Source: a virus
IMG/VR virus record: IMGVR_UViG_3300048592_000897
Location: 1 to 48,859 of that record
DNA: 48,859 bases
Direction: 5' to 3' (one strand)
Within the stretch, counting starts at the first letter, position 1, and every line of letters begins with the position of its first letter. Positions 1 through 48,859 of this stretch are shown one piece after another. The position numbers and the translations under genes are program-made. The notes beneath the pieces are model-generated. The model searched no databases. It saw only the letters and a program-made list of their open reading frames with translations, and was not told the DNA's origin.

Positions 1-900
1 GGTCACGCGGTCGCTCACGTCCCCCAGCCACTCACCCACCTTCTCGGCTACCGTTTCCGCTACGTCCCCCCAGTCGGCCCCATCGGCCCAGTCGAAGATC
101 GCGGTTTCCCACTCGGTCAACTGGGCCACAACGGCCGATGCCGCCGCACCAAGCTTGAGGCCAACTCCCTCGGCAATCTTGTCCGCCACCCCCTGCCAAT
201 CCTCGACCCCCGCCCAGTCAAAGATCGCCGTCTGCCAGTCAGTTAGCTTATCGTCAATGAAGTCCTTGGCCTCGCCAAGCTTCTCGCCAATCAGCCCGGC
301 CACATGCTCCGCGACACCCTGCCAATCCTCCTCTCCCGCCCAGTCAAAGATCGCCGTCTGCCACTCCGACAGTTGGCCGGAGATGGCCTCCTTAGCCTCC
401 CCCAGCTTCTCACCGATCAGCTCAGCCACATGCTCAGCGACCCCCTGCCAGTCTTCCTCGCCGGCCCAATCGAAGATCGCCGCTTGCCACTCGCCAAGCT
501 GGCCAGCAATGGCGTCTCTGGCCTCGCCCAATTTCTCGCCGATCAGCTCAGCCACATGCTCAGCGACGCCTTGCCAATCCTCCTCTCCCGCCCAGTCGAA
601 AATGGCTTGTTGCCATTCCCCCAACTGGCCTGAGATGGCGTCTCTGGCCTCCCCCAGCTTCTCACCAATCAACCCGGCGATGTGCTCAGCCACCCCCTGC
701 CAATCCTCAACCCCCGCCCAGTCAAAGATAGCCGTCTGCCACTCGCTCAACTTGGCCGAGACCGCACTCTTCGCCTCGCCCAGCTTCGCCCCAACCTCAT
801 CGGCGATCTTCTGCGCCACACCCAGCCAATCTTCGGTTCCTGCCCAATCGAAAATCGCCTGCTTCCACTCGCTGAGCTTGGCCCCCACCCCGCTCACAAA
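1..900 (-). repeat. 126-bp tandem repeats in tape measure gene, about 7 copies
   Basis: On the plus strand the same block recurs every 126 bp: GCCAAT/GCCAGT-type starts are at about 69, 195, 321, 447, 573, 699 and 825. Each unit encodes 42 residues carrying the motifs AIFDWAG and EDWQGVAE. The units are close but not identical, and the array runs off the window edge. Repeated helical units in tape measure proteins are generally taken as length modules. Confidence 0.95.
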
Positions 901-2937
901 CGAACTGAGGCCGTCCAAAATGGCATTGACCAGATTGACACCCAACTCAATCCAGTTCGTTCCCGTGATGAAATTCCAAATGAACGTGACGATCCCGGCC
1001 ACGGCCGTCGCAATCAGCCCCACCGCCCCCATGATTCCCTTGCCGAGCAGGTCAACCAGCGTATACCCCACGGCCGCCCAGTCCACCGACTGAATGAAGT
1101 TCGTGATGCTGGTCAGCAGCCACTCCCAATTGCCGGCCGCCGCCTGTCCCAGCGCCGCCATCCCGGCGAAGAACCGGTCGATGAGCGATTGCGCCAGTGC
1201 CCCCCAGTCAATGCCCTGGAACCAGGCGACAATACTTCCCCACAGACCCGCCAGGGCCTGCCCAATCTGCGACCCCGCGTTCTGGATGAAGCCCACGATG
1301 GCGTTCCAGCCTGTTTCCCATGCGCTACGGAACGCCGCCATCGCTGCGGTCGTGTCGCCCGACAGCAGCGCCTTAATCCCCTCAAATACTTGCTGTAGCG
1401 CCGCCCACAGTCCCAGCGCCAGATCGCGTATGCCCAGAAAGTTGGTTTCAAACGCCGTCCGCAACGCCCCCAGCACCAACGCCAGCCCCGCCACGGCCGC
1501 CACGATCCCCGCAATCGGTGCCAGCATCGGCAGCAGCACCGACCCCACCGCCCACGCCGCCACCAACCCGAACGCCAGCACCGCGTCCTTCCACGACACG
1601 AACGACGCGATCCCCTCCGCTACCCGCTCGATCAGCGGCAAGATGTGGTCCCTGAACGCCACCAACGCATCCAGTACCGGCTGAGGCGCGATGTCCCAGA
1701 TCGCCTCAATGAACGCATCGATGACCGACATCCCCTCACTCAGGTTGTCGAAGAAGTTCTGGAACGCCGCGATCAACGGCGGCCCCCACGCCGCCAGCAG
1801 ATTCGCCCCCTCCAGTGCCAGCTTCGTCAGAATTGGCAACAGCACGTTCCCCAGTTGCAGTTGCAGCCCCTCCACGACCCCCTTGAATATCTCCATCGCC
1901 CCGCTGAAGTTCTGCATCCGCTGCGCCGCGATCTCCGCCGCGCTCGTGTTCGCCATCACCGCCTGCAGCCGCAGAAACTCCTCCGTCGTGAACTGGCTCA
2001 TCGCCACGGCCGCCCGCATCGCGTCCGTCCCGAAGATGGTCGACAGCGCCTGCAACCGCTGCTGCTCCGTCAACCCGCCCAACGCCGAGTTGAGGATGCC
2101 CGCCACTTCCGCCATCGAGCGCATGTTGCCCTGGCTGTCGAAGAACGCGTTCCCGCCCTCCTCCGTGATCAGCCCCAGCGCCGCCATCGCGTCCTTCGCC
2201 GTGTTGGTCGTCGGAATCAACCGCTGCAACATCGTCTTGTACGACGTGCCCGCGTCCGACCCACTGGCGAAGTACGGCGCAATCGCCACCAGCGTCGCGT
2301 TGAAGTCCTCGAAGCTCACCCCCGCTGCCGACGCCACGCCACCCGCCTGCGCCAGCGCCAGCGCGTAGTCGTTGACCTCGAACTTCGACTGCACCAGCAC
2401 CGCCGTCACCCCATCGGCCACCTGCCCCAACTGGTCGGCCTCCATCCCCCACAGCGCCATGGCGTCCGTGGCAATCCGCGCTGCAATAGTGAAGTCCGCC
2501 CCCGTCGCGTTCGCCAGCAGCACCGTCGCCCTGGCCGCGCCCCCCAGAATCTCCTCCACCGTCAGCCCGTTCTGGGCCAGCATCTCAATCGCCTGCGCCG
2601 CCTCCGTCGCGCTGACCTTCAACTCCGGGTCGAGCGCCAGGTCAATCGTCGCCTGCCGCAGCAACTCCGCCTGCTCGGCCGTTGCGCCCAGCAGCGCTGC
2701 CACCGTATCCATCTGCGCTTCCAGGTCGGCCGCCTTGTCCACCGCCCCCACGAAGAACCCCGCGATGGCAATCGTCATCGCCGCCACAGCCGCCACGATG
2801 GCCGTCCCCAGCGTCTTGCTGATCCGGTCGGCCAACCCGCTCGCCCAGCTCGTCGTGTCCCGATCCACCTGCTGGAGCGTGCCCTGGTAGCTGCTGGCAT
2901 CGGCCGCCAGCGTGATGTACAGCTTTGCGATCTCCAC
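1..2937 (-). CDS. Tail tape measure protein, N-terminal part (cut by window edge)
   Basis: TP901-type tape measure protein, which fixes tail length and is thought to help DNA entry. The frame is open from a GTG at 2937 (AGTAGG a few bases upstream, in-frame TGA just before) to position 1, 979 codons without a stop. A hydrophobic stretch lies near residues 40-62, followed by the TP901 core (roughly 60-330) and further hydrophobic segments around 430-480. The last 300 residues are tandem 42-residue repeats. It lies directly after the G/GT chaperone genes, the standard position. The 3' end is missing here; the probable continuation is the frame at 45870-48859, which carries a typical tape measure C-terminus. 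The combined protein would be at least about 1,975 residues. Confidence 0.93.
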   Translation of the reverse strand, partial: MEIAKLYITLAADASSYQGTLQQVDRDTTSWASGLADRISKTLGTAIVAAVAAMTIAIAGFFVGAVDKAADLEAQMDTVAALLGATAEQAELLRQATIDLALDPELKVSATEAAQAIEMLAQNGLTVEEILGGAARATVLLANATGADFTIAARIATDAMALWGMEADQLGQVADGVTAVLVQSKFEVNDYALALAQAGGVASAAGVSFEDFNATLVAIAPYFASGSDAGTSYKTMLQRLIPTTNTAKDAMAALGLITEEGGNAFFDSQGNMRSMAEVAGILNSALGGLTEQQRLQALSTIFGTDAMRAAVAMSQFTTEEFLRLQAVMANTSAAEIAAQRMQNFSGAMEIFKGVVEGLQLQLGNVLLPILTKLALEGANLLAAWGPPLIAAFQNFFDNLSEGMSVIDAFIEAIWDIAPQPVLDALVAFRDHILPLIERVAEGIASFVSWKDAVLAFGLVAAWAVGSVLLPMLAPIAGIVAAVAGLALVLGALRTAFETNFLGIRDLALGLWAALQQVFEGIKALLSGDTTAAMAAFRSAWETGWNAIVGFIQNAGSQIGQALAGLWGSIVAWFQGIDWGALAQSLIDRFFAGMAALGQAAAGNWEWLLTSITNFIQSVDWAAVGYTLVDLLGKGIMGAVGLIATAVAGIVTFIWNFITGTNWIELGVNLVNAILDGLSSFVSGVGAKLSEWKQAIFDWAGTEDWLGVAQKIADEVGAKLGEAKSAVSAKLSEWQTAIFDWAGVEDWQGVAEHIAGLIGEKLGEARDAISGQLGEWQQAIFDWAGEEDWQGVAEHVAELIGEKLGEARDAIAGQLGEWQAAIFDWAGEEDWQGVAEHVAELIGEKLGEAKEAISGQLSEWQTAIFDWAGEEDWQGVAEHVAGLIGEKLGEAKDFIDDKLTDWQTAIFDWAGVEDWQGVADKIAEGVGLKLGAAASAVVAQLTEWETAIFDWADGADWGDVAETVAEKVGEWLGDVSDRVT

Positions 2938-2943
2938 AGCTAA

Positions 2944-3003
2944 CCTACTGTCTCACTGACCTACTGACCTACTGAATACTGGATACTGAATACTGAATAC
3001 TGA
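2944..3003. repeat. Tandem CTACTGACC / ATACTGA intergenic repeat
   Basis: Between the tape measure gene and the GT frame lie repeated CTACTGACC units followed by several ATACTGA units. The same kind of tandem (ACTGACCTACTGA) is found at 7087-7121. They contain no gene. They look like short repeats of host-chromosome type rather than phage signals. Confidence 0.7.
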
Positions 3004-3010
3004 ATCCCGC

Positions 3011-3346
3011 TCACTCCCAACTCGCGTTCAGATACGCCACCATCGCCTCCATCCCCTCGCCGTCCTCGCCCGCCTCATAGCGCAACCACTCCGGCAGGAA
3101 ATCGTTGATCGTGTAGGGCGTCGGCCGCGTCTTCGGGTCCCGATTCGCGTTCGCTGTCAACATCTGCCTCGCCGCGAACCGCACCCACTCACCCCTCAAA
3201 CCAAACGGGGCGAGATCGCGCACTGCTTCCCACGTCGCGATCTCGCCCCCGCCGAATGTGCCATCCACCTCGGCCAGCGTCAGCCGCCAGTGGTAAGCGA
3301 TCTCACATCGGAGCACCAACCCCGGATCGGCCGTCAGCCTTTTTTT
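3011..3346 (-). CDS. Tail assembly chaperone GT extension (made by -1 frameshift)
   Basis: This frame has no good start of its own and overlaps the end of the G gene. It encodes about 111 coherent residues, from RLTADPGL to the stop. It is reached by a -1 shift on the A8 run at 3347-3340, where the G frame reads GAA AAA AAA GGC TGA and the shifted frame continues AAA AAA AGG CTG. This is the classic G/GT arrangement of long-tailed phages, in which a minor frameshift product helps the tape measure protein nucleate the tail tube. It sits directly upstream of the tape measure gene as expected. Confidence 0.88.
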   Translation of the reverse strand, partial: KKRLTADPGLVLRCEIAYHWRLTLAEVDGTFGGGEIATWEAVRDLAPFGLRGEWVRFAARQMLTANANRDPKTRPTPYTINDFLPEWLRYEAGEDGEGMEAMVAYLNASWE

Positions 3347-3816
3347 TCCTTCTCTTTGGCGTCCGGCGTCAGACCGCTGATCTCTCGAATCTCCTTCACC
3401 ACCGCGTCCACAAACCCGCTGCCCATGTTCTGGATGACGTCGACCGGCTTCCCGTGCCCCATCTCCCGCAGCTTCCGCGCGTCGAACAACTGCGAGTCCA
3501 GCATCGGCTGCCCCTCGGCGTCCGTGTCCAGCGTCGCCCAAAACACCAGCTTCGCATCCCCCTCCGGGTCGAGCTTACTCAGGTCGAGCACCGTGTCGCC
3601 GCTCTCCGTCTGGCGATACTCGCCTGCTTGCGCCCTAGCCTTTGCCCGCTCCCCGGCCGTCAGCTCCCGAATCCAAACCCCCTCGCCCGGCTCCCAGCCG
3701 TCGAGGTGGCCCAGGTCGACGAACTTCGTCCGCAGGCGCGCGCGCTGAAAAACTTGCGCCAACTTCAACGGCCGCGGCTCGGCCGGCAACTCATCGTCAT
3801 ACCGTGAATCGTCCAT
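3334..3816 (-). CDS. Tail assembly chaperone (G protein)
   Basis: 160-residue protein between the tail tube gene and the tape measure gene, ending in a lysine-rich tail (KEKEKKG) encoded by the slippery A8 run. Position, size, and the -1 overlapping downstream frame identify it as the G-type tail chaperone. The stop TGA is at 3336-3334, six bases past the A-run. No catalytic motif is visible, and function is assigned by synteny plus the frameshift architecture. Confidence 0.88.
   Translation of the reverse strand: MDDSRYDDELPAEPRPLKLAQVFQRARLRTKFVDLGHLDGWEPGEGVWIRELTAGERAKARAQAGEYRQTESGDTVLDLSKLDPEGDAKLVFWATLDTDAEGQPMLDSQLFDARKLREMGHGKPVDVIQNMGSGFVDAVVKEIREISGLTPDAKEKEKKG
3340..3347 (-). promoter_or_regulatory. 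-1 ribosomal frameshift site (A8) in G/GT
   Basis: On the minus strand eight A's span 3347-3340, giving an A AAA AAA heptamer in the G frame that permits tandem slippage by -1 into the GT frame. The G stop follows within two codons. Confidence 0.85.
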
Positions 3817-3865
3817 AACCCTCCAACCCGCAGCCGTCGCCGACTAGGCCGACCCTCTTCCGAGA

Positions 3866-3890
3866 AATCTGCCCAATCTGCCCAATCTGC
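3866..3890. repeat. AATCTGCCC short tandem
   Basis: AATCTGCCC occurs twice head to tail, then AATCTGCGG, in the 86-bp gap between the tail tube and G genes. No gene is visible in that gap. It resembles short host-type intergenic tandems. Confidence 0.55.
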
Positions 3891-3902
3891 GGATGATTCC
3901 TC

Positions 3903-4364
3903 TTACAGGAACTGGAACTTCGGCAGCTTCCGCTCGATGTCCCACGTCACCTGCGCCGCCACCGGCGCGTTGACGTCATGCGACCACTGCCAGCCGGAGA
4001 TGTAGCCCACGAACGGATACGCATACCGCCCGCCGATCACGTAAGCGTAGTTCCAGTTGATGTCGGTCTCGAAGTCCTTCTCCAACTGGAAGATCATCTC
4101 GTCGTTCTTGTACAGCGTGACCGTCGCGCTCAGCTCCCCCTCGTCGATGCCCGACCGGATGGTCAGCTCCACCTCATCCGTGCCGTACTCCGTGTAGGTC
4201 TGCGTCCGCTTCGTCCGGCTGGGCGGCGTGAACGCCTGCACGTGCCCCACCGCCTCCCACCGGCCGCTGCCGCACTGCCCCACCTCGCGCACCACCAGCA
4301 CCTTCTGGTTGCCGCTCACGACGCTCTGGCCCTGCGGCCCACACAACTCGTTCAACTCTGCCAT
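3903..4364 (-). CDS. Major tail (tube) protein
   Basis: 153-residue protein just before the G/GT genes, the normal site of the tail tube subunit. It is predicted to be mostly beta strand (for example VELTIRSGIDEGELSATVTL and QVTWDIERK stretches), with no membrane segment or signal peptide, consistent with a hexamerising tube protein. Named by position and general character, not by an identifiable signature motif. Confidence 0.75.
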   Translation of the reverse strand: MAELNELCGPQGQSVVSGNQKVLVVREVGQCGSGRWEAVGHVQAFTPPSRTKRTQTYTEYGTDEVELTIRSGIDEGELSATVTLYKNDEMIFQLEKDFETDINWNYAYVIGGRYAYPFVGYISGWQWSHDVNAPVAAQVTWDIERKLPKFQFL

Positions 4365-4418
4365 GTCCTACCTCCTGGTAGTCCTCGCCTACCTGTCGTG
4401 CGCCCTGGCCGTGCTGCC

Positions 4419-4760
4419 CTAGCCGATGACCTCGCAGCTGTACAGCCGGTACGTCAGCGACGTGACCGCGCTGGCGTCCACGTAGATGTAGCCGTCGTCC
4501 TGTCGCCACTCCGGCCCGAACTTCGGCAGAATCCGTTCTTCGCCGGCCGGGATCGCGCACGTAAACGCGATGCAGTTCGGCTCGTCCGGGTGGCGCACGA
4601 TCACGTTGACCGACGACCCGCCCCCGTTGGCCGCCACCAGGAACTCGTTGCCGTTGCTCAGGTACTTATCGAAATCAGTCGCCGTCGCGGCGTGATCCAC
4701 CGGCTCCACGCAAGTGCGAGCCGCCGCCGGCGTGTTCAACGGAATAATCCCACGTGCCAT
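4419..4760 (-). CDS. Tail or head-tail structural protein, unknown
   Basis: 113 residues, between the probable tail terminator and the tail tube gene. The beta-rich sequence lacks signal peptide and membrane segments. It is likely a virion component such as a minor tail or decoration subunit, but I recognise no family. Start ATG at 4760 follows an AGGTTAG-like purine stretch, and a 22-bp gap separates it from the preceding gene. Confidence 0.6.
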   Translation of the reverse strand: MARGIIPLNTPAAARTCVEPVDHAATATDFDKYLSNGNEFLVAANGGGSSVNVIVRHPDEPNCIAFTCAIPAGEERILPKFGPEWRQDDGYIYVDASAVTSLTYRLYSCEVIG

Positions 4761-4782
4761 CTCTCTCTAACCTCCTAAGGTC

Positions 4783-5199
4783 CTACTCGCTATACCGAAT
4801 GATGTAATCCGAGATCGCCAACCGTGCCCGGCTGCTCGTCTCTCTCATGTCCGGTAATGGCACCACCTCCACGAAGTGAACCTCCACCGGACAACACTCT
4901 TCGCCGCCCGCGCGCCCCATCAGCCCGCGAAACGACGAGAAGAACCGCTCGATCCGCTGCTGCAACCGCTTCAGTTCGCTGTAGCTTTCGCCCTTCAGCG
5001 TCAACTGAATCCTCGCCTGCAGCCAGTTCTCCGTTCCGCCATAGACCAGCGGCCGGGGCGGCGCGCTGATCCGCCGGTACATCGCCAGCGGCAACTCCGC
5101 CTCCGCCGGGTGCGCATTGTCGAACACCCGCCCGCCCAACTCCGACCGGAACCGCGCCACCACCTCCTGCCGGAAGGCGAGCTCGACGATTCCGCTCAT
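4783..5199 (-). CDS. Probable tail terminator / completion protein
   Basis: 138 residues. It follows the HK97 gp10-like gene and precedes the tail genes, where siphoviruses encode the tail terminator (gpU-like, DUF3168-like) that caps the tube. The pattern MYRRIS followed by an aromatic-Q-x-R-I-Q-L-T-L strand is typical of such alpha/beta proteins. It abuts the previous gene at 5199, indicating translational coupling. Assigned on position and fold-like pattern. Confidence 0.62.
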   Translation of the reverse strand: MSGIVELAFRQEVVARFRSELGGRVFDNAHPAEAELPLAMYRRISAPPRPLVYGGTENWLQARIQLTLKGESYSELKRLQQRIERFFSSFRGLMGRAGGEECCPVEVHFVEVVPLPDMRETSSRARLAISDYIIRYSE

Positions 5200-5570
5200 C
5201 AGGTCATCCGCCCCTTGAGTTCGGCCGCCACCGCCGCCATCGCCTCCCCCTTTCCACCGTCAAACGCCTGCCGCATAAACGGCTTCGGGGACTGCCCAAT
5301 GCCCAACTCGCCGTAGATCGCGTACTCAGTGGTCGGCCCAACCTGCACTTCGGCCGAGTCGCCGTCACTGCCGCTCGGCCGCGCCTGCGTGCTGTTCAAC
5401 GTCGCGCCCGTGTCGATGAAGTCGTAGCGGATGATGTTGCCCTTCGCCGCCGCCTCGAACACCAGCCCGCCCGCCATCAGCGCCTTCGCCAACTGCTCCC
5501 CGCTGGCCGCGTCGACCAGCCGCTTCAGCGCCGCGCTCACCTGGCTCGTGTCCGCTCGTCCTGTCGTCAT
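5199..5570 (-). CDS. HK97 gp10-like head-tail protein
   Basis: 123 residues. The segment TEYAIYGELGIGQSPKPFMR followed by AFDGGK matches the hallmark of the HK97 gp10 / head-tail joining family (YA-x-Y-x-E-x-G-T-x, then PFMRPAF). It is a small neck component acting between portal and tail. The gene overlaps the preceding one by 4 bp, as is common in this operon. Confidence 0.8.
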   Translation of the reverse strand: MTTGRADTSQVSAALKRLVDAASGEQLAKALMAGGLVFEAAAKGNIIRYDFIDTGATLNSTQARPSGSDGDSAEVQVGPTTEYAIYGELGIGQSPKPFMRQAFDGGKGEAMAAVAAELKGRMT

Positions 5571-5956
5571 ACCGCCCGCGCCCTCACAACCACGCCACTT
5601 GGCCCCACGGCCGCCTCACCCACCTGTTCCAGCGTGATCGGCCGCGCCAGCGGCAACCCGTGCGCCCGATCCACCACGAACCGGCTCATCGGCCGCGCCT
5701 CCACCTCCATCCACCGCGGCAGCCGCAGCACGTAAGGGCTGACCACCCCGCCGTCGCTGTTCTCCATCTTCCCCGGCTCCCGCTCCGCCTGCTTCAGCCC
5801 GCAGCGCACGCGCACCCCCGCTGCCGTCCCATGCACCAGTTGCCCACTGCACGAGTCCGTCACCGGGTCATACCGCAGGAATGTCGCCTCATGATCCATC
5901 GACGACTCCTGCGTCCGCTGCATCGCCGCGTACTCCGCCGCGCTAAAAACCGTCAC
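5567..5956 (-). CDS. Head closure / neck protein (DUF6093-like)
   Basis: 129 residues in the neck-protein slot between the connector and the gp10-like gene. The C-terminal half contains EARPMSRFVVDRAHG and a following VGEAAVGPSG, resembling small phage head-closure proteins (DUF6093-like). It overlaps both neighbours by a few bases. Family call is tentative; the role as a head-tail joining component is supported by synteny. Confidence 0.6.
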   Translation of the reverse strand: MTVFSAAEYAAMQRTQESSMDHEATFLRYDPVTDSCSGQLVHGTAAGVRVRCGLKQAEREPGKMENSDGGVVSPYVLRLPRWMEVEARPMSRFVVDRAHGLPLARPITLEQVGEAAVGPSGVVVRARAV

Positions 5957-6344
5957 AGCCCAACCTCAAACACCCTATCTCTATCGCCGGCCAGCCGAAC
6001 CCCACCAGCCCGGCCGCCGCCGCCCGATCCTCCGCCAGCCGCCGCATCCGCGACGCGCTCTCCGCCAGTTGCGACCGCTTATAGCTCCCGCCATCGGCCG
6101 AGAAGTCAAACAGCAGCGCCGCTTGCGTCTCCACCCATGCCCAGACAGACACGTCCAGCGCCAGCCGCACCGACGGAACCTGCGCCCCGTCCAGCGTCGC
6201 CGCCGCCGGATTGATGCCCAGCCGCTCCAGCGCCTCGCGGCCGATGGCCTCCTGCTGCTCCGGCCGCGTCGCCAGCTCATACGCCGCCACGACCGCCTCG
6301 TGCCGCACCGCCAAAATGTCCAGCGTGTCCTCCAGCGCCGTCAT
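5943..6344 (-). CDS. Head-tail connector protein
   Basis: 133 residues, predicted mostly helical, with long alpha stretches around residues 1-45 and 65-115. In HK97-like genomes the first gene or two after the capsid encodes a helical adaptor (gp6 or gp15-like) that docks to the portal. The gene overlaps its downstream neighbour by 14 bp and its upstream neighbour by 4 bp. No signature motif recognised beyond size, helicity and position. Confidence 0.6.
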   Translation of the reverse strand: MTALEDTLDILAVRHEAVVAAYELATRPEQQEAIGREALERLGINPAAATLDGAQVPSVRLALDVSVWAWVETQAALLFDFSADGGSYKRSQLAESASRMRRLAEDRAAAAGLVGFGWPAIEIGCLRLGCDGF

Positions 6345-6661
6345 GCCTGGCTCGCCGGCGTCTCGCCGGCCTCTTCCACCGCGTCACTCGTGGCCCGCGG
6401 CTCCTTACTCGTCGCTCGTCGCTCGTCGCTCGTCGCTCGTCTTGCCGTCTTCGGCAGCGACCCCTCCAGGGCCACCACCTGCACGACCTCCTGAACCAGC
6501 GACCGGATCATGCCCTCGTTGCCCAGCGCCTCCGGCTTCTTCGCCAGCGCCTCCAGCCGCTCCGGCCACTCGTCTACCTCAGCCTGCTTGGCCAGGAATG
6601 CCAACGCCGCCAGCTTCCGCTTGTTCAACTCCCGTCGCTGCTTCAATAGCGCAATCGTCAT
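6341..6661 (-). CDS. Small protein of neck region, unknown
   Basis: 106 residues from ATG 6661 (GAGGCAGG just upstream). A longer frame from 6748 would read through the palindromic repeat at 6676-6715 and is unlikely. The body is helical and charged (LLKQRRELNKRKLAALAFL). The C-terminus is encoded by a TCGTCGC tandem (ATSDERRATS), which is also host-repeat-like and may be a recent insertion into the gene end. Function unknown. Confidence 0.55.
   Translation of the reverse strand: MTIALLKQRRELNKRKLAALAFLAKQAEVDEWPERLEALAKKPEALGNEGMIRSLVQEVVQVVALEGSLPKTARRATSDERRATSKEPRATSDAVEEAGETPASQA
6407..6440. repeat. TCGTCGC/TCGTCGCTCG tandem inside a gene
   Basis: CGTCGCT units repeat about four times on the plus strand inside the C-terminal part of the gene at 6341-6661. 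A degenerate relative (actcgtcgctcgtagctcg) is at about 22590-22620 inside the SWIM-protein gene. Both add a Ser/Asp/Glu/Arg-rich, disordered segment to their host protein. Confidence 0.65.
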
Positions 6662-6675
6662 ACCTGCCTCTTGTC

Positions 6676-6715
6676 CCCTCTCCCACCGGGAGAGGGCTAG
6701 GGAGAGGGTTCTTCC
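6676..6715 (+). repeat. Palindromic repeat, CCCTCTCCC family copy A
   Basis: CCCTCTCCC-acc-GGGAGAGGG followed by a second GGGAGAGGG. It lies in the gap between two capsid-region genes. Copies of the same unit and orientation are at 11160-11195, 13503-13536 and 42124-42158. Confidence 0.8.
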
Positions 6716-6795
6716 CCGGTCGAGCGGGTCGCGCCCGTAGCTCAACACACGACCCGCCCGAACCCGGAAGGAGGAGAACCACTACGCCACAACCA

Positions 6796-7077
6796 CTACT
6801 CGGCCGCCTTCTCGCTCTTGCCGCGCTTGGCCTTCGGCGCGGCCGGGTCAGGCGACGCCGCCCCTTGGGCCACGTCATCCCCAGCCGTCGCCGGCAACGC
6901 CTTCACGAGCGCGTCGAACTCCTCGCCGCTCACATTGACGGCCTTGAGGCTGCGGCCGGTGAACACGTAGGCCACACTGTCCACCTCGTCCACCGTCACC
7001 TTGCGAACGCCAGGATAAAGCGACGCCACGCCTTCCAGTGCAGCTGCCTCAATCACCTCTCGCATCCCCTCAGCCAT
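6796..7077 (-). CDS. Small protein downstream of capsid, unknown
   Basis: 93 residues between the major capsid gene and the connector genes. It has an N-terminal mixed alpha/beta part containing LYPGVRKVTVDEVDSVAYVF and ends in an Ala/Lys-rich tail (PKAKRGKSEKAAE). No family recognised. Position suggests a minor head or connector accessory protein. Confidence 0.6.
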   Translation of the reverse strand: MAEGMREVIEAAALEGVASLYPGVRKVTVDEVDSVAYVFTGRSLKAVNVSGEEFDALVKALPATAGDDVAQGAASPDPAAPKAKRGKSEKAAE

Positions 7078-7086
7078 CTCTCCTCC

Positions 7087-7121
7087 GTCACTGACCTACT
7101 GACCACTGACCTACTGATCCA
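7087..7121. repeat. ACTGACCTACTGA tandem, second copy
   Basis: Short tandem of ACTGACC/CTACTGA units in the 47-bp gap before the capsid stop codon, matching the kind of repeat seen at 2944-3003. Confidence 0.65.
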
Positions 7122-7124
7122 CTA

Positions 7125-8249
7125 CTAGGCCAGTTCTGTCTCCATAATCACCACCTTGCTGGGGTCTTCGATGACCGGCAGCCCGTTCGTCACCGACTCG
7201 CCATGCAGCTCCCAGGGTCTCTCTTGAGGCACATACATCCGCCCCCAGCGCCCAGGCACGTTCGCGCCCTCCACGGTGGGGCCGATATGCGTGTACCCAA
7301 TCGGCCGGTTGTCCAGCGGCTGCTCCTGAGCGCCCATACCGACGACGTAGCCGCCTCGGCCGGCCGCGCCGATGGCCAGCAACTTGCCCGGGGCCAGGAA
7401 CGGCACCTTGATCGTCTGCGTCGGGGCGGCCGGATTGATGACCTCCCCCTCCAGTCCATAGCTCCACAGGCGCAGCGTGTCCCGCGCGTCGCCGCTCGGC
7501 TGCTCCGTCGTGCCGGTGAACCGCTGCACGTCGAACCACCCGCCATTCGCATCCTGGCCGATGACGCGCAGCTTGTTCACGGAGTTGTGAATGATGGTGT
7601 CGATGGTGTCGGGGTGGGCGATAAATGCGGTCACGCGGTAGCGCAACAGCCGCATCGCCGCCTGCACATCCGCCCAAAACGCCGACGCGCTCCCCCCATA
7701 CGCCGCGTTCGACGCCAGCGTGCGCACCGTCAGCACGTTGCCGCTGGGGATCCCATAGTTCACGCGCAACGTCACATTGTCATACCGCCAGTCGATGCCG
7801 TCCCCCTCGCTCAACGCCTGCCCGCGCAGCCACTCCATCGTGTCCAACTGCGCCTGCATCACCACGTTGTTGAACAGCGCCTCGACCTCGCCCCTCAACC
7901 AGCCGCGCACGTCGCCGCCCTGCCCGATGATCGCCTGGCTGAACGCATAAATCTCCCGCAACGCGTTCTCCGTGAGCGGCAGCTTCGCCGTCAGCTTCGC
8001 CGTCCGCTCCATGAACGTCCGTGCGTCCATCGCCCCCACCTGCGCATACCGCGCGTCCATGCCCGACAGGCCTGCGAAGGTCGGAATGATGCGCATCGAA
8101 CCGGTCGACACGTCATAAGTCGGCCGCGTCTGCTCCGGCAAAAACCGGTTGAACAGATAGCTCGCCGGCGTCCGCGCCGCCCGCGCGATCTCGAAGAACC
8201 CCCGGTTGCCGCCGAGATCGTTGATCACCTGAGTGAAGTCCAAGTCCAT
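7125..8249 (-). CDS. Major capsid protein (phage cap E-like)
   Basis: 374 residues, downstream of scaffold and decoration genes. The N-terminal arm (FLPEQTRPTYDVSTGSM), the run of conserved alpha/beta segments, and the C-terminal pattern around YVVGMGAQ and PSKVVIMETEL fit the E-type HK97-fold capsid family. GGAGG sits seven bases before the ATG at 8249. It has no obvious prohead-protease gene nearby. High confidence from order scaffold-decoration-capsid and length. Confidence 0.88.
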   Translation of the reverse strand: MDLDFTQVINDLGGNRGFFEIARAARTPASYLFNRFLPEQTRPTYDVSTGSMRIIPTFAGLSGMDARYAQVGAMDARTFMERTAKLTAKLPLTENALREIYAFSQAIIGQGGDVRGWLRGEVEALFNNVVMQAQLDTMEWLRGQALSEGDGIDWRYDNVTLRVNYGIPSGNVLTVRTLASNAAYGGSASAFWADVQAAMRLLRYRVTAFIAHPDTIDTIIHNSVNKLRVIGQDANGGWFDVQRFTGTTEQPSGDARDTLRLWSYGLEGEVINPAAPTQTIKVPFLAPGKLLAIGAAGRGGYVVGMGAQEQPLDNRPIGYTHIGPTVEGANVPGRWGRMYVPQERPWELHGESVTNGLPVIEDPSKVVIMETELA

Positions 8250-8259
8250 GATGATCCTC

Positions 8260-8703
8260 CTAAGCGGCCGCCGTGTTCGTGTGCGTCAGATAGACGAACG
8301 TCAGCCCGTTCGTCTCCAGTTCCGTCTTCCAAGTCGCCAGCCCGGCCTGGCCGGTGTCCGGCAACAGATTGCCGTAGACCACCCCACCGAGCAGCAGCCC
8401 ATAGCCGGTGAGGGCATCCGTGCGGTCGCTCTCATTCGCCTGCCCGATGAGAATGCCCACGGCCGTCTCCGTGCCCTGCGCGTTCCCCTCCGCCAGCGCC
8501 ACGTCCCGCCGCGGGATCACCTTCCCGCTGGCCGCGATCCTCGCCATGATCGTGCCATCGGGCACATACTTCTTCCCAGCCGCGTCCACCCGATCCGGGT
8601 CGACGCTGTCCCAGTCGATCTGCGCGCCGAGATCCCTGGGCGAGTTCTCCCAATCTACGAGCCACTGCGCGCGGCTCAACCGATAGCTATTCGTCGTCGG
8701 CAT
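8260..8703 (-). CDS. Head decoration protein
   Basis: 147 residues immediately before the capsid gene. The pattern GKKYVPDGTIMARIAASGKV-x-PRRD, followed by AVGILIGQ and ALTGYGLLLGGVVY, resembles the head decoration family (lambda gpD-like) that stabilises expanded capsids. Eleven bases separate it from the capsid start, so the two are co-translated. Confidence 0.75.
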   Translation of the reverse strand: MPTTNSYRLSRAQWLVDWENSPRDLGAQIDWDSVDPDRVDAAGKKYVPDGTIMARIAASGKVIPRRDVALAEGNAQGTETAVGILIGQANESDRTDALTGYGLLLGGVVYGNLLPDTGQAGLATWKTELETNGLTFVYLTHTNTAAA

Positions 8704-8732
8704 ACCACCTCACCTCTCCCATCCTGATTCCC

Positions 8733-9344
8733 TTATCTCTTCATCATCGCCGCGAACGGGTCGTCGGCCGTCGCGCGTTTTTGCTGCCTCTCAATCGCCT
8801 GCCTCACATAATCCGTTTGCCCGCCCTGGGCCTGGGGCGTCGGCGGTGTTGCCGCCCGCTGCCCGGCCGCCGGCTGCGCTGCCAAATACGCCTCCACGAT
8901 CTCCAACTGCTCGAAGACACCCCTGTCCGCCAGCAGCTTCTGCATCGGCTCCGGCAGCCCGCGCTTCTTCGCGTCCAGCATCGTCGTGATGAACGACGTG
9001 GCCCGCTCCAACTCGCCCTGCGTCGTCTTGAGCTGGCCATCCAACTCGCCCACCCTGGTCTCGTGTTTGCGCGCCAACGCTTCCCACTTCTGCTCGTCCT
9101 TGAGCCGCTGTGCCTCGGCCGCGTCCGTCTCCGTCTTCGCCTTGGTTCGCTGCTGCTCGTCCCACTGCTCGCGCGCCCGCTTCAACCGCTCGGCCACCAC
9201 CTGATTGACCACCGGCTGCAACTCGGCTGGGATGGCCGGCGTCGCGGGCGAGGGCGTGGGGCTTGCCCCGGCCGCCTGGCCCGTTGGCTGTTCCTGCTGA
9301 GGTTGCGCGCCTCCCTGGGCGCTGTCCGTCGTCTCGGTTGTCAT
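8733..9344 (-). CDS. Capsid scaffolding protein
   Basis: 203 residues. Disordered Pro/Gln/Ala N-terminus, a long charged coiled-coil at about 45-115 (AERLKRAREQWDEQQRTKAK), and a basic C-terminus ending FAAMMKR. This is the usual build of a phage scaffold, and it sits directly before decoration and capsid genes. Start ATG at 9344 has GGAG six bases upstream. It is the first gene after the leader at 9396-9464. Confidence 0.82.
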   Translation of the reverse strand: MTTETTDSAQGGAQPQQEQPTGQAAGASPTPSPATPAIPAELQPVVNQVVAERLKRAREQWDEQQRTKAKTETDAAEAQRLKDEQKWEALARKHETRVGELDGQLKTTQGELERATSFITTMLDAKKRGLPEPMQKLLADRGVFEQLEIVEAYLAAQPAAGQRAATPPTPQAQGGQTDYVRQAIERQQKRATADDPFAAMMKR

Positions 9345-9395
9345 CTCTATCTCCGTGAACCGTTTATGCCGTCCGTCGACGTAGTGAGGAGAAAT

Positions 9396-9432
9396 AAAAA
9401 AAGCGGCCGGTCATCCGATGGATGACGGCCGC
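9396..9432 (-). terminator. Strong hairpin plus T7 in the leader of the capsid operon
   Basis: Read on the minus strand: GCGGCCG-TCATCC, a three-base loop, then GGATGA-C-CGGCCGC (13 paired bases, one bulge) followed by seven T's. It is a textbook intrinsic terminator, yet it lies between the promoter at 9471-9499 and the first gene at 9344, so it may act as an attenuator or end a small leader RNA. Confidence 0.85.
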
Positions 9433-9470
9433 TCGTATGGCGAGAGCCAAAACTCTATTCAGTTGAACAC

Positions 9471-9499
9471 AGTATATTAGCTCTGTTGTTCTATGTCAA
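9471..9499 (-). promoter_or_regulatory. Promoter of scaffold/capsid operon
   Basis: On the minus strand: TTGACA (9499-9494), 17-bp spacer, TATACT (9476-9471). This is near-consensus for a housekeeping sigma factor. Transcription would start near 9464 and meet the terminator-like hairpin before reaching the scaffold start at 9344. Confidence 0.8.
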
Positions 9500-9566
9500 T
9501 CCTCAGCCTTGAAGCTCTTTGCCAACGACCGATTGATTACACCCCAGAATCACATATAATCGTTCT

Positions 9567-9630
9567 ATATCTAGAGACAAAATTCGGCTCCATGCCGTGT
9601 GGACAGTAATGTCCCTATATCTCTAGATAT
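9567..9630. promoter_or_regulatory. Inverted 11-bp sites upstream of capsid promoter
   Basis: ATATCTAGAGA at 9567-9577 is repeated in inverse orientation (TCTCTAGATAT) at 9620-9630, in an AT-rich, gene-free stretch (9433-9635). Possible binding sites for a regulator of the capsid operon. Nothing else is visible in this gap besides the promoter and leader. Confidence 0.45.
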
Positions 9631-9635
9631 CTCAG

Positions 9636-9845
9636 TTAGTCGTCATTGGTAGCATATCGACTAGCGGCCTTGTCGTCCTGGCCTCGCCGCAGGCCAACGC
9701 CGTGCTGGTGCAGCAACTTCCGCTGTGCATTCGTGATCACCGCGCTCTCCAACTGATAGCGGTTCTCAATCGCCGCCACCATCAGCAGCAACGCCTGCCT
9801 CACCGTGATCCAAAACTGCCGCTCCCGGTCACCGCTCTGCGTCAT
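9636..9845 (-). CDS. Small protein, unknown
   Basis: 69 residues. Start ATG overlaps the stop of the previous gene (ATGA at 9845-9842). The helical segment TVRQALLLMVAAIENRYQLE is followed by a basic, polar C-terminus. No family recognised. It is the last gene before the AT-rich regulatory gap. Confidence 0.5.
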   Translation of the reverse strand: MTQSGDRERQFWITVRQALLLMVAAIENRYQLESAVITNAQRKLLHQHGVGLRRGQDDKAASRYATNDD

Positions 9846-10123
9846 GTGTTTCTATCTTTGTCCGCGAACGCAGCGAACAACTCTTGGTTCGCCTTAGCCC
9901 AGTCGAGTAGAGTTTTCTGAGCTAGCTCAAGAGCCTGCGATATGGTATGCCACGCGGCCAGCAATCGCTCTTCACAGTCTTTCGCCCACGCCCTCATCAG
10001 AGCGCGGTCGTCCTCCGAAAGGGCTGTCATCCACGCGATCCGAGCATCATCGTCGGGAAGTTGCACGACCTGGTTCAGCAACTCTTGAGTCCGAGGGTTG
10101 GAGTGCGTCAAGTACGGGTTCAT
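9842..10123 (-). CDS. Small helical protein, unknown
   Basis: 93 residues, predicted all helical (segments around 25-55 and 58-88), acidic in the middle (LPDDDARIAW, SEDDRAL). It follows the minor head gene closely and is coupled to the next frame by an ATGA overlap. No family recognised. Confidence 0.52.
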   Translation of the reverse strand: MNPYLTHSNPRTQELLNQVVQLPDDDARIAWMTALSEDDRALMRAWAKDCEERLLAAWHTISQALELAQKTLLDWAKANQELFAAFADKDRNT

Positions 10124-10130
10124 ATCGGCA

Positions 10131-11120
10131 TTATACGTCCACGCCGTTGCCCTGGGCTATCCGCGCCGGCGTCACACTCGTCCCCCACACCGGATGCGTC
10201 GACCGTCGCACCATCTCTCCCCACCCCATGCGGCCGTCCCGCCACGCCTCCCACCGCCCACGCCCCATCGTCTCGATCTGCTCCTCCTCGCTCAATGCCT
10301 CAAACCACGCCCGGCCGCTGCCTAGCCCATCGTAGTTGACCCCGCGCACCAGCGGAATCAGTGTGCAGCGTCCCTGCGGGTGCTCCTCAAACTCCGCCTC
10401 CAGCCGGTACTCCTGCCCATCCAGCGCAACACACGCCACACACGTCCTCCCCGCCTGCCGCGCGCACCGCCGCACGTACCCCGTCACAACCCCGCTGCGC
10501 CGATACGACTCCAGCGCCGCCAGCCGATGCGCCCGGTTGTACTGGTCTCGCGTGACGAGCAGCAGGTGGTTCAGTCCATCCGACAGCCCATCGGCCGCCA
10601 TCCGCCGCGCGATCTCCCGCGGCCCCAGCCCCAGCGCCAGCCCGTTCGTCAACTCGCGCAGAATCCCCGCCGCCGCCAGCCCATACATCGGCTCCAGCAG
10701 CGCCGCCAACGGCCGCCCCGCCCGCGCCAGCGCCACGAGATTCTCCACCGCCGCCGCCGGCAGTCGGTTGAACGTTCCCGCCACCCCCAACGCCTCCAAC
10801 GAGTACAACGCCTGCTGCCCGCCCAACTCGGCCGCCTGCCGCATCCCCGCCTCCAGCGTCCCCACGGCCGCGCCCTCCAGGCTCTCCAACTCGCGCCCCA
10901 CCTGGGCCAGCAACGCCTGATACCGCTCCATCCGCAGCACCTGGCCCGGCGTCAACTCCTGCCCCGCCAACCGCGCCGCGAACCGCTCCATCTCCTGCCG
11001 CAGCCGCCGGTCGACGCCCTGCCACGCATCCACCATTGACGCCACGGCCGCCCCATCCAGCCGCGCCAACTCCTCCCGAAACTCGGCCGCCACCGCCACG
11101 GCCGACATCCCGTCGGCCAC
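10131..11120 (-). CDS. Minor head / head morphogenesis protein (Mu F, SPP1 gp7-like)
   Basis: 329 residues. The C-terminal half contains the family signature: an R-x-x-R region (VTRDQYNRAHRLAALESYR), then CVACVALDG, then HPQGRCTLIPLV, which corresponds to the H-P-x-C-R-C-x-x-x-P pattern of Mu F-like minor head proteins. Such proteins bind the portal and enter the capsid interior. GTG start at 11120 lies directly after the upstream stop; ATG 11108 is an alternative. Confidence 0.82.
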   Translation of the reverse strand: MADGMSAVAVAAEFREELARLDGAAVASMVDAWQGVDRRLRQEMERFAARLAGQELTPGQVLRMERYQALLAQVGRELESLEGAAVGTLEAGMRQAAELGGQQALYSLEALGVAGTFNRLPAAAVENLVALARAGRPLAALLEPMYGLAAAGILRELTNGLALGLGPREIARRMAADGLSDGLNHLLLVTRDQYNRAHRLAALESYRRSGVVTGYVRRCARQAGRTCVACVALDGQEYRLEAEFEEHPQGRCTLIPLVRGVNYDGLGSGRAWFEALSEEEQIETMGRGRWEAWRDGRMGWGEMVRRSTHPVWGTSVTPARIAQGNGVDV

Positions 11121-11447
11121 CTACCTACCCCCTCGCCCCTTGGAAAAGGTTGTCTCGCCCCCTCTCCCCCTGGGAGAGGGTTGGGGAGAGGGTCTTCCCG
11201 CCTGCGCCCCCAATGCCCCAGCCATCACCCCCACGATCAGAAACACCGCCGAGCTAAACACATGCGCCCCGCTCCACAGCCCCACCACCCCCAACGCCAC
11301 CAGAAACGTCGTCACCAGCAGCAACCCCCACGCCAACACCGCGATCACCATCGGCGCGCGCCAGTACGTCGGCCCCTCCACGATCATCCTCGCCTCGATC
11401 ACTTCCCGCTCCGGCACTTCCCTCATCGAAAACCCTTCACTCGCCAT
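11121..11447 (-). CDS. Small membrane protein in head operon
   Basis: 108 residues from ATG 11447, overlapping the previous stop (TGATG). Two hydrophobic segments at about 33-55 and 61-82 are predicted to cross the membrane. The C-terminal tail (PSPQPSPRGRGG) is encoded by copy B of the CCCTCTCCC palindrome, so a host-type repeat has become part of the coding region. A membrane protein within the head genes is unusual; function unknown. Confidence 0.55.
   Translation of the reverse strand: MASEGFSMREVPEREVIEARMIVEGPTYWRAPMVIAVLAWGLLLVTTFLVALGVVGLWSGAHVFSSAVFLIVGVMAGALGAQAGRPSPQPSPRGRGGETTFSKGRGGR
11160..11195 (+). repeat. Palindromic repeat, CCCTCTCCC family copy B
   Basis: CCTCTCCCCCTGGGAGAGG followed by TTGGGGAGAGGG, within the 3' end of the membrane protein gene at 11121-11447. 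Same orientation as the other copies. Confidence 0.8.
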
Positions 11448-11671
11448 CACTCACCTCTCAATCCGGGCTTGGGCCAGATCGAACGCCGGGCCATTGCTCC
11501 GACAAGTTGCTCCGCCCGATGCTGGCCGACAGTGTAGAACCGTTCTTGAAACTTGAGATCGCCCCCCTTTGTTACTCCTCGTTGCACGACAACGTTCACG
11601 CGAGGTGCATCCGAAAGACATCCAGCCGTGGCGAACTCCACACTTATTACGATTGACTTCTTGCTATCCAT
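11447..11671 (-). CDS. Small protein, unknown
   Basis: 74 residues starting at ATG 11671, mixed alpha/beta (SIVISVEFATAG, then VNVVVQRGVTKGG). It lies between a hairpin-rich gap and the small membrane protein, to which it is coupled by a TGATG overlap. No family recognised. Confidence 0.45.
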   Translation of the reverse strand: MDSKKSIVISVEFATAGCLSDAPRVNVVVQRGVTKGGDLKFQERFYTVGQHRAEQLVGAMARRSIWPKPGLRGE

Positions 11672-11700
11672 CCTGCTTCTCCAGTTGTGTTGACCGCGCG

Positions 11701-11753
11701 GGGGTAGCCAATTTGGCTACCCCTCGGAAGGGGAGGCAATTCATCCTCCCCTT
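11701..11753. repeat. Two tandem perfect hairpins
   Basis: GGGGTAGCC-AATTT-GGCTACCCC (11701-11723) followed by AAGGGGAGG-CAATTCAT-CCTCCCCTT (11728-11753). They straddle the 3' end of the gene at 11741-12388. There is no T-run, so they are not classical terminators; RNA processing or mRNA-stabilising structures are possible. Confidence 0.7.
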
Positions 11754-12388
11754 GCGTCTACAGGAATACCGAGAACCCTAAGCGCCAAATACCCCTGCCA
11801 ACGGTCATGCACCTCTCGCGGAACCATCATCAGAAACACATCCTTAGACCCATACGGCCATCTGGCGAGCTTCCCATGTGTCCGCAGCATATGTAATGTC
11901 TTCGACCATAACTGATAGCCCACCTCGAGTGGGTATTCCAGGCCATCCGACCCATCCCACACTTCCTGGACGCTGAAGTTGACCAACCCTAGTCGCACTG
12001 GTTGTTCCAGTTGGATAAAGCCATCCTGATCCGCCAACCCACCCCAGAACTGCGCCGAGCAGCGCACGCCCGACGTCTTACTCAACTGCTGCAACGCGCC
12101 GTTGTTGCCGTCCACATCCATGTCCGCCAAAGGCTCCTGACCAATCGCCAGCCTCACCATTGCCACCTCACCGGCCCATAGCATGTGCCACAACTGTGCA
12201 AACGCATACGCCTCGGCCAGCGATGGCGACATATAGTTCTGCCCCAGCACGTCGACCATCGCCTTCGGCCCATAGTAACCCTTCTTGAGTTTCTGCAATA
12301 CCTCGGCCGCCAACATCAACCATGCCCCGTCCTCTGCACACAACTCATCAAAGACCTGCTCGTTAGCTGCAACGTGTAGAGACGGCAT
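11741..12388 (-). CDS. Protein between portal and minor head genes, unknown
   Basis: 215 residues. Start ATG at 12388 overlaps the portal stop (TAATG). Sequence is mixed alpha/beta, rich in Trp and Leu (QLWHMLWAGEVAMVRLAI, WSKTLHMLRTHGK). The AT content is somewhat higher than in its neighbours, which could mark a recent acquisition (a moron). No family recognised and no membrane segment is evident. Confidence 0.58.
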   Translation of the reverse strand: MPSLHVAANEQVFDELCAEDGAWLMLAAEVLQKLKKGYYGPKAMVDVLGQNYMSPSLAEAYAFAQLWHMLWAGEVAMVRLAIGQEPLADMDVDGNNGALQQLSKTSGVRCSAQFWGGLADQDGFIQLEQPVRLGLVNFSVQEVWDGSDGLEYPLEVGYQLWSKTLHMLRTHGKLARWPYGSKDVFLMMVPREVHDRWQGYLALRVLGIPVDARGG

Positions 12389-14013
12389 TACACCCTCGTT
12401 ACCCCATTATCCCCCGCCCCACTATCCACCTCCGCCCGCGCCCTCACCAACGCGCTCGCCAGCGTCGTCCGCTCCCGCAGCGCCTGCTCGGCCGCCGCCG
12501 CGTCGTAGGCCTCCACCACCGCCTGCCCAAACTGCGCCACCTCCAGCGCTAGCTTGACCGGCACTTGCGCCGCCACCAACTCCTTCAGCGCCGCCGTCTT
12601 CGCCGCCAGCGTCGGCTCGAACACGTCCCTCTCCGCGAACACGTGCCCAAAGTCGCCCGTCTCATAAGTCCCAATGTCGGCCGCCGCGAACCCGTCCAAC
12701 TCCGCCTTCTGCCCCAACGTCAGCGCCATCTGGTGCGCCCTCACCAGCGCCCGCTCCAACGCCTCGCGCACGTCGAGCACCCGCTGCCCGGCCGACTTTA
12801 GCAGCAACTCCAGCGTCTCGGCCGCGATCTGCGACGAGGCGTCCAGCGTCGCCGCCCGATACTCCGGCAGCGCCGCCACCACCCCCTCCCACACCGCCTC
12901 CATGTCCCGCTGCAAAGCCGCGAAGTCGATCGGCCCGCTCGACCACTCGAACTCCGCCCGGCCCGGCAACCGTATAACCGCCGCTGCCTCATTCCCCACC
13001 TCATGATACGTCGCTTGCAGCCGCGGCCCATCCATCGCCGGCGCCGGCAGCCCCGGTGGCGGCATCGGCCGCCCATCGCCATCCACCGCGTTGGACCGAA
13101 CCACCCCCAACGCCACATTCAGCCGCCGACTCTTATCCGCCAGCAGATTGTAATAGTCAATCTGATCCGTCGCGTCCCACCACGGCGTCTCGCACCGCGC
13201 CCAGACGACTGGAATAAAATCATAGCCCAACTCCCCGAACGTTTGCGCGCCAACAGCCTCTGGCAACTCCTTGTCCGCCACGTAGCCCCGCCCCTCGGTC
13301 TCAAAGAAGCGAGCGCCCCCCTCGCCGCCGTCCCAGGCCTTCCGCCAGATCTCCACCAGCGTGTGCTCCCGCTCGTCCGTGCCGAACAACGACACCAGCC
13401 GCGGCGTGTCGATCCGCAACTCCTGCACGATCCCCCGCTCATCGGCCCGGCAGTATCTCACGTGCTGAATCGGCAGCAGTTGCAGGTACACACTCGTCAC
13501 CGTCCCCCCTCCCTCGGGGAGGGGTTGGGGGAGGGTCGTCCGCTCAGCCACCTTAATGAGCACATCCCCATAGACGGCCGCCGCCCGCACCAGCTCCTGC
13601 TTCAGCATCACAAAGTTCGACCACTCCCACACCCTCTCCACGGCTGTCGCCAATCCCTCGTTCTCCGCCGCCGTCGTCTCCTCCCCGCCGGCCGTCGCTC
13701 GCTGCTCCGGCTCAATGGCCAACTCACCGTTCAGCACATTCGCCACGTAGAAATCGACCACCGCCGGCACCGGGTTCCGCGCCGTCGCCACCGCCTGCGC
13801 CACCAACCCCCACTCATGCAGCAGCCGGTACAGCCCCTTGTTCTGCGCATAAGCCCACCGCGCCGCATAATCCGACAACGGCCGCGTGCTTGACTCCGTC
13901 ACCGCCGGCCAGGGGGCTGCCGAAGCCTCCGCCAGCCCCCCATACCGCGACAACTGCCGTCCAAAGAACCCCCACACTCGCCCTCGCCAACCTGCCCCAT
14001 TCTCAATGATCAC
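12388..14013 (-). CDS. Portal protein (SPP1 gp6-like)
   Basis: 541 residues, directly downstream of the large terminase with which it overlaps (GTGA at 14013). Typical portal features: an N-terminal wing region, VDFYVANVLNGELAIEP near 85-105, DQIDYYNLLADKSRRLNVA in the middle, and a helical C-terminal crown. The dodecameric portal forms the DNA channel of the head. Copy C of the CCCTCTCCC-type palindrome is translated within it (LPQPLPEGGG, near residues 160-170). Confidence 0.88.
   Translation of the reverse strand: MIIENGAGWRGRVWGFFGRQLSRYGGLAEASAAPWPAVTESSTRPLSDYAARWAYAQNKGLYRLLHEWGLVAQAVATARNPVPAVVDFYVANVLNGELAIEPEQRATAGGEETTAAENEGLATAVERVWEWSNFVMLKQELVRAAAVYGDVLIKVAERTTLPQPLPEGGGTVTSVYLQLLPIQHVRYCRADERGIVQELRIDTPRLVSLFGTDEREHTLVEIWRKAWDGGEGGARFFETEGRGYVADKELPEAVGAQTFGELGYDFIPVVWARCETPWWDATDQIDYYNLLADKSRRLNVALGVVRSNAVDGDGRPMPPPGLPAPAMDGPRLQATYHEVGNEAAAVIRLPGRAEFEWSSGPIDFAALQRDMEAVWEGVVAALPEYRAATLDASSQIAAETLELLLKSAGQRVLDVREALERALVRAHQMALTLGQKAELDGFAAADIGTYETGDFGHVFAERDVFEPTLAAKTAALKELVAAQVPVKLALEVAQFGQAVVEAYDAAAAEQALRERTTLASALVRARAEVDSGAGDNGVTRV
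13503..13536 (+). repeat. Palindromic repeat, CCCTCTCCC family copy C inside portal gene
   Basis: CCCCCCTCCCTCGGGGAGGGG followed by TTGGGGGAGGG, a diverged copy of the palindrome, in frame within the portal coding region in what should be a surface loop. Confidence 0.7.
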
Positions 14014-15413
14014 TCACCACCTCCTCGCGCCCGCCATCCGGCCGCCAAGTAATGTTCCAGGAAGATAACCAACTGGCTGGTCGCATCCGTCCAGTCCTTG
14101 AACTCCACATCTGGGAAGCCAAACAACTCCTTCTCATACTGGTACAACCACGGCGCTTCGGGTGACGGCTCCGGCAGCAGCACGCACCCGCGCTTGCACC
14201 ACAACGCCGCCTGCTGCGCCCGCTGTGCCTTGTCACCATAGTTCGCCGGCTTGAAGGCCACCAATTTACGCGCCAGCCAATCATCGCCTAAGCTCAAGGT
14301 CTGTGTGAGGCCCGTTCCGCTATCCTTGTCCTCGATGATGATCGCCTCCAGCTTGCCATCACGGTTGCCAGCCTCGGCTCTCTCCCGCACCTTCCCGGCT
14401 AGGAACGGCACGGTCAACTTATCTCGCCAGGCCAACGTGATCAGCAGCCGATAGTCGGCCGTCAACTCCCCCTGCACCAACGCCGTAAACGCATTGTGCT
14501 CCCCGTCCTTCGTCGCCGTGTCCCAGCTATGCCACCGCCCAACAACCCCATGCAGCAGCGCCCGATCGGCCGCTGGGTCAAACCGATTCGCCCCTCGCCA
14601 CCAGTCATGCAGAAACGGCTTCCCGGCCGGGTCGGTCACCCACAGGCCCTCCTCCAACTGCCGCCGCTCCACGTCGTCCAGTTCGGTCAGAGATTCCCGA
14701 TAGGCTGTACGGTCAATGTGTGGATTGTCGGCCAACTTCGCCGGGATGAAGATGCGGCCGGTCTTCCGCCGGTGCTCGATGGCCTCCGGCGTCAGATCGG
14801 GCATGAATCGGTCATAAACCCAGCCGTGACCCACCCCGCCCGGATTGCTGGCCGCCCGCATCCGCAGCGGCACGTCCACCCCCTCTCCGCGCCGCAGCCG
14901 GGAGAAGAGATACGTGTACTGGCTCTGTAGAAACTGAGTCAGCTCGTCGAAGGCGATGAACTGAAACTCCGACGACTGATAGCGATACTTGTCCCGCTCG
15001 TTCTGGAGATAGCCAAACGTCAGCGTCGCCCCGGCCGGGAACGTCCACGTCTTCTCGCGGTCATCCCAATGCGCGTCCGTTCCCTGGAGCCACGTGTGCG
15101 ACCGATCCATGATCGCACCGGGCAGCGCCAAGTCAGCGTAGGTGCGCCGCAGAATCAGCGCCGCGTAACCCGCCACGTCCACATACTGGAGCGCCCCCAT
15201 CAGCAGCGCGTCGCTCTTCCCGCCACCGGCCGCGCCGCCATACAGCGCCTCTAGGCAGTCGAGGAGCAAAAACGCCTGCTGCTTCGGCGTCGGCCTATGC
15301 GGGATGTACTTCGTCATCCGCGGCGTCACCGCCCGGCTCAGCTGGTCGTAATTCGACTGCGCCAGCTTCAGCCAGGACTCGGATGACGGCCGCCACGTGC
15401 TCTGTGCCACCAT
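14010..15413 (-). CDS. Terminase large subunit
   Basis: Packaging motor ATPase and nuclease. From ATG 15413: Walker A GGAAGGGKS (K66), Walker B FQFIAFDE (D156-E157), and an RNase-H-like nuclease with SWDTATKDGEHNAF near residue 287 and IIEDKDSGTG near 350, resembling the psiM2-type C-terminal domain. GGAGGAGG lies 12 bases before 15413. A TTG at 15425 and an ATG at 15317 are alternative starts; the last would reduce the overlap with the small subunit from 119 to 23 bp. Confidence 0.95.
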   Translation of the reverse strand: MVAQSTWRPSSESWLKLAQSNYDQLSRAVTPRMTKYIPHRPTPKQQAFLLLDCLEALYGGAAGGGKSDALLMGALQYVDVAGYAALILRRTYADLALPGAIMDRSHTWLQGTDAHWDDREKTWTFPAGATLTFGYLQNERDKYRYQSSEFQFIAFDELTQFLQSQYTYLFSRLRRGEGVDVPLRMRAASNPGGVGHGWVYDRFMPDLTPEAIEHRRKTGRIFIPAKLADNPHIDRTAYRESLTELDDVERRQLEEGLWVTDPAGKPFLHDWWRGANRFDPAADRALLHGVVGRWHSWDTATKDGEHNAFTALVQGELTADYRLLITLAWRDKLTVPFLAGKVRERAEAGNRDGKLEAIIIEDKDSGTGLTQTLSLGDDWLARKLVAFKPANYGDKAQRAQQAALWCKRGCVLLPEPSPEAPWLYQYEKELFGFPDVEFKDWTDATSQLVIFLEHYLAAGWRARGGGE

Positions 15414-16026
15414 GAACCCGTCCAACCTCCTCCGTTCTCACCGGCCCGCCCTCGGCCCCCGTCAACTCGCTGCGCCTCACCTCCACCGGCAGCCCCAGCG
15501 CCCGCCGCGCCAGAATACTCGCCCCCTCGTTCAGCTTCGCCGCCGCATTAAAGACCGGCGCGTTCGCCGGATTGACGATGACCGTCTCCTCTCCTTTCTT
15601 CCCCTTCCGCGTCGTCTTCCCCTTCACATGGGACAGAGACAACAGCTTCCCTGCCATATCAAATTGCGCCGCGGCCGCCTCCAGCTCCCTTTGTTCCACC
15701 CATATCCTGTTTCTTTGCCGCGCCTCTTCCTTCTCCGCCGCATCCCGCTGCCTGTATAGCTCGGTCACCCGCTCGATGACCTCACGCACCAGCGGGTGCT
15801 GATACCACTGCGCACCATCGTAGAAATTATTTTCACTAACAATGGTCGACGGCCGCTTCGGCCCCAGCACCCCCTCCGGCCCCGTCCACGGCTTATTCGC
15901 CACCGTCGCCTCGGCCAGCGCCCGGATCGTCGCCCCGCGCATCTGCCGCGCCCGCCTGGATTTGGCGAACCCCGGCCCCTTCAGCCGGTCGATCTCGGCC
16001 TGAACCAGCCGCTCAACGTCGTTCAT
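15295..16026 (-). CDS. Probable terminase small subunit
   Basis: 243 residues directly before and overlapping the large terminase gene. The N-terminus is basic and helical (FAKSRRARQMRGATIRALAEA) and could hold a DNA-binding domain. A long helix near 85-125 carries EVIERVTELYRQRDAAEKEE, consistent with oligomerisation. The small subunit recognises the packaging site. Assigned by position and architecture; no diagnostic motif is seen. Confidence 0.7.
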   Translation of the reverse strand: MNDVERLVQAEIDRLKGPGFAKSRRARQMRGATIRALAEATVANKPWTGPEGVLGPKRPSTIVSENNFYDGAQWYQHPLVREVIERVTELYRQRDAAEKEEARQRNRIWVEQRELEAAAAQFDMAGKLLSLSHVKGKTTRKGKKGEETVIVNPANAPVFNAAAKLNEGASILARRALGLPVEVRRSELTGAEGGPVRTEEVGRVHGGTEHVAAVIRVLAEAGAVELRPAEPGGDAADDEVHPA

Positions 16027-16097
16027 GATTCATCGAAAGACATTGAAAAGACACCAAACTGAGCCTTGGCTTTGTCGCCCCGCCGAGTATCATGTCC

Positions 16098-16110
16098 ATC
16101 AGATTCTGAT
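16098..16110. promoter_or_regulatory. Palindrome between divergent terminase and acidic-protein genes
   Basis: ATCAGA-T-TCTGAT, a perfect 6-bp dyad with a one-base centre, in the 118-bp gap between the leftward terminase gene and the rightward small genes. A possible operator. No clear -35/-10 pair was found here in either direction. Confidence 0.45.
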
Positions 16111-16144
16111 AGACAGACATCAATACGAGGAGACCTAAACGACC

Positions 16145-16351
16145 ATGACCCCCACGACCACCGCCGCCGAACGCTACGAAGAGCACCGCAAGGACATCCA
16201 ACGCCTGCTCGACCGCATCCAGCGTGACCTGAACGCCCACAGCCGCGACTTCAACGCCACCGGCCGCCGCGACTGGCGCTGCGTTGGCGACCTTGCCCAC
16301 GTCGAGGAACAACTGACCGAAGTTCGTAAATTCATGAACAACGAGGACTAA
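16145..16351 (+). CDS. Small acidic protein 1
   Basis: 68 residues, helical and charged (EEHRKDIQRLLDRIQRDLNA). GAGGAGA lies 9 bases upstream of the ATG. First of three short plus-strand genes wedged between leftward operons, so they are transcribed on their own. No family recognised. Coding potential is supported by codon bias, ribosome-binding site and tight spacing to the next gene. Confidence 0.72.
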   Translation: MTPTTTAAERYEEHRKDIQRLLDRIQRDLNAHSRDFNATGRRDWRCVGDLAHVEEQLTEVRKFMNNED

Positions 16352-16357
16352 CCAACC

Positions 16358-16579
16358 ATGACCGACAACACGCTCAAGCACCTTAGCCCAGCGACCCTCG
16401 CCCAACTGGTGGCCGAGATTCTCACCAACCACGCCGATGTGGACGAGATCGGCGTCGACTTTCACACCGAGGATGCCAAAGCTGCCTACGACACGATTTG
16501 CGAAACCGGCGCGAGCCTGACCAACGACGAGGTCTTCAACGACCTGATCGACATCGCCCTTGACGAGGCCGCGCGCTAA
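16358..16579 (+). CDS. Small acidic protein 2
   Basis: 73 residues, strongly acidic (HADVDEIGVDFHTEDA, DEVFNDLIDIALDEA). It begins six bases after the previous stop. The repeated Asp/Glu pattern is compatible with DNA mimicry, as in some phage anti-restriction proteins, but this is only inference. No family recognised. Confidence 0.72.
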   Translation: MTDNTLKHLSPATLAQLVAEILTNHADVDEIGVDFHTEDAKAAYDTICETGASLTNDEVFNDLIDIALDEAAR

Positions 16580-16594
16580 AGGAAGTAACCAGCC

Positions 16595-16930
16595 ATGACC
16601 AACAACGATCTGAAAGACCTGCTCTACGAAGCGCAAGAACACCTGAACGAGGCCATCCGCCTCCTGGACAACTATGTCCGCGAAACCGGCGACAGCAACG
16701 CCGAAGCCTACATCGTTGATCACCTGAGAATTTATGCCGGCCGCGACCACGGCTTCCTCAGCCGCGACCTCAACATCGACGACTTGCTGGAGCGCGTCGA
16801 CGACCACGAACCCGACGAGGCCGACGACAACAACCTCACCACCGACTGGATCGCCCAGTGCGTCAGCGGCAACATGGCCTGGAGCAACGAACTCCGCCGC
16901 TACGTCGCTATTCCCGATAACGAGGGCTAA
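16595..16930 (+). CDS. Small acidic protein 3
   Basis: 111 residues with roughly 26 acidic against 9 basic residues by my count, including DDLLERVDDHEPDEADDNN. AGGAAG precedes the ATG. It ends just before a terminator at 16954-16980. The high net negative charge makes a DNA-mimic or inhibitor role possible. No family recognised. Confidence 0.72.
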   Translation: MTNNDLKDLLYEAQEHLNEAIRLLDNYVRETGDSNAEAYIVDHLRIYAGRDHGFLSRDLNIDDLLERVDDHEPDEADDNNLTTDWIAQCVSGNMAWSNELRRYVAIPDNEG

Positions 16931-16953
16931 CCCCAAAGTTAGCTCCCACCATC

Positions 16954-16980
16954 GAGCGGCCTGTACTCCAGCCGCTCTTT
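16954..16980 (+). terminator. Terminator after acidic-protein operon
   Basis: GAGCGGC, ten-base loop, GCCGCTC, then TTTCT. It lies between the plus-strand trio and the convergent methyltransferase gene. Confidence 0.75.
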
Positions 16981-16992
16981 CTCGTCCGGCCG

Positions 16993-18303
16993 TCATCCTT
17001 CCACAACCTCCCCCCGAATCTCAAAAGCCCTTAGATACCTGTCTAATGCTACCGCCACGAACGGCGGCGCGATCTCCACTGCCCGGCACTGCCGCCCCAA
17101 ATTCTCGGCCGCCAATATCTGCGACCCGCTGCCGGAGAACGGCTCATAGCACAGTTCCCCCGGCTCCGTATGCTGCCGGATGGGAATCTCGAATAGCGGA
17201 AGCGGCTTCGACGTGGGGTGGTCTGTCGCCTCGAAAGCCGCCTGTGTCGGGAACTCCCACACCGTCCCGATCCACTCATCGACGACCCGACGCGGCTTCT
17301 TCCCCTTCACCCAGCCGAAGAAGCACGGCTCGTGCTGCCACATGTACCACGACCTGGTCAACACCGGCCGGTCTTTAGCCCAGATCAGTTGTTGATGCAC
17401 GAATGCGCCATGCCGTTCCCACACCGCTTCGAGCATGGCCTGCCGGCGAGAGGCGTGCCAGCAATACCATGCCGCGTTCTCGGCGACGGCGTGTTCGACG
17501 GCCGTGGCGATGAAGCGTTCATATAACTCCTCACCTTGGGCCGAGGCGTCCCAGTCTTTATAGGTGGATGACCAATCCTTGTTCATCACCCGCTTCTTCT
17601 TCTCCGGCGCGTTCCACGCCTGCGGATGGTTGGTGCCATCGTAGTCCACCAGGTAGGGGGGATCTGTGGCAAAGAGCGTCGTCCTCTGCCCCTGCATGAG
17701 CCGCTGCACCACGGCCGCGTCCGTGCAGTCGCCGCAGGCCAGCAGGTGGTACTGCCCCTCCACCCGGCTCGGTAGCTTCCATAGTTGCCCTGACACCACA
17801 CCCCACTCGGCCGCCAGCTCCTCCGCCCGGCTGAACTGCGGTTCCGCGTCGCCCGGCTCGCCCGGCCCATTCGCGGCCGACTCCACGCCCGCCGCCCGCA
17901 GCAGCTCCTCCAACTCTCCGTCGGCGAAACCCGTCTCTAAGCCAAGGTCAGGGTCAATACTCTCGACGAGCGCCTGCAGCGTCTCGTAATCCCACGACGA
18001 CAGCTCTGCCAGTCTGTTATCGGCAATCCCGAACGCAACCGCGGTGGTCGGGTCGTCCTCCACGAACACGGCCGCCACGTGCGTCCAGCCCAGGCGCTGC
18101 GCCGCTTGGAACAGCCCGTTGCCGGCCTCCACCTTGTTCCCCTCCGAACGGTTGACCACAATGGGTTTGCGTTGGCCGTACTGCGCCAAGCTGGCCGCGA
18201 TGCGCTCAACAGCGTGGCCCATCCGCGCGTTGGCCGGGTCGAGGTGCAGGTCTGCCACCGGCGTCGCCAGCGGCAGCAGGTCGGCAACGATGTTGTGGAT
18301 CAC
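16993..18303 (-). CDS. ParB-like domain fused to DNA methyltransferase
   Basis: 436 residues. The N-terminus (about 10-110) is a ParB/Sulfiredoxin-type domain with HLDPANARM and RKPIVVNRSEGNKVEAGNG. The rest is an N4/N6 DNA methylase: DPPY at 214-217 precedes the AdoMet motif EPFSGSGS near 387, the beta-class order. Such ParB-methylase fusions are common in phages and probably modify viral DNA against host restriction; target site unknown. The start overlaps the end of the LexA-like gene. Confidence 0.9.
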   Translation of the reverse strand: MIHNIVADLLPLATPVADLHLDPANARMGHAVERIAASLAQYGQRKPIVVNRSEGNKVEAGNGLFQAAQRLGWTHVAAVFVEDDPTTAVAFGIADNRLAELSSWDYETLQALVESIDPDLGLETGFADGELEELLRAAGVESAANGPGEPGDAEPQFSRAEELAAEWGVVSGQLWKLPSRVEGQYHLLACGDCTDAAVVQRLMQGQRTTLFATDPPYLVDYDGTNHPQAWNAPEKKKRVMNKDWSSTYKDWDASAQGEELYERFIATAVEHAVAENAAWYCWHASRRQAMLEAVWERHGAFVHQQLIWAKDRPVLTRSWYMWQHEPCFFGWVKGKKPRRVVDEWIGTVWEFPTQAAFEATDHPTSKPLPLFEIPIRQHTEPGELCYEPFSGSGSQILAAENLGRQCRAVEIAPPFVAVALDRYLRAFEIRGEVVEG

Positions 18304-18650
18304 GTTCCGACTCCCTCAAAAACACCCCACCTTTCCCCCATCTTTCCCCCATCTTTTCTCTCTAATTGCGTCTGCGGTGGCGTCCATGTCGCGCCCGGTA
18401 TTCCAATGCGCCGCGCGTCCCGCGCCCCTGCCCGCGTGATCAGCCCGTGCCGCTCCAGCGCCGCCAGATGCACCAGCACCGTAGACTTCGATGCCACCCC
18501 TACTCCGGCCGCGATCTCCTCCAGCGATGGCGAGTCGCCGCAGTGATCTGTCTTGAACTTGACCACGAACGTCAGCACGTCCAGCGCCCGGCGGCCCGGC
18601 CGCGGGGAATGCAATCTCGCTGAGTCACTCACAACTATCATCTCAGTCAT
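18300..18650 (-). CDS. LexA-like winged-helix DNA-binding protein
   Basis: 116 residues. Residues 20-85 follow the LexA N-terminal winged-helix pattern: RRALDVLTFVV, then SPSLEEIAAGVGVASKSTV (recognition helix), LVHLAALERHGLI and a final basic wing. There is no S24-type autoprotease domain, so it cannot self-cleave. It may regulate the phage through the GAAC-N4-GTTC boxes at 30235 and 37525, which are LexA-box-like. It overlaps both neighbours. Confidence 0.78.
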   Translation of the reverse strand: MTEMIVVSDSARLHSPRPGRRALDVLTFVVKFKTDHCGDSPSLEEIAAGVGVASKSTVLVHLAALERHGLITRAGARDARRIGIPGATWTPPQTQLERKDGGKMGERWGVFEGVGT

Positions 18651-18870
18651 GACCCTTTGCCCTCACAAACACCACGCACGTCTGCTCCCCCTTATTGCAG
18701 CCGCATTGCCCGCTGCACGCCTTGAAGATCACGTACCCCTCCCGGCCGACCACGTGCCCGCTCAACGGGTCATAGACACCCAGCGCCTCGGCCACCTCCA
18801 GCGAGTACGTCCCCGGCTCAATCCCGCTACTGGCCGTCGTCACATCGCCCACAACGTCCGTTGTGCTCAC
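18643..18870 (-). CDS. Small Cys-rich protein, unknown
   Basis: 75 residues starting from GTG 18870, which overlaps the previous stop (GTGA). The C-terminus has a Cys cluster (KACSGQCGCNKGEQTC) that could bind metal. A longer frame from 19260 exists but its N-terminal part is low-complexity and opposes the real gene at 18867-19157. Function unknown. Confidence 0.65.
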   Translation of the reverse strand: MSTTDVVGDVTTASSGIEPGTYSLEVAEALGVYDPLSGHVVGREGYVIFKACSGQCGCNKGEQTCVVFVRAKGHD

Positions 18871-19157
18871 AGCGCGATCTCCAGCTTCTGCCCCTGCGCC
18901 AGCCGCTCCACGACCACCACCACCCCGGCCAGCGCCAACGCCTCCACCACCCTGGCCGGCAGCAGCGGCACCACCCACGCCAACCAGAACGACGCGCACA
19001 CCGGACACCGCACCCCGGCCGCCAAGCTGCTCTCTTCTCCAAACCTCGCTGTGGCCCACGAGCGCCCCCTCTCGAAGACGCCCCCCGGCCCCTCCTTCTG
19101 CGTCAACGCCACGGCCAGAGCATAGACCGCCAACGCCCGCACCCAATAGTTGCTCAT
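18867..19157 (-). CDS. DUF1360-like membrane-associated protein
   Basis: 96 residues. Central CPVCASFWLAW matches the C-x-x-C-x-x-F-W signature of the small DUF1360 phage/bacterial family. Hydrophobic segments lie at about 8-22 and 58-85. Start ATG 19157 is very close to the predicted transcription start (promoter 19164-19192), so its mRNA would have almost no leader. Role unknown. Confidence 0.72.
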   Translation of the reverse strand: MSNYWVRALAVYALAVALTQKEGPGGVFERGRSWATARFGEESSLAAGVRCPVCASFWLAWVVPLLPARVVEALALAGVVVVVERLAQGQKLEIAL

Positions 19158-19163
19158 AAATCC

Positions 19164-19192
19164 AGTGTAAACTATGTTTCATAATGAAACAA
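19164..19192 (-). promoter_or_regulatory. Promoter with palindromic operator in its spacer
   Basis: On the minus strand: TTGTTT (19192-19187), 17-bp spacer, TACACT (19169-19164). The perfect dyad TGTTTCAT-A-ATGAAACA (19175-19191) fills the -35 and spacer, an ideal place for a repressor to block polymerase. Confidence 0.7.
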
Positions 19193-19235
19193 TACCTATA
19201 GACCACCTGTTCGACTATCCTTAACAACAAAAAAA

Positions 19236-19253
19236 GCCGGCCTTGCGGCCGAC
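19236..19253 (-). terminator. Terminator of the 19282-23105 leftward operon
   Basis: On the minus strand: GTCGGCC-GCAA-GGCCGGC followed by TTTTTTTG. GCAA tetraloop with a 7-bp GC stem and seven T's. It separates the long early operon from the promoter at 19164-19192. Confidence 0.88.
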
Positions 19254-19281
19254 CTGTCATACCCCCACGTCTTTACCAAAC

Positions 19282-19815
19282 TTACCAGTGCAGCCAGTCG
19301 GATAAGTCGCGCTCAGTTTCGTTGACGGTGCGGAGTGCGTCGGCGATGAGACGCCAGTCGTTGTTGTCAGGAGCTTCGGCCTCCAAACGGTCGGCCGTGC
19401 TGTAGGCGATGGCGCGGCGCAATTCGCGCCGCTGCTGTTCCAGTTCCTTGATTTTCACTTGCAGGAGGGCGTCGGCTTCGGCCTGCGCGGCCTGCTCCTC
19501 GGCCCAGATGTGCCAGGCGCGGTAGCAAGCCTTCGCCCCTTCGCCAAAGTGCGTTTCCGGCGGCCCTTCCCACCCGGCGAGTTCCCGGTCGATGTTGGCC
19601 TGCTCTTCTTCCATGAGCGACTTTTGCGCCAGCAGCGCGCCCGGCCAGTCGGACGCCGTGCGTCGCTGCTCTTGCCATTCCTGTTCGCGCTGCCGGGCGT
19701 GCTCTTTGCGCGTGCGCTCGCTCCGCTCAAATTCGCGGTCGGCTTCAGCACGGTTGCGGTCACGCTCATCCTCGTAGCGTTCCTTCCAGTATTCAGCAGT
19801 TCCGTAGGTTGTCAT
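19282..19815 (-). CDS. Charged coiled-coil protein, unknown
   Basis: 177 residues, extremely rich in Glu, Arg and Gln. Residues 8-50 (YEDERDRNRAEADREFERSE) and 110-140 are predicted coiled coil. GGAG lies seven bases before the ATG. Last gene of the leftward early operon. The build suggests a scaffold-like or binding protein. No family recognised. Confidence 0.68.
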   Translation of the reverse strand: MTTYGTAEYWKERYEDERDRNRAEADREFERSERTRKEHARQREQEWQEQRRTASDWPGALLAQKSLMEEEQANIDRELAGWEGPPETHFGEGAKACYRAWHIWAEEQAAQAEADALLQVKIKELEQQRRELRRAIAYSTADRLEAEAPDNNDWRLIADALRTVNETERDLSDWLHW

Positions 19816-19868
19816 TGGCTACTCCATTTAAACGCATTCTAGAACATGCGAGCTATGCCGATCAAGGG

Positions 19869-20339
19869 CTACCCTTTGGTCGCCCTTTGATAGACCCGCC
19901 GCGCCTCCATCCGCGCGAACGTCTGCGCCTCCGACCGCGCCGCCCCCCGGCCGAGCGCCCCGGCCCGCTTCTCAGCGTAGGTCTCCAGCGCCGCCAGCAT
20001 GGCCTCATTGCCCGCCGGCGACGGCCGCCACGCCGGGTCGATCTCATTCCGAGCCTGCTCGACCTGCGGCCGATCATCGAACGTCGCCACCAGGAGCACG
20101 GCCGCATCGAAGGCCTCAACCGTCCGCGCCGCCAGCGCCGCCCGCCTCAGATCGTCCTTATCCCTATCCGGCCCGTCGCCCTCCAGCGCCAACTCCCCAG
20201 CCAGATTTCGGATCGTATCCTCGGCCGCATGGTGAATCGCCCACAGGCAATCCGCGTCGACGCCCTGCCTCGCCACGTGCGCCTCCAGCATTTGGAAAGC
20301 CCCTCGAACCTCCTCCAAGCTGAACCCATACTCCTTCAC
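19869..20339 (-). CDS. Early protein built from domains shared with two neighbours
   Basis: 156 residues. The N-terminal 45 residues (LEEVRGAFQMLEAHV, then DCLWAIHHAAEDTIRNL) align with the start of the gene at 21531-21863 (LAQVRGAFMLAQMQA, CVWAIEAAAVDVMRIL). The C-terminal part (NEAMLAALETYAEKRAGALG, ARMEARRVYQRATKG) aligns with the end of the gene at 20336-21178. It therefore combines domains from two neighbouring genes. GTG start overlaps the preceding stop. Function unknown. Confidence 0.72.
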   Translation of the reverse strand: MKEYGFSLEEVRGAFQMLEAHVARQGVDADCLWAIHHAAEDTIRNLAGELALEGDGPDRDKDDLRRAALAARTVEAFDAAVLLVATFDDRPQVEQARNEIDPAWRPSPAGNEAMLAALETYAEKRAGALGRGAARSEAQTFARMEARRVYQRATKG

Positions 20340-21178
20340 TTTCCACCTCCTTTGATCGCCTCGTTGTAGGCGCTCATGGCCTCATGCCGTGCAAATTGCT
20401 TGGCCGCCTTCTCGTCTTCACCGCGCCCTTCGGCCTCCGCCCGCTTGTCGCGGTAGACCTGCAACGCGTTCAACATTGCCGCGTTCGACCGCTCCCCCGG
20501 CTTCCAGCCGATTACAATCGCCTGCCGCACCGCCGTGATCCGCGACACGGCCGTGTACAACCCGTTCCTGAGCACCATGTAGGCCGCGTAATCGAACTCC
20601 GGCTCCGTCTTCGCCGCCAACGCCAGCGCCTGATAGTCCGGCAACGATAGCTTCTCCACCGCCGGCGCCGGCCTGGCCTCGTCGAGCGGTGGTTGTGGTG
20701 GCCGTTGCAGGGCCTGGCCCTGGGCCGGCCATTGCTGCTGTGTCTGCGCCGGAGCCGCCGGCCGCTGGCCCGCCTGTCCCCCCAGTGCTTCCCGCGCCGC
20801 CTTCGACAGCCGCAACACCTCCCCAAAGCGGCGCTCCTTGCCCATCTGAGTGTCCTTGCCATCGAACGTGCAAATCTCAAATGCCGGACACTCGTGGTAG
20901 ATGCCCTTCCGCCTGGCCTGCTCCTTCGACGGATTCGCCTCCGTGTCCCCCGCGTCCACCCCGTCCACCGGGATGAAAGCCGGCAGCTTCTTCAGGTCGC
21001 GGTCATAGACCCGCACCACCTTCTCCTTCAGATGGTCGGCCGCCGGATAGAGGATCACGAACACGTCGCCGTTCGACGTCTGCCCATAGACGAATCCCCC
21101 GATCCACCACAGATGCCCCGCCCCCTTCATCTGCGAGCGCAGCATCTTCGCCACCTGCTCCAACGTATCTTGGTTCAT
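20336..21178 (-). CDS. Early protein, unknown, with repeated C-terminal domain
   Basis: 280 residues. N-terminal alpha/beta part (HLWWIGGFVYGQTSNGDVFV), a middle Pro/Gln-rich linker near 135-175, and a C-terminal helical domain from about 180, shared with the gene at 19869-20339. ATG at 21178 overlaps the previous stop. HECPAFEICTFDGKD near residue 96 contains two Cys, but no complete metal site is evident. Function unknown. Confidence 0.7.
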   Translation of the reverse strand: MNQDTLEQVAKMLRSQMKGAGHLWWIGGFVYGQTSNGDVFVILYPAADHLKEKVVRVYDRDLKKLPAFIPVDGVDAGDTEANPSKEQARRKGIYHECPAFEICTFDGKDTQMGKERRFGEVLRLSKAAREALGGQAGQRPAAPAQTQQQWPAQGQALQRPPQPPLDEARPAPAVEKLSLPDYQALALAAKTEPEFDYAAYMVLRNGLYTAVSRITAVRQAIVIGWKPGERSNAAMLNALQVYRDKRAEAEGRGEDEKAAKQFARHEAMSAYNEAIKGGGK

Positions 21179-21408
21179 CACTCCACCTCCGGCGGCTCGT
21201 CATCGACCGCCTCGCGCTCAATCTCCAACTCGTCCTCATCGCCCCACCACACCTCACACTGCGGGCAAACCAGCCGGCCGTCGCTCATCACGTCGACCAC
21301 GCGCCCGCAATAAGGGCACCGCGGCCCCTCCGGCTCATCCCGCTCCGACCAGGCGCAGTCGGCCGCATCCCGGTCGAACCGCCCCCCGAACAGACTGAAC
21401 GCGCTCAT
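21178..21408 (-). CDS. Small zinc-ribbon protein
   Basis: 76 residues from ATG 21408 (GGGAAG upstream; overlaps the preceding mini-gene stop as ATGA). C-P-Y-C-G ... C-P-Q-C (CPYCGRVVDVMSDGRLVCPQ) forms a zinc ribbon, followed by a very acidic tail. Similar ribbons occur in the gene at 21531-21863. Probably a nucleic-acid or protein-binding adaptor. Confidence 0.72.
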   Translation of the reverse strand: MSAFSLFGGRFDRDAADCAWSERDEPEGPRCPYCGRVVDVMSDGRLVCPQCEVWWGDEDELEIEREAVDDEPPEVE

Positions 21409-21518
21409 CGCTTCCCATCCCTCGGCCCGCTCGGCCGAAACTGAAACCACAGGCACACTGCCACCACGAACAGCAGCAGCGCCATCCATACGATCTTCTC
21501 AAATGTCATCGGGTTCAT
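21405..21518 (-). CDS. 37-residue single-span membrane protein
   Basis: Short frame, ATG 21518 with GGGGAGG upstream. After MNPMTFEKI comes one hydrophobic segment of about 16 residues (VWMALLLFVVAVCLWF), then a basic tail ending DGKR. Its stop overlaps the next start (ATGA). The tight coupling and clear membrane segment argue it is real. Confidence 0.68.
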   Translation of the reverse strand: MNPMTFEKIVWMALLLFVVAVCLWFQFRPSGPRDGKR

Positions 21519-21530
21519 GCCTCGCCTCCC

Positions 21531-21863
21531 CTAAAACGGCAACACCGCCGCGTCCACGGCCGCGTCGCCAAAGGCCTCGTAGCACTTCGGGCACGCGAAC
21601 CGGGTGCGCCGAATCTCCGCCAAGGTCTGACCGCAGGCCGGGCACATCGCCCCCTCGTCCCGCGACTCCGTCTTGGTCTCCTGGCCGTCGCCGTCCGCGT
21701 CCGGGTCCAGGATCCGCATCACGTCTACCGCCGCGGCCTCAATCGCCCACACGCAAGCCGCGCCCTCGGCGTCATCCTCCGCCCTCGCCCTGGCCTGCAT
21801 CTGGGCCAACATAAATGCCCCCCGCACCTGCGCCAGCGTCACCATCGTCGTCTCAGCGTTCAT
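21531..21863 (-). CDS. Zinc-ribbon protein with shared N-terminal domain
   Basis: 110 residues. The helical N-terminal domain (LAQVRGAFMLAQMQA ... CVWAIEAAAVDVMRIL) is also present at the start of the gene at 19869-20339. The C-terminal zinc ribbon has C-P-A-C-G and C-P-K-C pairs. GGAGG is six bases before ATG 21863; ATG 21866 is an alternative. Function unknown. Confidence 0.72.
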   Translation of the reverse strand: MNAETTMVTLAQVRGAFMLAQMQARARAEDDAEGAACVWAIEAAAVDVMRILDPDADGDGQETKTESRDEGAMCPACGQTLAEIRRTRFACPKCYEAFGDAAVDAAVLPF

Positions 21864-22087
21864 CATTTGCCTCCATTATTTGGCCGCGCCCGCCGCGGCC
21901 CGTGCCTCAACCACCCCTTCCAGGAGAAGGGATGCGTGTCGACAAGCTGCTCGTACCACTGCCACTCCGCCTCGCTCACCAGCCCGCGCCGGTAAGCCTC
22001 CCGCCACACCCCATGCGCCTTCAAGTGCATCTTCGGCAGCGTCAGCGGGTGCCGATAGTCCACGCCCGGCATCGGGAATCTGGCCAT
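21863..22087 (-). CDS. Small basic/aromatic protein, unknown
   Basis: 74 residues from ATG 22087, which overlaps the upstream stop (TGATG). Rich in Trp and His with LPKMHLKAHGVWREAYRRG and EAEWQWYEQLVDTHPFSWKG. A longer frame to 22177 is Gly/Ala low-complexity and out of register with the coding neighbour, so it was not used. No family recognised. Confidence 0.6.
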   Translation of the reverse strand: MARFPMPGVDYRHPLTLPKMHLKAHGVWREAYRRGLVSEAEWQWYEQLVDTHPFSWKGWLRHGPRRARPNNGGK

Positions 22088-22839
22088 CACTCCCCTCCCC
22101 GCGGCGCGATCCCCGCCCGCCGCGCGATCTCCGCCGGCAGCAACCGCTCGCCCCGGCTCATCGCCGTCAGCGCCCACTGCCGCGCCGCCTCCCCGCTCCG
22201 GGCATACCCCGCCTGCGCCCGCTGCGCCGCGTCGATGACCGCGCCGCTCTCGATGAGACGGCGGTTGGCTGGGGTTACGATCGGCCGCGGCTCCTCCACC
22301 GCCACGGGCAACTCAAACCCGTTGGCCACCAGGTGGCGCGCCATCCGCACCGCCAGCCGGTGCTTGCACCAGCCGCCCCGATGTCGGAAGTCCGCGCACG
22401 TGCAGGTGTCAGCCGCGATGGTGTAGGGGCCGACGTGGGCCGCCTCACCGTCGAGAGCAACCCGGCCGTCGAGCACCAGCCGCGCGGCCGACTCCAGCCG
22501 CCCGGCCAGCTTCGGCATGGAGGCCTTCCCCCGCGCCACCATCTGCGCGACCGCCTCCTCGACCGTCGCCGGCCGGGGCGCTCTCTCTTCACTCGTCGCT
22601 CGTAGCTCGTCACTCGACACTCGGCACACCCGGCTCCAGCCCTCGACCGAATGAACCATCCGCGCCCCGGCCGCCCGCAGCGCCGCCAGCAACGAGAGCA
22701 ACTCCCCGCCGTCCAGCGCCGCGATCCGGCCGTCGGCCAGCTTCGCCGTGTAGCGCATCTCGAATCCCGCCCAGGGCGAGTTAGCGATGCGCTGCCACGT
22801 CGACCGAACTTCGATTACGTCCTTGGTGTTGGGAAGCAT
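22087..22839 (-). CDS. SWIM zinc-finger protein
   Basis: 250 residues from ATG 22839. A C-x-C-x9-C-x-H motif (C146, C148, C158, H160: CTCADFRHRGGWCKH) defines a SWIM domain, which binds nucleic acid or protein in transposases, plant regulators and helicase partners. The N-terminal half is alpha/beta. Residues 74-90 are encoded by a TCGTCGC-type tandem. Role in this phage unknown; neighbours suggest DNA metabolism or regulation. Confidence 0.78.
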   Translation of the reverse strand: MLPNTKDVIEVRSTWQRIANSPWAGFEMRYTAKLADGRIAALDGGELLSLLAALRAAGARMVHSVEGWSRVCRVSSDELRATSEERAPRPATVEEAVAQMVARGKASMPKLAGRLESAARLVLDGRVALDGEAAHVGPYTIAADTCTCADFRHRGGWCKHRLAVRMARHLVANGFELPVAVEEPRPIVTPANRRLIESGAVIDAAQRAQAGYARSGEAARQWALTAMSRGERLLPAEIARRAGIAPRGGE

Positions 22840-22841
22840 GG

Positions 22842-23105
22842 CTACGCCCCCTCGGCCAGCCGCAGCGCCAGAGTATCGCTGTAGGGCATGTAGTACTGGT
22901 AGGCGGCCGTCTTGCGTTCGGCTACCCACAACTGGCGAGAAACCTCAACCACCTGATCGGTCGGCATGGCCCAGTCCGCGTAGTGGCTGCAGCCGTCGAC
23001 CGTGAGCCAGAAGCCCCAGACGATCTCGCGCGTGCCCAGGTAGGGCCGCGGCACGTACAACGTCGTGACCTTGTTGGGGGAGGGGGAATTGGTTAGAATG
23101 GGCAT
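22842..23105 (-). CDS. First gene of leftward early operon, unknown
   Basis: 87 residues from ATG 23105 (AAGGAG seven bases upstream; ATG 23111 lies too close to that site). Alpha/beta sequence with VWGFWLTVDGCSHYADWAMP and YYMPYSDTLALRLAEG. First product of a strong, operator-covered promoter, a usual place for an early regulator or anti-host protein. No family recognised. Confidence 0.65.
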   Translation of the reverse strand: MPILTNSPSPNKVTTLYVPRPYLGTREIVWGFWLTVDGCSHYADWAMPTDQVVEVSRQLWVAERKTAAYQYYMPYSDTLALRLAEGA

Positions 23106-23175
23106 GATCATCTCCTTCGGGAGTTGGTTTCCGAGCCGCCGGTCAGGTTCCTAGGCCACCCCGGCGGCTCTCTGC

Positions 23176-23252
23176 TATGTACCTACAATTATACTCGTAT
23201 GTACCTACTTGTCAATAGGGTATTGACGTGTATGTACCGTCTGTGCTATCCT
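23176..23252. promoter_or_regulatory. Divergent early promoters with phased TATGTACC operators
   Basis: Leftward: TTGACA (23215-23210), 16-bp spacer, TATAAT (23193-23188), perfect consensus hexamers. Rightward: TTGACG (23223-23228), 18-bp spacer, TATCCT (23247-23252). TATGTACCTAC occurs at 23176-23186 and 23198-23208, and TATGTACC again at 23231-23238, spaced 22 and 33 bp (two and three helical turns). They overlap both promoters. Confidence 0.82.
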
Positions 23253-23271
23253 GTTCTCTAGGAGCAGCGCA

Positions 23272-23541
23272 ATGCCACGAAAATACAGCTATGCCTACAA
23301 GGTACGGATTCACGAAGACACTCTGCCAGAGTTGCAGAAACTGTCGGGTAAGCTGGGTTTTACAGTCACGACGCCAGGCCGGTACTTAGGCGACCCATCT
23401 CCAGCTGCACTGCTCGACGTCCTCGCCGCCGCCTACCGCCGCGATCCTCGTGGCACCTACCTGGCGCTACAAGGCTTACTCGACGCCAACGACCTGCTCC
23501 CGGCCCGTGACGACAACGCTCCCGACAATTCGGCCAAATAA
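23272..23541 (+). CDS. Small protein next to phased operators, candidate regulator
   Basis: 89 residues; AGGAG seven bases before the ATG. Basic N-terminus (MPRKYSYAYKVRIHED), then LPELQKLSGKLGF, a Gly/Pro turn and a helical C-terminal half (AALLDVLAAAYRRDP). The start somewhat resembles ribbon-helix-helix proteins with a beta strand before helices, so it could bind the phased TATGTACC sites in its own promoter. That role is inferred from position only. Confidence 0.62.
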   Translation: MPRKYSYAYKVRIHEDTLPELQKLSGKLGFTVTTPGRYLGDPSPAALLDVLAAAYRRDPRGTYLALQGLLDANDLLPARDDNAPDNSAK

Positions 23542-23624
23542 CCGTCTCTCCCGGCCGCCGTTCCAGCGGCCGTTCTTCAACTTGCGGATCCCCATCCGCC
23601 CACAACCCAACCAGGAGGCCCCCA

Positions 23625-24575
23625 ATGTCTGACCAAGAGCCGCTAGATCAGCCGTCGCTCACCCCCAAGCCCAAATCCAACAACCGCCGCACATTGCTCA
23701 TCCTCAGCGCGCTCATAACAGTCTTCGCCTGCACCGCCTGCGGCATCATCTTCTTCCTTATCCCCAGCCCCGATAACAACAGCCGCCCCACCAACGAACC
23801 CACCGCCGGAGTCGCCGAGCAGGTCTCCGCCACCGCAGAACCGCTCGAAGAAACCGCCAACACGCCCCTTCCCGATCCGACTGAGCCGCCCGAAGAAACT
23901 GAGCCTGCCCCCACGACCGAACCCACCCTCACCGAGCCGCCTGCCGCGCCACCCACTGATCAAACCCTCTACATCAGTGGTGCCAACATGAGCCTCACCG
24001 ACATTCCTCAGGGCGAACCCGGCGTAACTGCCGCTCTCGCCGGCCCACCCAGCAACTTCGGCGTCGTCCCCGTCGTCATCCGCAACAACACGGACGCCTC
24101 CATCTACGATATCGACTTCTCCGCCACTGCCCGCGGCGCTGACGGAACCATTCTCGGAACTGGCTCCGGTGACGACATCGTCCCTAGCTACGTTCCCCCC
24201 GGCGGCTTAGCCATCGGCCGCCTCCTCTTCGGTGACACTCCCCTCGACGACGCAACCATCGAGTACGTCTTCACCTACGAAGATGATCCCGGCTTCATCT
24301 TCGCCCGCCGTGACCTCGAAATCCTCGAGCACAACCTCGTCGGGGGCAATGTCGTCGGCCTCTCCCTCAACAACAACGCCGCCGCTCTCGACTTAACCAA
24401 ATTCATCGTCATGTGCTTCGGCGACGACCTCAACCCCACCACCGTCCGCTTCGACTTCACCGATCAAGACCGCGTCGACGCCGGCGCTAACCTTCCCTTC
24501 AGCGTCGACCTCCTCGGCGACGAAGCCCTGTGTGGCCGCTACCTTCTCGCCGGCAGCGGCCGGGAAACAGATTAG
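23625..24575 (+). CDS. Membrane-anchored surface protein (moron)
   Basis: 316 residues. A short cytoplasmic N-terminus, one membrane segment at about 23-47, a long Pro/Thr/Glu linker (near 50-112), then a beta-sandwich-like domain resembling FxLYD-type extracellular domains (PVVIRNNTDASIYDI). Bordered by a hairpin upstream and a perfect terminator downstream, so it is an independent transcription unit, as morons expressed from prophages often are. It may alter the lysogen surface. Confidence 0.78.
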   Translation: MSDQEPLDQPSLTPKPKSNNRRTLLILSALITVFACTACGIIFFLIPSPDNNSRPTNEPTAGVAEQVSATAEPLEETANTPLPDPTEPPEETEPAPTTEPTLTEPPAAPPTDQTLYISGANMSLTDIPQGEPGVTAALAGPPSNFGVVPVVIRNNTDASIYDIDFSATARGADGTILGTGSGDDIVPSYVPPGGLAIGRLLFGDTPLDDATIEYVFTYEDDPGFIFARRDLEILEHNLVGGNVVGLSLNNNAAALDLTKFIVMCFGDDLNPTTVRFDFTDQDRVDAGANLPFSVDLLGDEALCGRYLLAGSGRETD

Positions 24576-24595
24576 CCAGCCACGACTCACCAACG

Positions 24596-24622
24596 AAAAA
24601 GCCCTGCGCGCGCAGGGCTTTT
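24596..24622 (+). terminator. Terminator after surface-protein gene
   Basis: AAAAA-GCCCTGCG-CG-CGCAGGGC-TTTTC, an essentially perfect hairpin flanked by A's and T's, so it may work in both directions. Confidence 0.92.
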
Positions 24623-24639
24623 CATGTTATACTGCTACT

Positions 24640-24795
24640 TGCGGTTGGGAGAGTTGCTGAAGTGCGATTCGCTGGGCCAAGGGCCCGCCCGGCCGGGGAA
24701 GTCGAAAGGGCTGCGTGTGGCGGTCCGCTCGGGGTAGGCCCGATTCGGCAATAGTCCCTTTCCACCTTGAAGACCGGTCTTCAAGGTGGTTTCTT
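24640..24795 (+). ncRNA. Candidate structured small RNA ending in a perfect terminator
   Basis: No open frame fits this stretch. An extended -10 (TGTTATACT, 24625-24633) precedes it. GTTGCTGAA (24653-24661) pairs with TTCGGCAAT (24744-24752), flanked by GGGA/TCCC pairing outside and GGGCC/GGCCC (24674-24678 / 24737-24741) inside. It ends with CCACCTTGAAGACC/GGTCTTCAAGGTGG (24762-24789) and a T-rich tail. Could instead be a regulated leader of the next gene. No known RNA family recognised. Confidence 0.55.
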
Positions 24796-24812
24796 TGTCT
24801 CAGGAGGCCCAA

Positions 24813-25148
24813 GTGACCGAAGAAGTCCAACTCGTCCTCGTCGGCGGTGCCATCAGCCTCATCACCGCCCTCAGCATCACCGCCGTCACCACCCTCCTAA
24901 ACCACTGGCTCGACCGCCGCCGCGAAGCTCGAAAACTCCGCGCCGACCTGCTACGTGCCCTCGGCCGCAACACAGTCCTGGTAGGCGGCCAATAAAACCT
25001 CACGAACGAAGCCCTCGCCAAACTGTACGAAGCCGCCAAGGCCAGAGGAACCGGCCGCAGCTCCCCCGATGACCTGGCCTTCGATTTAGGTTTCACCGAG
25101 ACCCTGACCGAAATACTCCAGGAAGAGACCAATTCCCAACGTTCCTAA
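24813..25148 (+). pseudogene. Small membrane protein gene interrupted by in-frame TAA
   Basis: GTG 24813 has AGGAGG seven bases upstream. The frame reads 60 residues (membrane segment near 8-30, then WLDRRREARKLRADLLRALG), stops at TAA 24993-24995, and continues in the same frame for another 50 coding-like residues (LAKLYEAAKARGTG, FTETLTEILQEE) to TAA at 25146-25148. Most simply a nonsense-mutated gene; a functional short form or readthrough is possible. Confidence 0.6.
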
Positions 25149-25189
25149 TCGCTCCCTTAGTCTTGTCGCCAGTGGCACTACAAGCGAAA

Positions 25190-25221
25190 AGAGGCCTCCA
25201 GTCACTCTAGAGGCCTCTTTC
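25190..25221 (+). terminator. Terminator after interrupted gene
   Basis: AGAGGCCTC, 11-base loop, GAGGCCTCT, then TTCGTTT; preceded by GAAAA, so it may be bidirectional. Confidence 0.85.
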
Positions 25222-25238
25222 GTTTGCGCGCCAACAGC
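25221..25238. repeat. 18-bp repeat shared with portal gene
   Basis: CGTTTGCGCGCCAACAGC occurs here and identically at 13240-13257. It is related to the 16-bp palindromes TGTTGGCG(T/C)GCCAACA at 26452-26467 and 36956-36971. Confidence 0.75.
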
Positions 25239-25248
25239 AATTTGAAGC

Positions 25249-25358
25249 TTGCAAAAGCCCCAAAATCGCGTATTATATAGGTGAGATAGAACGAATATGC
25301 ATCCCGCCGTTCGCCTATCCGCCCGACGCCCCAAGTGCTCCCCCGCTTGGGGCGTTTC
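25249..25358 (+). ncRNA. Candidate short RNA beside toxin-antitoxin genes
   Basis: Promoter TTGCAA (25249-25254), 16-bp spacer, TATTAT (25271-25276); transcript from about 25283 to the terminator ACGCCCCAAG-loop-CTTGGGGCGT-TTTCC (25326-25358). GATAGAACG and CGTTCGCCTATC in between can pair. No ORF with a ribosome site is seen. It converges with, and ends just before, the toxin gene. Confidence 0.5.
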
Positions 25359-25360
25359 CG

Positions 25361-25651
25361 TTAGTCTGCTTCCCCGATCACATGCATTGTTAGGAAACTG
25401 ACATATTCATCCTCGACGCGGTAGTACACAACCACGTCTGGGTATCCCGGAAGCGCGCTGACTAGTCCATAGATCAGATACGGCTCATCCGTCACCAGCC
25501 TCCCCGCATTACGCTTTCGTACGATAATCCACTCGAGCGCCCGGATGAACTCGTCAACTCGCGGCATTTCTCCGATGAGTTGTTCGAGTTCCCGTTCAAA
25601 CCGTATCTCACATATGAACGCTACATCACCAAAGTTTGCCTCACGATACAT
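25361..25651 (-). CDS. Toxin of PanAT-like pair (RelE/ParE-type fold)
   Basis: 96 residues. The layout resembles RelE/ParE toxins: an N-terminal helix pair (RFERELEQLIGEMPRVDEFI), VRKRNAGRLVTDEPYLIYGL, and a final strand YPDVVVYYRVEDEYVSF. AGGAG precedes ATG 25651. It follows the Panacea-domain gene by 26 bp in the same operon, the usual order of these pairs. Target (ribosome, gyrase or other) cannot be told from sequence. Confidence 0.68.
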   Translation of the reverse strand: MYREANFGDVAFICEIRFERELEQLIGEMPRVDEFIRALEWIIVRKRNAGRLVTDEPYLIYGLVSALPGYPDVVVYYRVEDEYVSFLTMHVIGEAD

Positions 25652-25677
25652 CTAGAACTCCTATGCATCCCTCACCT

Positions 25678-26253
25678 CTACTGGAGCACTCCCCGCTCCA
25701 GCAAAGGGATCAATGAACGTCCGTACTCTATCTCCGCTGGGGTCAGTTCCCTGAAGCTCACCAGCGCGACTTCGTAAGGTATTACCTCTCTGTCACGCGC
25801 GAGCGCCCAGCCGGCAAATCGATGCGACTCATCGCTAATTTCTTTTGCGCTTCTGCCCCAGTTTTGCCGAATCAACCGATCTACCAGCGAGATTTCCTCG
25901 GCCGAAAACAACGATAAATCAGGCTGCCTACGGGCAACAAATCGAGTTTGCCGGTTCCCGTAGTAGTCTCGGTCGAAGATGAGCAACTCTTCCTCCTGCT
26001 GCATCTCCGTGCGCGTTGAGTAAATGTCAACCGGCACCGGGCCGTGGTTCATTCGTTCATAGAGTCTCCCTGTAATTGAGTGTCCGAGATAAAGGTAAGC
26101 TTGGAAATCAGCGAAAAACAACAGCTTGTTGGCCTTCGTCGCCCCAAAGCTTGAATCTCCTTCGGATTGTTCTGTCACATAAAGAAGCAGCTCCTTAAAC
26201 TTCCTTTCGGATTCTGCAACCCCGCCTATGAAATTACCCCCAGTCATATCCAT
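25678..26253 (-). CDS. Panacea-domain antitoxin (SocA-like)
   Basis: 191 residues from ATG 26253 (GAGG eight bases upstream; GTG 26262 is an alternative). The sequence ATKANKLLFFADFQAYLYLG and RMNHGPVPVDIY matches the Panacea/SocA core, known from PanAT toxin-antitoxin systems in which this domain neutralises diverse toxins by direct binding. It precedes a RelE-like toxin gene. On a phage such pairs may stabilise lysogens or exclude other phages. Confidence 0.82.
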   Translation of the reverse strand: MDMTGGNFIGGVAESERKFKELLLYVTEQSEGDSSFGATKANKLLFFADFQAYLYLGHSITGRLYERMNHGPVPVDIYSTRTEMQQEEELLIFDRDYYGNRQTRFVARRQPDLSLFSAEEISLVDRLIRQNWGRSAKEISDESHRFAGWALARDREVIPYEVALVSFRELTPAEIEYGRSLIPLLERGVLQ

Positions 26254-26322
26254 AACATTCACCTCACAGGTGACGAGTGGTGCAAGTCATTCCCTGACTC
26301 GCACACTTGTTTCATACTCAGC

Positions 26323-26352
26323 ATTATAGACTCACTACACCCTTCTTTGCAA
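26323..26352 (-). promoter_or_regulatory. Promoter of toxin-antitoxin operon
   Basis: On the minus strand: TTGCAA (26352-26347), 18-bp spacer, TATAAT (26328-26323), about 70 bp before the antitoxin start. Confidence 0.7.
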
Positions 26353-26451
26353 TGCAGACGAATAGATCACCGCCAGCCCTGTGGCCACTTCAACACCTAC
26401 CCCCCACATGCGGTTAAGTAGCACCTAGCACTGTTTCACTGGCGCCCCCTT

Positions 26452-26467
26452 TGTTGGCGTGCCAACA
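26452..26467. repeat. 16-bp palindrome TGTTGGCGTGCCAACA
   Basis: Arms of 7 bp around GT, just downstream of the gene at 26476-27018. One base differs from the perfect palindrome TGTTGGCGCGCCAACA at 36956-36971. Confidence 0.75.
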
Positions 26468-26475
26468 TTCTCTTC

Positions 26476-27018
26476 CTAGTGCCTGATTCGTTTCAACACC
26501 TTAACCGGCAAAGGAAGCACAACCTCAATACATGGTTCATCGCTCAGTTTCCCACTCCAGTAATTATGCAGATGCACCAAGGTATGACCCCACATTTGGC
26601 CCAGATTGAGCCAGGTCATATCTGCTTCAAATCCTCTCTCAGTACTTTGAACGACCCATATCTCAGGGCTCGGTAACGGCTCATCCTCATTGACCGATAA
26701 TGGGTAATCTACGGCAAATTTGCGAGCCTCTTTCAAAGTCCTCCATGCAAAACACGAAGCCAAGCGTGATGGTCGGTGTGGGAAATGACTCTGGCGAACA
26801 AACTCCGCGACCATCTCGATCATCCCGCTGGTGTCCTCAGAGAGCTTTCCTCTTAAGGTCCCCACGTAGGTGAGTCCATGTTGCCCCAGGCCAGAAGGCA
26901 GGAGAGCGGCTAAGAGCTCAGTTCCGCCATCCTTTATGGGAGACCAGTGCTCGGCGGTCATCACACGCTCAGGTTGGAGTTGGCCAGGCAGCCGTGAAAC
27001 ATGATAGTAGCGTGGCAC
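26476..27018 (-). CDS. DUF2441-like protein
   Basis: 180 residues from GTG 27018 (AGGAGG four bases upstream, overlapping the preceding stop). YYHVSR at the start and HFPHRPSRLASCFAWRTLKEA in the middle resemble DUF2441-type proteins, some of which are suspected ADP-ribosyltransferase-like folds. Lower GC than the structural genes. Possible toxin or accessory enzyme; the family call is tentative. Confidence 0.55.
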   Translation of the reverse strand: MPRYYHVSRLPGQLQPERVMTAEHWSPIKDGGTELLAALLPSGLGQHGLTYVGTLRGKLSEDTSGMIEMVAEFVRQSHFPHRPSRLASCFAWRTLKEARKFAVDYPLSVNEDEPLPSPEIWVVQSTERGFEADMTWLNLGQMWGHTLVHLHNYWSGKLSDEPCIEVVLPLPVKVLKRIRH

Positions 27019-27608
27019 TAATCCTCCTCGCACCCTACCCCATCATGGTTGCCGTCAAAGTTATGCGGGTCCGGCGGCAGCACCGTGAAATTCGTCCAAG
27101 GGATGTCGTCGCAGTTTAGGTCGGGTGGTGGCGGCGGGATGCAGTGGTCTGGGTAAGATGGGTGGCAGTTCCCCGCCCGAGTTGCCGTGGCCGTCGGCTT
27201 TGGTGTCCTTGTGGGCTTGGTTGTGGACGTCGGCTTGGGCGTCCGCGTTGGTGTCGCCGTTGCCGCCTTGGTGGCCGTACTTGTCGCCGTTGGTTTCGGC
27301 GTTTTCGTCATCGTCGGGCTAGGGGTCACAGTAGCCGTTGCTGACGCCGTGCTCGCGGCCGTCGCGCTCGCCGTCGCCTGCAAGGTCGCCGTCGCCGATG
27401 GCATTAGCGTCGGTGTGCTTGATGGCGTCGACGTGGCACCCATCACCTGCGTAGCCGTTGCTGTCGACTGCATCACACCCTGCACATCGAGGATGATCGG
27501 CAGGAACGTTCGTCCGATGATCTCGGCCCCGGCAGGCCCAGCTACGCCCCACAGTCTGAGCAGCAAAAACGATGCACCAGCCACCAACACCGCCAGGCTC
27601 TTTCGCAT
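27018..27608 (-). CDS. Secreted protein with Thr/Pro linker and excalibur-like end
   Basis: 196 residues. N-terminal signal peptide (RKSLAVLVAGASFLLLRL), a Thr/Ala/Pro-rich linker (about 48-145) with TPTRTPKPT repeats, and a Cys-containing end (NCDDI, then DGNHDGVGCEED) like the calcium-binding excalibur domain. Such linkers are typical of Chloroflexota extracellular proteins. Probably a cargo gene expressed by the lysogen. Confidence 0.78.
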   Translation of the reverse strand: MRKSLAVLVAGASFLLLRLWGVAGPAGAEIIGRTFLPIILDVQGVMQSTATATQVMGATSTPSSTPTLMPSATATLQATASATAASTASATATVTPSPTMTKTPKPTATSTATKAATATPTRTPKPTSTTKPTRTPKPTATATRAGNCHPSYPDHCIPPPPPDLNCDDIPWTNFTVLPPDPHNFDGNHDGVGCEED

Positions 27609-27619
27609 TCAATGCCCTC

Positions 27620-28555
27620 CTAGTTCCAACAGAACCTCGACACCTCGACTCCCGTCGCATCGTACAGATAGCCGCAATCGTTGCTATTCCGCCAGATAGC
27701 ATCACCTCGGCCAAATGAGAACCCACAGCTCTCCGGGTGAAACTCATTCGTGTACACTCGGCAGCTCTGCCCCGGGAGCAACTCAAACGACGGGAACGTG
27801 AAATTCTGGTCAGGCTCCCCCGCGTTCAACCTCCATCCTGCCAGGTTGACAGTCGCTGCGCCCCGGTTTTCAATGACTGCATACTCGTCACTCTCCACCT
27901 GCGGCACATCTCCGTCGTAGCGGATCGAAGAGATGATTACATCCCCCGAAGTTGCAGCCGGCGGCTGAGTAGCCGTCGGCTGCGCCACGGCCGTCGGTTG
28001 TGGCATAGCAGTTGGTGGCAAAGGAGTGGGGGGAGCAACGGTCGGCGGAATCGCAGTCGGCGGCACTCGCGTCGGCGCGGCCGTCGGCGGCACACTCGTC
28101 GCCGTAGGTGGGGGTACAGTTGGCGGAACCCGCGTCGCCGTCGCGCTGGGCGCAGTCGTCGACGTCGGCCGTGGTGTATTAGTCGGCCGCGCCGTCGCGC
28201 TCGCCCTGGGCGTCGCCGTCGCCGGCTCCTCGGTCGACGTCGGTGCAGCAGTCGGCGCGGCCGTCCGCGTTGGCGCGGCTGTCTGCGTTGGCTCTACCTC
28301 CATCGGCGCGGCCGTCGCCTCAGCCATCTCCTCCGTGGCCACAACGTCCACCGCTGCCCCGACCCGCTCGGCCAGTTCGGCCGTCGGCTCAACGGCCGAG
28401 TCAGGCGCAAACATGGCCATAGCCAGCGAGCAGAAGCAGCAACTGAACATCAGCGCCAACAATGCCGGCCCGCCGACCCAGATGGCTTTTCCCAATCCAC
28501 GCTGCGACCGATACTGGCCGAGCCACCAATCCCGAAAACGGATTATCACTGACAC
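27620..28555 (-). CDS. Membrane-anchored lamin-tail-domain protein
   Basis: 311 residues from GTG 28555 (GGGGAG seven bases upstream). Cytoplasmic start, one membrane segment (about 27-48), long Thr/Pro/Ala linker (70-200), then a lamin-tail beta-sandwich (residues 205-311: SDEYAVIENRGAATVNLAGW, FPSFELLPGQSCRVYT). Lamin-tail domains are frequent at bacterial cell surfaces. Shares its operon with the excalibur-like gene, suggesting a joint surface role. Confidence 0.82.
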   Translation of the reverse strand: MSVIIRFRDWWLGQYRSQRGLGKAIWVGGPALLALMFSCCFCSLAMAMFAPDSAVEPTAELAERVGAAVDVVATEEMAEATAAPMEVEPTQTAAPTRTAAPTAAPTSTEEPATATPRASATARPTNTPRPTSTTAPSATATRVPPTVPPPTATSVPPTAAPTRVPPTAIPPTVAPPTPLPPTAMPQPTAVAQPTATQPPAATSGDVIISSIRYDGDVPQVESDEYAVIENRGAATVNLAGWRLNAGEPDQNFTFPSFELLPGQSCRVYTNEFHPESCGFSFGRGDAIWRNSNDCGYLYDATGVEVSRFCWN

Positions 28556-28780
28556 GATACTCTCCCCGGACTGCCCATCATCCCCCTAGCCAGCCGATGG
28601 CCTAGCGCACCTTCCATGCCAGATCGTAACGTAGGCTGACGCTGGCGCAATAGAATGTCTGTTCGATTCAAGGAAGGGGCGGAGGCGGCCGGGCGACCGC
28701 CTCACCGCCCAGCGAAACTTGAGAGTGCGTCTATTATAGCACGGATGGTCTATAATTCGTGCCTACAATCTCCTAGCCGG

Positions 28781-28810
28781 TTGACATACTAGTATACTCT
28801 AGTATATACT
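28781..28810 (+). promoter_or_regulatory. Promoter and operator of ribbon-helix-helix gene
   Basis: TTGACA (28781-28786), 18-bp spacer, TATACT (28805-28810). CTAGTATA occurs at 28789-28796 and again at 28799-28806, ten bases apart, over spacer and -10. This fits tandem ribbon-helix-helix binding and autoregulation. Confidence 0.8.
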
Positions 28811-28843
28811 CCGTCTGTGGGATTCGTTCGTGGAGGTGTGTCT

Positions 28844-29077
28844 ATGTCCCAGACGAGCGAAGGGCGCGGCGGCCGTCGCGTGCCAGGTAAGACGCAACTT
28901 AACGTCTACCTGCCTGACGAGCTTGTTGCAGCACTTCGACAAGACATGGAGGATGAGTTGAGGGGACTGTCGGCGACGATCCAGATTGCGCTAGAGCGTT
29001 ATCTGGCCGACAAGAATCCAGAAACGGCCGGTAAGTTACGAGCTGCTCTGGAACGGGAAGGTTATCCGACCACCTGA
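28844..29077 (+). CDS. Ribbon-helix-helix (CopG/Arc-type) regulator
   Basis: 77 residues from ATG 28844 (GGAGGTG five bases upstream; GTG 28817 is an unlikely longer start). The KTQLNVYLPDELVAALRQDM strand-helix and GLSATIQIALERYLA second helix are classic ribbon-helix-helix. It likely represses its own promoter, and its place next to attP and integrase suggests control of lysogeny or excision. Confidence 0.85.
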   Translation: MSQTSEGRGGRRVPGKTQLNVYLPDELVAALRQDMEDELRGLSATIQIALERYLADKNPETAGKLRAALEREGYPTT

Positions 29078-29095
29078 GACGGTCGGAAAGAGGGC

Positions 29096-29131
29096 GCTAG
29101 GAGCGCCTCCCTGCAAGAAAACGCTCCTAGC
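29096..29131 (+). terminator. Stem-loop after regulator gene
   Basis: GCTAGGAGCG (29096-29105), 16-base loop, CGCTCCTAGC (29122-29131), perfect 10-bp arms but no T-run. Could be a weak terminator or part of the attachment-site architecture. Confidence 0.5.
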
Positions 29132-29155
29132 TAAGTGCCGTCGCACCTTCACAAC

Positions 29156-29175
29156 CGAATAGCGAAACAAGAGCG
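29156..29175 (+). repeat. Inverted repeat flanking integrase, attP side
   Basis: CGAATAGCGAAACAAGAGCG; its inverse partner CGAATAGCGAAGCAAGAGAG (minus strand) lies at 30209-30230, just before the integrase start. 17 of the first 18 bases agree. Candidate integrase arm-type sites. Confidence 0.7.
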
Positions 29176-29205
29176 AACCCATTCGGCGCTCAGACGCTCC
29201 GGCAG

Positions 29206-29247
29206 TGACTCCGTTGGGAATCGAACCCAAAACCTTGGGATTAAAAG
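29206..29247 (-). other. attP: attP core: 3' half of a tRNA-Lys(UUU) gene
   Basis: On the minus strand the sequence matches tRNA positions 32-73 in canonical spacing: anticodon loop CTTTTAA, half-stem TCCCA, variable loop AGGTT, T-arm TTGGG-TTCGATT-CCCAA, acceptor strand CGGAGTC and discriminator A. The 5' half is absent. It sits about 45 bp downstream of the integrase stop. Tyrosine integrases often use the 3' half of a host tRNA gene, which integration then restores. Confidence 0.85.
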
Positions 29248-29289
29248 ACTGGCGCGTCTGCGGGTCGGTTGCTACTCACCCCCATGCCC

Positions 29290-30204
29290 CTAAGCAAGGG
29301 ACTGTCTGTCCCCTGCTTTTCCTTTCCCGTTGACGTGGGCCAGCGGGCTGTACCGGTCATGGAACTCCTGAATCTCTCGGTCATCAAAGACGGCGTAGAA
29401 CTTAGCCGTCACCGGCGAGCCGGGTGAGTGGCCCAGCAGTCGGCCGAGGACAGCCAGGTTGCCGCCGTTGCGCAGGAAGTTGCGGGCGAAAGCGTGCCTG
29501 AAACTATGCGCGTTGACCCTGCCCTTTACCCCCGCCCGTTCCCCGATTCGCTCCAGGAGCATCCGCACGCCGGCCGGCGTCAACCCGCCGCCCTTCGCCG
29601 AGAGAAACAGCGCGTCAGTCTTCGCCACCGGGCGCACGGCCAGATAGAGACCAAGCACCTCCGCTGTCAGTGCTGTGAAGTAGACTCGTCGGGAACGATT
29701 CCCTTTTTCATTGACGACGGCGCACCGATGCTCCAGATCGAGCGACTCCAGCGTCACGGAGCACAGACCCCCAACGCGACAGCCGGTGTCGATGAGAAAC
29801 AGAATCACCGCCCGGTCACGCACATCCTCAGCCGGTAACTGCTCCAGTAGCCGAGCCAGGTCGTCATCCGCCACGGCCTTGGGTGGTGTAATCGGCAGTT
29901 TCACCATCGGAACCGCCAGCGCCACATTCTGCGCCAGCAACCCCTCTTCGACCAGCCATGAAAATAGCCGCCGCACAGCCCGCTGGCGGCCGTGGACGCT
30001 ATAGATGCTCATGTCACGGTCGATAAGGTAGGCGCGGTAAGAACGGATAGCGGCGGCTGACACATCGCCCAGGCAACGCTCCGAGCCGACGTGCTCAACA
30101 AACGATGACAGGCAGCGGCCGTACCACTCTCTCGTGGACTCGGACACTTCCCCCGCCACCCCCGCCAGGAACTCCTGAACGGCAGTCTCTAGGGTCATAT
30201 TCAT
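29290..30204 (-). CDS. Tyrosine integrase
   Basis: 304 residues. N-terminal SAM-like core-binding domain (about 5-90) and catalytic domain with R143 (TGCRVGG), K167, H233-x-x-R236 (HSFRHAF), H259 (LLGHS) and Y270 (TAKFYAVF), a complete XerC/D-type active site. It should catalyse attP x attB recombination at the tRNA-Lys site just downstream. No clear ribosome site precedes ATG 30204; ATG 30198 is an alternative. Confidence 0.93.
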   Translation of the reverse strand: MNMTLETAVQEFLAGVAGEVSESTREWYGRCLSSFVEHVGSERCLGDVSAAAIRSYRAYLIDRDMSIYSVHGRQRAVRRLFSWLVEEGLLAQNVALAVPMVKLPITPPKAVADDDLARLLEQLPAEDVRDRAVILFLIDTGCRVGGLCSVTLESLDLEHRCAVVNEKGNRSRRVYFTALTAEVLGLYLAVRPVAKTDALFLSAKGGGLTPAGVRMLLERIGERAGVKGRVNAHSFRHAFARNFLRNGGNLAVLGRLLGHSPGSPVTAKFYAVFDDREIQEFHDRYSPLAHVNGKGKAGDRQSLA

Positions 30205-30208
30205 TTTG

Positions 30209-30230
30209 CGCTCTCTTGCTTCGCTATTCG
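30209..30230 (-). repeat. Inverted repeat flanking integrase, promoter side
   Basis: Minus-strand CGAATAGCGAAGCAAGAGAG, partner of 29156-29175. It lies within 30 bp of the integrase start codon, so binding here could also autoregulate the gene. Confidence 0.7.
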
Positions 30231-30234
30231 ACGT

Positions 30235-30246
30235 GAACTGGCGTTC
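30235..30246. promoter_or_regulatory. LexA-box-like site before integrase and replication genes
   Basis: GTGAAC-TGGC-GTTCAC (30233-30248) contains GAAC-N4-GTTC, the LexA box form of Gram-positive and related bacteria, in the divergent region between integrase and the replication operon. Confidence 0.6.
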
Positions 30247-30360
30247 ACACCGGCTCGCCTGTTGCAGCAGGTTAGCCGGAACAGAATAGCAGATTTTTAT
30301 CCGTGAGTGAATGGTGAGAAGTACCGGAAGTTTGTCGAAGTCCGTGAAGGAAGCGTGAAG

Positions 30361-31743
30361 ATGAGCACGACCACAAGCGAGGGTCGGCCCAGCGCCGACC
30401 TCCTAAGTTTCATAGCCGACGACCGCGCCGTCGTCATTTACCGGCCGCGCTGGAACACCTTCACCGGCGGCATGGCCCAGACCGTCCTCCTCCAGCAGAT
30501 CGTCTACTGGTGGATCAAGAACGGCCGGCGGCCGTTCTACAAATTCGCCCGCCCCTGCGCCCACCGGCTGTACCGCCCCGGCGACTCCTGGGAAGAAGAA
30601 CTCTCCGTCCAGCGCCGCGAATTCGAGAACGCCCGCCGCGGCGTCTCCGCCCGCACCCACGGTCAACTCGACCCCGCCGCCCTCGTCTCCTACTGGACCG
30701 ACGCCCAACGCGTCACTTGGTACGCCCTCAACGAGACCCTTCTCCTTGACCACCTCGCCGCCCTTTACCCGGCGGCCGAAGTAGGCCTCCAGCTCCCCCT
30801 CCCCGACCTAATGGACGAAACGTCCATTAGATCAAATGGACGAAACGTACATCAGGATTCGCCCGCGGCCGAAGAGCTAATGGACGAAACGTACATCGGA
30901 TCAAATGGACGAAACGTACATCCGCTGATTACAGAGAATAAGACTACCCCAGAGACTACCCCACAGACACCACCACCATCACCCGCGGCCGAACCGCCTG
31001 CCCCGCCCCCTGGTGGTGATGGTGGTGGTGGTGATGTTTCCGCCATCCTGCGCTGGGTTGGCTTCACCGACCGCCTCAACGACAAAGAGCAAGCCACCCT
31101 CGACCCCCCCACCGCCCTGGCCTGGTGCTTCTTCATCCACCTCGAAGAGGCCAAACCCACACGGCCGAAAAACGCCGTCGGCCTCGCCCGCAGCCGTTGG
31201 CGCGCCGGCGTCCCTCCGCCCGACGACTTACTCGCCCTGGCCCACTCCTGGCTGGCCCTGGACGACGACGGCCGCCGCGTCCTACTCGAACGCATCGACT
31301 TCGCCGCCCGCTTCGGCGCCGACGACGATTTCGACGACGACTTCCCCGGCCTGCCTGTTGCCGCCGCCATCGCCATCTACCGCGCTACCGCCGGCGACCT
31401 GGCCCCGCCCAGCCTCACCCCCATCCGCGAAGCCACCGCCGCGGCCATCGCCGAAGTCCGCACCGGCCTGCTCTGGTCTGTCCCACAGGCCACCCAGTCT
31501 ACCCAGTTCACCCCTCTCTGGCGCGACGCCCTGGTCGAACTCGAAATGCAAATGACAAAATCTACGTTCGCCGCCTGGCTGCGGGGCACTAGCGCCACCC
31601 TGGCCGACGACATCCTAACCATCCACCTGAGGAACACCCACGCCGTCGACTGGGTCAGCAACCGCCTCCACGACCTCATCGCCCGCACCGTCGCCGCCCT
31701 CGCCGGCCGCCCACTCACCATCCGCTACGAGGTGTGTCAATGA
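30361..31743 (+). CDS. Replication initiator with C-terminal DnaA-N domain
   Basis: 460 residues from ATG 30361 (GGAAG upstream). N-terminal winged-helix-like part (residues 10-125) with SWEEELSVQRREFENARRGV and YWTDAQRVTWYALNE, as in phage replication initiators. A Pro/Gly linker follows. The last 75 residues (LWRDALVELEMQMTKSTFAAW, AVDWVSNRLHDLI) match DnaA domain I, which contacts host helicase. The origin iterons lie within its own coding region, as in lambda O. Confidence 0.85.
   Translation: MSTTTSEGRPSADLLSFIADDRAVVIYRPRWNTFTGGMAQTVLLQQIVYWWIKNGRRPFYKFARPCAHRLYRPGDSWEEELSVQRREFENARRGVSARTHGQLDPAALVSYWTDAQRVTWYALNETLLLDHLAALYPAAEVGLQLPLPDLMDETSIRSNGRNVHQDSPAAEELMDETYIGSNGRNVHPLITENKTTPETTPQTPPPSPAAEPPAPPPGGDGGGGDVSAILRWVGFTDRLNDKEQATLDPPTALAWCFFIHLEEAKPTRPKNAVGLARSRWRAGVPPPDDLLALAHSWLALDDDGRRVLLERIDFAARFGADDDFDDDFPGLPVAAAIAIYRATAGDLAPPSLTPIREATAAAIAEVRTGLLWSVPQATQSTQFTPLWRDALVELEMQMTKSTFAAWLRGTSATLADDILTIHLRNTHAVDWVSNRLHDLIARTVAALAGRPLTIRYEVCQ
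30811..30921. other. Four iterons: probable origin of replication
   Basis: ATGGACGAAACGTCCAT at 30811-30827, and ATGGACGAAACGTACAT at 30836-30852, 30880-30896 and 30905-30921. The first is a perfect ATGGACG-AAA-CGTCCAT dyad. Pairs are spaced 25 bp apart with 44 bp between pairs. They are followed by a stretch of lower GC (GATTACAGAGAATAAGACTA) that could unwind. Confidence 0.82.
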
Positions 31744-32648
31744 CCCCCTCCCCCACCGCCCCCCACCGTCCCGCCCTCCGCTATCACGGAGCCAAATGGC
31801 GGCTCGCGCCGTGGATCATCTCCTGCATCCCCGCCGCCCACGACTCCTACATCGAACCCTTCGGCGGCAGCGCGGCCGTCCTCCTTCGCAAGTCTCGCTC
31901 CCAGATCGAGGTCTACAACGACCTCGACGGCGACGTCGTCGCCTTCTTCCGCATGTTGCGCGAACGTCCCGACGACCTCATCCGCGCCATCTACTGGACC
32001 CCCTTCGCCCACGCCGAGCAGAAGCTCAGCTACCAGCCCACCGATGACCCTCTCGAGCGCGCCCGCCGCCTCTACGTCCGCTCCTACCTCACCATCTCCG
32101 GCCCCACCGCCCAGTGGAACTCCGGCTGGCGTCGCCAGAAGAAGATGAGTCGCGGCCGTAACGGCGAGGGGCGTATGAAGACCGCCCCCGCCTCCTTCAT
32201 GGAAGTCGAGCACCTCTACCAGATCGCCGAAAGGCTCCGCGGCGTCTTCATCGAACAGACCGACGCTCTCGATCTCATTCGCCGCTACGACAACCCCCAG
32301 GCCGTCTACTACGTCGACCCGCCCTACGTCACCTCCACCCGCAAGCGCTGGGTCGCCTCCGCCTACCAACACGAAATGACCGACGACCACCATCGCGCCC
32401 TCGCCGCTGCCCTGCGCGACTGCCGCGGCATGGTCATCCTCTCCGGCTACGACAGTCCTCTCTATAGCGAACTCTTCGGCGACTGGGCGCGCCTTGAGCG
32501 CCAGGCCCGCACCAACGGCAACACCGCTGACATGGCCACCGAATGCCTCTGGCTCAACCCCGCCGCCCACGCCGCTCTCGCCGCCGAACAACAGAAGCAG
32601 GCGGCCGACACCCTCCCCCTCTTCACCTACCAGGAGAACCGCCCATGA
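31740..32648 (+). CDS. dam: D12-class (Dam-like) adenine methyltransferase
   Basis: 302 residues from ATG 31740, overlapping the initiator stop (ATGA). Motif X region RYHGAKWRLAPWI, AdoMet motif EPFGGSAAV (39-47) and catalytic DPPY (193-196) in alpha-class order, with the D12 specificity region between. It likely methylates adenine (GATC is the usual D12 site, not provable here), protecting or marking phage DNA. Co-transcribed with the replication initiator. Confidence 0.9.
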   Translation: MTPSPTAPHRPALRYHGAKWRLAPWIISCIPAAHDSYIEPFGGSAAVLLRKSRSQIEVYNDLDGDVVAFFRMLRERPDDLIRAIYWTPFAHAEQKLSYQPTDDPLERARRLYVRSYLTISGPTAQWNSGWRRQKKMSRGRNGEGRMKTAPASFMEVEHLYQIAERLRGVFIEQTDALDLIRRYDNPQAVYYVDPPYVTSTRKRWVASAYQHEMTDDHHRALAAALRDCRGMVILSGYDSPLYSELFGDWARLERQARTNGNTADMATECLWLNPAAHAALAAEQQKQAADTLPLFTYQENRP

Positions 32649-32944
32649 AACCCGGCCGCCGCAACTCACACGATGCCCACAGCGCCGCCACCCTCCGTCC
32701 CGCGCCGACCATTACCCCGGCCGCCCGGCTCATCATCGACATCCTGCACCAGGCCGCCCACGACCTGGCCGCCGGCGACCCCGGCGCGCGCGTCTTCGTC
32801 CACTCATCCGACTTCGACTACTACTGCGACCTCATCGGCGCGAACCCCGGCTACCTGCGTCGCCTCTTCGTCCGCCACGACTGGCTTTCCCCCGTTGCCT
32901 CCTCCCCCGCTGGAGAAGGCTGGGAGAGGGAGACCCACCCATGA
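32645..32944 (+). CDS. Small protein, unknown
   Basis: 99 residues; ATG overlaps the methylase stop (ATGA). Helical ITPAARLIIDILHQAAHDLAA followed by DFDYYCDLIGANPGYLRRLF, which could form a helix-turn-helix-like unit. The C-terminal end is encoded by a degenerate CCTCCCCC..GGGAGAGGG repeat. No family recognised. Confidence 0.65.
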   Translation: MKPGRRNSHDAHSAATLRPAPTITPAARLIIDILHQAAHDLAAGDPGARVFVHSSDFDYYCDLIGANPGYLRRLFVRHDWLSPVASSPAGEGWERETHP

Positions 32945-33030
32945 CCATCTGCACCAGCCTCGCCGTCGCCGTCATCCTCGTCGGCCTCATCATCGTCACC
33001 GCCTACGTCTACCAGGAGACCCATCGATGA
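32941..33030 (+). CDS. 29-residue membrane peptide
   Basis: ATG 32941 and stop TGA 33028-33030 overlap both neighbours by 4 bp. One hydrophobic segment (LAVAVILVGLIIVTAYV) fills most of the peptide, with a short polar tail. The double overlap supports it being translated. Function unknown. Confidence 0.6.
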   Translation: MTICTSLAVAVILVGLIIVTAYVYQETHR

Positions 33031-33473
33031 GCAGCCTCTACCAGATCATCGCCGGCCTACTGCGCCAGCCCAGCCGCGCCACCGTCGAACTACCCCGCGG
33101 CCTCTGGCTCGTCTACTACCCACCCGTTGGTAACGACCCCGCCCGCCTCGTCGCCGCCCGCTACCTCAGCCAACCATCCGAGCGCGAGCTGGTCACCGTC
33201 CGCGACCACCTGCTCGAAGTCCTCGACGCCGCCGAATCCCGCGTCGCCTACGACCTCGCCTCCTGGGTCGAGGTCGAGAACAACGACTGGAACGGCTACC
33301 AAATCGCCTGGCGCACCACTCCCGTCACCGACGCCTTCAGCCCCAACCCCGACCGCGTCGCCCTCATCCGTCGCGCCCTCGAGCGTCGCGCCGAGCGCAT
33401 CGAGGAGCGCCGCAAGAAGGAGATGAATCGTAAGCCGCGCCGTCCGGCCGCCAAACCCAAGCCCATGTTCTAA
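33027..33473 (+). CDS. Basic-tailed early protein, unknown
   Basis: 148 residues. N-terminal alpha/beta region (QPSRATVELPRGLWLVYY), a central acidic segment (WVEVENNDWNGY), and a strongly basic C-terminus (RRAERIEERRKKEMNRKPRR) suited to nucleic-acid binding. In an operon with replication genes. No family recognised. Confidence 0.68.
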   Translation: MSSLYQIIAGLLRQPSRATVELPRGLWLVYYPPVGNDPARLVAARYLSQPSERELVTVRDHLLEVLDAAESRVAYDLASWVEVENNDWNGYQIAWRTTPVTDAFSPNPDRVALIRRALERRAERIEERRKKEMNRKPRRPAAKPKPMF

Positions 33474-33491
33474 GCCCACAGGAGAACCGTC

Positions 33492-33755
33492 ATGAAACTC
33501 AAACTCACCATCTATGTCCTCGTCGCCGCCATCGCCTTCCTCGGCACCCTGCTCGCCCTCATGGCCATCACCGACGGCCGCGCCGACCCCACCCACTGGC
33601 CGCTCATCTGCGACGCGGATGCCGCCTGTGCCTACGTCACGGCCACGCCGCGGCCGACGTGGCTGCCCGCCACGGGAACAGCCTGGGCCGACTACCAGCT
33701 CGCCGTCTACGCCACGAATGAGGTGTCCACTGCGGCGGCGCAGCCGGCCGACTAG
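33492..33755 (+). CDS. Small secreted or membrane-anchored protein
   Basis: 87 residues; AGGAG upstream. One hydrophobic N-terminal segment (IYVLVAAIAFLGTLLALMA), then a short domain with two Cys (LICDADAACAYV) and a Thr/Pro linker. Could be anchored outside the cell through its N-terminus. No family recognised. Confidence 0.6.
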   Translation: MKLKLTIYVLVAAIAFLGTLLALMAITDGRADPTHWPLICDADAACAYVTATPRPTWLPATGTAWADYQLAVYATNEVSTAAAQPAD

Positions 33756-33780
33756 CCGAGCAGCATCCTAAAGGAGGCTC

Positions 33781-34224
33781 ATGAAAATTCAAACCCAACC
33801 CTACGCAGGCCAACTCGTTCTTGTCACCTGCTGCGCCTGTGGCGTACCCTTCGGCCTCGATCGGCCCCTATGGGAAGATCGCCAGGGCGACGGCAAGTCG
33901 TTCTACTGCCCCAATGGCCACTCCCAATATTTCACCCGTCGCGAGGATCTAGAGAAGGAACTCCGCAAGGCCCAGCACGAGATCAAGCTGGCGAAAGAAG
34001 ACGTCGCCTACTGGCAGGATGACGCTAATGCCCAGGCCAAAAGCGCCACCCTTGCCAAGCGCCGCACCGCCGCCGCCAAGGGCCAACTCACGAAGCTCAG
34101 GAACAAGGTTGCTGCCGGCGAATGCCCCCGCTGCCACCAGCACTTCCCCGACGTGCGCGACCACATCGCCGCGGAGCACCCCGACTTCCTGAACGACGAG
34201 GAGGACACCGCGGCCAAACAGTAG
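33781..34224 (+). CDS. Double zinc-finger protein
   Basis: 147 residues; AAAGGAGG upstream. N-terminal Cys pairs (CCACG, then YCPNGH) may bind zinc; a central coiled coil (DLEKELRKAQHEIKLAKED) follows; the C-terminus is a C2H2 finger (CPRCHQHFPDVRDHIAAEH). This build is widespread among phages of high-GC hosts. Probably a nucleic-acid-binding accessory protein. Confidence 0.75.
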   Translation: MKIQTQPYAGQLVLVTCCACGVPFGLDRPLWEDRQGDGKSFYCPNGHSQYFTRREDLEKELRKAQHEIKLAKEDVAYWQDDANAQAKSATLAKRRTAAAKGQLTKLRNKVAAGECPRCHQHFPDVRDHIAAEHPDFLNDEEDTAAKQ

Positions 34225-34248
34225 GTTGGCCCCCTCCCTCAAATGACA

Positions 34249-34270
34249 CGCCCCGGTCGCAGCCGGGGCG
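34249..34270 (+). other. GC hairpin between early genes
   Basis: CGCCCCGG-TCGCAG-CCGGGGCG in the 127-bp gap before the multi-span membrane protein. No T-run, so termination is doubtful. Confidence 0.45.
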
Positions 34271-34351
34271 CGGGCCGGTAGGAGACAGCCAACCGGCCGC
34301 AGACCATTGTAATACAGATGTAGTACAGAACGTAAGAAAAGGAGACAGACA

Positions 34352-35344
34352 ATGTTTGGCAAACGCAAGTCGAAGTACCCCATCACCGAGGCCCAGGCAC
34401 AAGAACGCGCCGTCCGCAGCCTCATGGGACTGGCCTACCTCGTTGTGACCGTCCTCATCCTGATCACCGGCGCTCATGCGGTCATGCTCGTCCTCAGTGA
34501 ATCGGCCGCCTTTACCCTCGCCGGCTACAGCGGCATCCTCCTCATCCTCCTCACCGCCCTGCGCATCGGCTTTCCCCTCGTCGTCGAAATGGCCGCCGCC
34601 ATCTCCACCATCGGCGCGATCAAAGGCTACTGGCGCGGCGATCAGAAGTCCTGGGCCGGCCGCATCGACGCCACCTGGTTCCTCTTCGCCGCCGCCAACA
34701 TGCTCACCTTCTTTACCATCGAGCGCGGCGCGGAACTGGAAACCTGGCAGCGCCTGTGGCTCAACTACGGCCTGCCTATTTCCGGTATCGTCGCCGGCGT
34801 CTTCGCCATCAAGATGATCCTGGCCGACCCCGACCACCAGCGCGCCGAAGAGAATTCAGCGGCTGAGGAAGAACGCACCGCCAACGAGTTCAACGCCCGC
34901 ACCGCCGTCCAGAACTCCGACGCCATGAAGCTGGTCGAGCAGCGCAAAGTCTGGCGCGACTACGCCAACGGCCTGCGCGCCAAAGGCTACACCGACGCCG
35001 AGATCGACTTCATCCTCAGTCACGTACCCGAACTGAGCGCCGCCCACCGTGCCGCTCCTGCCCCCACACCGGCCGCGCCCGACCCGTCCGTGGTTGATCG
35101 CCTCCTGTCCGCAGTCGGCATCAACCGCCCTGCTAATGACGCAATGCGTCACGAACTTGCCGCTGCGTCGACCGCGCCGGGGCAGGGGGCCTCGTTGCGC
35201 GATCTGGAAATGATGCGCCATGCGGCCGGCAACTACACGCTGGCTGATTTGGAACTCATGATCCAGGCGGCCAAGGCAGCCCAGACCGGCGCGCCTTCGG
35301 CCAACGGCAACGGCCAGGAGGTGTTCGGCAGCAGCCACCCTTAG
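34352..35344 (+). CDS. Multi-span membrane protein, unknown
   Basis: 330 residues; AAAGGAG upstream. Predicted membrane segments near 27-48, 53-75, 77-92, 109-122 and 140-158, then a long soluble C-terminal part with a coiled coil (EEERTANEFNARTAVQ) and a Pro/Ala-rich stretch. ATLADLELM-like helices end the protein. Membrane proteins of this build in early phage operons are of unknown role; superinfection exclusion is one possibility. Confidence 0.7.
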   Translation: MFGKRKSKYPITEAQAQERAVRSLMGLAYLVVTVLILITGAHAVMLVLSESAAFTLAGYSGILLILLTALRIGFPLVVEMAAAISTIGAIKGYWRGDQKSWAGRIDATWFLFAAANMLTFFTIERGAELETWQRLWLNYGLPISGIVAGVFAIKMILADPDHQRAEENSAAEEERTANEFNARTAVQNSDAMKLVEQRKVWRDYANGLRAKGYTDAEIDFILSHVPELSAAHRAAPAPTPAAPDPSVVDRLLSAVGINRPANDAMRHELAAASTAPGQGASLRDLEMMRHAAGNYTLADLELMIQAAKAAQTGAPSANGNGQEVFGSSHP

Positions 35345-35358
35345 CTGCGGCCGAGGGA

Positions 35359-35829
35359 GTGGCCGCGGCCGGGAGTGGGCAAACCTTCGCCGCCTCCGTG
35401 CCCACTCCCAACGCCGCCCTCATTAGGAGTGGGCAAAACGGGAGTGGGCATGAGCAAAACGGGAGTGGGCATAGAGAAAATAGGAGTGGGCAAGCTCGCG
35501 GTGCTTTGCCCACTCCCTGGCCGGCCCCAACCGTTGCCCACTCTCAACCCTTGCCCACTCCCACAGCAGGAGTGCCCACTCCCACAGCAGGAGTGCCCAC
35601 TCCCACCCGCGCTGGCCTGCGTCGCCGCGGCGGCTGGATCGAGTTCCGCCAGAAGAACGGCCGCCGCTACGCCCGCCGCCGCGCCTGGGAGAAACGCGAC
35701 GGGCAATGGCTCAAGGTCTTCCTCGGCCGCGTCGCCGAGATACCCGTCATGACAGAGGAGGAATACAAAGATTATGTCAACAATCGTGAACGAGCTAGAG
35801 CCATCCGCGCCGGCCGTGGCCGACCATGA
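35359..35829 (+). CDS. Small basic protein with repeat-encoded N-terminus
   Basis: 156 residues if started at GTG 35359. The first 85 residues are low-complexity (SGQNGSGHEQNGSGH, PTPTAGVPTPT) because they run through the GGGAGTGGGCA repeat array. The C-terminal 70 (GWIEFRQKNGRRYARRRAWE, WLKVFLGRVAEIP) look like a true, basic, probably DNA-binding domain. The real start may lie after the repeats. No family recognised. Confidence 0.5.
   Translation: MAAAGSGQTFAASVPTPNAALIRSGQNGSGHEQNGSGHRENRSGQARGALPTPWPAPTVAHSQPLPTPTAGVPTPTAGVPTPTRAGLRRRGGWIEFRQKNGRRYARRRAWEKRDGQWLKVFLGRVAEIPVMTEEEYKDYVNNRERARAIRAGRGRP
35371..35604. repeat. GGGAGTGGGCA array, 11 copies in both orientations
   Basis: Plus-strand copies (first base G or A) start at 35371, 35425, 35440, 35461 and 35482. 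Minus-strand copies start at 35399, 35507, 35535 (one mismatch), 35552, 35573 and 35594. Apart from one, plus copies come first and minus copies after, so the array is nearly a giant inverted repeat. Two more plus copies are at 36013 and 36028. Confidence 0.9.
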
Positions 35830-36103
35830 CCCCGAGCTGCTGGGAGTGGTGCGCGCCCTCTGCGCCGCTGCCCCAGGAGTGGTGCATAGCGTCATGCTCA
35901 TCACCGACGTGCTCGACGGCCAGATCTCCGGCGTCGTCCTCGATCCCACCGAACCGGGCGGCGGCTACGTCACAGAGCAGGAACTGGCCCCAGCCGCCAC
36001 CTACGTCGTCCTGGGAGTGGGCAAACTGGGAGTGGGCAAACTGCCTGCCGGCATCCGGGTCATCGACATAGACCAGACCATCAGGAGCAAAGGCCATGTT
36101 TGA
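35774..36103 (+). CDS. Small acidic protein, unknown
   Basis: 109 residues; overlaps the previous frame by 56 bp. ELLGVVRALCAAAPGVVHSV, then LITDVLDGQISGVVLD and a mixed C-terminus (RVIDIDQTIRSKGHV). The 3' part contains two copies of GGGAGTGGGCA that are translated as LGVGKLGVGK. AGGAGG lies 13 bases before the ATG, somewhat far. No family recognised. Confidence 0.58.
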   Translation: MSTIVNELEPSAPAVADHDPELLGVVRALCAAAPGVVHSVMLITDVLDGQISGVVLDPTEPGGGYVTEQELAPAATYVVLGVGKLGVGKLPAGIRVIDIDQTIRSKGHV

Positions 36104-36230
36104 CCAATCCCGCTTCCTCGCTGAGTTCTACTGCATCATCGCCCCGGCCACGCTGGCCGTCATGTTCACAGCCTACTACGCTGGCCGCGGCATCGCTCGC
36201 CGCCGCACCGGCCGGGGCAAGAGGAAATAG
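36096..36230 (+). CDS. 44-residue membrane protein
   Basis: ATG 36096 with AGGAG eight bases upstream, overlapping the previous stop; TAG at 36228-36230. One hydrophobic segment (FYCIIAPATLAVMFTAYYAG) and a very basic tail (ARRRTGRGKRK). Last gene of the rightward operon, just before a terminator. Confidence 0.62.
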   Translation: MFDQSRFLAEFYCIIAPATLAVMFTAYYAGRGIARRRTGRGKRK

Positions 36231-36262
36231 AGCAAGTTGCATTAATACTCGTTAAACTAACT

Positions 36263-36290
36263 ATGGCCCGGTCGATAGCCGGGCCATTTG
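36263..36290. terminator. Bidirectional terminator between convergent operons
   Basis: ATGGCCCGG-TCGATAG-CCGGGCCAT with TTTG after it on the plus strand and an AT-rich stretch before it. It lies between the rightward operon and the leftward CAP-domain gene. Confidence 0.75.
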
Positions 36291-36310
36291 CTTCCCATCC
36301 CCTACCCCGC

Positions 36311-37429
36311 CTAGAACCCGCAACACCTCTCCGGCTCCACCCTCAATCGCCCCCGCCCCCAATGAATCTCCACCGGTTCGCTCGACCCCCACGGCGCGTC
36401 CCACCCAATCCACCCACACGAGCGGCCATCCTGGCGGCCGTAGATTTGCATCTCGACGCCCGTCCTCTCCCAAATAACCTCATCGAAGGTCAACTGCTGC
36501 CCATAGCGGTTGAACGTGAAGTTGCGTTCATGGCGAACGATGATGCTCCGGTTCTGGGCCATGCCTGAGTTCTCGGCCAGCGGCCGGCACCCATGCCGCG
36601 CCCGAAACTGCACCCGGTGCAGCCCGTCTTCCTGCCACGCTTCGCCCAACGCCTGAAAGCGTCGGCTTTTCGGCGCACCCGGCATACCGTCCTTGTAGAG
36701 CGTGTAGACCCGTTCAATACCCTCAGCGCCGGGCGCGGGTGACGTGTCATGCACCAGGTAGAAGTAGCGGTCATCGTAGCGATGCCACTCCCCATTGCCA
36801 CCCTTGCGCCGCACGAACAGCCCGCCGCCCAGCTCCATATCCTGCACGTCCTCCTGTGCCCCATGGGGATGCCGAACGACTCGCCAGCAATCCGGGTCAG
36901 CCAGCTTGAAGCGCAGCAGGTCGATTGCCTCATTCGCCGGCGTCGCCGGCCCAGGTGTTGGCGCGCCAACAACCACCGGAATATGACTGCTATAGGGTGG
37001 GGGAGTCGGCGTAGGTGGCGGCTCTGGCACGGCCGCCCGTCGCCCAAAGTCCACGCACCAATAATGCCCCCAGTTCGCCGCCGGCTCATAAACGTAGCCC
37101 ACCCCGATCTCGCGCGTGTCCCCATTCAGCACAATGCCCACGTGGCCCGGCGAAGCCAGCCACCAATCCAGCATCGCCCCCACGTCGCCACGAAACCCCC
37201 AGCCCACCACCTCCCTATAGACGCTCGGCCGATACCCCGCCTCGCGCATCCGGCTGTCGATGGTCGAGCCGTCGCTCCCGTCGTGGACAAGCCCTGGATG
37301 AGCCGCCATGTCGGCCGCATGCCGCCTCGCCGCGGCCCCCAGCTCGACCGCCCACACCAGTGCCGGCAGGCCCCGCCCACCCCGCACCGCGTTGATTGCC
37401 TCCACCATACGCTGCTCATGCTCGTTCAT
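36311..37429 (-). CDS. CAP/SCP-domain protein in lysis position
   Basis: 372 residues. N-terminal CAP domain (about 5-130): AINAVRGGRGLPALVW, RHAADMAAHPGLVHDG, WWLASPGHVGIVLNG, the pattern of YkwD-like bacterial CAP proteins with conserved His and Glu-type sites. A Pro/Thr linker (135-165) precedes a C-terminal 200-residue domain of unknown type. It has its own transcription unit after a terminator and a LexA-like box. No classical endolysin is seen elsewhere, so it may act in lysis; this is inferred from position. Confidence 0.78.
   Translation of the reverse strand: MNEHEQRMVEAINAVRGGRGLPALVWAVELGAAARRHAADMAAHPGLVHDGSDGSTIDSRMREAGYRPSVYREVVGWGFRGDVGAMLDWWLASPGHVGIVLNGDTREIGVGYVYEPAANWGHYWCVDFGRRAAVPEPPPTPTPPPYSSHIPVVVGAPTPGPATPANEAIDLLRFKLADPDCWRVVRHPHGAQEDVQDMELGGGLFVRRKGGNGEWHRYDDRYFYLVHDTSPAPGAEGIERVYTLYKDGMPGAPKSRRFQALGEAWQEDGLHRVQFRARHGCRPLAENSGMAQNRSIIVRHERNFTFNRYGQQLTFDEVIWERTGVEMQIYGRQDGRSCGWIGWDAPWGSSEPVEIHWGRGRLRVEPERCCGF
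36956..36971. repeat. 16-bp perfect palindrome TGTTGGCGCGCCAACA
   Basis: Lies within the linker-coding part of the CAP-domain gene. Related sites are at 13240, 25221 and 26452. Confidence 0.75.
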
Positions 37430-37524
37430 ATTCGCTCATCCGTTCTAAAACCCCACCAGCCGCGCCAGGCTGGCCCAGGTAAAGCGTAACGCTCCCTACC
37501 TATCTAACTATCCACCTTCGCCTA

Positions 37525-37536
37525 GAACCCACGTTC
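37525..37536. promoter_or_regulatory. LexA-box-like site before CAP-domain gene
   Basis: TAGAAC-N4-GTTCTA (37523-37538), a perfect dyad containing GAAC-N4-GTTC, about 95 bp upstream of the CAP-domain gene and just after the terminator at 37557-37598. Confidence 0.6.
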
Positions 37537-37556
37537 TACGCGCGAAAACGCGAAAA

Positions 37557-37598
37557 ACGGCCGCCGGGTCGAGGAGGAAGAGGAAACCCGGCGGCCGT
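37557..37598 (-). terminator. Terminator of the leftward tail/holin operon
   Basis: On the minus strand: ACGGCCGCCGGGT, 16-base loop, ACCCGGCGGCCGT, then TTTTCG. Perfect 13-bp stem. It separates the tail operon from the CAP-domain gene. The rest of 37430-37649 shows no gene apart from the LexA-like box. Confidence 0.9.
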
Positions 37599-37649
37599 CT
37601 GGAAGCGGCGACGGCGCTACGACTAGGTAGCGCCGATGGCCGGAGTTCC

Positions 37650-38048
37650 CTAACGGATCGTCAAGGTCGTCGGCCCGCCCTCTGGCTCGAACTCGACCGT
37701 CTCGATCTCAATCTCCTGCGGCCACAGGTCGTGGAGCAGGTTGGACCCACCGGCCACAACCACGGCCGTCAGCGCCCGCGTGAACCACGCCGCCGGCGTC
37801 AGCCCCACAGCCGCGGCTAAGTCAGCGAACAGGTCGAGACCGAAGCCCCACGCCACGGCCGCGCCCAGCCCAGCCGCGACATAGGGGATGATCAGACCGA
37901 CCTTCTCCCCGTCCCAGCCGGCCGCGCGGGCCAGGTTCTCGATGAGCGGCTTGATGACGAACTCGATCACCCGCTCCACCACCAGCGCCAGGAACAGCGC
38001 CAGCGCCAACACACTCGCCACACTAGCAATGCCACTAATAGCACTCAT
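37650..38048 (-). CDS. Holin-like membrane protein
   Basis: 132 residues from ATG 38048 (GAGGAG about 9 bases upstream). Hydrophobic segments near 8-30, 52-70 and 85-100, then a soluble tail. LTAVVVAGGSNLLHDLW is reminiscent of a small membrane protein family found in phage lysis cassettes. Last gene before the operon terminator and next to the CAP gene, so a holin or membrane role in lysis is likely. Confidence 0.68.
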   Translation of the reverse strand: MSAISGIASVASVLALALFLALVVERVIEFVIKPLIENLARAAGWDGEKVGLIIPYVAAGLGAAVAWGFGLDLFADLAAAVGLTPAAWFTRALTAVVVAGGSNLLHDLWPQEIEIETVEFEPEGGPTTLTIR

Positions 38049-38055
38049 GATCCCA

Positions 38056-39504
38056 CTACTCCTCGCCGCCCACGGCGGCCAACTCATACTCCCTCATCCG
38101 ATTGTCCAGCGTCTGCAGCGACCGCGCGGCCCGGTCGACGGCCATGCTCGCCGTCACGACCTCCGCCGTCACCTCCGCCGCCAGCGCCCGCAGCGCCGTC
38201 CAGTCCACCGGTGTCGGCTCCGGCTCTGGGTCAGGCGGTGGGGGAGGGGGCTCCGTGCCCACGGCCGCCAGCGCCCCATAGCCTGCCCCATCCAACGGCC
38301 CGCCGCGCCGCGGCCGGTAATTGTCCAGGTTCACCGTCTCACCCACTGTTGCAAACGGCGCAACAAGGGCCGCCGCCGTCGTCGCCTGATTCGACGCCGG
38401 CAGCCCGGCCGGCACACCGCCCGACCAGAGGTTGTCGATGAACTCGACGCCGGGTGCGTTGTTCTTCAACGCCTCGCCCCCGGCCGGCAGCCGGTCGAAG
38501 ATGAACAGATTGTTGCGAAACGTTCCGCGCACCCGGCCGCCGAACTCATTCTCGGCCACGGCGATGCCTGACTTCGAGTCCGGGCCGGCGATGAAGGTGC
38601 AGTTGCGAACCTCGAACATCTCCGGCCGCGTGTCATAGCCGTCCAGATTTCCCTTGTCCGACAACTTGCGGTTATTGCGAACGCCGACCCCGGTCGTATT
38701 GATAGTGATGCACTTCTCGATGACGATGTTGTCCGCGTGCGGCCACTTGGCCGACTTGTCGCCCGACACCTCGTCGCCGATGACGAAGCCGCCGCCCACG
38801 TCCCCATCCCCCTGCCGCCACTCGGCCAGCCCGCGCTGGATGATGACGCAGTTCGTGAAGCGCACATTCCGGGCGCGGTTCGACGCATAGACGCCCAGGT
38901 GGACCGTGTCTTCGACCCACACCTCTACATCCGCGTCCTCGGTGAACGGCCCCAGGGCAAAGCCCTCGCCGTAGCCGAAGCGGATGCGCACGTTATAAAC
39001 CTTTAGGCCGACGACGTACCTGAACAGGCAGCAACCGCTGACCGGTGTCTCCTGCCACTCCCCGCTCATGCTCAGATGATGCAGGTTGCAGTCCCGAATC
39101 GTCAGACCACGAATCAGCGTCCCCGTGCCGTTGGCCCCGAAACCACCATGCACCGTGTGGTGAATCTCGCACCTCTCCATCCTAAACCCATCGCCGCCGG
39201 CCGCCACCGCGACCCCTCGGCCGCGCACGTTGCGGATTTCCAACCCGATCAGGCCGACACCTGGCTGGTTGACCAACACCTGGTTCGCCTTGGCCTCGGC
39301 CGCGATCAGGCGCTTGCCGTCCCAACCGCCGTCGAGGACAGCCTCCTCCCCCTCGGCCGCCATCCACGTCGTCCCGCGTGGCGGTCGTAGCGCCTCCCGG
39401 TACACGCCGCCGTGGACGACGACCACATCCCCCGGCTTCGCCACGGCCGCCGCCGCGGCCAGCGTCGCATACTCCTTTCCCAGACCTACATGTCTCTCTG
39501 CCAC
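38056..39504 (-). CDS. Tail spike with right-handed beta-helix (depolymerase-like)
   Basis: 482 residues from GTG 39504. An N-terminal segment (LAAAAAVAKPGDVVVVHGGVY) typical of pectate-lyase-like proteins is followed by many short strands with Asn/Ile ladders (VIEKCITINTTGVGVRNNR, FEVRNCTFIAGPDSKSGIAV) up to about residue 390. A Pro-rich linker (PPPPPPDPEPEPTP) and a C-terminal coiled coil end it. Such proteins bind or cut host surface polysaccharide. No catalytic residues can be named. Confidence 0.82.
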   Translation of the reverse strand: MAERHVGLGKEYATLAAAAAVAKPGDVVVVHGGVYREALRPPRGTTWMAAEGEEAVLDGGWDGKRLIAAEAKANQVLVNQPGVGLIGLEIRNVRGRGVAVAAGGDGFRMERCEIHHTVHGGFGANGTGTLIRGLTIRDCNLHHLSMSGEWQETPVSGCCLFRYVVGLKVYNVRIRFGYGEGFALGPFTEDADVEVWVEDTVHLGVYASNRARNVRFTNCVIIQRGLAEWRQGDGDVGGGFVIGDEVSGDKSAKWPHADNIVIEKCITINTTGVGVRNNRKLSDKGNLDGYDTRPEMFEVRNCTFIAGPDSKSGIAVAENEFGGRVRGTFRNNLFIFDRLPAGGEALKNNAPGVEFIDNLWSGGVPAGLPASNQATTAAALVAPFATVGETVNLDNYRPRRGGPLDGAGYGALAAVGTEPPPPPPDPEPEPTPVDWTALRALAAEVTAEVVTASMAVDRAARSLQTLDNRMREYELAAVGGEE

Positions 39505-39505
39505 T

Positions 39506-40027
39506 TCACACCTCCATCTTAATCCGCGGCCAGCGCACGTTCGGCCGCTCGGCCCGCGCCTGACCTACCAGTTCTTCCAACTTCCCATGGCGCGACGCCA
39601 CCTGCACCAACGCCAACGCCCTCGCCGGCCGCGTGTGCCCGCCATAACTCTCCGGCGGAACCCCGGCCGTAAACGCCAGCGCGTCCAGCTCCTCGACGCT
39701 GAAATGCTCCACCAGCAGCCGGTGCAGCCGCTCCGCGTCGGATTCCTCACTCGCTCCACGCCGGATCAACTCGGCCGGCAACTGGTACTCCGGCTCCTCT
39801 CCCAGCCGCTCCACCTGCGCGATCAGCCGCGCCGCACCGACCGCCAGCCGCGACAGCGACAACCGCAGGTCAACCACCTCCAGCGTCAGTTCGTCCACCC
39901 GTTGCGACAGCGGCTCATCCACTCGGCGGAACACCGCCCAGCCGTTGCGACTCGCCCACCACGCCGCCAGCATCCCCACCACCGCCCCGGCTGTCAGCGC
40001 CAGCGGCCAGACCGACACCTCACCCAT
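39506..40027 (-). CDS. Membrane protein with probable effector-associated (death-like) domain
   Basis: 173 residues. Membrane segment at 6-27, coiled coil about 36-75, and a C-terminal helical domain about 97-165: RLHRLLVEHFSVEELDAL, FTAGVPPESYGG, RPARALALVQVASRHGKLEE, ERPNVRW. This spacing (L-x-x-LL-x3-F-x-x-EEL ... AR-x-LA-LV ... G-x-L-x-EL ... RP) resembles effector-associated domains that link NACHT, caspase-like and TIR defence proteins in Chloroflexota and cyanobacteria. It lies between holin-like and tail spike genes and overlaps the previous frame. Domain call by eye. Confidence 0.6.
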   Translation of the reverse strand: MGEVSVWPLALTAGAVVGMLAAWWASRNGWAVFRRVDEPLSQRVDELTLEVVDLRLSLSRLAVGAARLIAQVERLGEEPEYQLPAELIRRGASEESDAERLHRLLVEHFSVEELDALAFTAGVPPESYGGHTRPARALALVQVASRHGKLEELVGQARAERPNVRWPRIKMEV

Positions 40028-40352
40028 TGCGCCCCCTCTGCCGCTCCTGCCAACTCAGCCGCAGCGCCCCCCCGTTGTAGTGGATCAGCCCACCGCTCAG
40101 CAGCAACAGCAACACGCGCACCACGGCCGCCCGCTCGACCAAGCTGGCCTCCGGGTCGACGCTCAACCACACGTAGCACCCGCTCAGCGCCAGCAGCACC
40201 GCCGCCACCCCCAGCGCCAGCGCCGGCTTATACTCGATCACCCCGCACCGCTGCTGCCAGCGGAACACCACCAGAAACGACCCCGCCGCCAGGATCAGCG
40301 CCATAGCCACCAGCCAAGCCGGTATCAATTCGTAGAGGCTCAATAACATCAC
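40020..40352 (-). CDS. Three-span membrane protein, holin-like
   Basis: 110 residues with hydrophobic segments at about 10-31, 44-64 and 76-92 and a basic C-terminal tail (WQERQRGRNG). Three spans with a charged tail is the class I holin plan. It overlaps the next gene (effector-associated domain protein) by 8 bp. Two holin-like proteins in one cassette (with 37650-38048) may form a holin/antiholin set. Confidence 0.62.
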   Translation of the reverse strand: MMLLSLYELIPAWLVAMALILAAGSFLVVFRWQQRCGVIEYKPALALGVAAVLLALSGCYVWLSVDPEASLVERAAVVRVLLLLLSGGLIHYNGGALRLSWQERQRGRNG

Positions 40353-40353
40353 C

Positions 40354-40908
40354 TTACTCCACGTCCAAACTGACCACGATCCACGCCTGCAAATCGCCCG
40401 TCGCCGGCGCCCACGCTGCGCCCGTCGTCACCCGCAGCGCGATCTCCTCGTCCGCCTCGAACGCCACCGCTCCGGCCGTCGCCGTCTCCAGCGCCGCCCA
40501 CGGGGCGTCCTCGTCCAGCGTCGCCGCCAGCTCCGTCGCCGCCCCGCCCACCCACACCGTCACCGTGCAGCTATCAACCGAGCGCGCCGCATTGAGCCAC
40601 ACCCCCAGCGCCACCACGCTCCCGCTGACCCCCATGCGCAGCTCGCTCTGCCACGCATTCCCAAACCGCGACAGAACCGCGTTCGACAGCCCCGCCGCCA
40701 CGTCCTGCCGGCCCCAGCCGTCGAACACCATCTGCCGAAACGCCCGCACGTAGCTCCGTTCCGCCGCCGCCGCCGACAGCGCGTTCTGCTCCATCTCGCG
40801 TGCCTGCCCCTCCAACCGCGACACCGCGCCCACAATCGTCCCGCTCAGGAAGTCGCTCACCAGCGACCCGCCCTCCAGCACCCGCCTCGGCCCCGGCCGG
40901 TAAATCAT
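40354..40908 (-). CDS. Tail-associated structural protein, unknown
   Basis: 184 residues, overlapping the preceding baseplate gene by 4 bp. N-terminal helices (VGAVSRLEGQAREMEQNALSA), then a beta-rich C-terminal half (SVVALGVWLNAARSVDSCTV) that could be a receptor-binding or fibre-tip domain. No family recognised. Located between the baseplate hub and membrane proteins. Confidence 0.6.
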   Translation of the reverse strand: MIYRPGPRRVLEGGSLVSDFLSGTIVGAVSRLEGQAREMEQNALSAAAAERSYVRAFRQMVFDGWGRQDVAAGLSNAVLSRFGNAWQSELRMGVSGSVVALGVWLNAARSVDSCTVTVWVGGAATELAATLDEDAPWAALETATAGAVAFEADEEIALRVTTGAAWAPATGDLQAWIVVSLDVE

Positions 40909-42113
40909 CGCGCCTCCTCCAGCACCAGGTCACACACCCCATGCGCCGGAAAGAACTCGCGCCCCAGCACGCGATACATGCCCCGCAGCCCGTCCCAGTC
41001 GAACGACGGCAGCACGCACAGCACCTCGTCGCCAACGTCATAATCCCGAAACTGCCCCGGCCGGTCATCCGTCGTCGCGAGCGCCAGCACCCGCGTTGGG
41101 TAAGCCGTCTCTCCCAGCCGCCGCTGGATAGTCGCGTCCAGCGTACTTTGGTAGATTACCCCCGACCGCAACTCAAACGCCTCCCGCCGGCCATAGAGCC
41201 GCACGCTCTCCTCATCGACCGCCTCGGCATACACCCGGCTCGTGTCGCCCCAGTCGCTACCCTCCCCGGCCATGTACCAGGCGTTGACGATGCCGTCCTC
41301 CACCCGGAACCTCACGTCAGTCACGTTCTGGTTCTCCACCAGCGCCACGTTCCCCTTCGCCGTCCCCCGCCGCTCGTAGAGGTTCAACTCGAACACCACG
41401 TAGCCGCGCTCCTCCCGCGCGCTGACGTCAAACGCCTCCGCGCTCAGGTTCTCCACCAGGCTGTCGCGCAGCACGTCCTCCAGCCGCTTGTAGTGATACT
41501 CCGGGTAGTGTGCCGCCCCGCCCATCCAGACATTCCCCGGCCGCACACCCACCGGCCACACGCCTTCGGCCTCGGCCAGCAACGCCAGCGCGATAGCCCC
41601 CACCGTCTCGCCGTCGAATCGCCGCGTCCGCGCCGTCAGCCGTCGCCCCAGCAGCGCCTCGCCGCTATAGGCCAGAAAACTCACCGACGCTCCGCCCCAC
41701 TCATACGCCCCGCCGATCACGCCGCCCCACGCCGGCAAACCATTGTCGAACTGAATCAGCACCTGATTCCCAAAGCGCAGATACTCCTCCCGCAGCTTCT
41801 CATCCCTCCGCGCCATCTTCCACGCCGCCTGGCCGGCCTCGTTGAAACGCCAGCTTGCGCGCTCGATGTCCGGCCGCAACTGCGCCAGAATGCGCCCCTT
41901 CCCATCGGCCACCAGGAACTGGATAGCCGTTCCGGCCGGGGCCAACGACGCGATGACCGCCAGCGCCACCAACTGCCCGGCGTACAGCCCCGCCACATGC
42001 CGCCGATCAGCCTCATTCCCCAGCGACCCATCCGGCCGCGGGGGCACGAGACCAAATGGGCCGATATACCCCTGCACGCTCCTGCGCTTGTTCTCGCTGT
42101 CGATTGCCATCAT
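40905..42113 (-). CDS. Baseplate / tail hub protein (Gp37-like)
   Basis: 402 residues. Residues 1-45 carry a short segment (DSENKRRSVQGYIGPFGLVP, DRRHVAGLYAG) often seen at the start of phage tail proteins. The remainder resembles siphovirus hub proteins of the Gp37 type: repeated beta domains, AAHYPEYHYKRLEDVLRDSL, and DVGDEVLCVLPSFDWDG. Likely part of the tail tip that opens on receptor binding. Confidence 0.7.
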   Translation of the reverse strand: MMAIDSENKRRSVQGYIGPFGLVPPRPDGSLGNEADRRHVAGLYAGQLVALAVIASLAPAGTAIQFLVADGKGRILAQLRPDIERASWRFNEAGQAAWKMARRDEKLREEYLRFGNQVLIQFDNGLPAWGGVIGGAYEWGGASVSFLAYSGEALLGRRLTARTRRFDGETVGAIALALLAEAEGVWPVGVRPGNVWMGGAAHYPEYHYKRLEDVLRDSLVENLSAEAFDVSAREERGYVVFELNLYERRGTAKGNVALVENQNVTDVRFRVEDGIVNAWYMAGEGSDWGDTSRVYAEAVDEESVRLYGRREAFELRSGVIYQSTLDATIQRRLGETAYPTRVLALATTDDRPGQFRDYDVGDEVLCVLPSFDWDGLRGMYRVLGREFFPAHGVCDLVLEEAR

Positions 42114-42123
42114 CGCTCCAGTT

Positions 42124-42158
42124 CCCTCTCCCCCTGCGAGAGGGTTAGGGAGAGGGCC
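42124..42158 (+). repeat. Palindromic repeat, CCCTCTCCC family copy D
   Basis: CCCTCTCCCCCTGCGAGAGGG then TTAGGGAGAGGG, in the short gap between two tail genes. Same orientation as copies A-C. Confidence 0.8.
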
Positions 42159-42160
42159 TT

Positions 42161-43135
42161 CTACGCATACTCGCCGCGCGCGAAAGCAGTCCCATCATCG
42201 CCCAACGTCGCCACCCCAATATCGGCCGTGTCTGCGTCATTCCGCACCCGATCCTGTGTCGCCGTGGTCAGGTGCTTGTTGCGCGCCCAGGTGTACAGGA
42301 AGTGGAGCATCTCCACGGGCGAAGCCGTCGCCGGCGGCACGACCGTCGGCTCCGCATAGGTATCCGCCGCCAGCGCATCCACCACCTCCGCGTTCACCTG
42401 CGCCGCGCTCAGGTCATTGAGCGCGGCGATCATTGCCTCCGTCGCCAATCCAGCCTGAATCTCCACCACCGCGTCGGCCGCCACCGCGCTCGCGTTGACC
42501 GAGTTAGCCGCCAGCGTCATCGGGCTGCCGACGGCCGCCGGGCTGGCCGGCAGAGTATTAACCTTCGCCAGAATCGAGGCTATTTCGGAGTCCACGGCCG
42601 CCAGGATGCTGGCTACGTTCGTCAGGAGGGTAGCCACCTCGGTATCGATGTAGCTGGCCACCGTCGCCACTGCCGCCGCCGTTGCTAACCCCGTTTGAAT
42701 CTCCGCTACTGCGTCGGCCGCCAACGCCGCCGCGTCAATCGCATTGTCAGCGACACTCCCCGACGTGATCGCCCCACTGCCCCACGCCACCCCGCCCGCC
42801 TGCACAGTATTCACACCCAACTGCGCCACCGACAGATCGACCGGGTACAGCACAATCGGCGTCGTTTTTGCCCCGCTCGTCGATGTCTTAACCACCACGA
42901 CCACGGCCGACGACGTGCCTATCTCCGCGCTCGTCAGGTCGAGGTAATAGATGCCACTGCTCCCGATCTCCACCGCCTCATTCGTGCAATCCGCGAACGC
43001 CGCGCCGTCCTTGGAGATCTCGCTATCCAGATTCGCTGCCCCCGACACCGGATCGCCATCCGCGTCGAGGATCGGAAAATAGACACGGTATGCCGTGCTC
43101 CGAATCGGAAATGGCCTCGCGTCACTTGCTGCCAT
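42161..43135 (-). CDS. Minor tail / tail fibre protein
   Basis: 324 residues. N-terminal beta domain (RVYFPILDADGDPVSG, SGIYYLDLTSAEIG) common to phage tail fibre and baseplate proteins, then a long Ala-rich region (140-270) with repeated AVAEIQTGLATAA and AADAVVEIQAGLATEA segments, likely a trimeric coiled shaft. C-terminal tail RNDADTADIGV. Probably a fibre or wedge at the tail tip. Confidence 0.72.
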   Translation of the reverse strand: MAASDARPFPIRSTAYRVYFPILDADGDPVSGAANLDSEISKDGAAFADCTNEAVEIGSSGIYYLDLTSAEIGTSSAVVVVVKTSTSGAKTTPIVLYPVDLSVAQLGVNTVQAGGVAWGSGAITSGSVADNAIDAAALAADAVAEIQTGLATAAAVATVASYIDTEVATLLTNVASILAAVDSEIASILAKVNTLPASPAAVGSPMTLAANSVNASAVAADAVVEIQAGLATEAMIAALNDLSAAQVNAEVVDALAADTYAEPTVVPPATASPVEMLHFLYTWARNKHLTTATQDRVRNDADTADIGVATLGDDGTAFARGEYA

Positions 43136-43143
43136 CGCTCACC

Positions 43144-43704
43144 TCACCACCCCTGATGCCCATGCGGCCGCCGCATCCCCGGCACAAGCCGCGCCCGCGC
43201 CACCATCGGCTGCCCGTCTCCAGTCGCCACCGGCGTGTACGTGATCTCGGCGTAGAACGTCGTCACATCCACACGCCGGGCCTGCGTATTTCGCACCCAC
43301 AGCGCCAGCCCCGACCCCCACGCCACACTCGGCACGCTGAACGCGCGTGAAAACGTCGTCCACGCTGACGTCGACTCGAAGTACCCGCTGCTCGGCAGCC
43401 CCGACTCCTCCGAATGCGTCCCACCACCCTGTGGCGTGAACCGATACCCGATCAGAAACTGTGCATCACTCGTCCCGCCTCGCCTCGCCCGAACAACGCC
43501 CACGATCTGCGTGATGACGTCGCCCGCCGACAGCCCCGGCGAGCAGGTAAAATACTGGTAAGTATCGACCGTCGTCCCCGACCGGATGTAGCTCGACGCA
43601 TCATCATCCGGCTGGTTCACCGCCGCTGCCTTGCTCGCCCCAGCCGCCAGCGTCCAGTCATCCGGCGTCGTTGTGCCCACTGCCTGCGCTATCGTCGTTG
43701 CCAT
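43144..43704 (-). CDS. Tail structural protein, unknown
   Basis: 186 residues from ATG 43704 (longer frame to 43755 rejected because it overlaps the previous gene). Beta-rich with DDASSYIRSGTTVDTYQYF and a jelly-roll-like pattern (TFYAEITYTP). Resembles virion surface or appendage domains that decorate tails. No specific family recognised. Confidence 0.65.
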   Translation of the reverse strand: MATTIAQAVGTTTPDDWTLAAGASKAAAVNQPDDDASSYIRSGTTVDTYQYFTCSPGLSAGDVITQIVGVVRARRGGTSDAQFLIGYRFTPQGGGTHSEESGLPSSGYFESTSAWTTFSRAFSVPSVAWGSGLALWVRNTQARRVDVTTFYAEITYTPVATGDGQPMVARARLVPGMRRPHGHQGW

Positions 43705-43714
43705 CGCCTCGCCA

Positions 43715-43990
43715 TCAGCCCAACCGGCCCCGCAGTTGGGTAATGAACGGCGCATTGAGCTCCGTCACCACCGAACCGAGCAGGTTGTAGACTACCTCCG
43801 CGTCCTGCACGCTCTCGATCCCCAGCAGCTCCGCCAACGCTGCCCAGTCGCCACCCAGCGCAGCCTGGTCGAACGTGGCCTTCAGCCGCTCCGCCTCATC
43901 GCCGACGCGAATGAGCCGGTCCACCATCTCGCGTAACTGCCGGTTGTGACCGGTCGCCGTGCCTGTAATCAAAATGTGCGCCGAAGCCAT
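43715..43990 (-). CDS. Small helical tail-region protein, unknown
   Basis: 91 residues, mostly helical (LREMVDRLIRVGDEAERLKATF, WAALAELLGIESVQDAEVVY). Sits between distal tail and tail appendage genes and follows the former by 11 bp. May be a chaperone or a small structural subunit. No family recognised. Confidence 0.6.
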   Translation of the reverse strand: MASAHILITGTATGHNRQLREMVDRLIRVGDEAERLKATFDQAALGGDWAALAELLGIESVQDAEVVYNLLGSVVTELNAPFITQLRGRLG

Positions 43991-44001
43991 GATTGCTCTC
44001 C

Positions 44002-45873
44002 TTATGCGTAATATCGCCGCTCAAACGTAATCTCCACGTCCATCTCCGTCACGCCCGCCTCGTCCCATCGCAGCGTGTTCGCCCCCGGAGCCAGCCGCAG
44101 CCAACGGTGTTGCTCCGTGCCCACCAGCGTGATTGCTCCGAACTGGCTCGACCCGTCCGCCTCATAGATCGCGTCGCTCTTGTCCACGTCAATCCGCAGC
44201 GTCTCGTCCACGTCCAGCGCGAAGTCGATCTGGAGCGCCGCCCCCGTCGTCTGATTCGTCAACGTCGCCGCCATGCGATACACGTTCTGCTGCGGCAGAA
44301 CCAGCGCCGTTGGCGTCTTGGCGCTGTCCAGCGCCACCGTCACCTGCGACGCCTCCACCCGCGCCGGGTCGATTCCCTTGGCATAGCCCGCCAGCCACAG
44401 GTACACGTACCGCGCCCCCGCCACCAAACTCACATTCTGCGACCACGCCACCCACGCATCGACCGTGCCCGTTGGCAACGTGTAATGCTTCGTCCGCGAC
44501 GCCCCGTCCACGCTCGACTGAATGCTCGCGTTCCACCACTCCGCCCGGCCGTAGTACCGCTCGCCGCTTAGGAAGTTGGCGCTCACCATCCCACACGGAT
44601 TGAACAGGCTCCAATACCCCGCCAGCGTCTTCTTCGTCCCCTCGTTCTCGGCCGCGTCCGAGATGCCCAGCTCCCCATATGGATTCGCCGTTCCCTTCTG
44701 GTTGCCGCCATAGGCCCGCGTCCACTGCTGGTTCGTGAACGCCCACGCCCCGGCCCGGCTCGCGCCCGCCTCATAAAACGACAGGTAGTTCCAACTCGTG
44801 TTCGTGCTGGTTGCCAGGTCAAACATCGGCTTCCGGCGGTTGTCCACCACCTTCGCCGCCAACGACGACGACCCATACTCGACCCAGATGTCATGCTGCA
44901 GCCACTGCACGGCCGCCCCGGCCGAGTGCGGCGCGGCCGTCGAACCCCGCGCCCCGCGTTCGATTCCCGTCAGCATCCGCGCGGCCGAATTCTTAGCCCC
45001 GTAGGCCATCACCTCATTGTCGATGCGCACCAGCCCGCTCGCCGGCCAATTGCTGATGTCCTCGTTCAGTGTGACCCCTAACACCGGCAACGGCGTCAGC
45101 GCGCTCGCCAACGTTCCCTCTTGCCGCGCCTGCCAGCTTAGGTTGGCCCAAATGCTGGTTGTCGCCGTGTTGACGCCGTCTAGCCAGAAGTCAACCTCCT
45201 CCCCATCCACGATCACCCGAATGTCTGCGCCGGTCGCCGAGTAGAAATCAGTTGAGGCTACTCTCGTGTCCAGCCCCCCATCTGTGATGTCCGTCGGATA
45301 CTCCGTCGCCGGCTGGTCGGCCGGCCACCCCACAGCCAGGAACATGCGATAGGGATTCAGCCCGGTCATGTACTGCCGCGGCGTCCCCCGGATGATCGGG
45401 TAGGCCTCGTCATTGACCCCCACCACGCCGTTGGTGATAGTCGTCGTCTGCCCACTAGCTGTGATCGTCCAGTTGTGAACGGTCGGCGCGACCGCCCGCC
45501 AGCGCACGTCGTCGTCGACCTCCAGCGTCGCCACGAACACCCCCGGCTGCGTCGTCTGCTCGAACTTCGTACACAGCGCCTTCACGTACCGCTGGTTCCC
45601 CCCATCCTCATCCGCCGCCACCAGCAGCTTCGGCGTCTCATCATCCCCATCGAACAGCGCCCGCAGCCACGCCCGGCTGCCCGCCAACGCCCGCACCAGC
45701 AGCAAGATCGTCCGCCCCTCGCGCTCCACCCCGCCGATGCGCGGCCGCGCCCCATACCGCTTTGCCTTGTGCGCCGTCAACTCCGGCAACCCCTGCACCG
45801 GACTGATGAACCAGGCCGCGTAATCCACCCCATCATTGATGAGGTTGCCGTTGTAGCTGAGAGGGATGATCAT
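44002..45873 (-). CDS. Distal tail protein (Dit/Sipho_tail-like)
   Basis: 623 residues, directly after the tape measure C-terminus, the standard site. The N-terminal 200 residues (YAAWFISPVQGLPELTAHKA, VFVATLEVDDDVRWRAV) resemble the Dit core ring domain. The rest is an extended beta-rich part that ends NTLRWDEAGVTEMDVEI, as in siphovirus tail proteins with carbohydrate-binding insertions. Overlaps the tape measure stop (ATGA). Confidence 0.8.
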   Translation of the reverse strand: MIIPLSYNGNLINDGVDYAAWFISPVQGLPELTAHKAKRYGARPRIGGVEREGRTILLLVRALAGSRAWLRALFDGDDETPKLLVAADEDGGNQRYVKALCTKFEQTTQPGVFVATLEVDDDVRWRAVAPTVHNWTITASGQTTTITNGVVGVNDEAYPIIRGTPRQYMTGLNPYRMFLAVGWPADQPATEYPTDITDGGLDTRVASTDFYSATGADIRVIVDGEEVDFWLDGVNTATTSIWANLSWQARQEGTLASALTPLPVLGVTLNEDISNWPASGLVRIDNEVMAYGAKNSAARMLTGIERGARGSTAAPHSAGAAVQWLQHDIWVEYGSSSLAAKVVDNRRKPMFDLATSTNTSWNYLSFYEAGASRAGAWAFTNQQWTRAYGGNQKGTANPYGELGISDAAENEGTKKTLAGYWSLFNPCGMVSANFLSGERYYGRAEWWNASIQSSVDGASRTKHYTLPTGTVDAWVAWSQNVSLVAGARYVYLWLAGYAKGIDPARVEASQVTVALDSAKTPTALVLPQQNVYRMAATLTNQTTGAALQIDFALDVDETLRIDVDKSDAIYEADGSSQFGAITLVGTEQHRWLRLAPGANTLRWDEAGVTEMDVEITFERRYYA

Positions 45874-48859
45874 CGCCGTGCCCCCGCCGTCAGCGCCGCC
45901 AGCTGCTCCAACAGCCCCGGCCCATCCTGCACGCCCTCAACGACGAAGTCCCCGTAGAAGTTGTAAACCGGCGCTGGCGCAACCGCGGCCCGCGGGGCCA
46001 TCGCCGCCCCGGCCGCCGTCGTCCCCGCCCCCAGCGCCGGCTGCGTCAGCCGCACCGTTTGCGCGCCGCCGTGCCCGGCGCCAACACTCACCGGGGCCGG
46101 CATCGGCAGTGGCGGACCCACCATCCGCCCCAACTCACCCACCGCCCGCGCCGCCTCCTGCACCATCACCCGCGTCGACTTCCCAATCGCCGCCACCAAC
46201 CCCCGCGGGTCACTCAACGCCACTTCGGCCGTGGCCATGAAGTTCCCAAACAGCGCCTCCGCCACCCGCGACGGCGAGGCAATGCCCAACGCCGCCTTCG
46301 CCGCCGCCACCGCCGCGTTGACCGTGGCCACAATCGCGCTCACCAACCGGCTCCGCCCGCTGGTGATCGCCCGCGCCATCCCATCGATCATTGCGTCGCC
46401 TGCCGCCGCCCCGGCCGCGTCCAACTGCCCCCGCCCGGCGTTGATCTCCGCCAGCGCCGACTGAATCACCTGCCGTCCCACGTCGGCTGCCCGCTTCGCC
46501 TCGTTGATCCCCGCCGCAATGGCCGCGCCCACCACCTGCACCACCGCCGCCACCACCTGCGCCTGGCCCGCCTGAATGGCGTTCGCCGTGGCGTCGATGA
46601 TGGCCTCGCCCACGTTCCCGAACAGCGCCGCCGCCCTCAACCCATTGGCATAGCTATTGCCCAACACCGCCTCCAGCGCGCTCCACACCTGCCCCTGACC
46701 TGCGCCGATGCCGCCGGCCAGGGCCGTGATGAGCGCGTTCGCCAGCGCCGACCCGGCCCCGGCAAACTGGCCCTGCGTGTTCTGGAGCGAGGCGGCGATG
46801 TTGGCCAGCGCCGCGCCGACGCTGCCCGACGTGCCCGTGCCGGCGATCTGGTTCAGCGCGGCCACGGCCGCCTGAATCTCGGTTACCAACTGCTGGAGGT
46901 TGGCCCGGAAGGCGGCGGCGTAGGCCACGGCCTGCCCGATGTCGCCGGCCGAGGAGAACGCGGTCTGAATCTGCTGCGCCGAGGCGACGATGTAGGCCAA
47001 CACGGGCTGGATGTTGGGCGCGGCCATGCCGGCCAGTTGGCCCAGGGCGGTCATGGCCGCCTGCACCTCGCCGGCCAGGGCGGTGACGGCCGTGGCAAAA
47101 GCCCGCGCTGCGTCGATAGTCGCCGCGCCGATGGTGTTGGCCGCCAGGGTTAGCTGTGTAGCCAGGAGGGTAGCCACGGCGATCAGGTCACTGGTGAATA
47201 CCTGAACCTTTGCCTGTAGCCCTTCCACGCCCTGGTACTCAGACAACGCCCGGATCGCCTCGATGCCGGCGGCCACGACGCCCAGCAGGTCGCTCAACCG
47301 GCCGGCCAGTTCGCCGGCGGCGGCCACCGCCTGATTCGCCAGCAGACCGGCCTGTACCAGGCCGTTGACGATGGCCGTGATGACGGCCGCCAGATCGGCC
47401 GCGAATTGCTGCGCCTTCTCTCCAATACCTGCGGCCGGGATGTAAGACGCCAGGGCGGTGATGGCTTCCACGCCTTCAGCGACCACGCCGAGAATATCGG
47501 CTAGCCCGTCGGACAGTTCGCCCGCCTTAACCACCGCCTCGCTGGCGAGCAGTTGGGCGGCTACCAGGGCATTGACCACGGCCGTGATGACCGTCGCCAG
47601 ATCGTTTGCGAATTGCTGCGCCAACGTGCCCAGGCCGGCGGTGGGAATGTAGTTTGCCAGTTCCACCAGCGCGCCCACCCCGTCCTCGACCATGCCCAGC
47701 ACGTCGCCCAGCCCGTCGGCCAGTTCGCCCGCGGCGACGATGGCCGTGCCGGCCAGAATCCCGGCTAACTGAAGGGCATTGACCACGGTTGTGATCACCG
47801 TTGCCAGATCGGCGGCGAACTGCTGCGCGGTAGGCAGGAGGTTGGCCGCCGGTACGTAGCCCGCCAGCGCCATCAGCGCATCCACCCCGTCCTCGACCAC
47901 ATCCAGAATGTCCCCCACGGCGTCGGCGAACTCGCCCGCGGCCACAATCGCCGCCAGCGCCGCCGCCGAAGCCGAGGCGAACCCAGTCGCCAGCGTCTGC
48001 ACCAGCAGCAGCAGATCGGCCGCGAAGGCGGCGACGGCCGGGCCGAGGGTGGCCGTGTTGCCGCTGTAGGCGGCGATCAGGCCCAGGGCTTCGATGGCGT
48101 CGGCAATCAGGTCTACCAGGTCGCCGACCACCTCCACGTACTGGCCGAGAGCCTCCAGCGCCGCCTGGGAGTAGTTGAGGCCGTCGTAGAACCAGGCCAC
48201 CATCGTCGAGAGATGGCTGGCGAGGGTGGCCACGGCCGAAATGAAGACGAACAGATCGGGCGGCTGGAAGGCGGCGATGGCCGCGATGGCGTCGATGAAG
48301 GTGACCATGCCCTCACCGATGGAAACCATGACTTCGATATACTGGCCCAGCGCGTCCAGGGCAGCCTGGGACAGGTTCAGGCCGTCGTAGAACCAGGCCA
48401 CCATCGTTGAGAGATGGCCGGCCAGCGTGGCGATGTTGCCGACGAAGGTAAACAGGTCGGGCGGCTGGAAGCTGGCGATGGCCGCGATGGCGTCGATGAA
48501 GGTGACCATCCCCTCGGCAATGGCCCCCATGACCTCGACGTACTGGCCCAGCACCTCCAGCGCCGCCTGGGAGAGGTTCAGGCCGCTGTAGAACCAGACC
48601 ACAATCGTCGAGAGATGGCCGGCCAGCGTGGCGACGCTGCCGACGAAGGCGAAGAGATCGGGCGAGCGGAAGTTGGCGATGTTCCAGATGGCCTCGGCCA
48701 GGGGCGTGATGAGTTCGGCGATGGAGCCGGCGACCTGGACGAACGTGTCCAGCAGCTCCAGCGTCAACTGCCCCCAGCTATTGGACTCGGCAATGGCCGC
48801 CACCAGATCGCGCAGGTAGCCGGCCATCGTCTCGATGTTGTGGGCCATCACCTGCACGT
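45870..48859 (-). CDS. Tail tape measure protein, C-terminal part (start lies beyond window)
   Basis: At least 995 residues, frame open at the window end (GTG 48857 is internal, not a true start). The C-terminus has GDAMIDGMARAI followed by LGIASPSRVAEAL, the signature end of tape measure proteins (compare LGI-x-SPS). N-terminal parts are tandem repeats of 67 residues, then 69 residues. Most likely the continuation of the gene at 1-2937 on a circular or broken genome; joining the ends directly would be out of frame by one base. Confidence 0.88.
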   Translation of the reverse strand, partial: VQVMAHNIETMAGYLRDLVAAIAESNSWGQLTLELLDTFVQVAGSIAELITPLAEAIWNIANFRSPDLFAFVGSVATLAGHLSTIVVWFYSGLNLSQAALEVLGQYVEVMGAIAEGMVTFIDAIAAIASFQPPDLFTFVGNIATLAGHLSTMVAWFYDGLNLSQAALDALGQYIEVMVSIGEGMVTFIDAIAAIAAFQPPDLFVFISAVATLASHLSTMVAWFYDGLNYSQAALEALGQYVEVVGDLVDLIADAIEALGLIAAYSGNTATLGPAVAAFAADLLLLVQTLATGFASASAAALAAIVAAGEFADAVGDILDVVEDGVDALMALAGYVPAANLLPTAQQFAADLATVITTVVNALQLAGILAGTAIVAAGELADGLGDVLGMVEDGVGALVELANYIPTAGLGTLAQQFANDLATVITAVVNALVAAQLLASEAVVKAGELSDGLADILGVVAEGVEAITALASYIPAAGIGEKAQQFAADLAAVITAIVNGLVQAGLLANQAVAAAGELAGRLSDLLGVVAAGIEAIRALSEYQGVEGLQAKVQVFTSDLIAVATLLATQLTLAANTIGAATIDAARAFATAVTALAGEVQAAMTALGQLAGMAAPNIQPVLAYIVASAQQIQTAFSSAGDIGQAVAYAAAFRANLQQLVTEIQAAVAALNQIAGTGTSGSVGAALANIAASLQNTQGQFAGAGSALANALITALAGGIGAGQGQVWSALEAVLGNSYANGLRAAALFGNVGEAIIDATANAIQAGQAQVVAAVVQVVGAAIAAGINEAKRAADVGRQVIQSALAEINAGRGQLDAAGAAAGDAMIDGMARAITSGRSRLVSAIVATVNAAVAAAKAALGIASPSRVAEALFGNFMATAEVALSDPRGLVAAIGKSTRVMVQEAARAVGELGRMVGPPLPMPAPVSVGAGHGGAQTVRLTQPALGAGTTAAGAAMAPRAAVAPAPVYNFYGDFVVEGVQDGPGLLEQLAALTAGARR
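47200..47950 (-). repeat. 207-bp repeats in tape measure gene
   Basis: The block beginning (A/G)TTGACCACGG..CCGTGATGAC recurs at about 47365, 47572 and 47779, exactly 207 bp (69 residues) apart, with degenerate neighbours. Each unit encodes helical AQQFAADLATVITAVVNAL and GELADGLGDVLG segments. Confidence 0.85.
48100..48740 (-). repeat. 201-bp repeats in tape measure gene
   Basis: TACTGGCCCAGC-type starts at 48139, 48340 and 48541 are exactly 201 bp (67 residues) apart. Units carry GQYVEVMGAIAEGMVTFIDA and LSTMVAWFYDGLNLSQAAL. Long near-identical stretches could stall short-read assembly near the window end. Confidence 0.88.

Follow-up and report, generated by a model that had tools for sequence, protein, structure and literature searches.

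The antiterminators Q and AlpA load at a promoter spacer element, with a terminator lying ahead of the first gene (PMC6606751, PMC7969949, PMC9371919), and both also require, early in the transcribed region, a -10-like element that causes pausing (PMC6606751, PMC7969949). A promoter-terminator module in the late block of the temperate phage IMGVR_UViG_3300048592_000897 has part of this anatomy. The window analyzed here is the whole IMG/VR record of 48,859 nucleotides.

With the lambdoid pR'/tR'/Q arrangement (lambda, 21), the module shares a near-consensus sigma-70 promoter with a conserved element between -35 and -10 (the position of the QBE site), a terminator before the first late gene, and the lack of any other recognizable virion-operon promoter. 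It differs from the lambdoid systems in having no conserved -10-like pause element and no Q homolog that we could find, and in its position mid-way in the virion genes, where it comes after a separate terminase-portal operon promoter and would gate only scaffold, capsid, and tail. The alpBCDE locus of Pseudomonas aeruginosa, controlled by AlpA, likewise has a spacer element and an intrinsic terminator immediately ahead of its first gene, but the spacer described here lacks the ABE motif GGGACG-N5-GGTA, our searches found neither an AlpA homolog nor a -10-like element, and the module would control a phage structural operon whereas AlpA controls lysis genes. A structured leader RNA near the promoter is shared with HK022 put. 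However, put sites are two-hairpin structures much longer than 30 nt, whereas the pre-terminator leader of the module is only 30 nt long with one small hairpin. As no -10-like pause, known antiterminator gene, or antiterminator hairpin was found, we do not file the module under the Q or the AlpA family.

The late block lies on the minus strand and comprises terminase, portal, minor head, scaffold, major head, and tail genes. Tape-measure coding exits the left end of the window and continues from the right end, which shows that the genome is circularly arranged; in the tape-measure gene (1-1100), a unit of about 42 aa (LGEAKxAISGQLxEWQxAIFDWAGEEDWQGVAEHVAxLIGEK) is repeated head to tail. No relatives of capsid and portal were found among 50,697 named phages, and scans with the terminase and a conserved 69-aa gene gave no additional phages. 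The relatives used here are three IMG/VR contigs, a contig of the Promineifilum sp. SSF11 MAG, the G072 prophage, and the short G413 contig. A tyrosine integrase is encoded at 29290-30204. The G072 prophage is flanked by a tRNA-Met gene on one side and by a 52-bp repeat of that gene's 3' end on the other, and an integrase (61% identical) lies beside this second repeat. Because relatives occur in the Promineifilum contig and as the G072 prophage, the hosts are likely Chloroflexota of the Promineifilum order, an assignment that depends on the title of a single MAG contig and on a single prophage. Bulking filaments of activated sludge make up this part of the Chloroflexota, and to our knowledge no transcription control has been described in their phages.

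The capsid-operon promoter, TTGACA-17-TATACT (9471-9499, minus strand), matches the consensus at 11 of 12 positions, with the -35 at 9499-9494, the spacer TAGAACAACAGAGCTAA at 9493-9477, and the -10 at 9476-9471, and is the near-consensus promoter that a sequence-only reading of this DNA had pointed out. Only three sites in the 48.9-kb window reach at least 11/12, this one included; the other two, equal in quality (23215, minus; 28781, plus), have no terminator within 200 nt. Transcription is predicted from the spacing to start at A9464, 7 nt past the -10, and to enter a 30-nt non-coding leader (9435-9464, minus) with a small hairpin and 15 invariant positions. This leader has no ATG and no conserved start codon across the six homologs, and its RNA folds 5.7 sd better than shuffles.

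The leader runs into an intrinsic terminator (9396-9434, minus) with a GC-rich 15-pair stem, one bulge, a 3-nt loop, and a U7 tract. The hairpin, GAGCGGCCGTCATCC-ATC-GGATGA(C)CGGCCGCTT, occupies 9434-9401 with a terminal G-U among its 15 pairs and one bulged C, because of which a simple scanner missed it, and the seven T's occupy 9402-9396. The sequence-only reading had described a 13-bp GC hairpin with seven T's; the hairpin and T's are there, and the stem is slightly longer than was proposed. A transcript from A9464 through the last U of the tract would be 69 nt long. At -25.4 kcal/mol, this is the strongest terminator in the window, where the best ones in 10 Markov-resampled genomes ranged from -13.4 to -22.4. 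Past it comes a block, CGTCGACGGACGGCATAAACGG (9360-9381, minus), that precedes the ribosome-binding site, occurs once in the window, and is near-identical in five of the six homologs, including one with another capsid. The scaffold gene (8733-9344, minus; PHROG 3760 head scaffolding, E 2.7e-4) is the first past the terminator, and its ATG at 9344 follows the hairpin as had been claimed. The major head protein (7125-8249, minus; PHROG 29, E 2e-10) is 87-92% identical in relatives.

Seven records, representing six distinct phages or prophages, contain the module, and all six homologs were aligned, L021 and L039 being near-identical in the module. The distance from the -35 to the U-tract is 97-101 nt in all six, and no other promoter scoring 10/12 or better in any of these genomes has a terminator within 200 nt. 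In the terminator stem, 96.7% of the alignment cells are paired (23-67% in slid controls) and three pairs have changed on both sides. Compensatory changes together with the kept spacing indicate that the structure is selected, not the sequence alone. The scaffold gene past the module is poorly conserved among the homologs. The capsid genes of L058 are of a different lineage and are preceded by a small extra protein, as in L049; its scaffold is only 37% identical and its capsid is non-homologous, while the promoter, leader, terminator, and a CGTCGACGGACGG block after the terminator are kept. L049 itself, a far relative (portal 29% identical), has a very strong terminator in the gap directly before the scaffold gene, and TGATACAAT in front of that terminator resembles an extended -10. 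This case is at most suggestive. Five actinophages with an L049-like capsid had no clear terminator before the scaffold gene.

Conservation of the promoter extends into its spacer. Invariant positions among the six homologs number 6/6 in the -35, 13/17 in the spacer, 5/6 in the -10, and 1/6 in the discriminator, and the 24-nt upstream flank is not conserved. Spacer identity is 82-94% in all homolog pairs compared with 21-46% in the 24 nt upstream (79% in one pair), and identity among the homologs begins sharply at TTGACA. A spacer so much better kept than the upstream flank implies that more than sigma contacts are selected. The conserved 69-aa gene upstream (9636-9845, minus) has last codons that overlap the -35 and spacer in three homologs (VIDIEQ-stop and similar); coding does not explain the conservation, since the gene stops short of the promoter in three genomes (the window, L026, L018) that conserve the promoter all the same. 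The spacer is a candidate loading site for an antiterminator, and it could just as well be an operator for a repressor or an activator. Its TAGAAC-N4-GAGCTA has one further copy in the window, at 19840-19855, inside another minus-strand spacer, that of the weak promoter-like site TTGATC-18-TAGAAT (19865-19836), and the L026 contig likewise has a second copy in a weak promoter-like spacer.

Judged from sequence, there is an even chance that regulated read-through acts as a gate for the capsid and tail genes. By default, polymerase would start at 9464 and halt at 9396, freeing an RNA of about 69 nt, and the terminator would also halt transcripts coming from the terminase-portal operon that lies upstream. 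A factor encoded by the phage or its host would act, most likely via the conserved spacer element and perhaps the leader too, so that polymerase would depart in a termination-resistant form and transcribe the virion genes. That read-through is regulated, that a protein is responsible, and that this protein binds the spacer are the steps that we infer. The promoter and terminator are kept as a pair across diverged relatives, which makes it probable that the shell genes are held off until something allows polymerase past the stop. No sigma-70-like site of at least 9/12 was found on the minus strand from the terminator to base 1, so polymerase would have to pass the terminator to reach the virion genes; downstream promoters that are weak or not of the sigma-70 kind are conceivable. 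The candidate promoter of the first late operon, the terminase-portal operon, is TTGTTT-17-TACACT (19164-19192, minus), which is conserved in four genomes, has the palindrome GTTTCATTATGAAAC across its -35 and spacer, and is not followed by a terminator. With this promoter upstream and the capsid promoter downstream, both transcripts would meet the terminator before the scaffold gene. That a near-maximal terminator is kept at a constant distance from a strong promoter is understandable if its passage is regulated.

The means of passage was sought among known types. None of the window proteins that were compared with PHROGs and Pfam matched an annotated antiterminator family (Q-type, N-type, other); an antiterminator unrelated to these families is conceivable. 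A -10-like pause hexamer (at least 4/6 matches, with A2 and T6) is absent from five of the six leaders, and only the window has one, TAGAGT at +8. No competing antiterminator hairpin was found, as pairing of leader to terminator arm reaches only -7.7 to -10.9 kcal/mol versus -22 to -27 for the terminator. An attenuator of the leader-peptide or riboswitch type is therefore rejected, there being neither a conserved start codon nor a competing hairpin. Pairing between leader and U-tract appeared in folds of three homologs; it is A/U-rich and drawn from too few sequences, and it is not claimed. A new and unrelated antitermination, in which a regulator such as the phage LexA-type protein would load at the spacer without a -10-like pause and pass the terminator 69 nt downstream, is rather unlikely in our estimate. 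If the gate is real, the lambdoid late-gene strategy of a terminator first and regulated read-through would operate in a distant phylum, and the device would be compact (about 105 bp), its candidate loading site delimited at base resolution.

The sequence-only reading had left two options, gating of the capsid genes by antitermination or attenuation, or a separate RNA of about 70 nt. Conservation in six homologs, the compensatory changes in the stem, and the conserved spacer support a functional device, and both options survive. We favor gating because there is no other recognizable promoter before the tail genes. The main rival, which we hold to be possible but doubtful, is a small-RNA gene whose promoter makes a stable RNA of about 69 nt acting in trans, the capsid genes being reached by other transcripts. 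Promoter, short conserved leader, and strong terminator make up the complete anatomy of such a gene, and the leader is conserved in two blocks without an open reading frame. On the other hand, expression of the capsid operon past the terminator would go unexplained, as would the conserved promoter spacer; the leader has no Rfam match and pairs with phage ribosome-binding regions no better than shuffles (25 of 60 as good). The conserved spacer and leader would not be needed by a plain attenuator either, and the window's strongest stem at a fixed short distance from the promoter fits poorly with a constitutive partial terminator, leaky and unregulated, that sets the virion mRNA level or ends the terminase-portal transcript while the strong promoter compensates. 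Terminators at operon joints are common, and from the layout a near-consensus promoter could send a fixed fraction of polymerase through; even so, we consider this explanation unlikely. Least probable by far is that the module is a recombination joint, a conserved linker for the exchange of capsid modules kept in sequence for recombinational pairing. The block does lie close to the start of the non-homologous capsid module of L058, but the compensatory stem changes and kept spacing argue against a joint, as does the scaffold protein likeness (37%) that continues across it.

These explanations partly overlap, and an operator in the spacer is compatible with the gate. Such an operator might bind a repressor, either host LexA or the phage LexA-type protein, making the promoter DNA damage-induced with the terminator as a second safeguard, which we regard as quite unlikely. 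The phage does encode a small LexA-type winged-helix protein without a peptidase domain (18300-18650, minus), with PF01726 above the cut-off in the window and three relatives and 37-55% identity; it is one candidate DNA-binding regulator and nothing more. The left half of the spacer site contains GAACA, a LexA half-site of the host order, and the exact TAGAAC-N4-GAGCTA recurs once, in the weak promoter-like spacer at 19865-19836, and also in L026. The idea of a LexA box in the spacer was prompted by this GAACA and by TAGAAC-N4-GTTCTA-like sites next to host uvrB and priA. It is rejected on the strength of the box derived from 30 lexA promoters, CGAACA-N2-TGTTCG: lexA boxes mostly score 16-25 bits against it, whereas the spacer reaches 2.5 bits and ranks 68th in the window. 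Elsewhere in the window, a LexA-type GAAC-N4-GTTC site, TAGAACCCACGTTCTA (37523-37538), lies upstream of a CAP-domain protein gene and is also present in the G072 prophage.

The inverted ATATCTAGAGA copies upstream of the promoter, exact at 9567-9577 and 9620-9630, had been proposed as sites for the regulator. This proposal is abandoned, as four of the six homologous promoters lack them, a promoterless copy occurs at another place in the G072 prophage, and the two arms covary as a paired helix. They form the outer helix of a three-way-junction element (9566-9630), assigned to the plus strand on the basis of its GNRA-like loops. The arms surround a CGGC-loop-GCCG and a hairpin with the plus-strand loop GUAA, GCAA, or GAAA; the invariant hairpin is CGGCUYCAYGCCGUG. 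Across five copies, 14 of 20 pairs have changed on both sides, a value reached by none of 500 shuffles. Its absence from the promoter region in four homologs indicates that the element is independent and not an operator of the capsid promoter. Besides the window, copies lie in L026 (6620-6684), L038 (13770-13834), L129 (about 2498-2566), and L055 (1501-1564). Among the carriers of the element are genome G186, where the model match is weak, and a Synechococcus elongatus plasmid, where 28 bases are exact (E 9e-5) and a tyrosine recombinase gene follows after 214 nt. No Rfam family matched the element. It is a candidate unnamed structured RNA that Chloroflexota phages or genomes have in common with a plasmid of a cyanobacterium.

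At 24642-24751, the plus strand carries two DUF3800-VI motif RNAs in tandem (RF02915, 51 and 41 bits), and a strong terminator comes next at 24762-24789. A repeat roughly 40 bp long is dispersed over the window (11159-11211, 42117-42161, and 6669-6715) and is found in tandem in L021 (6132-6218).
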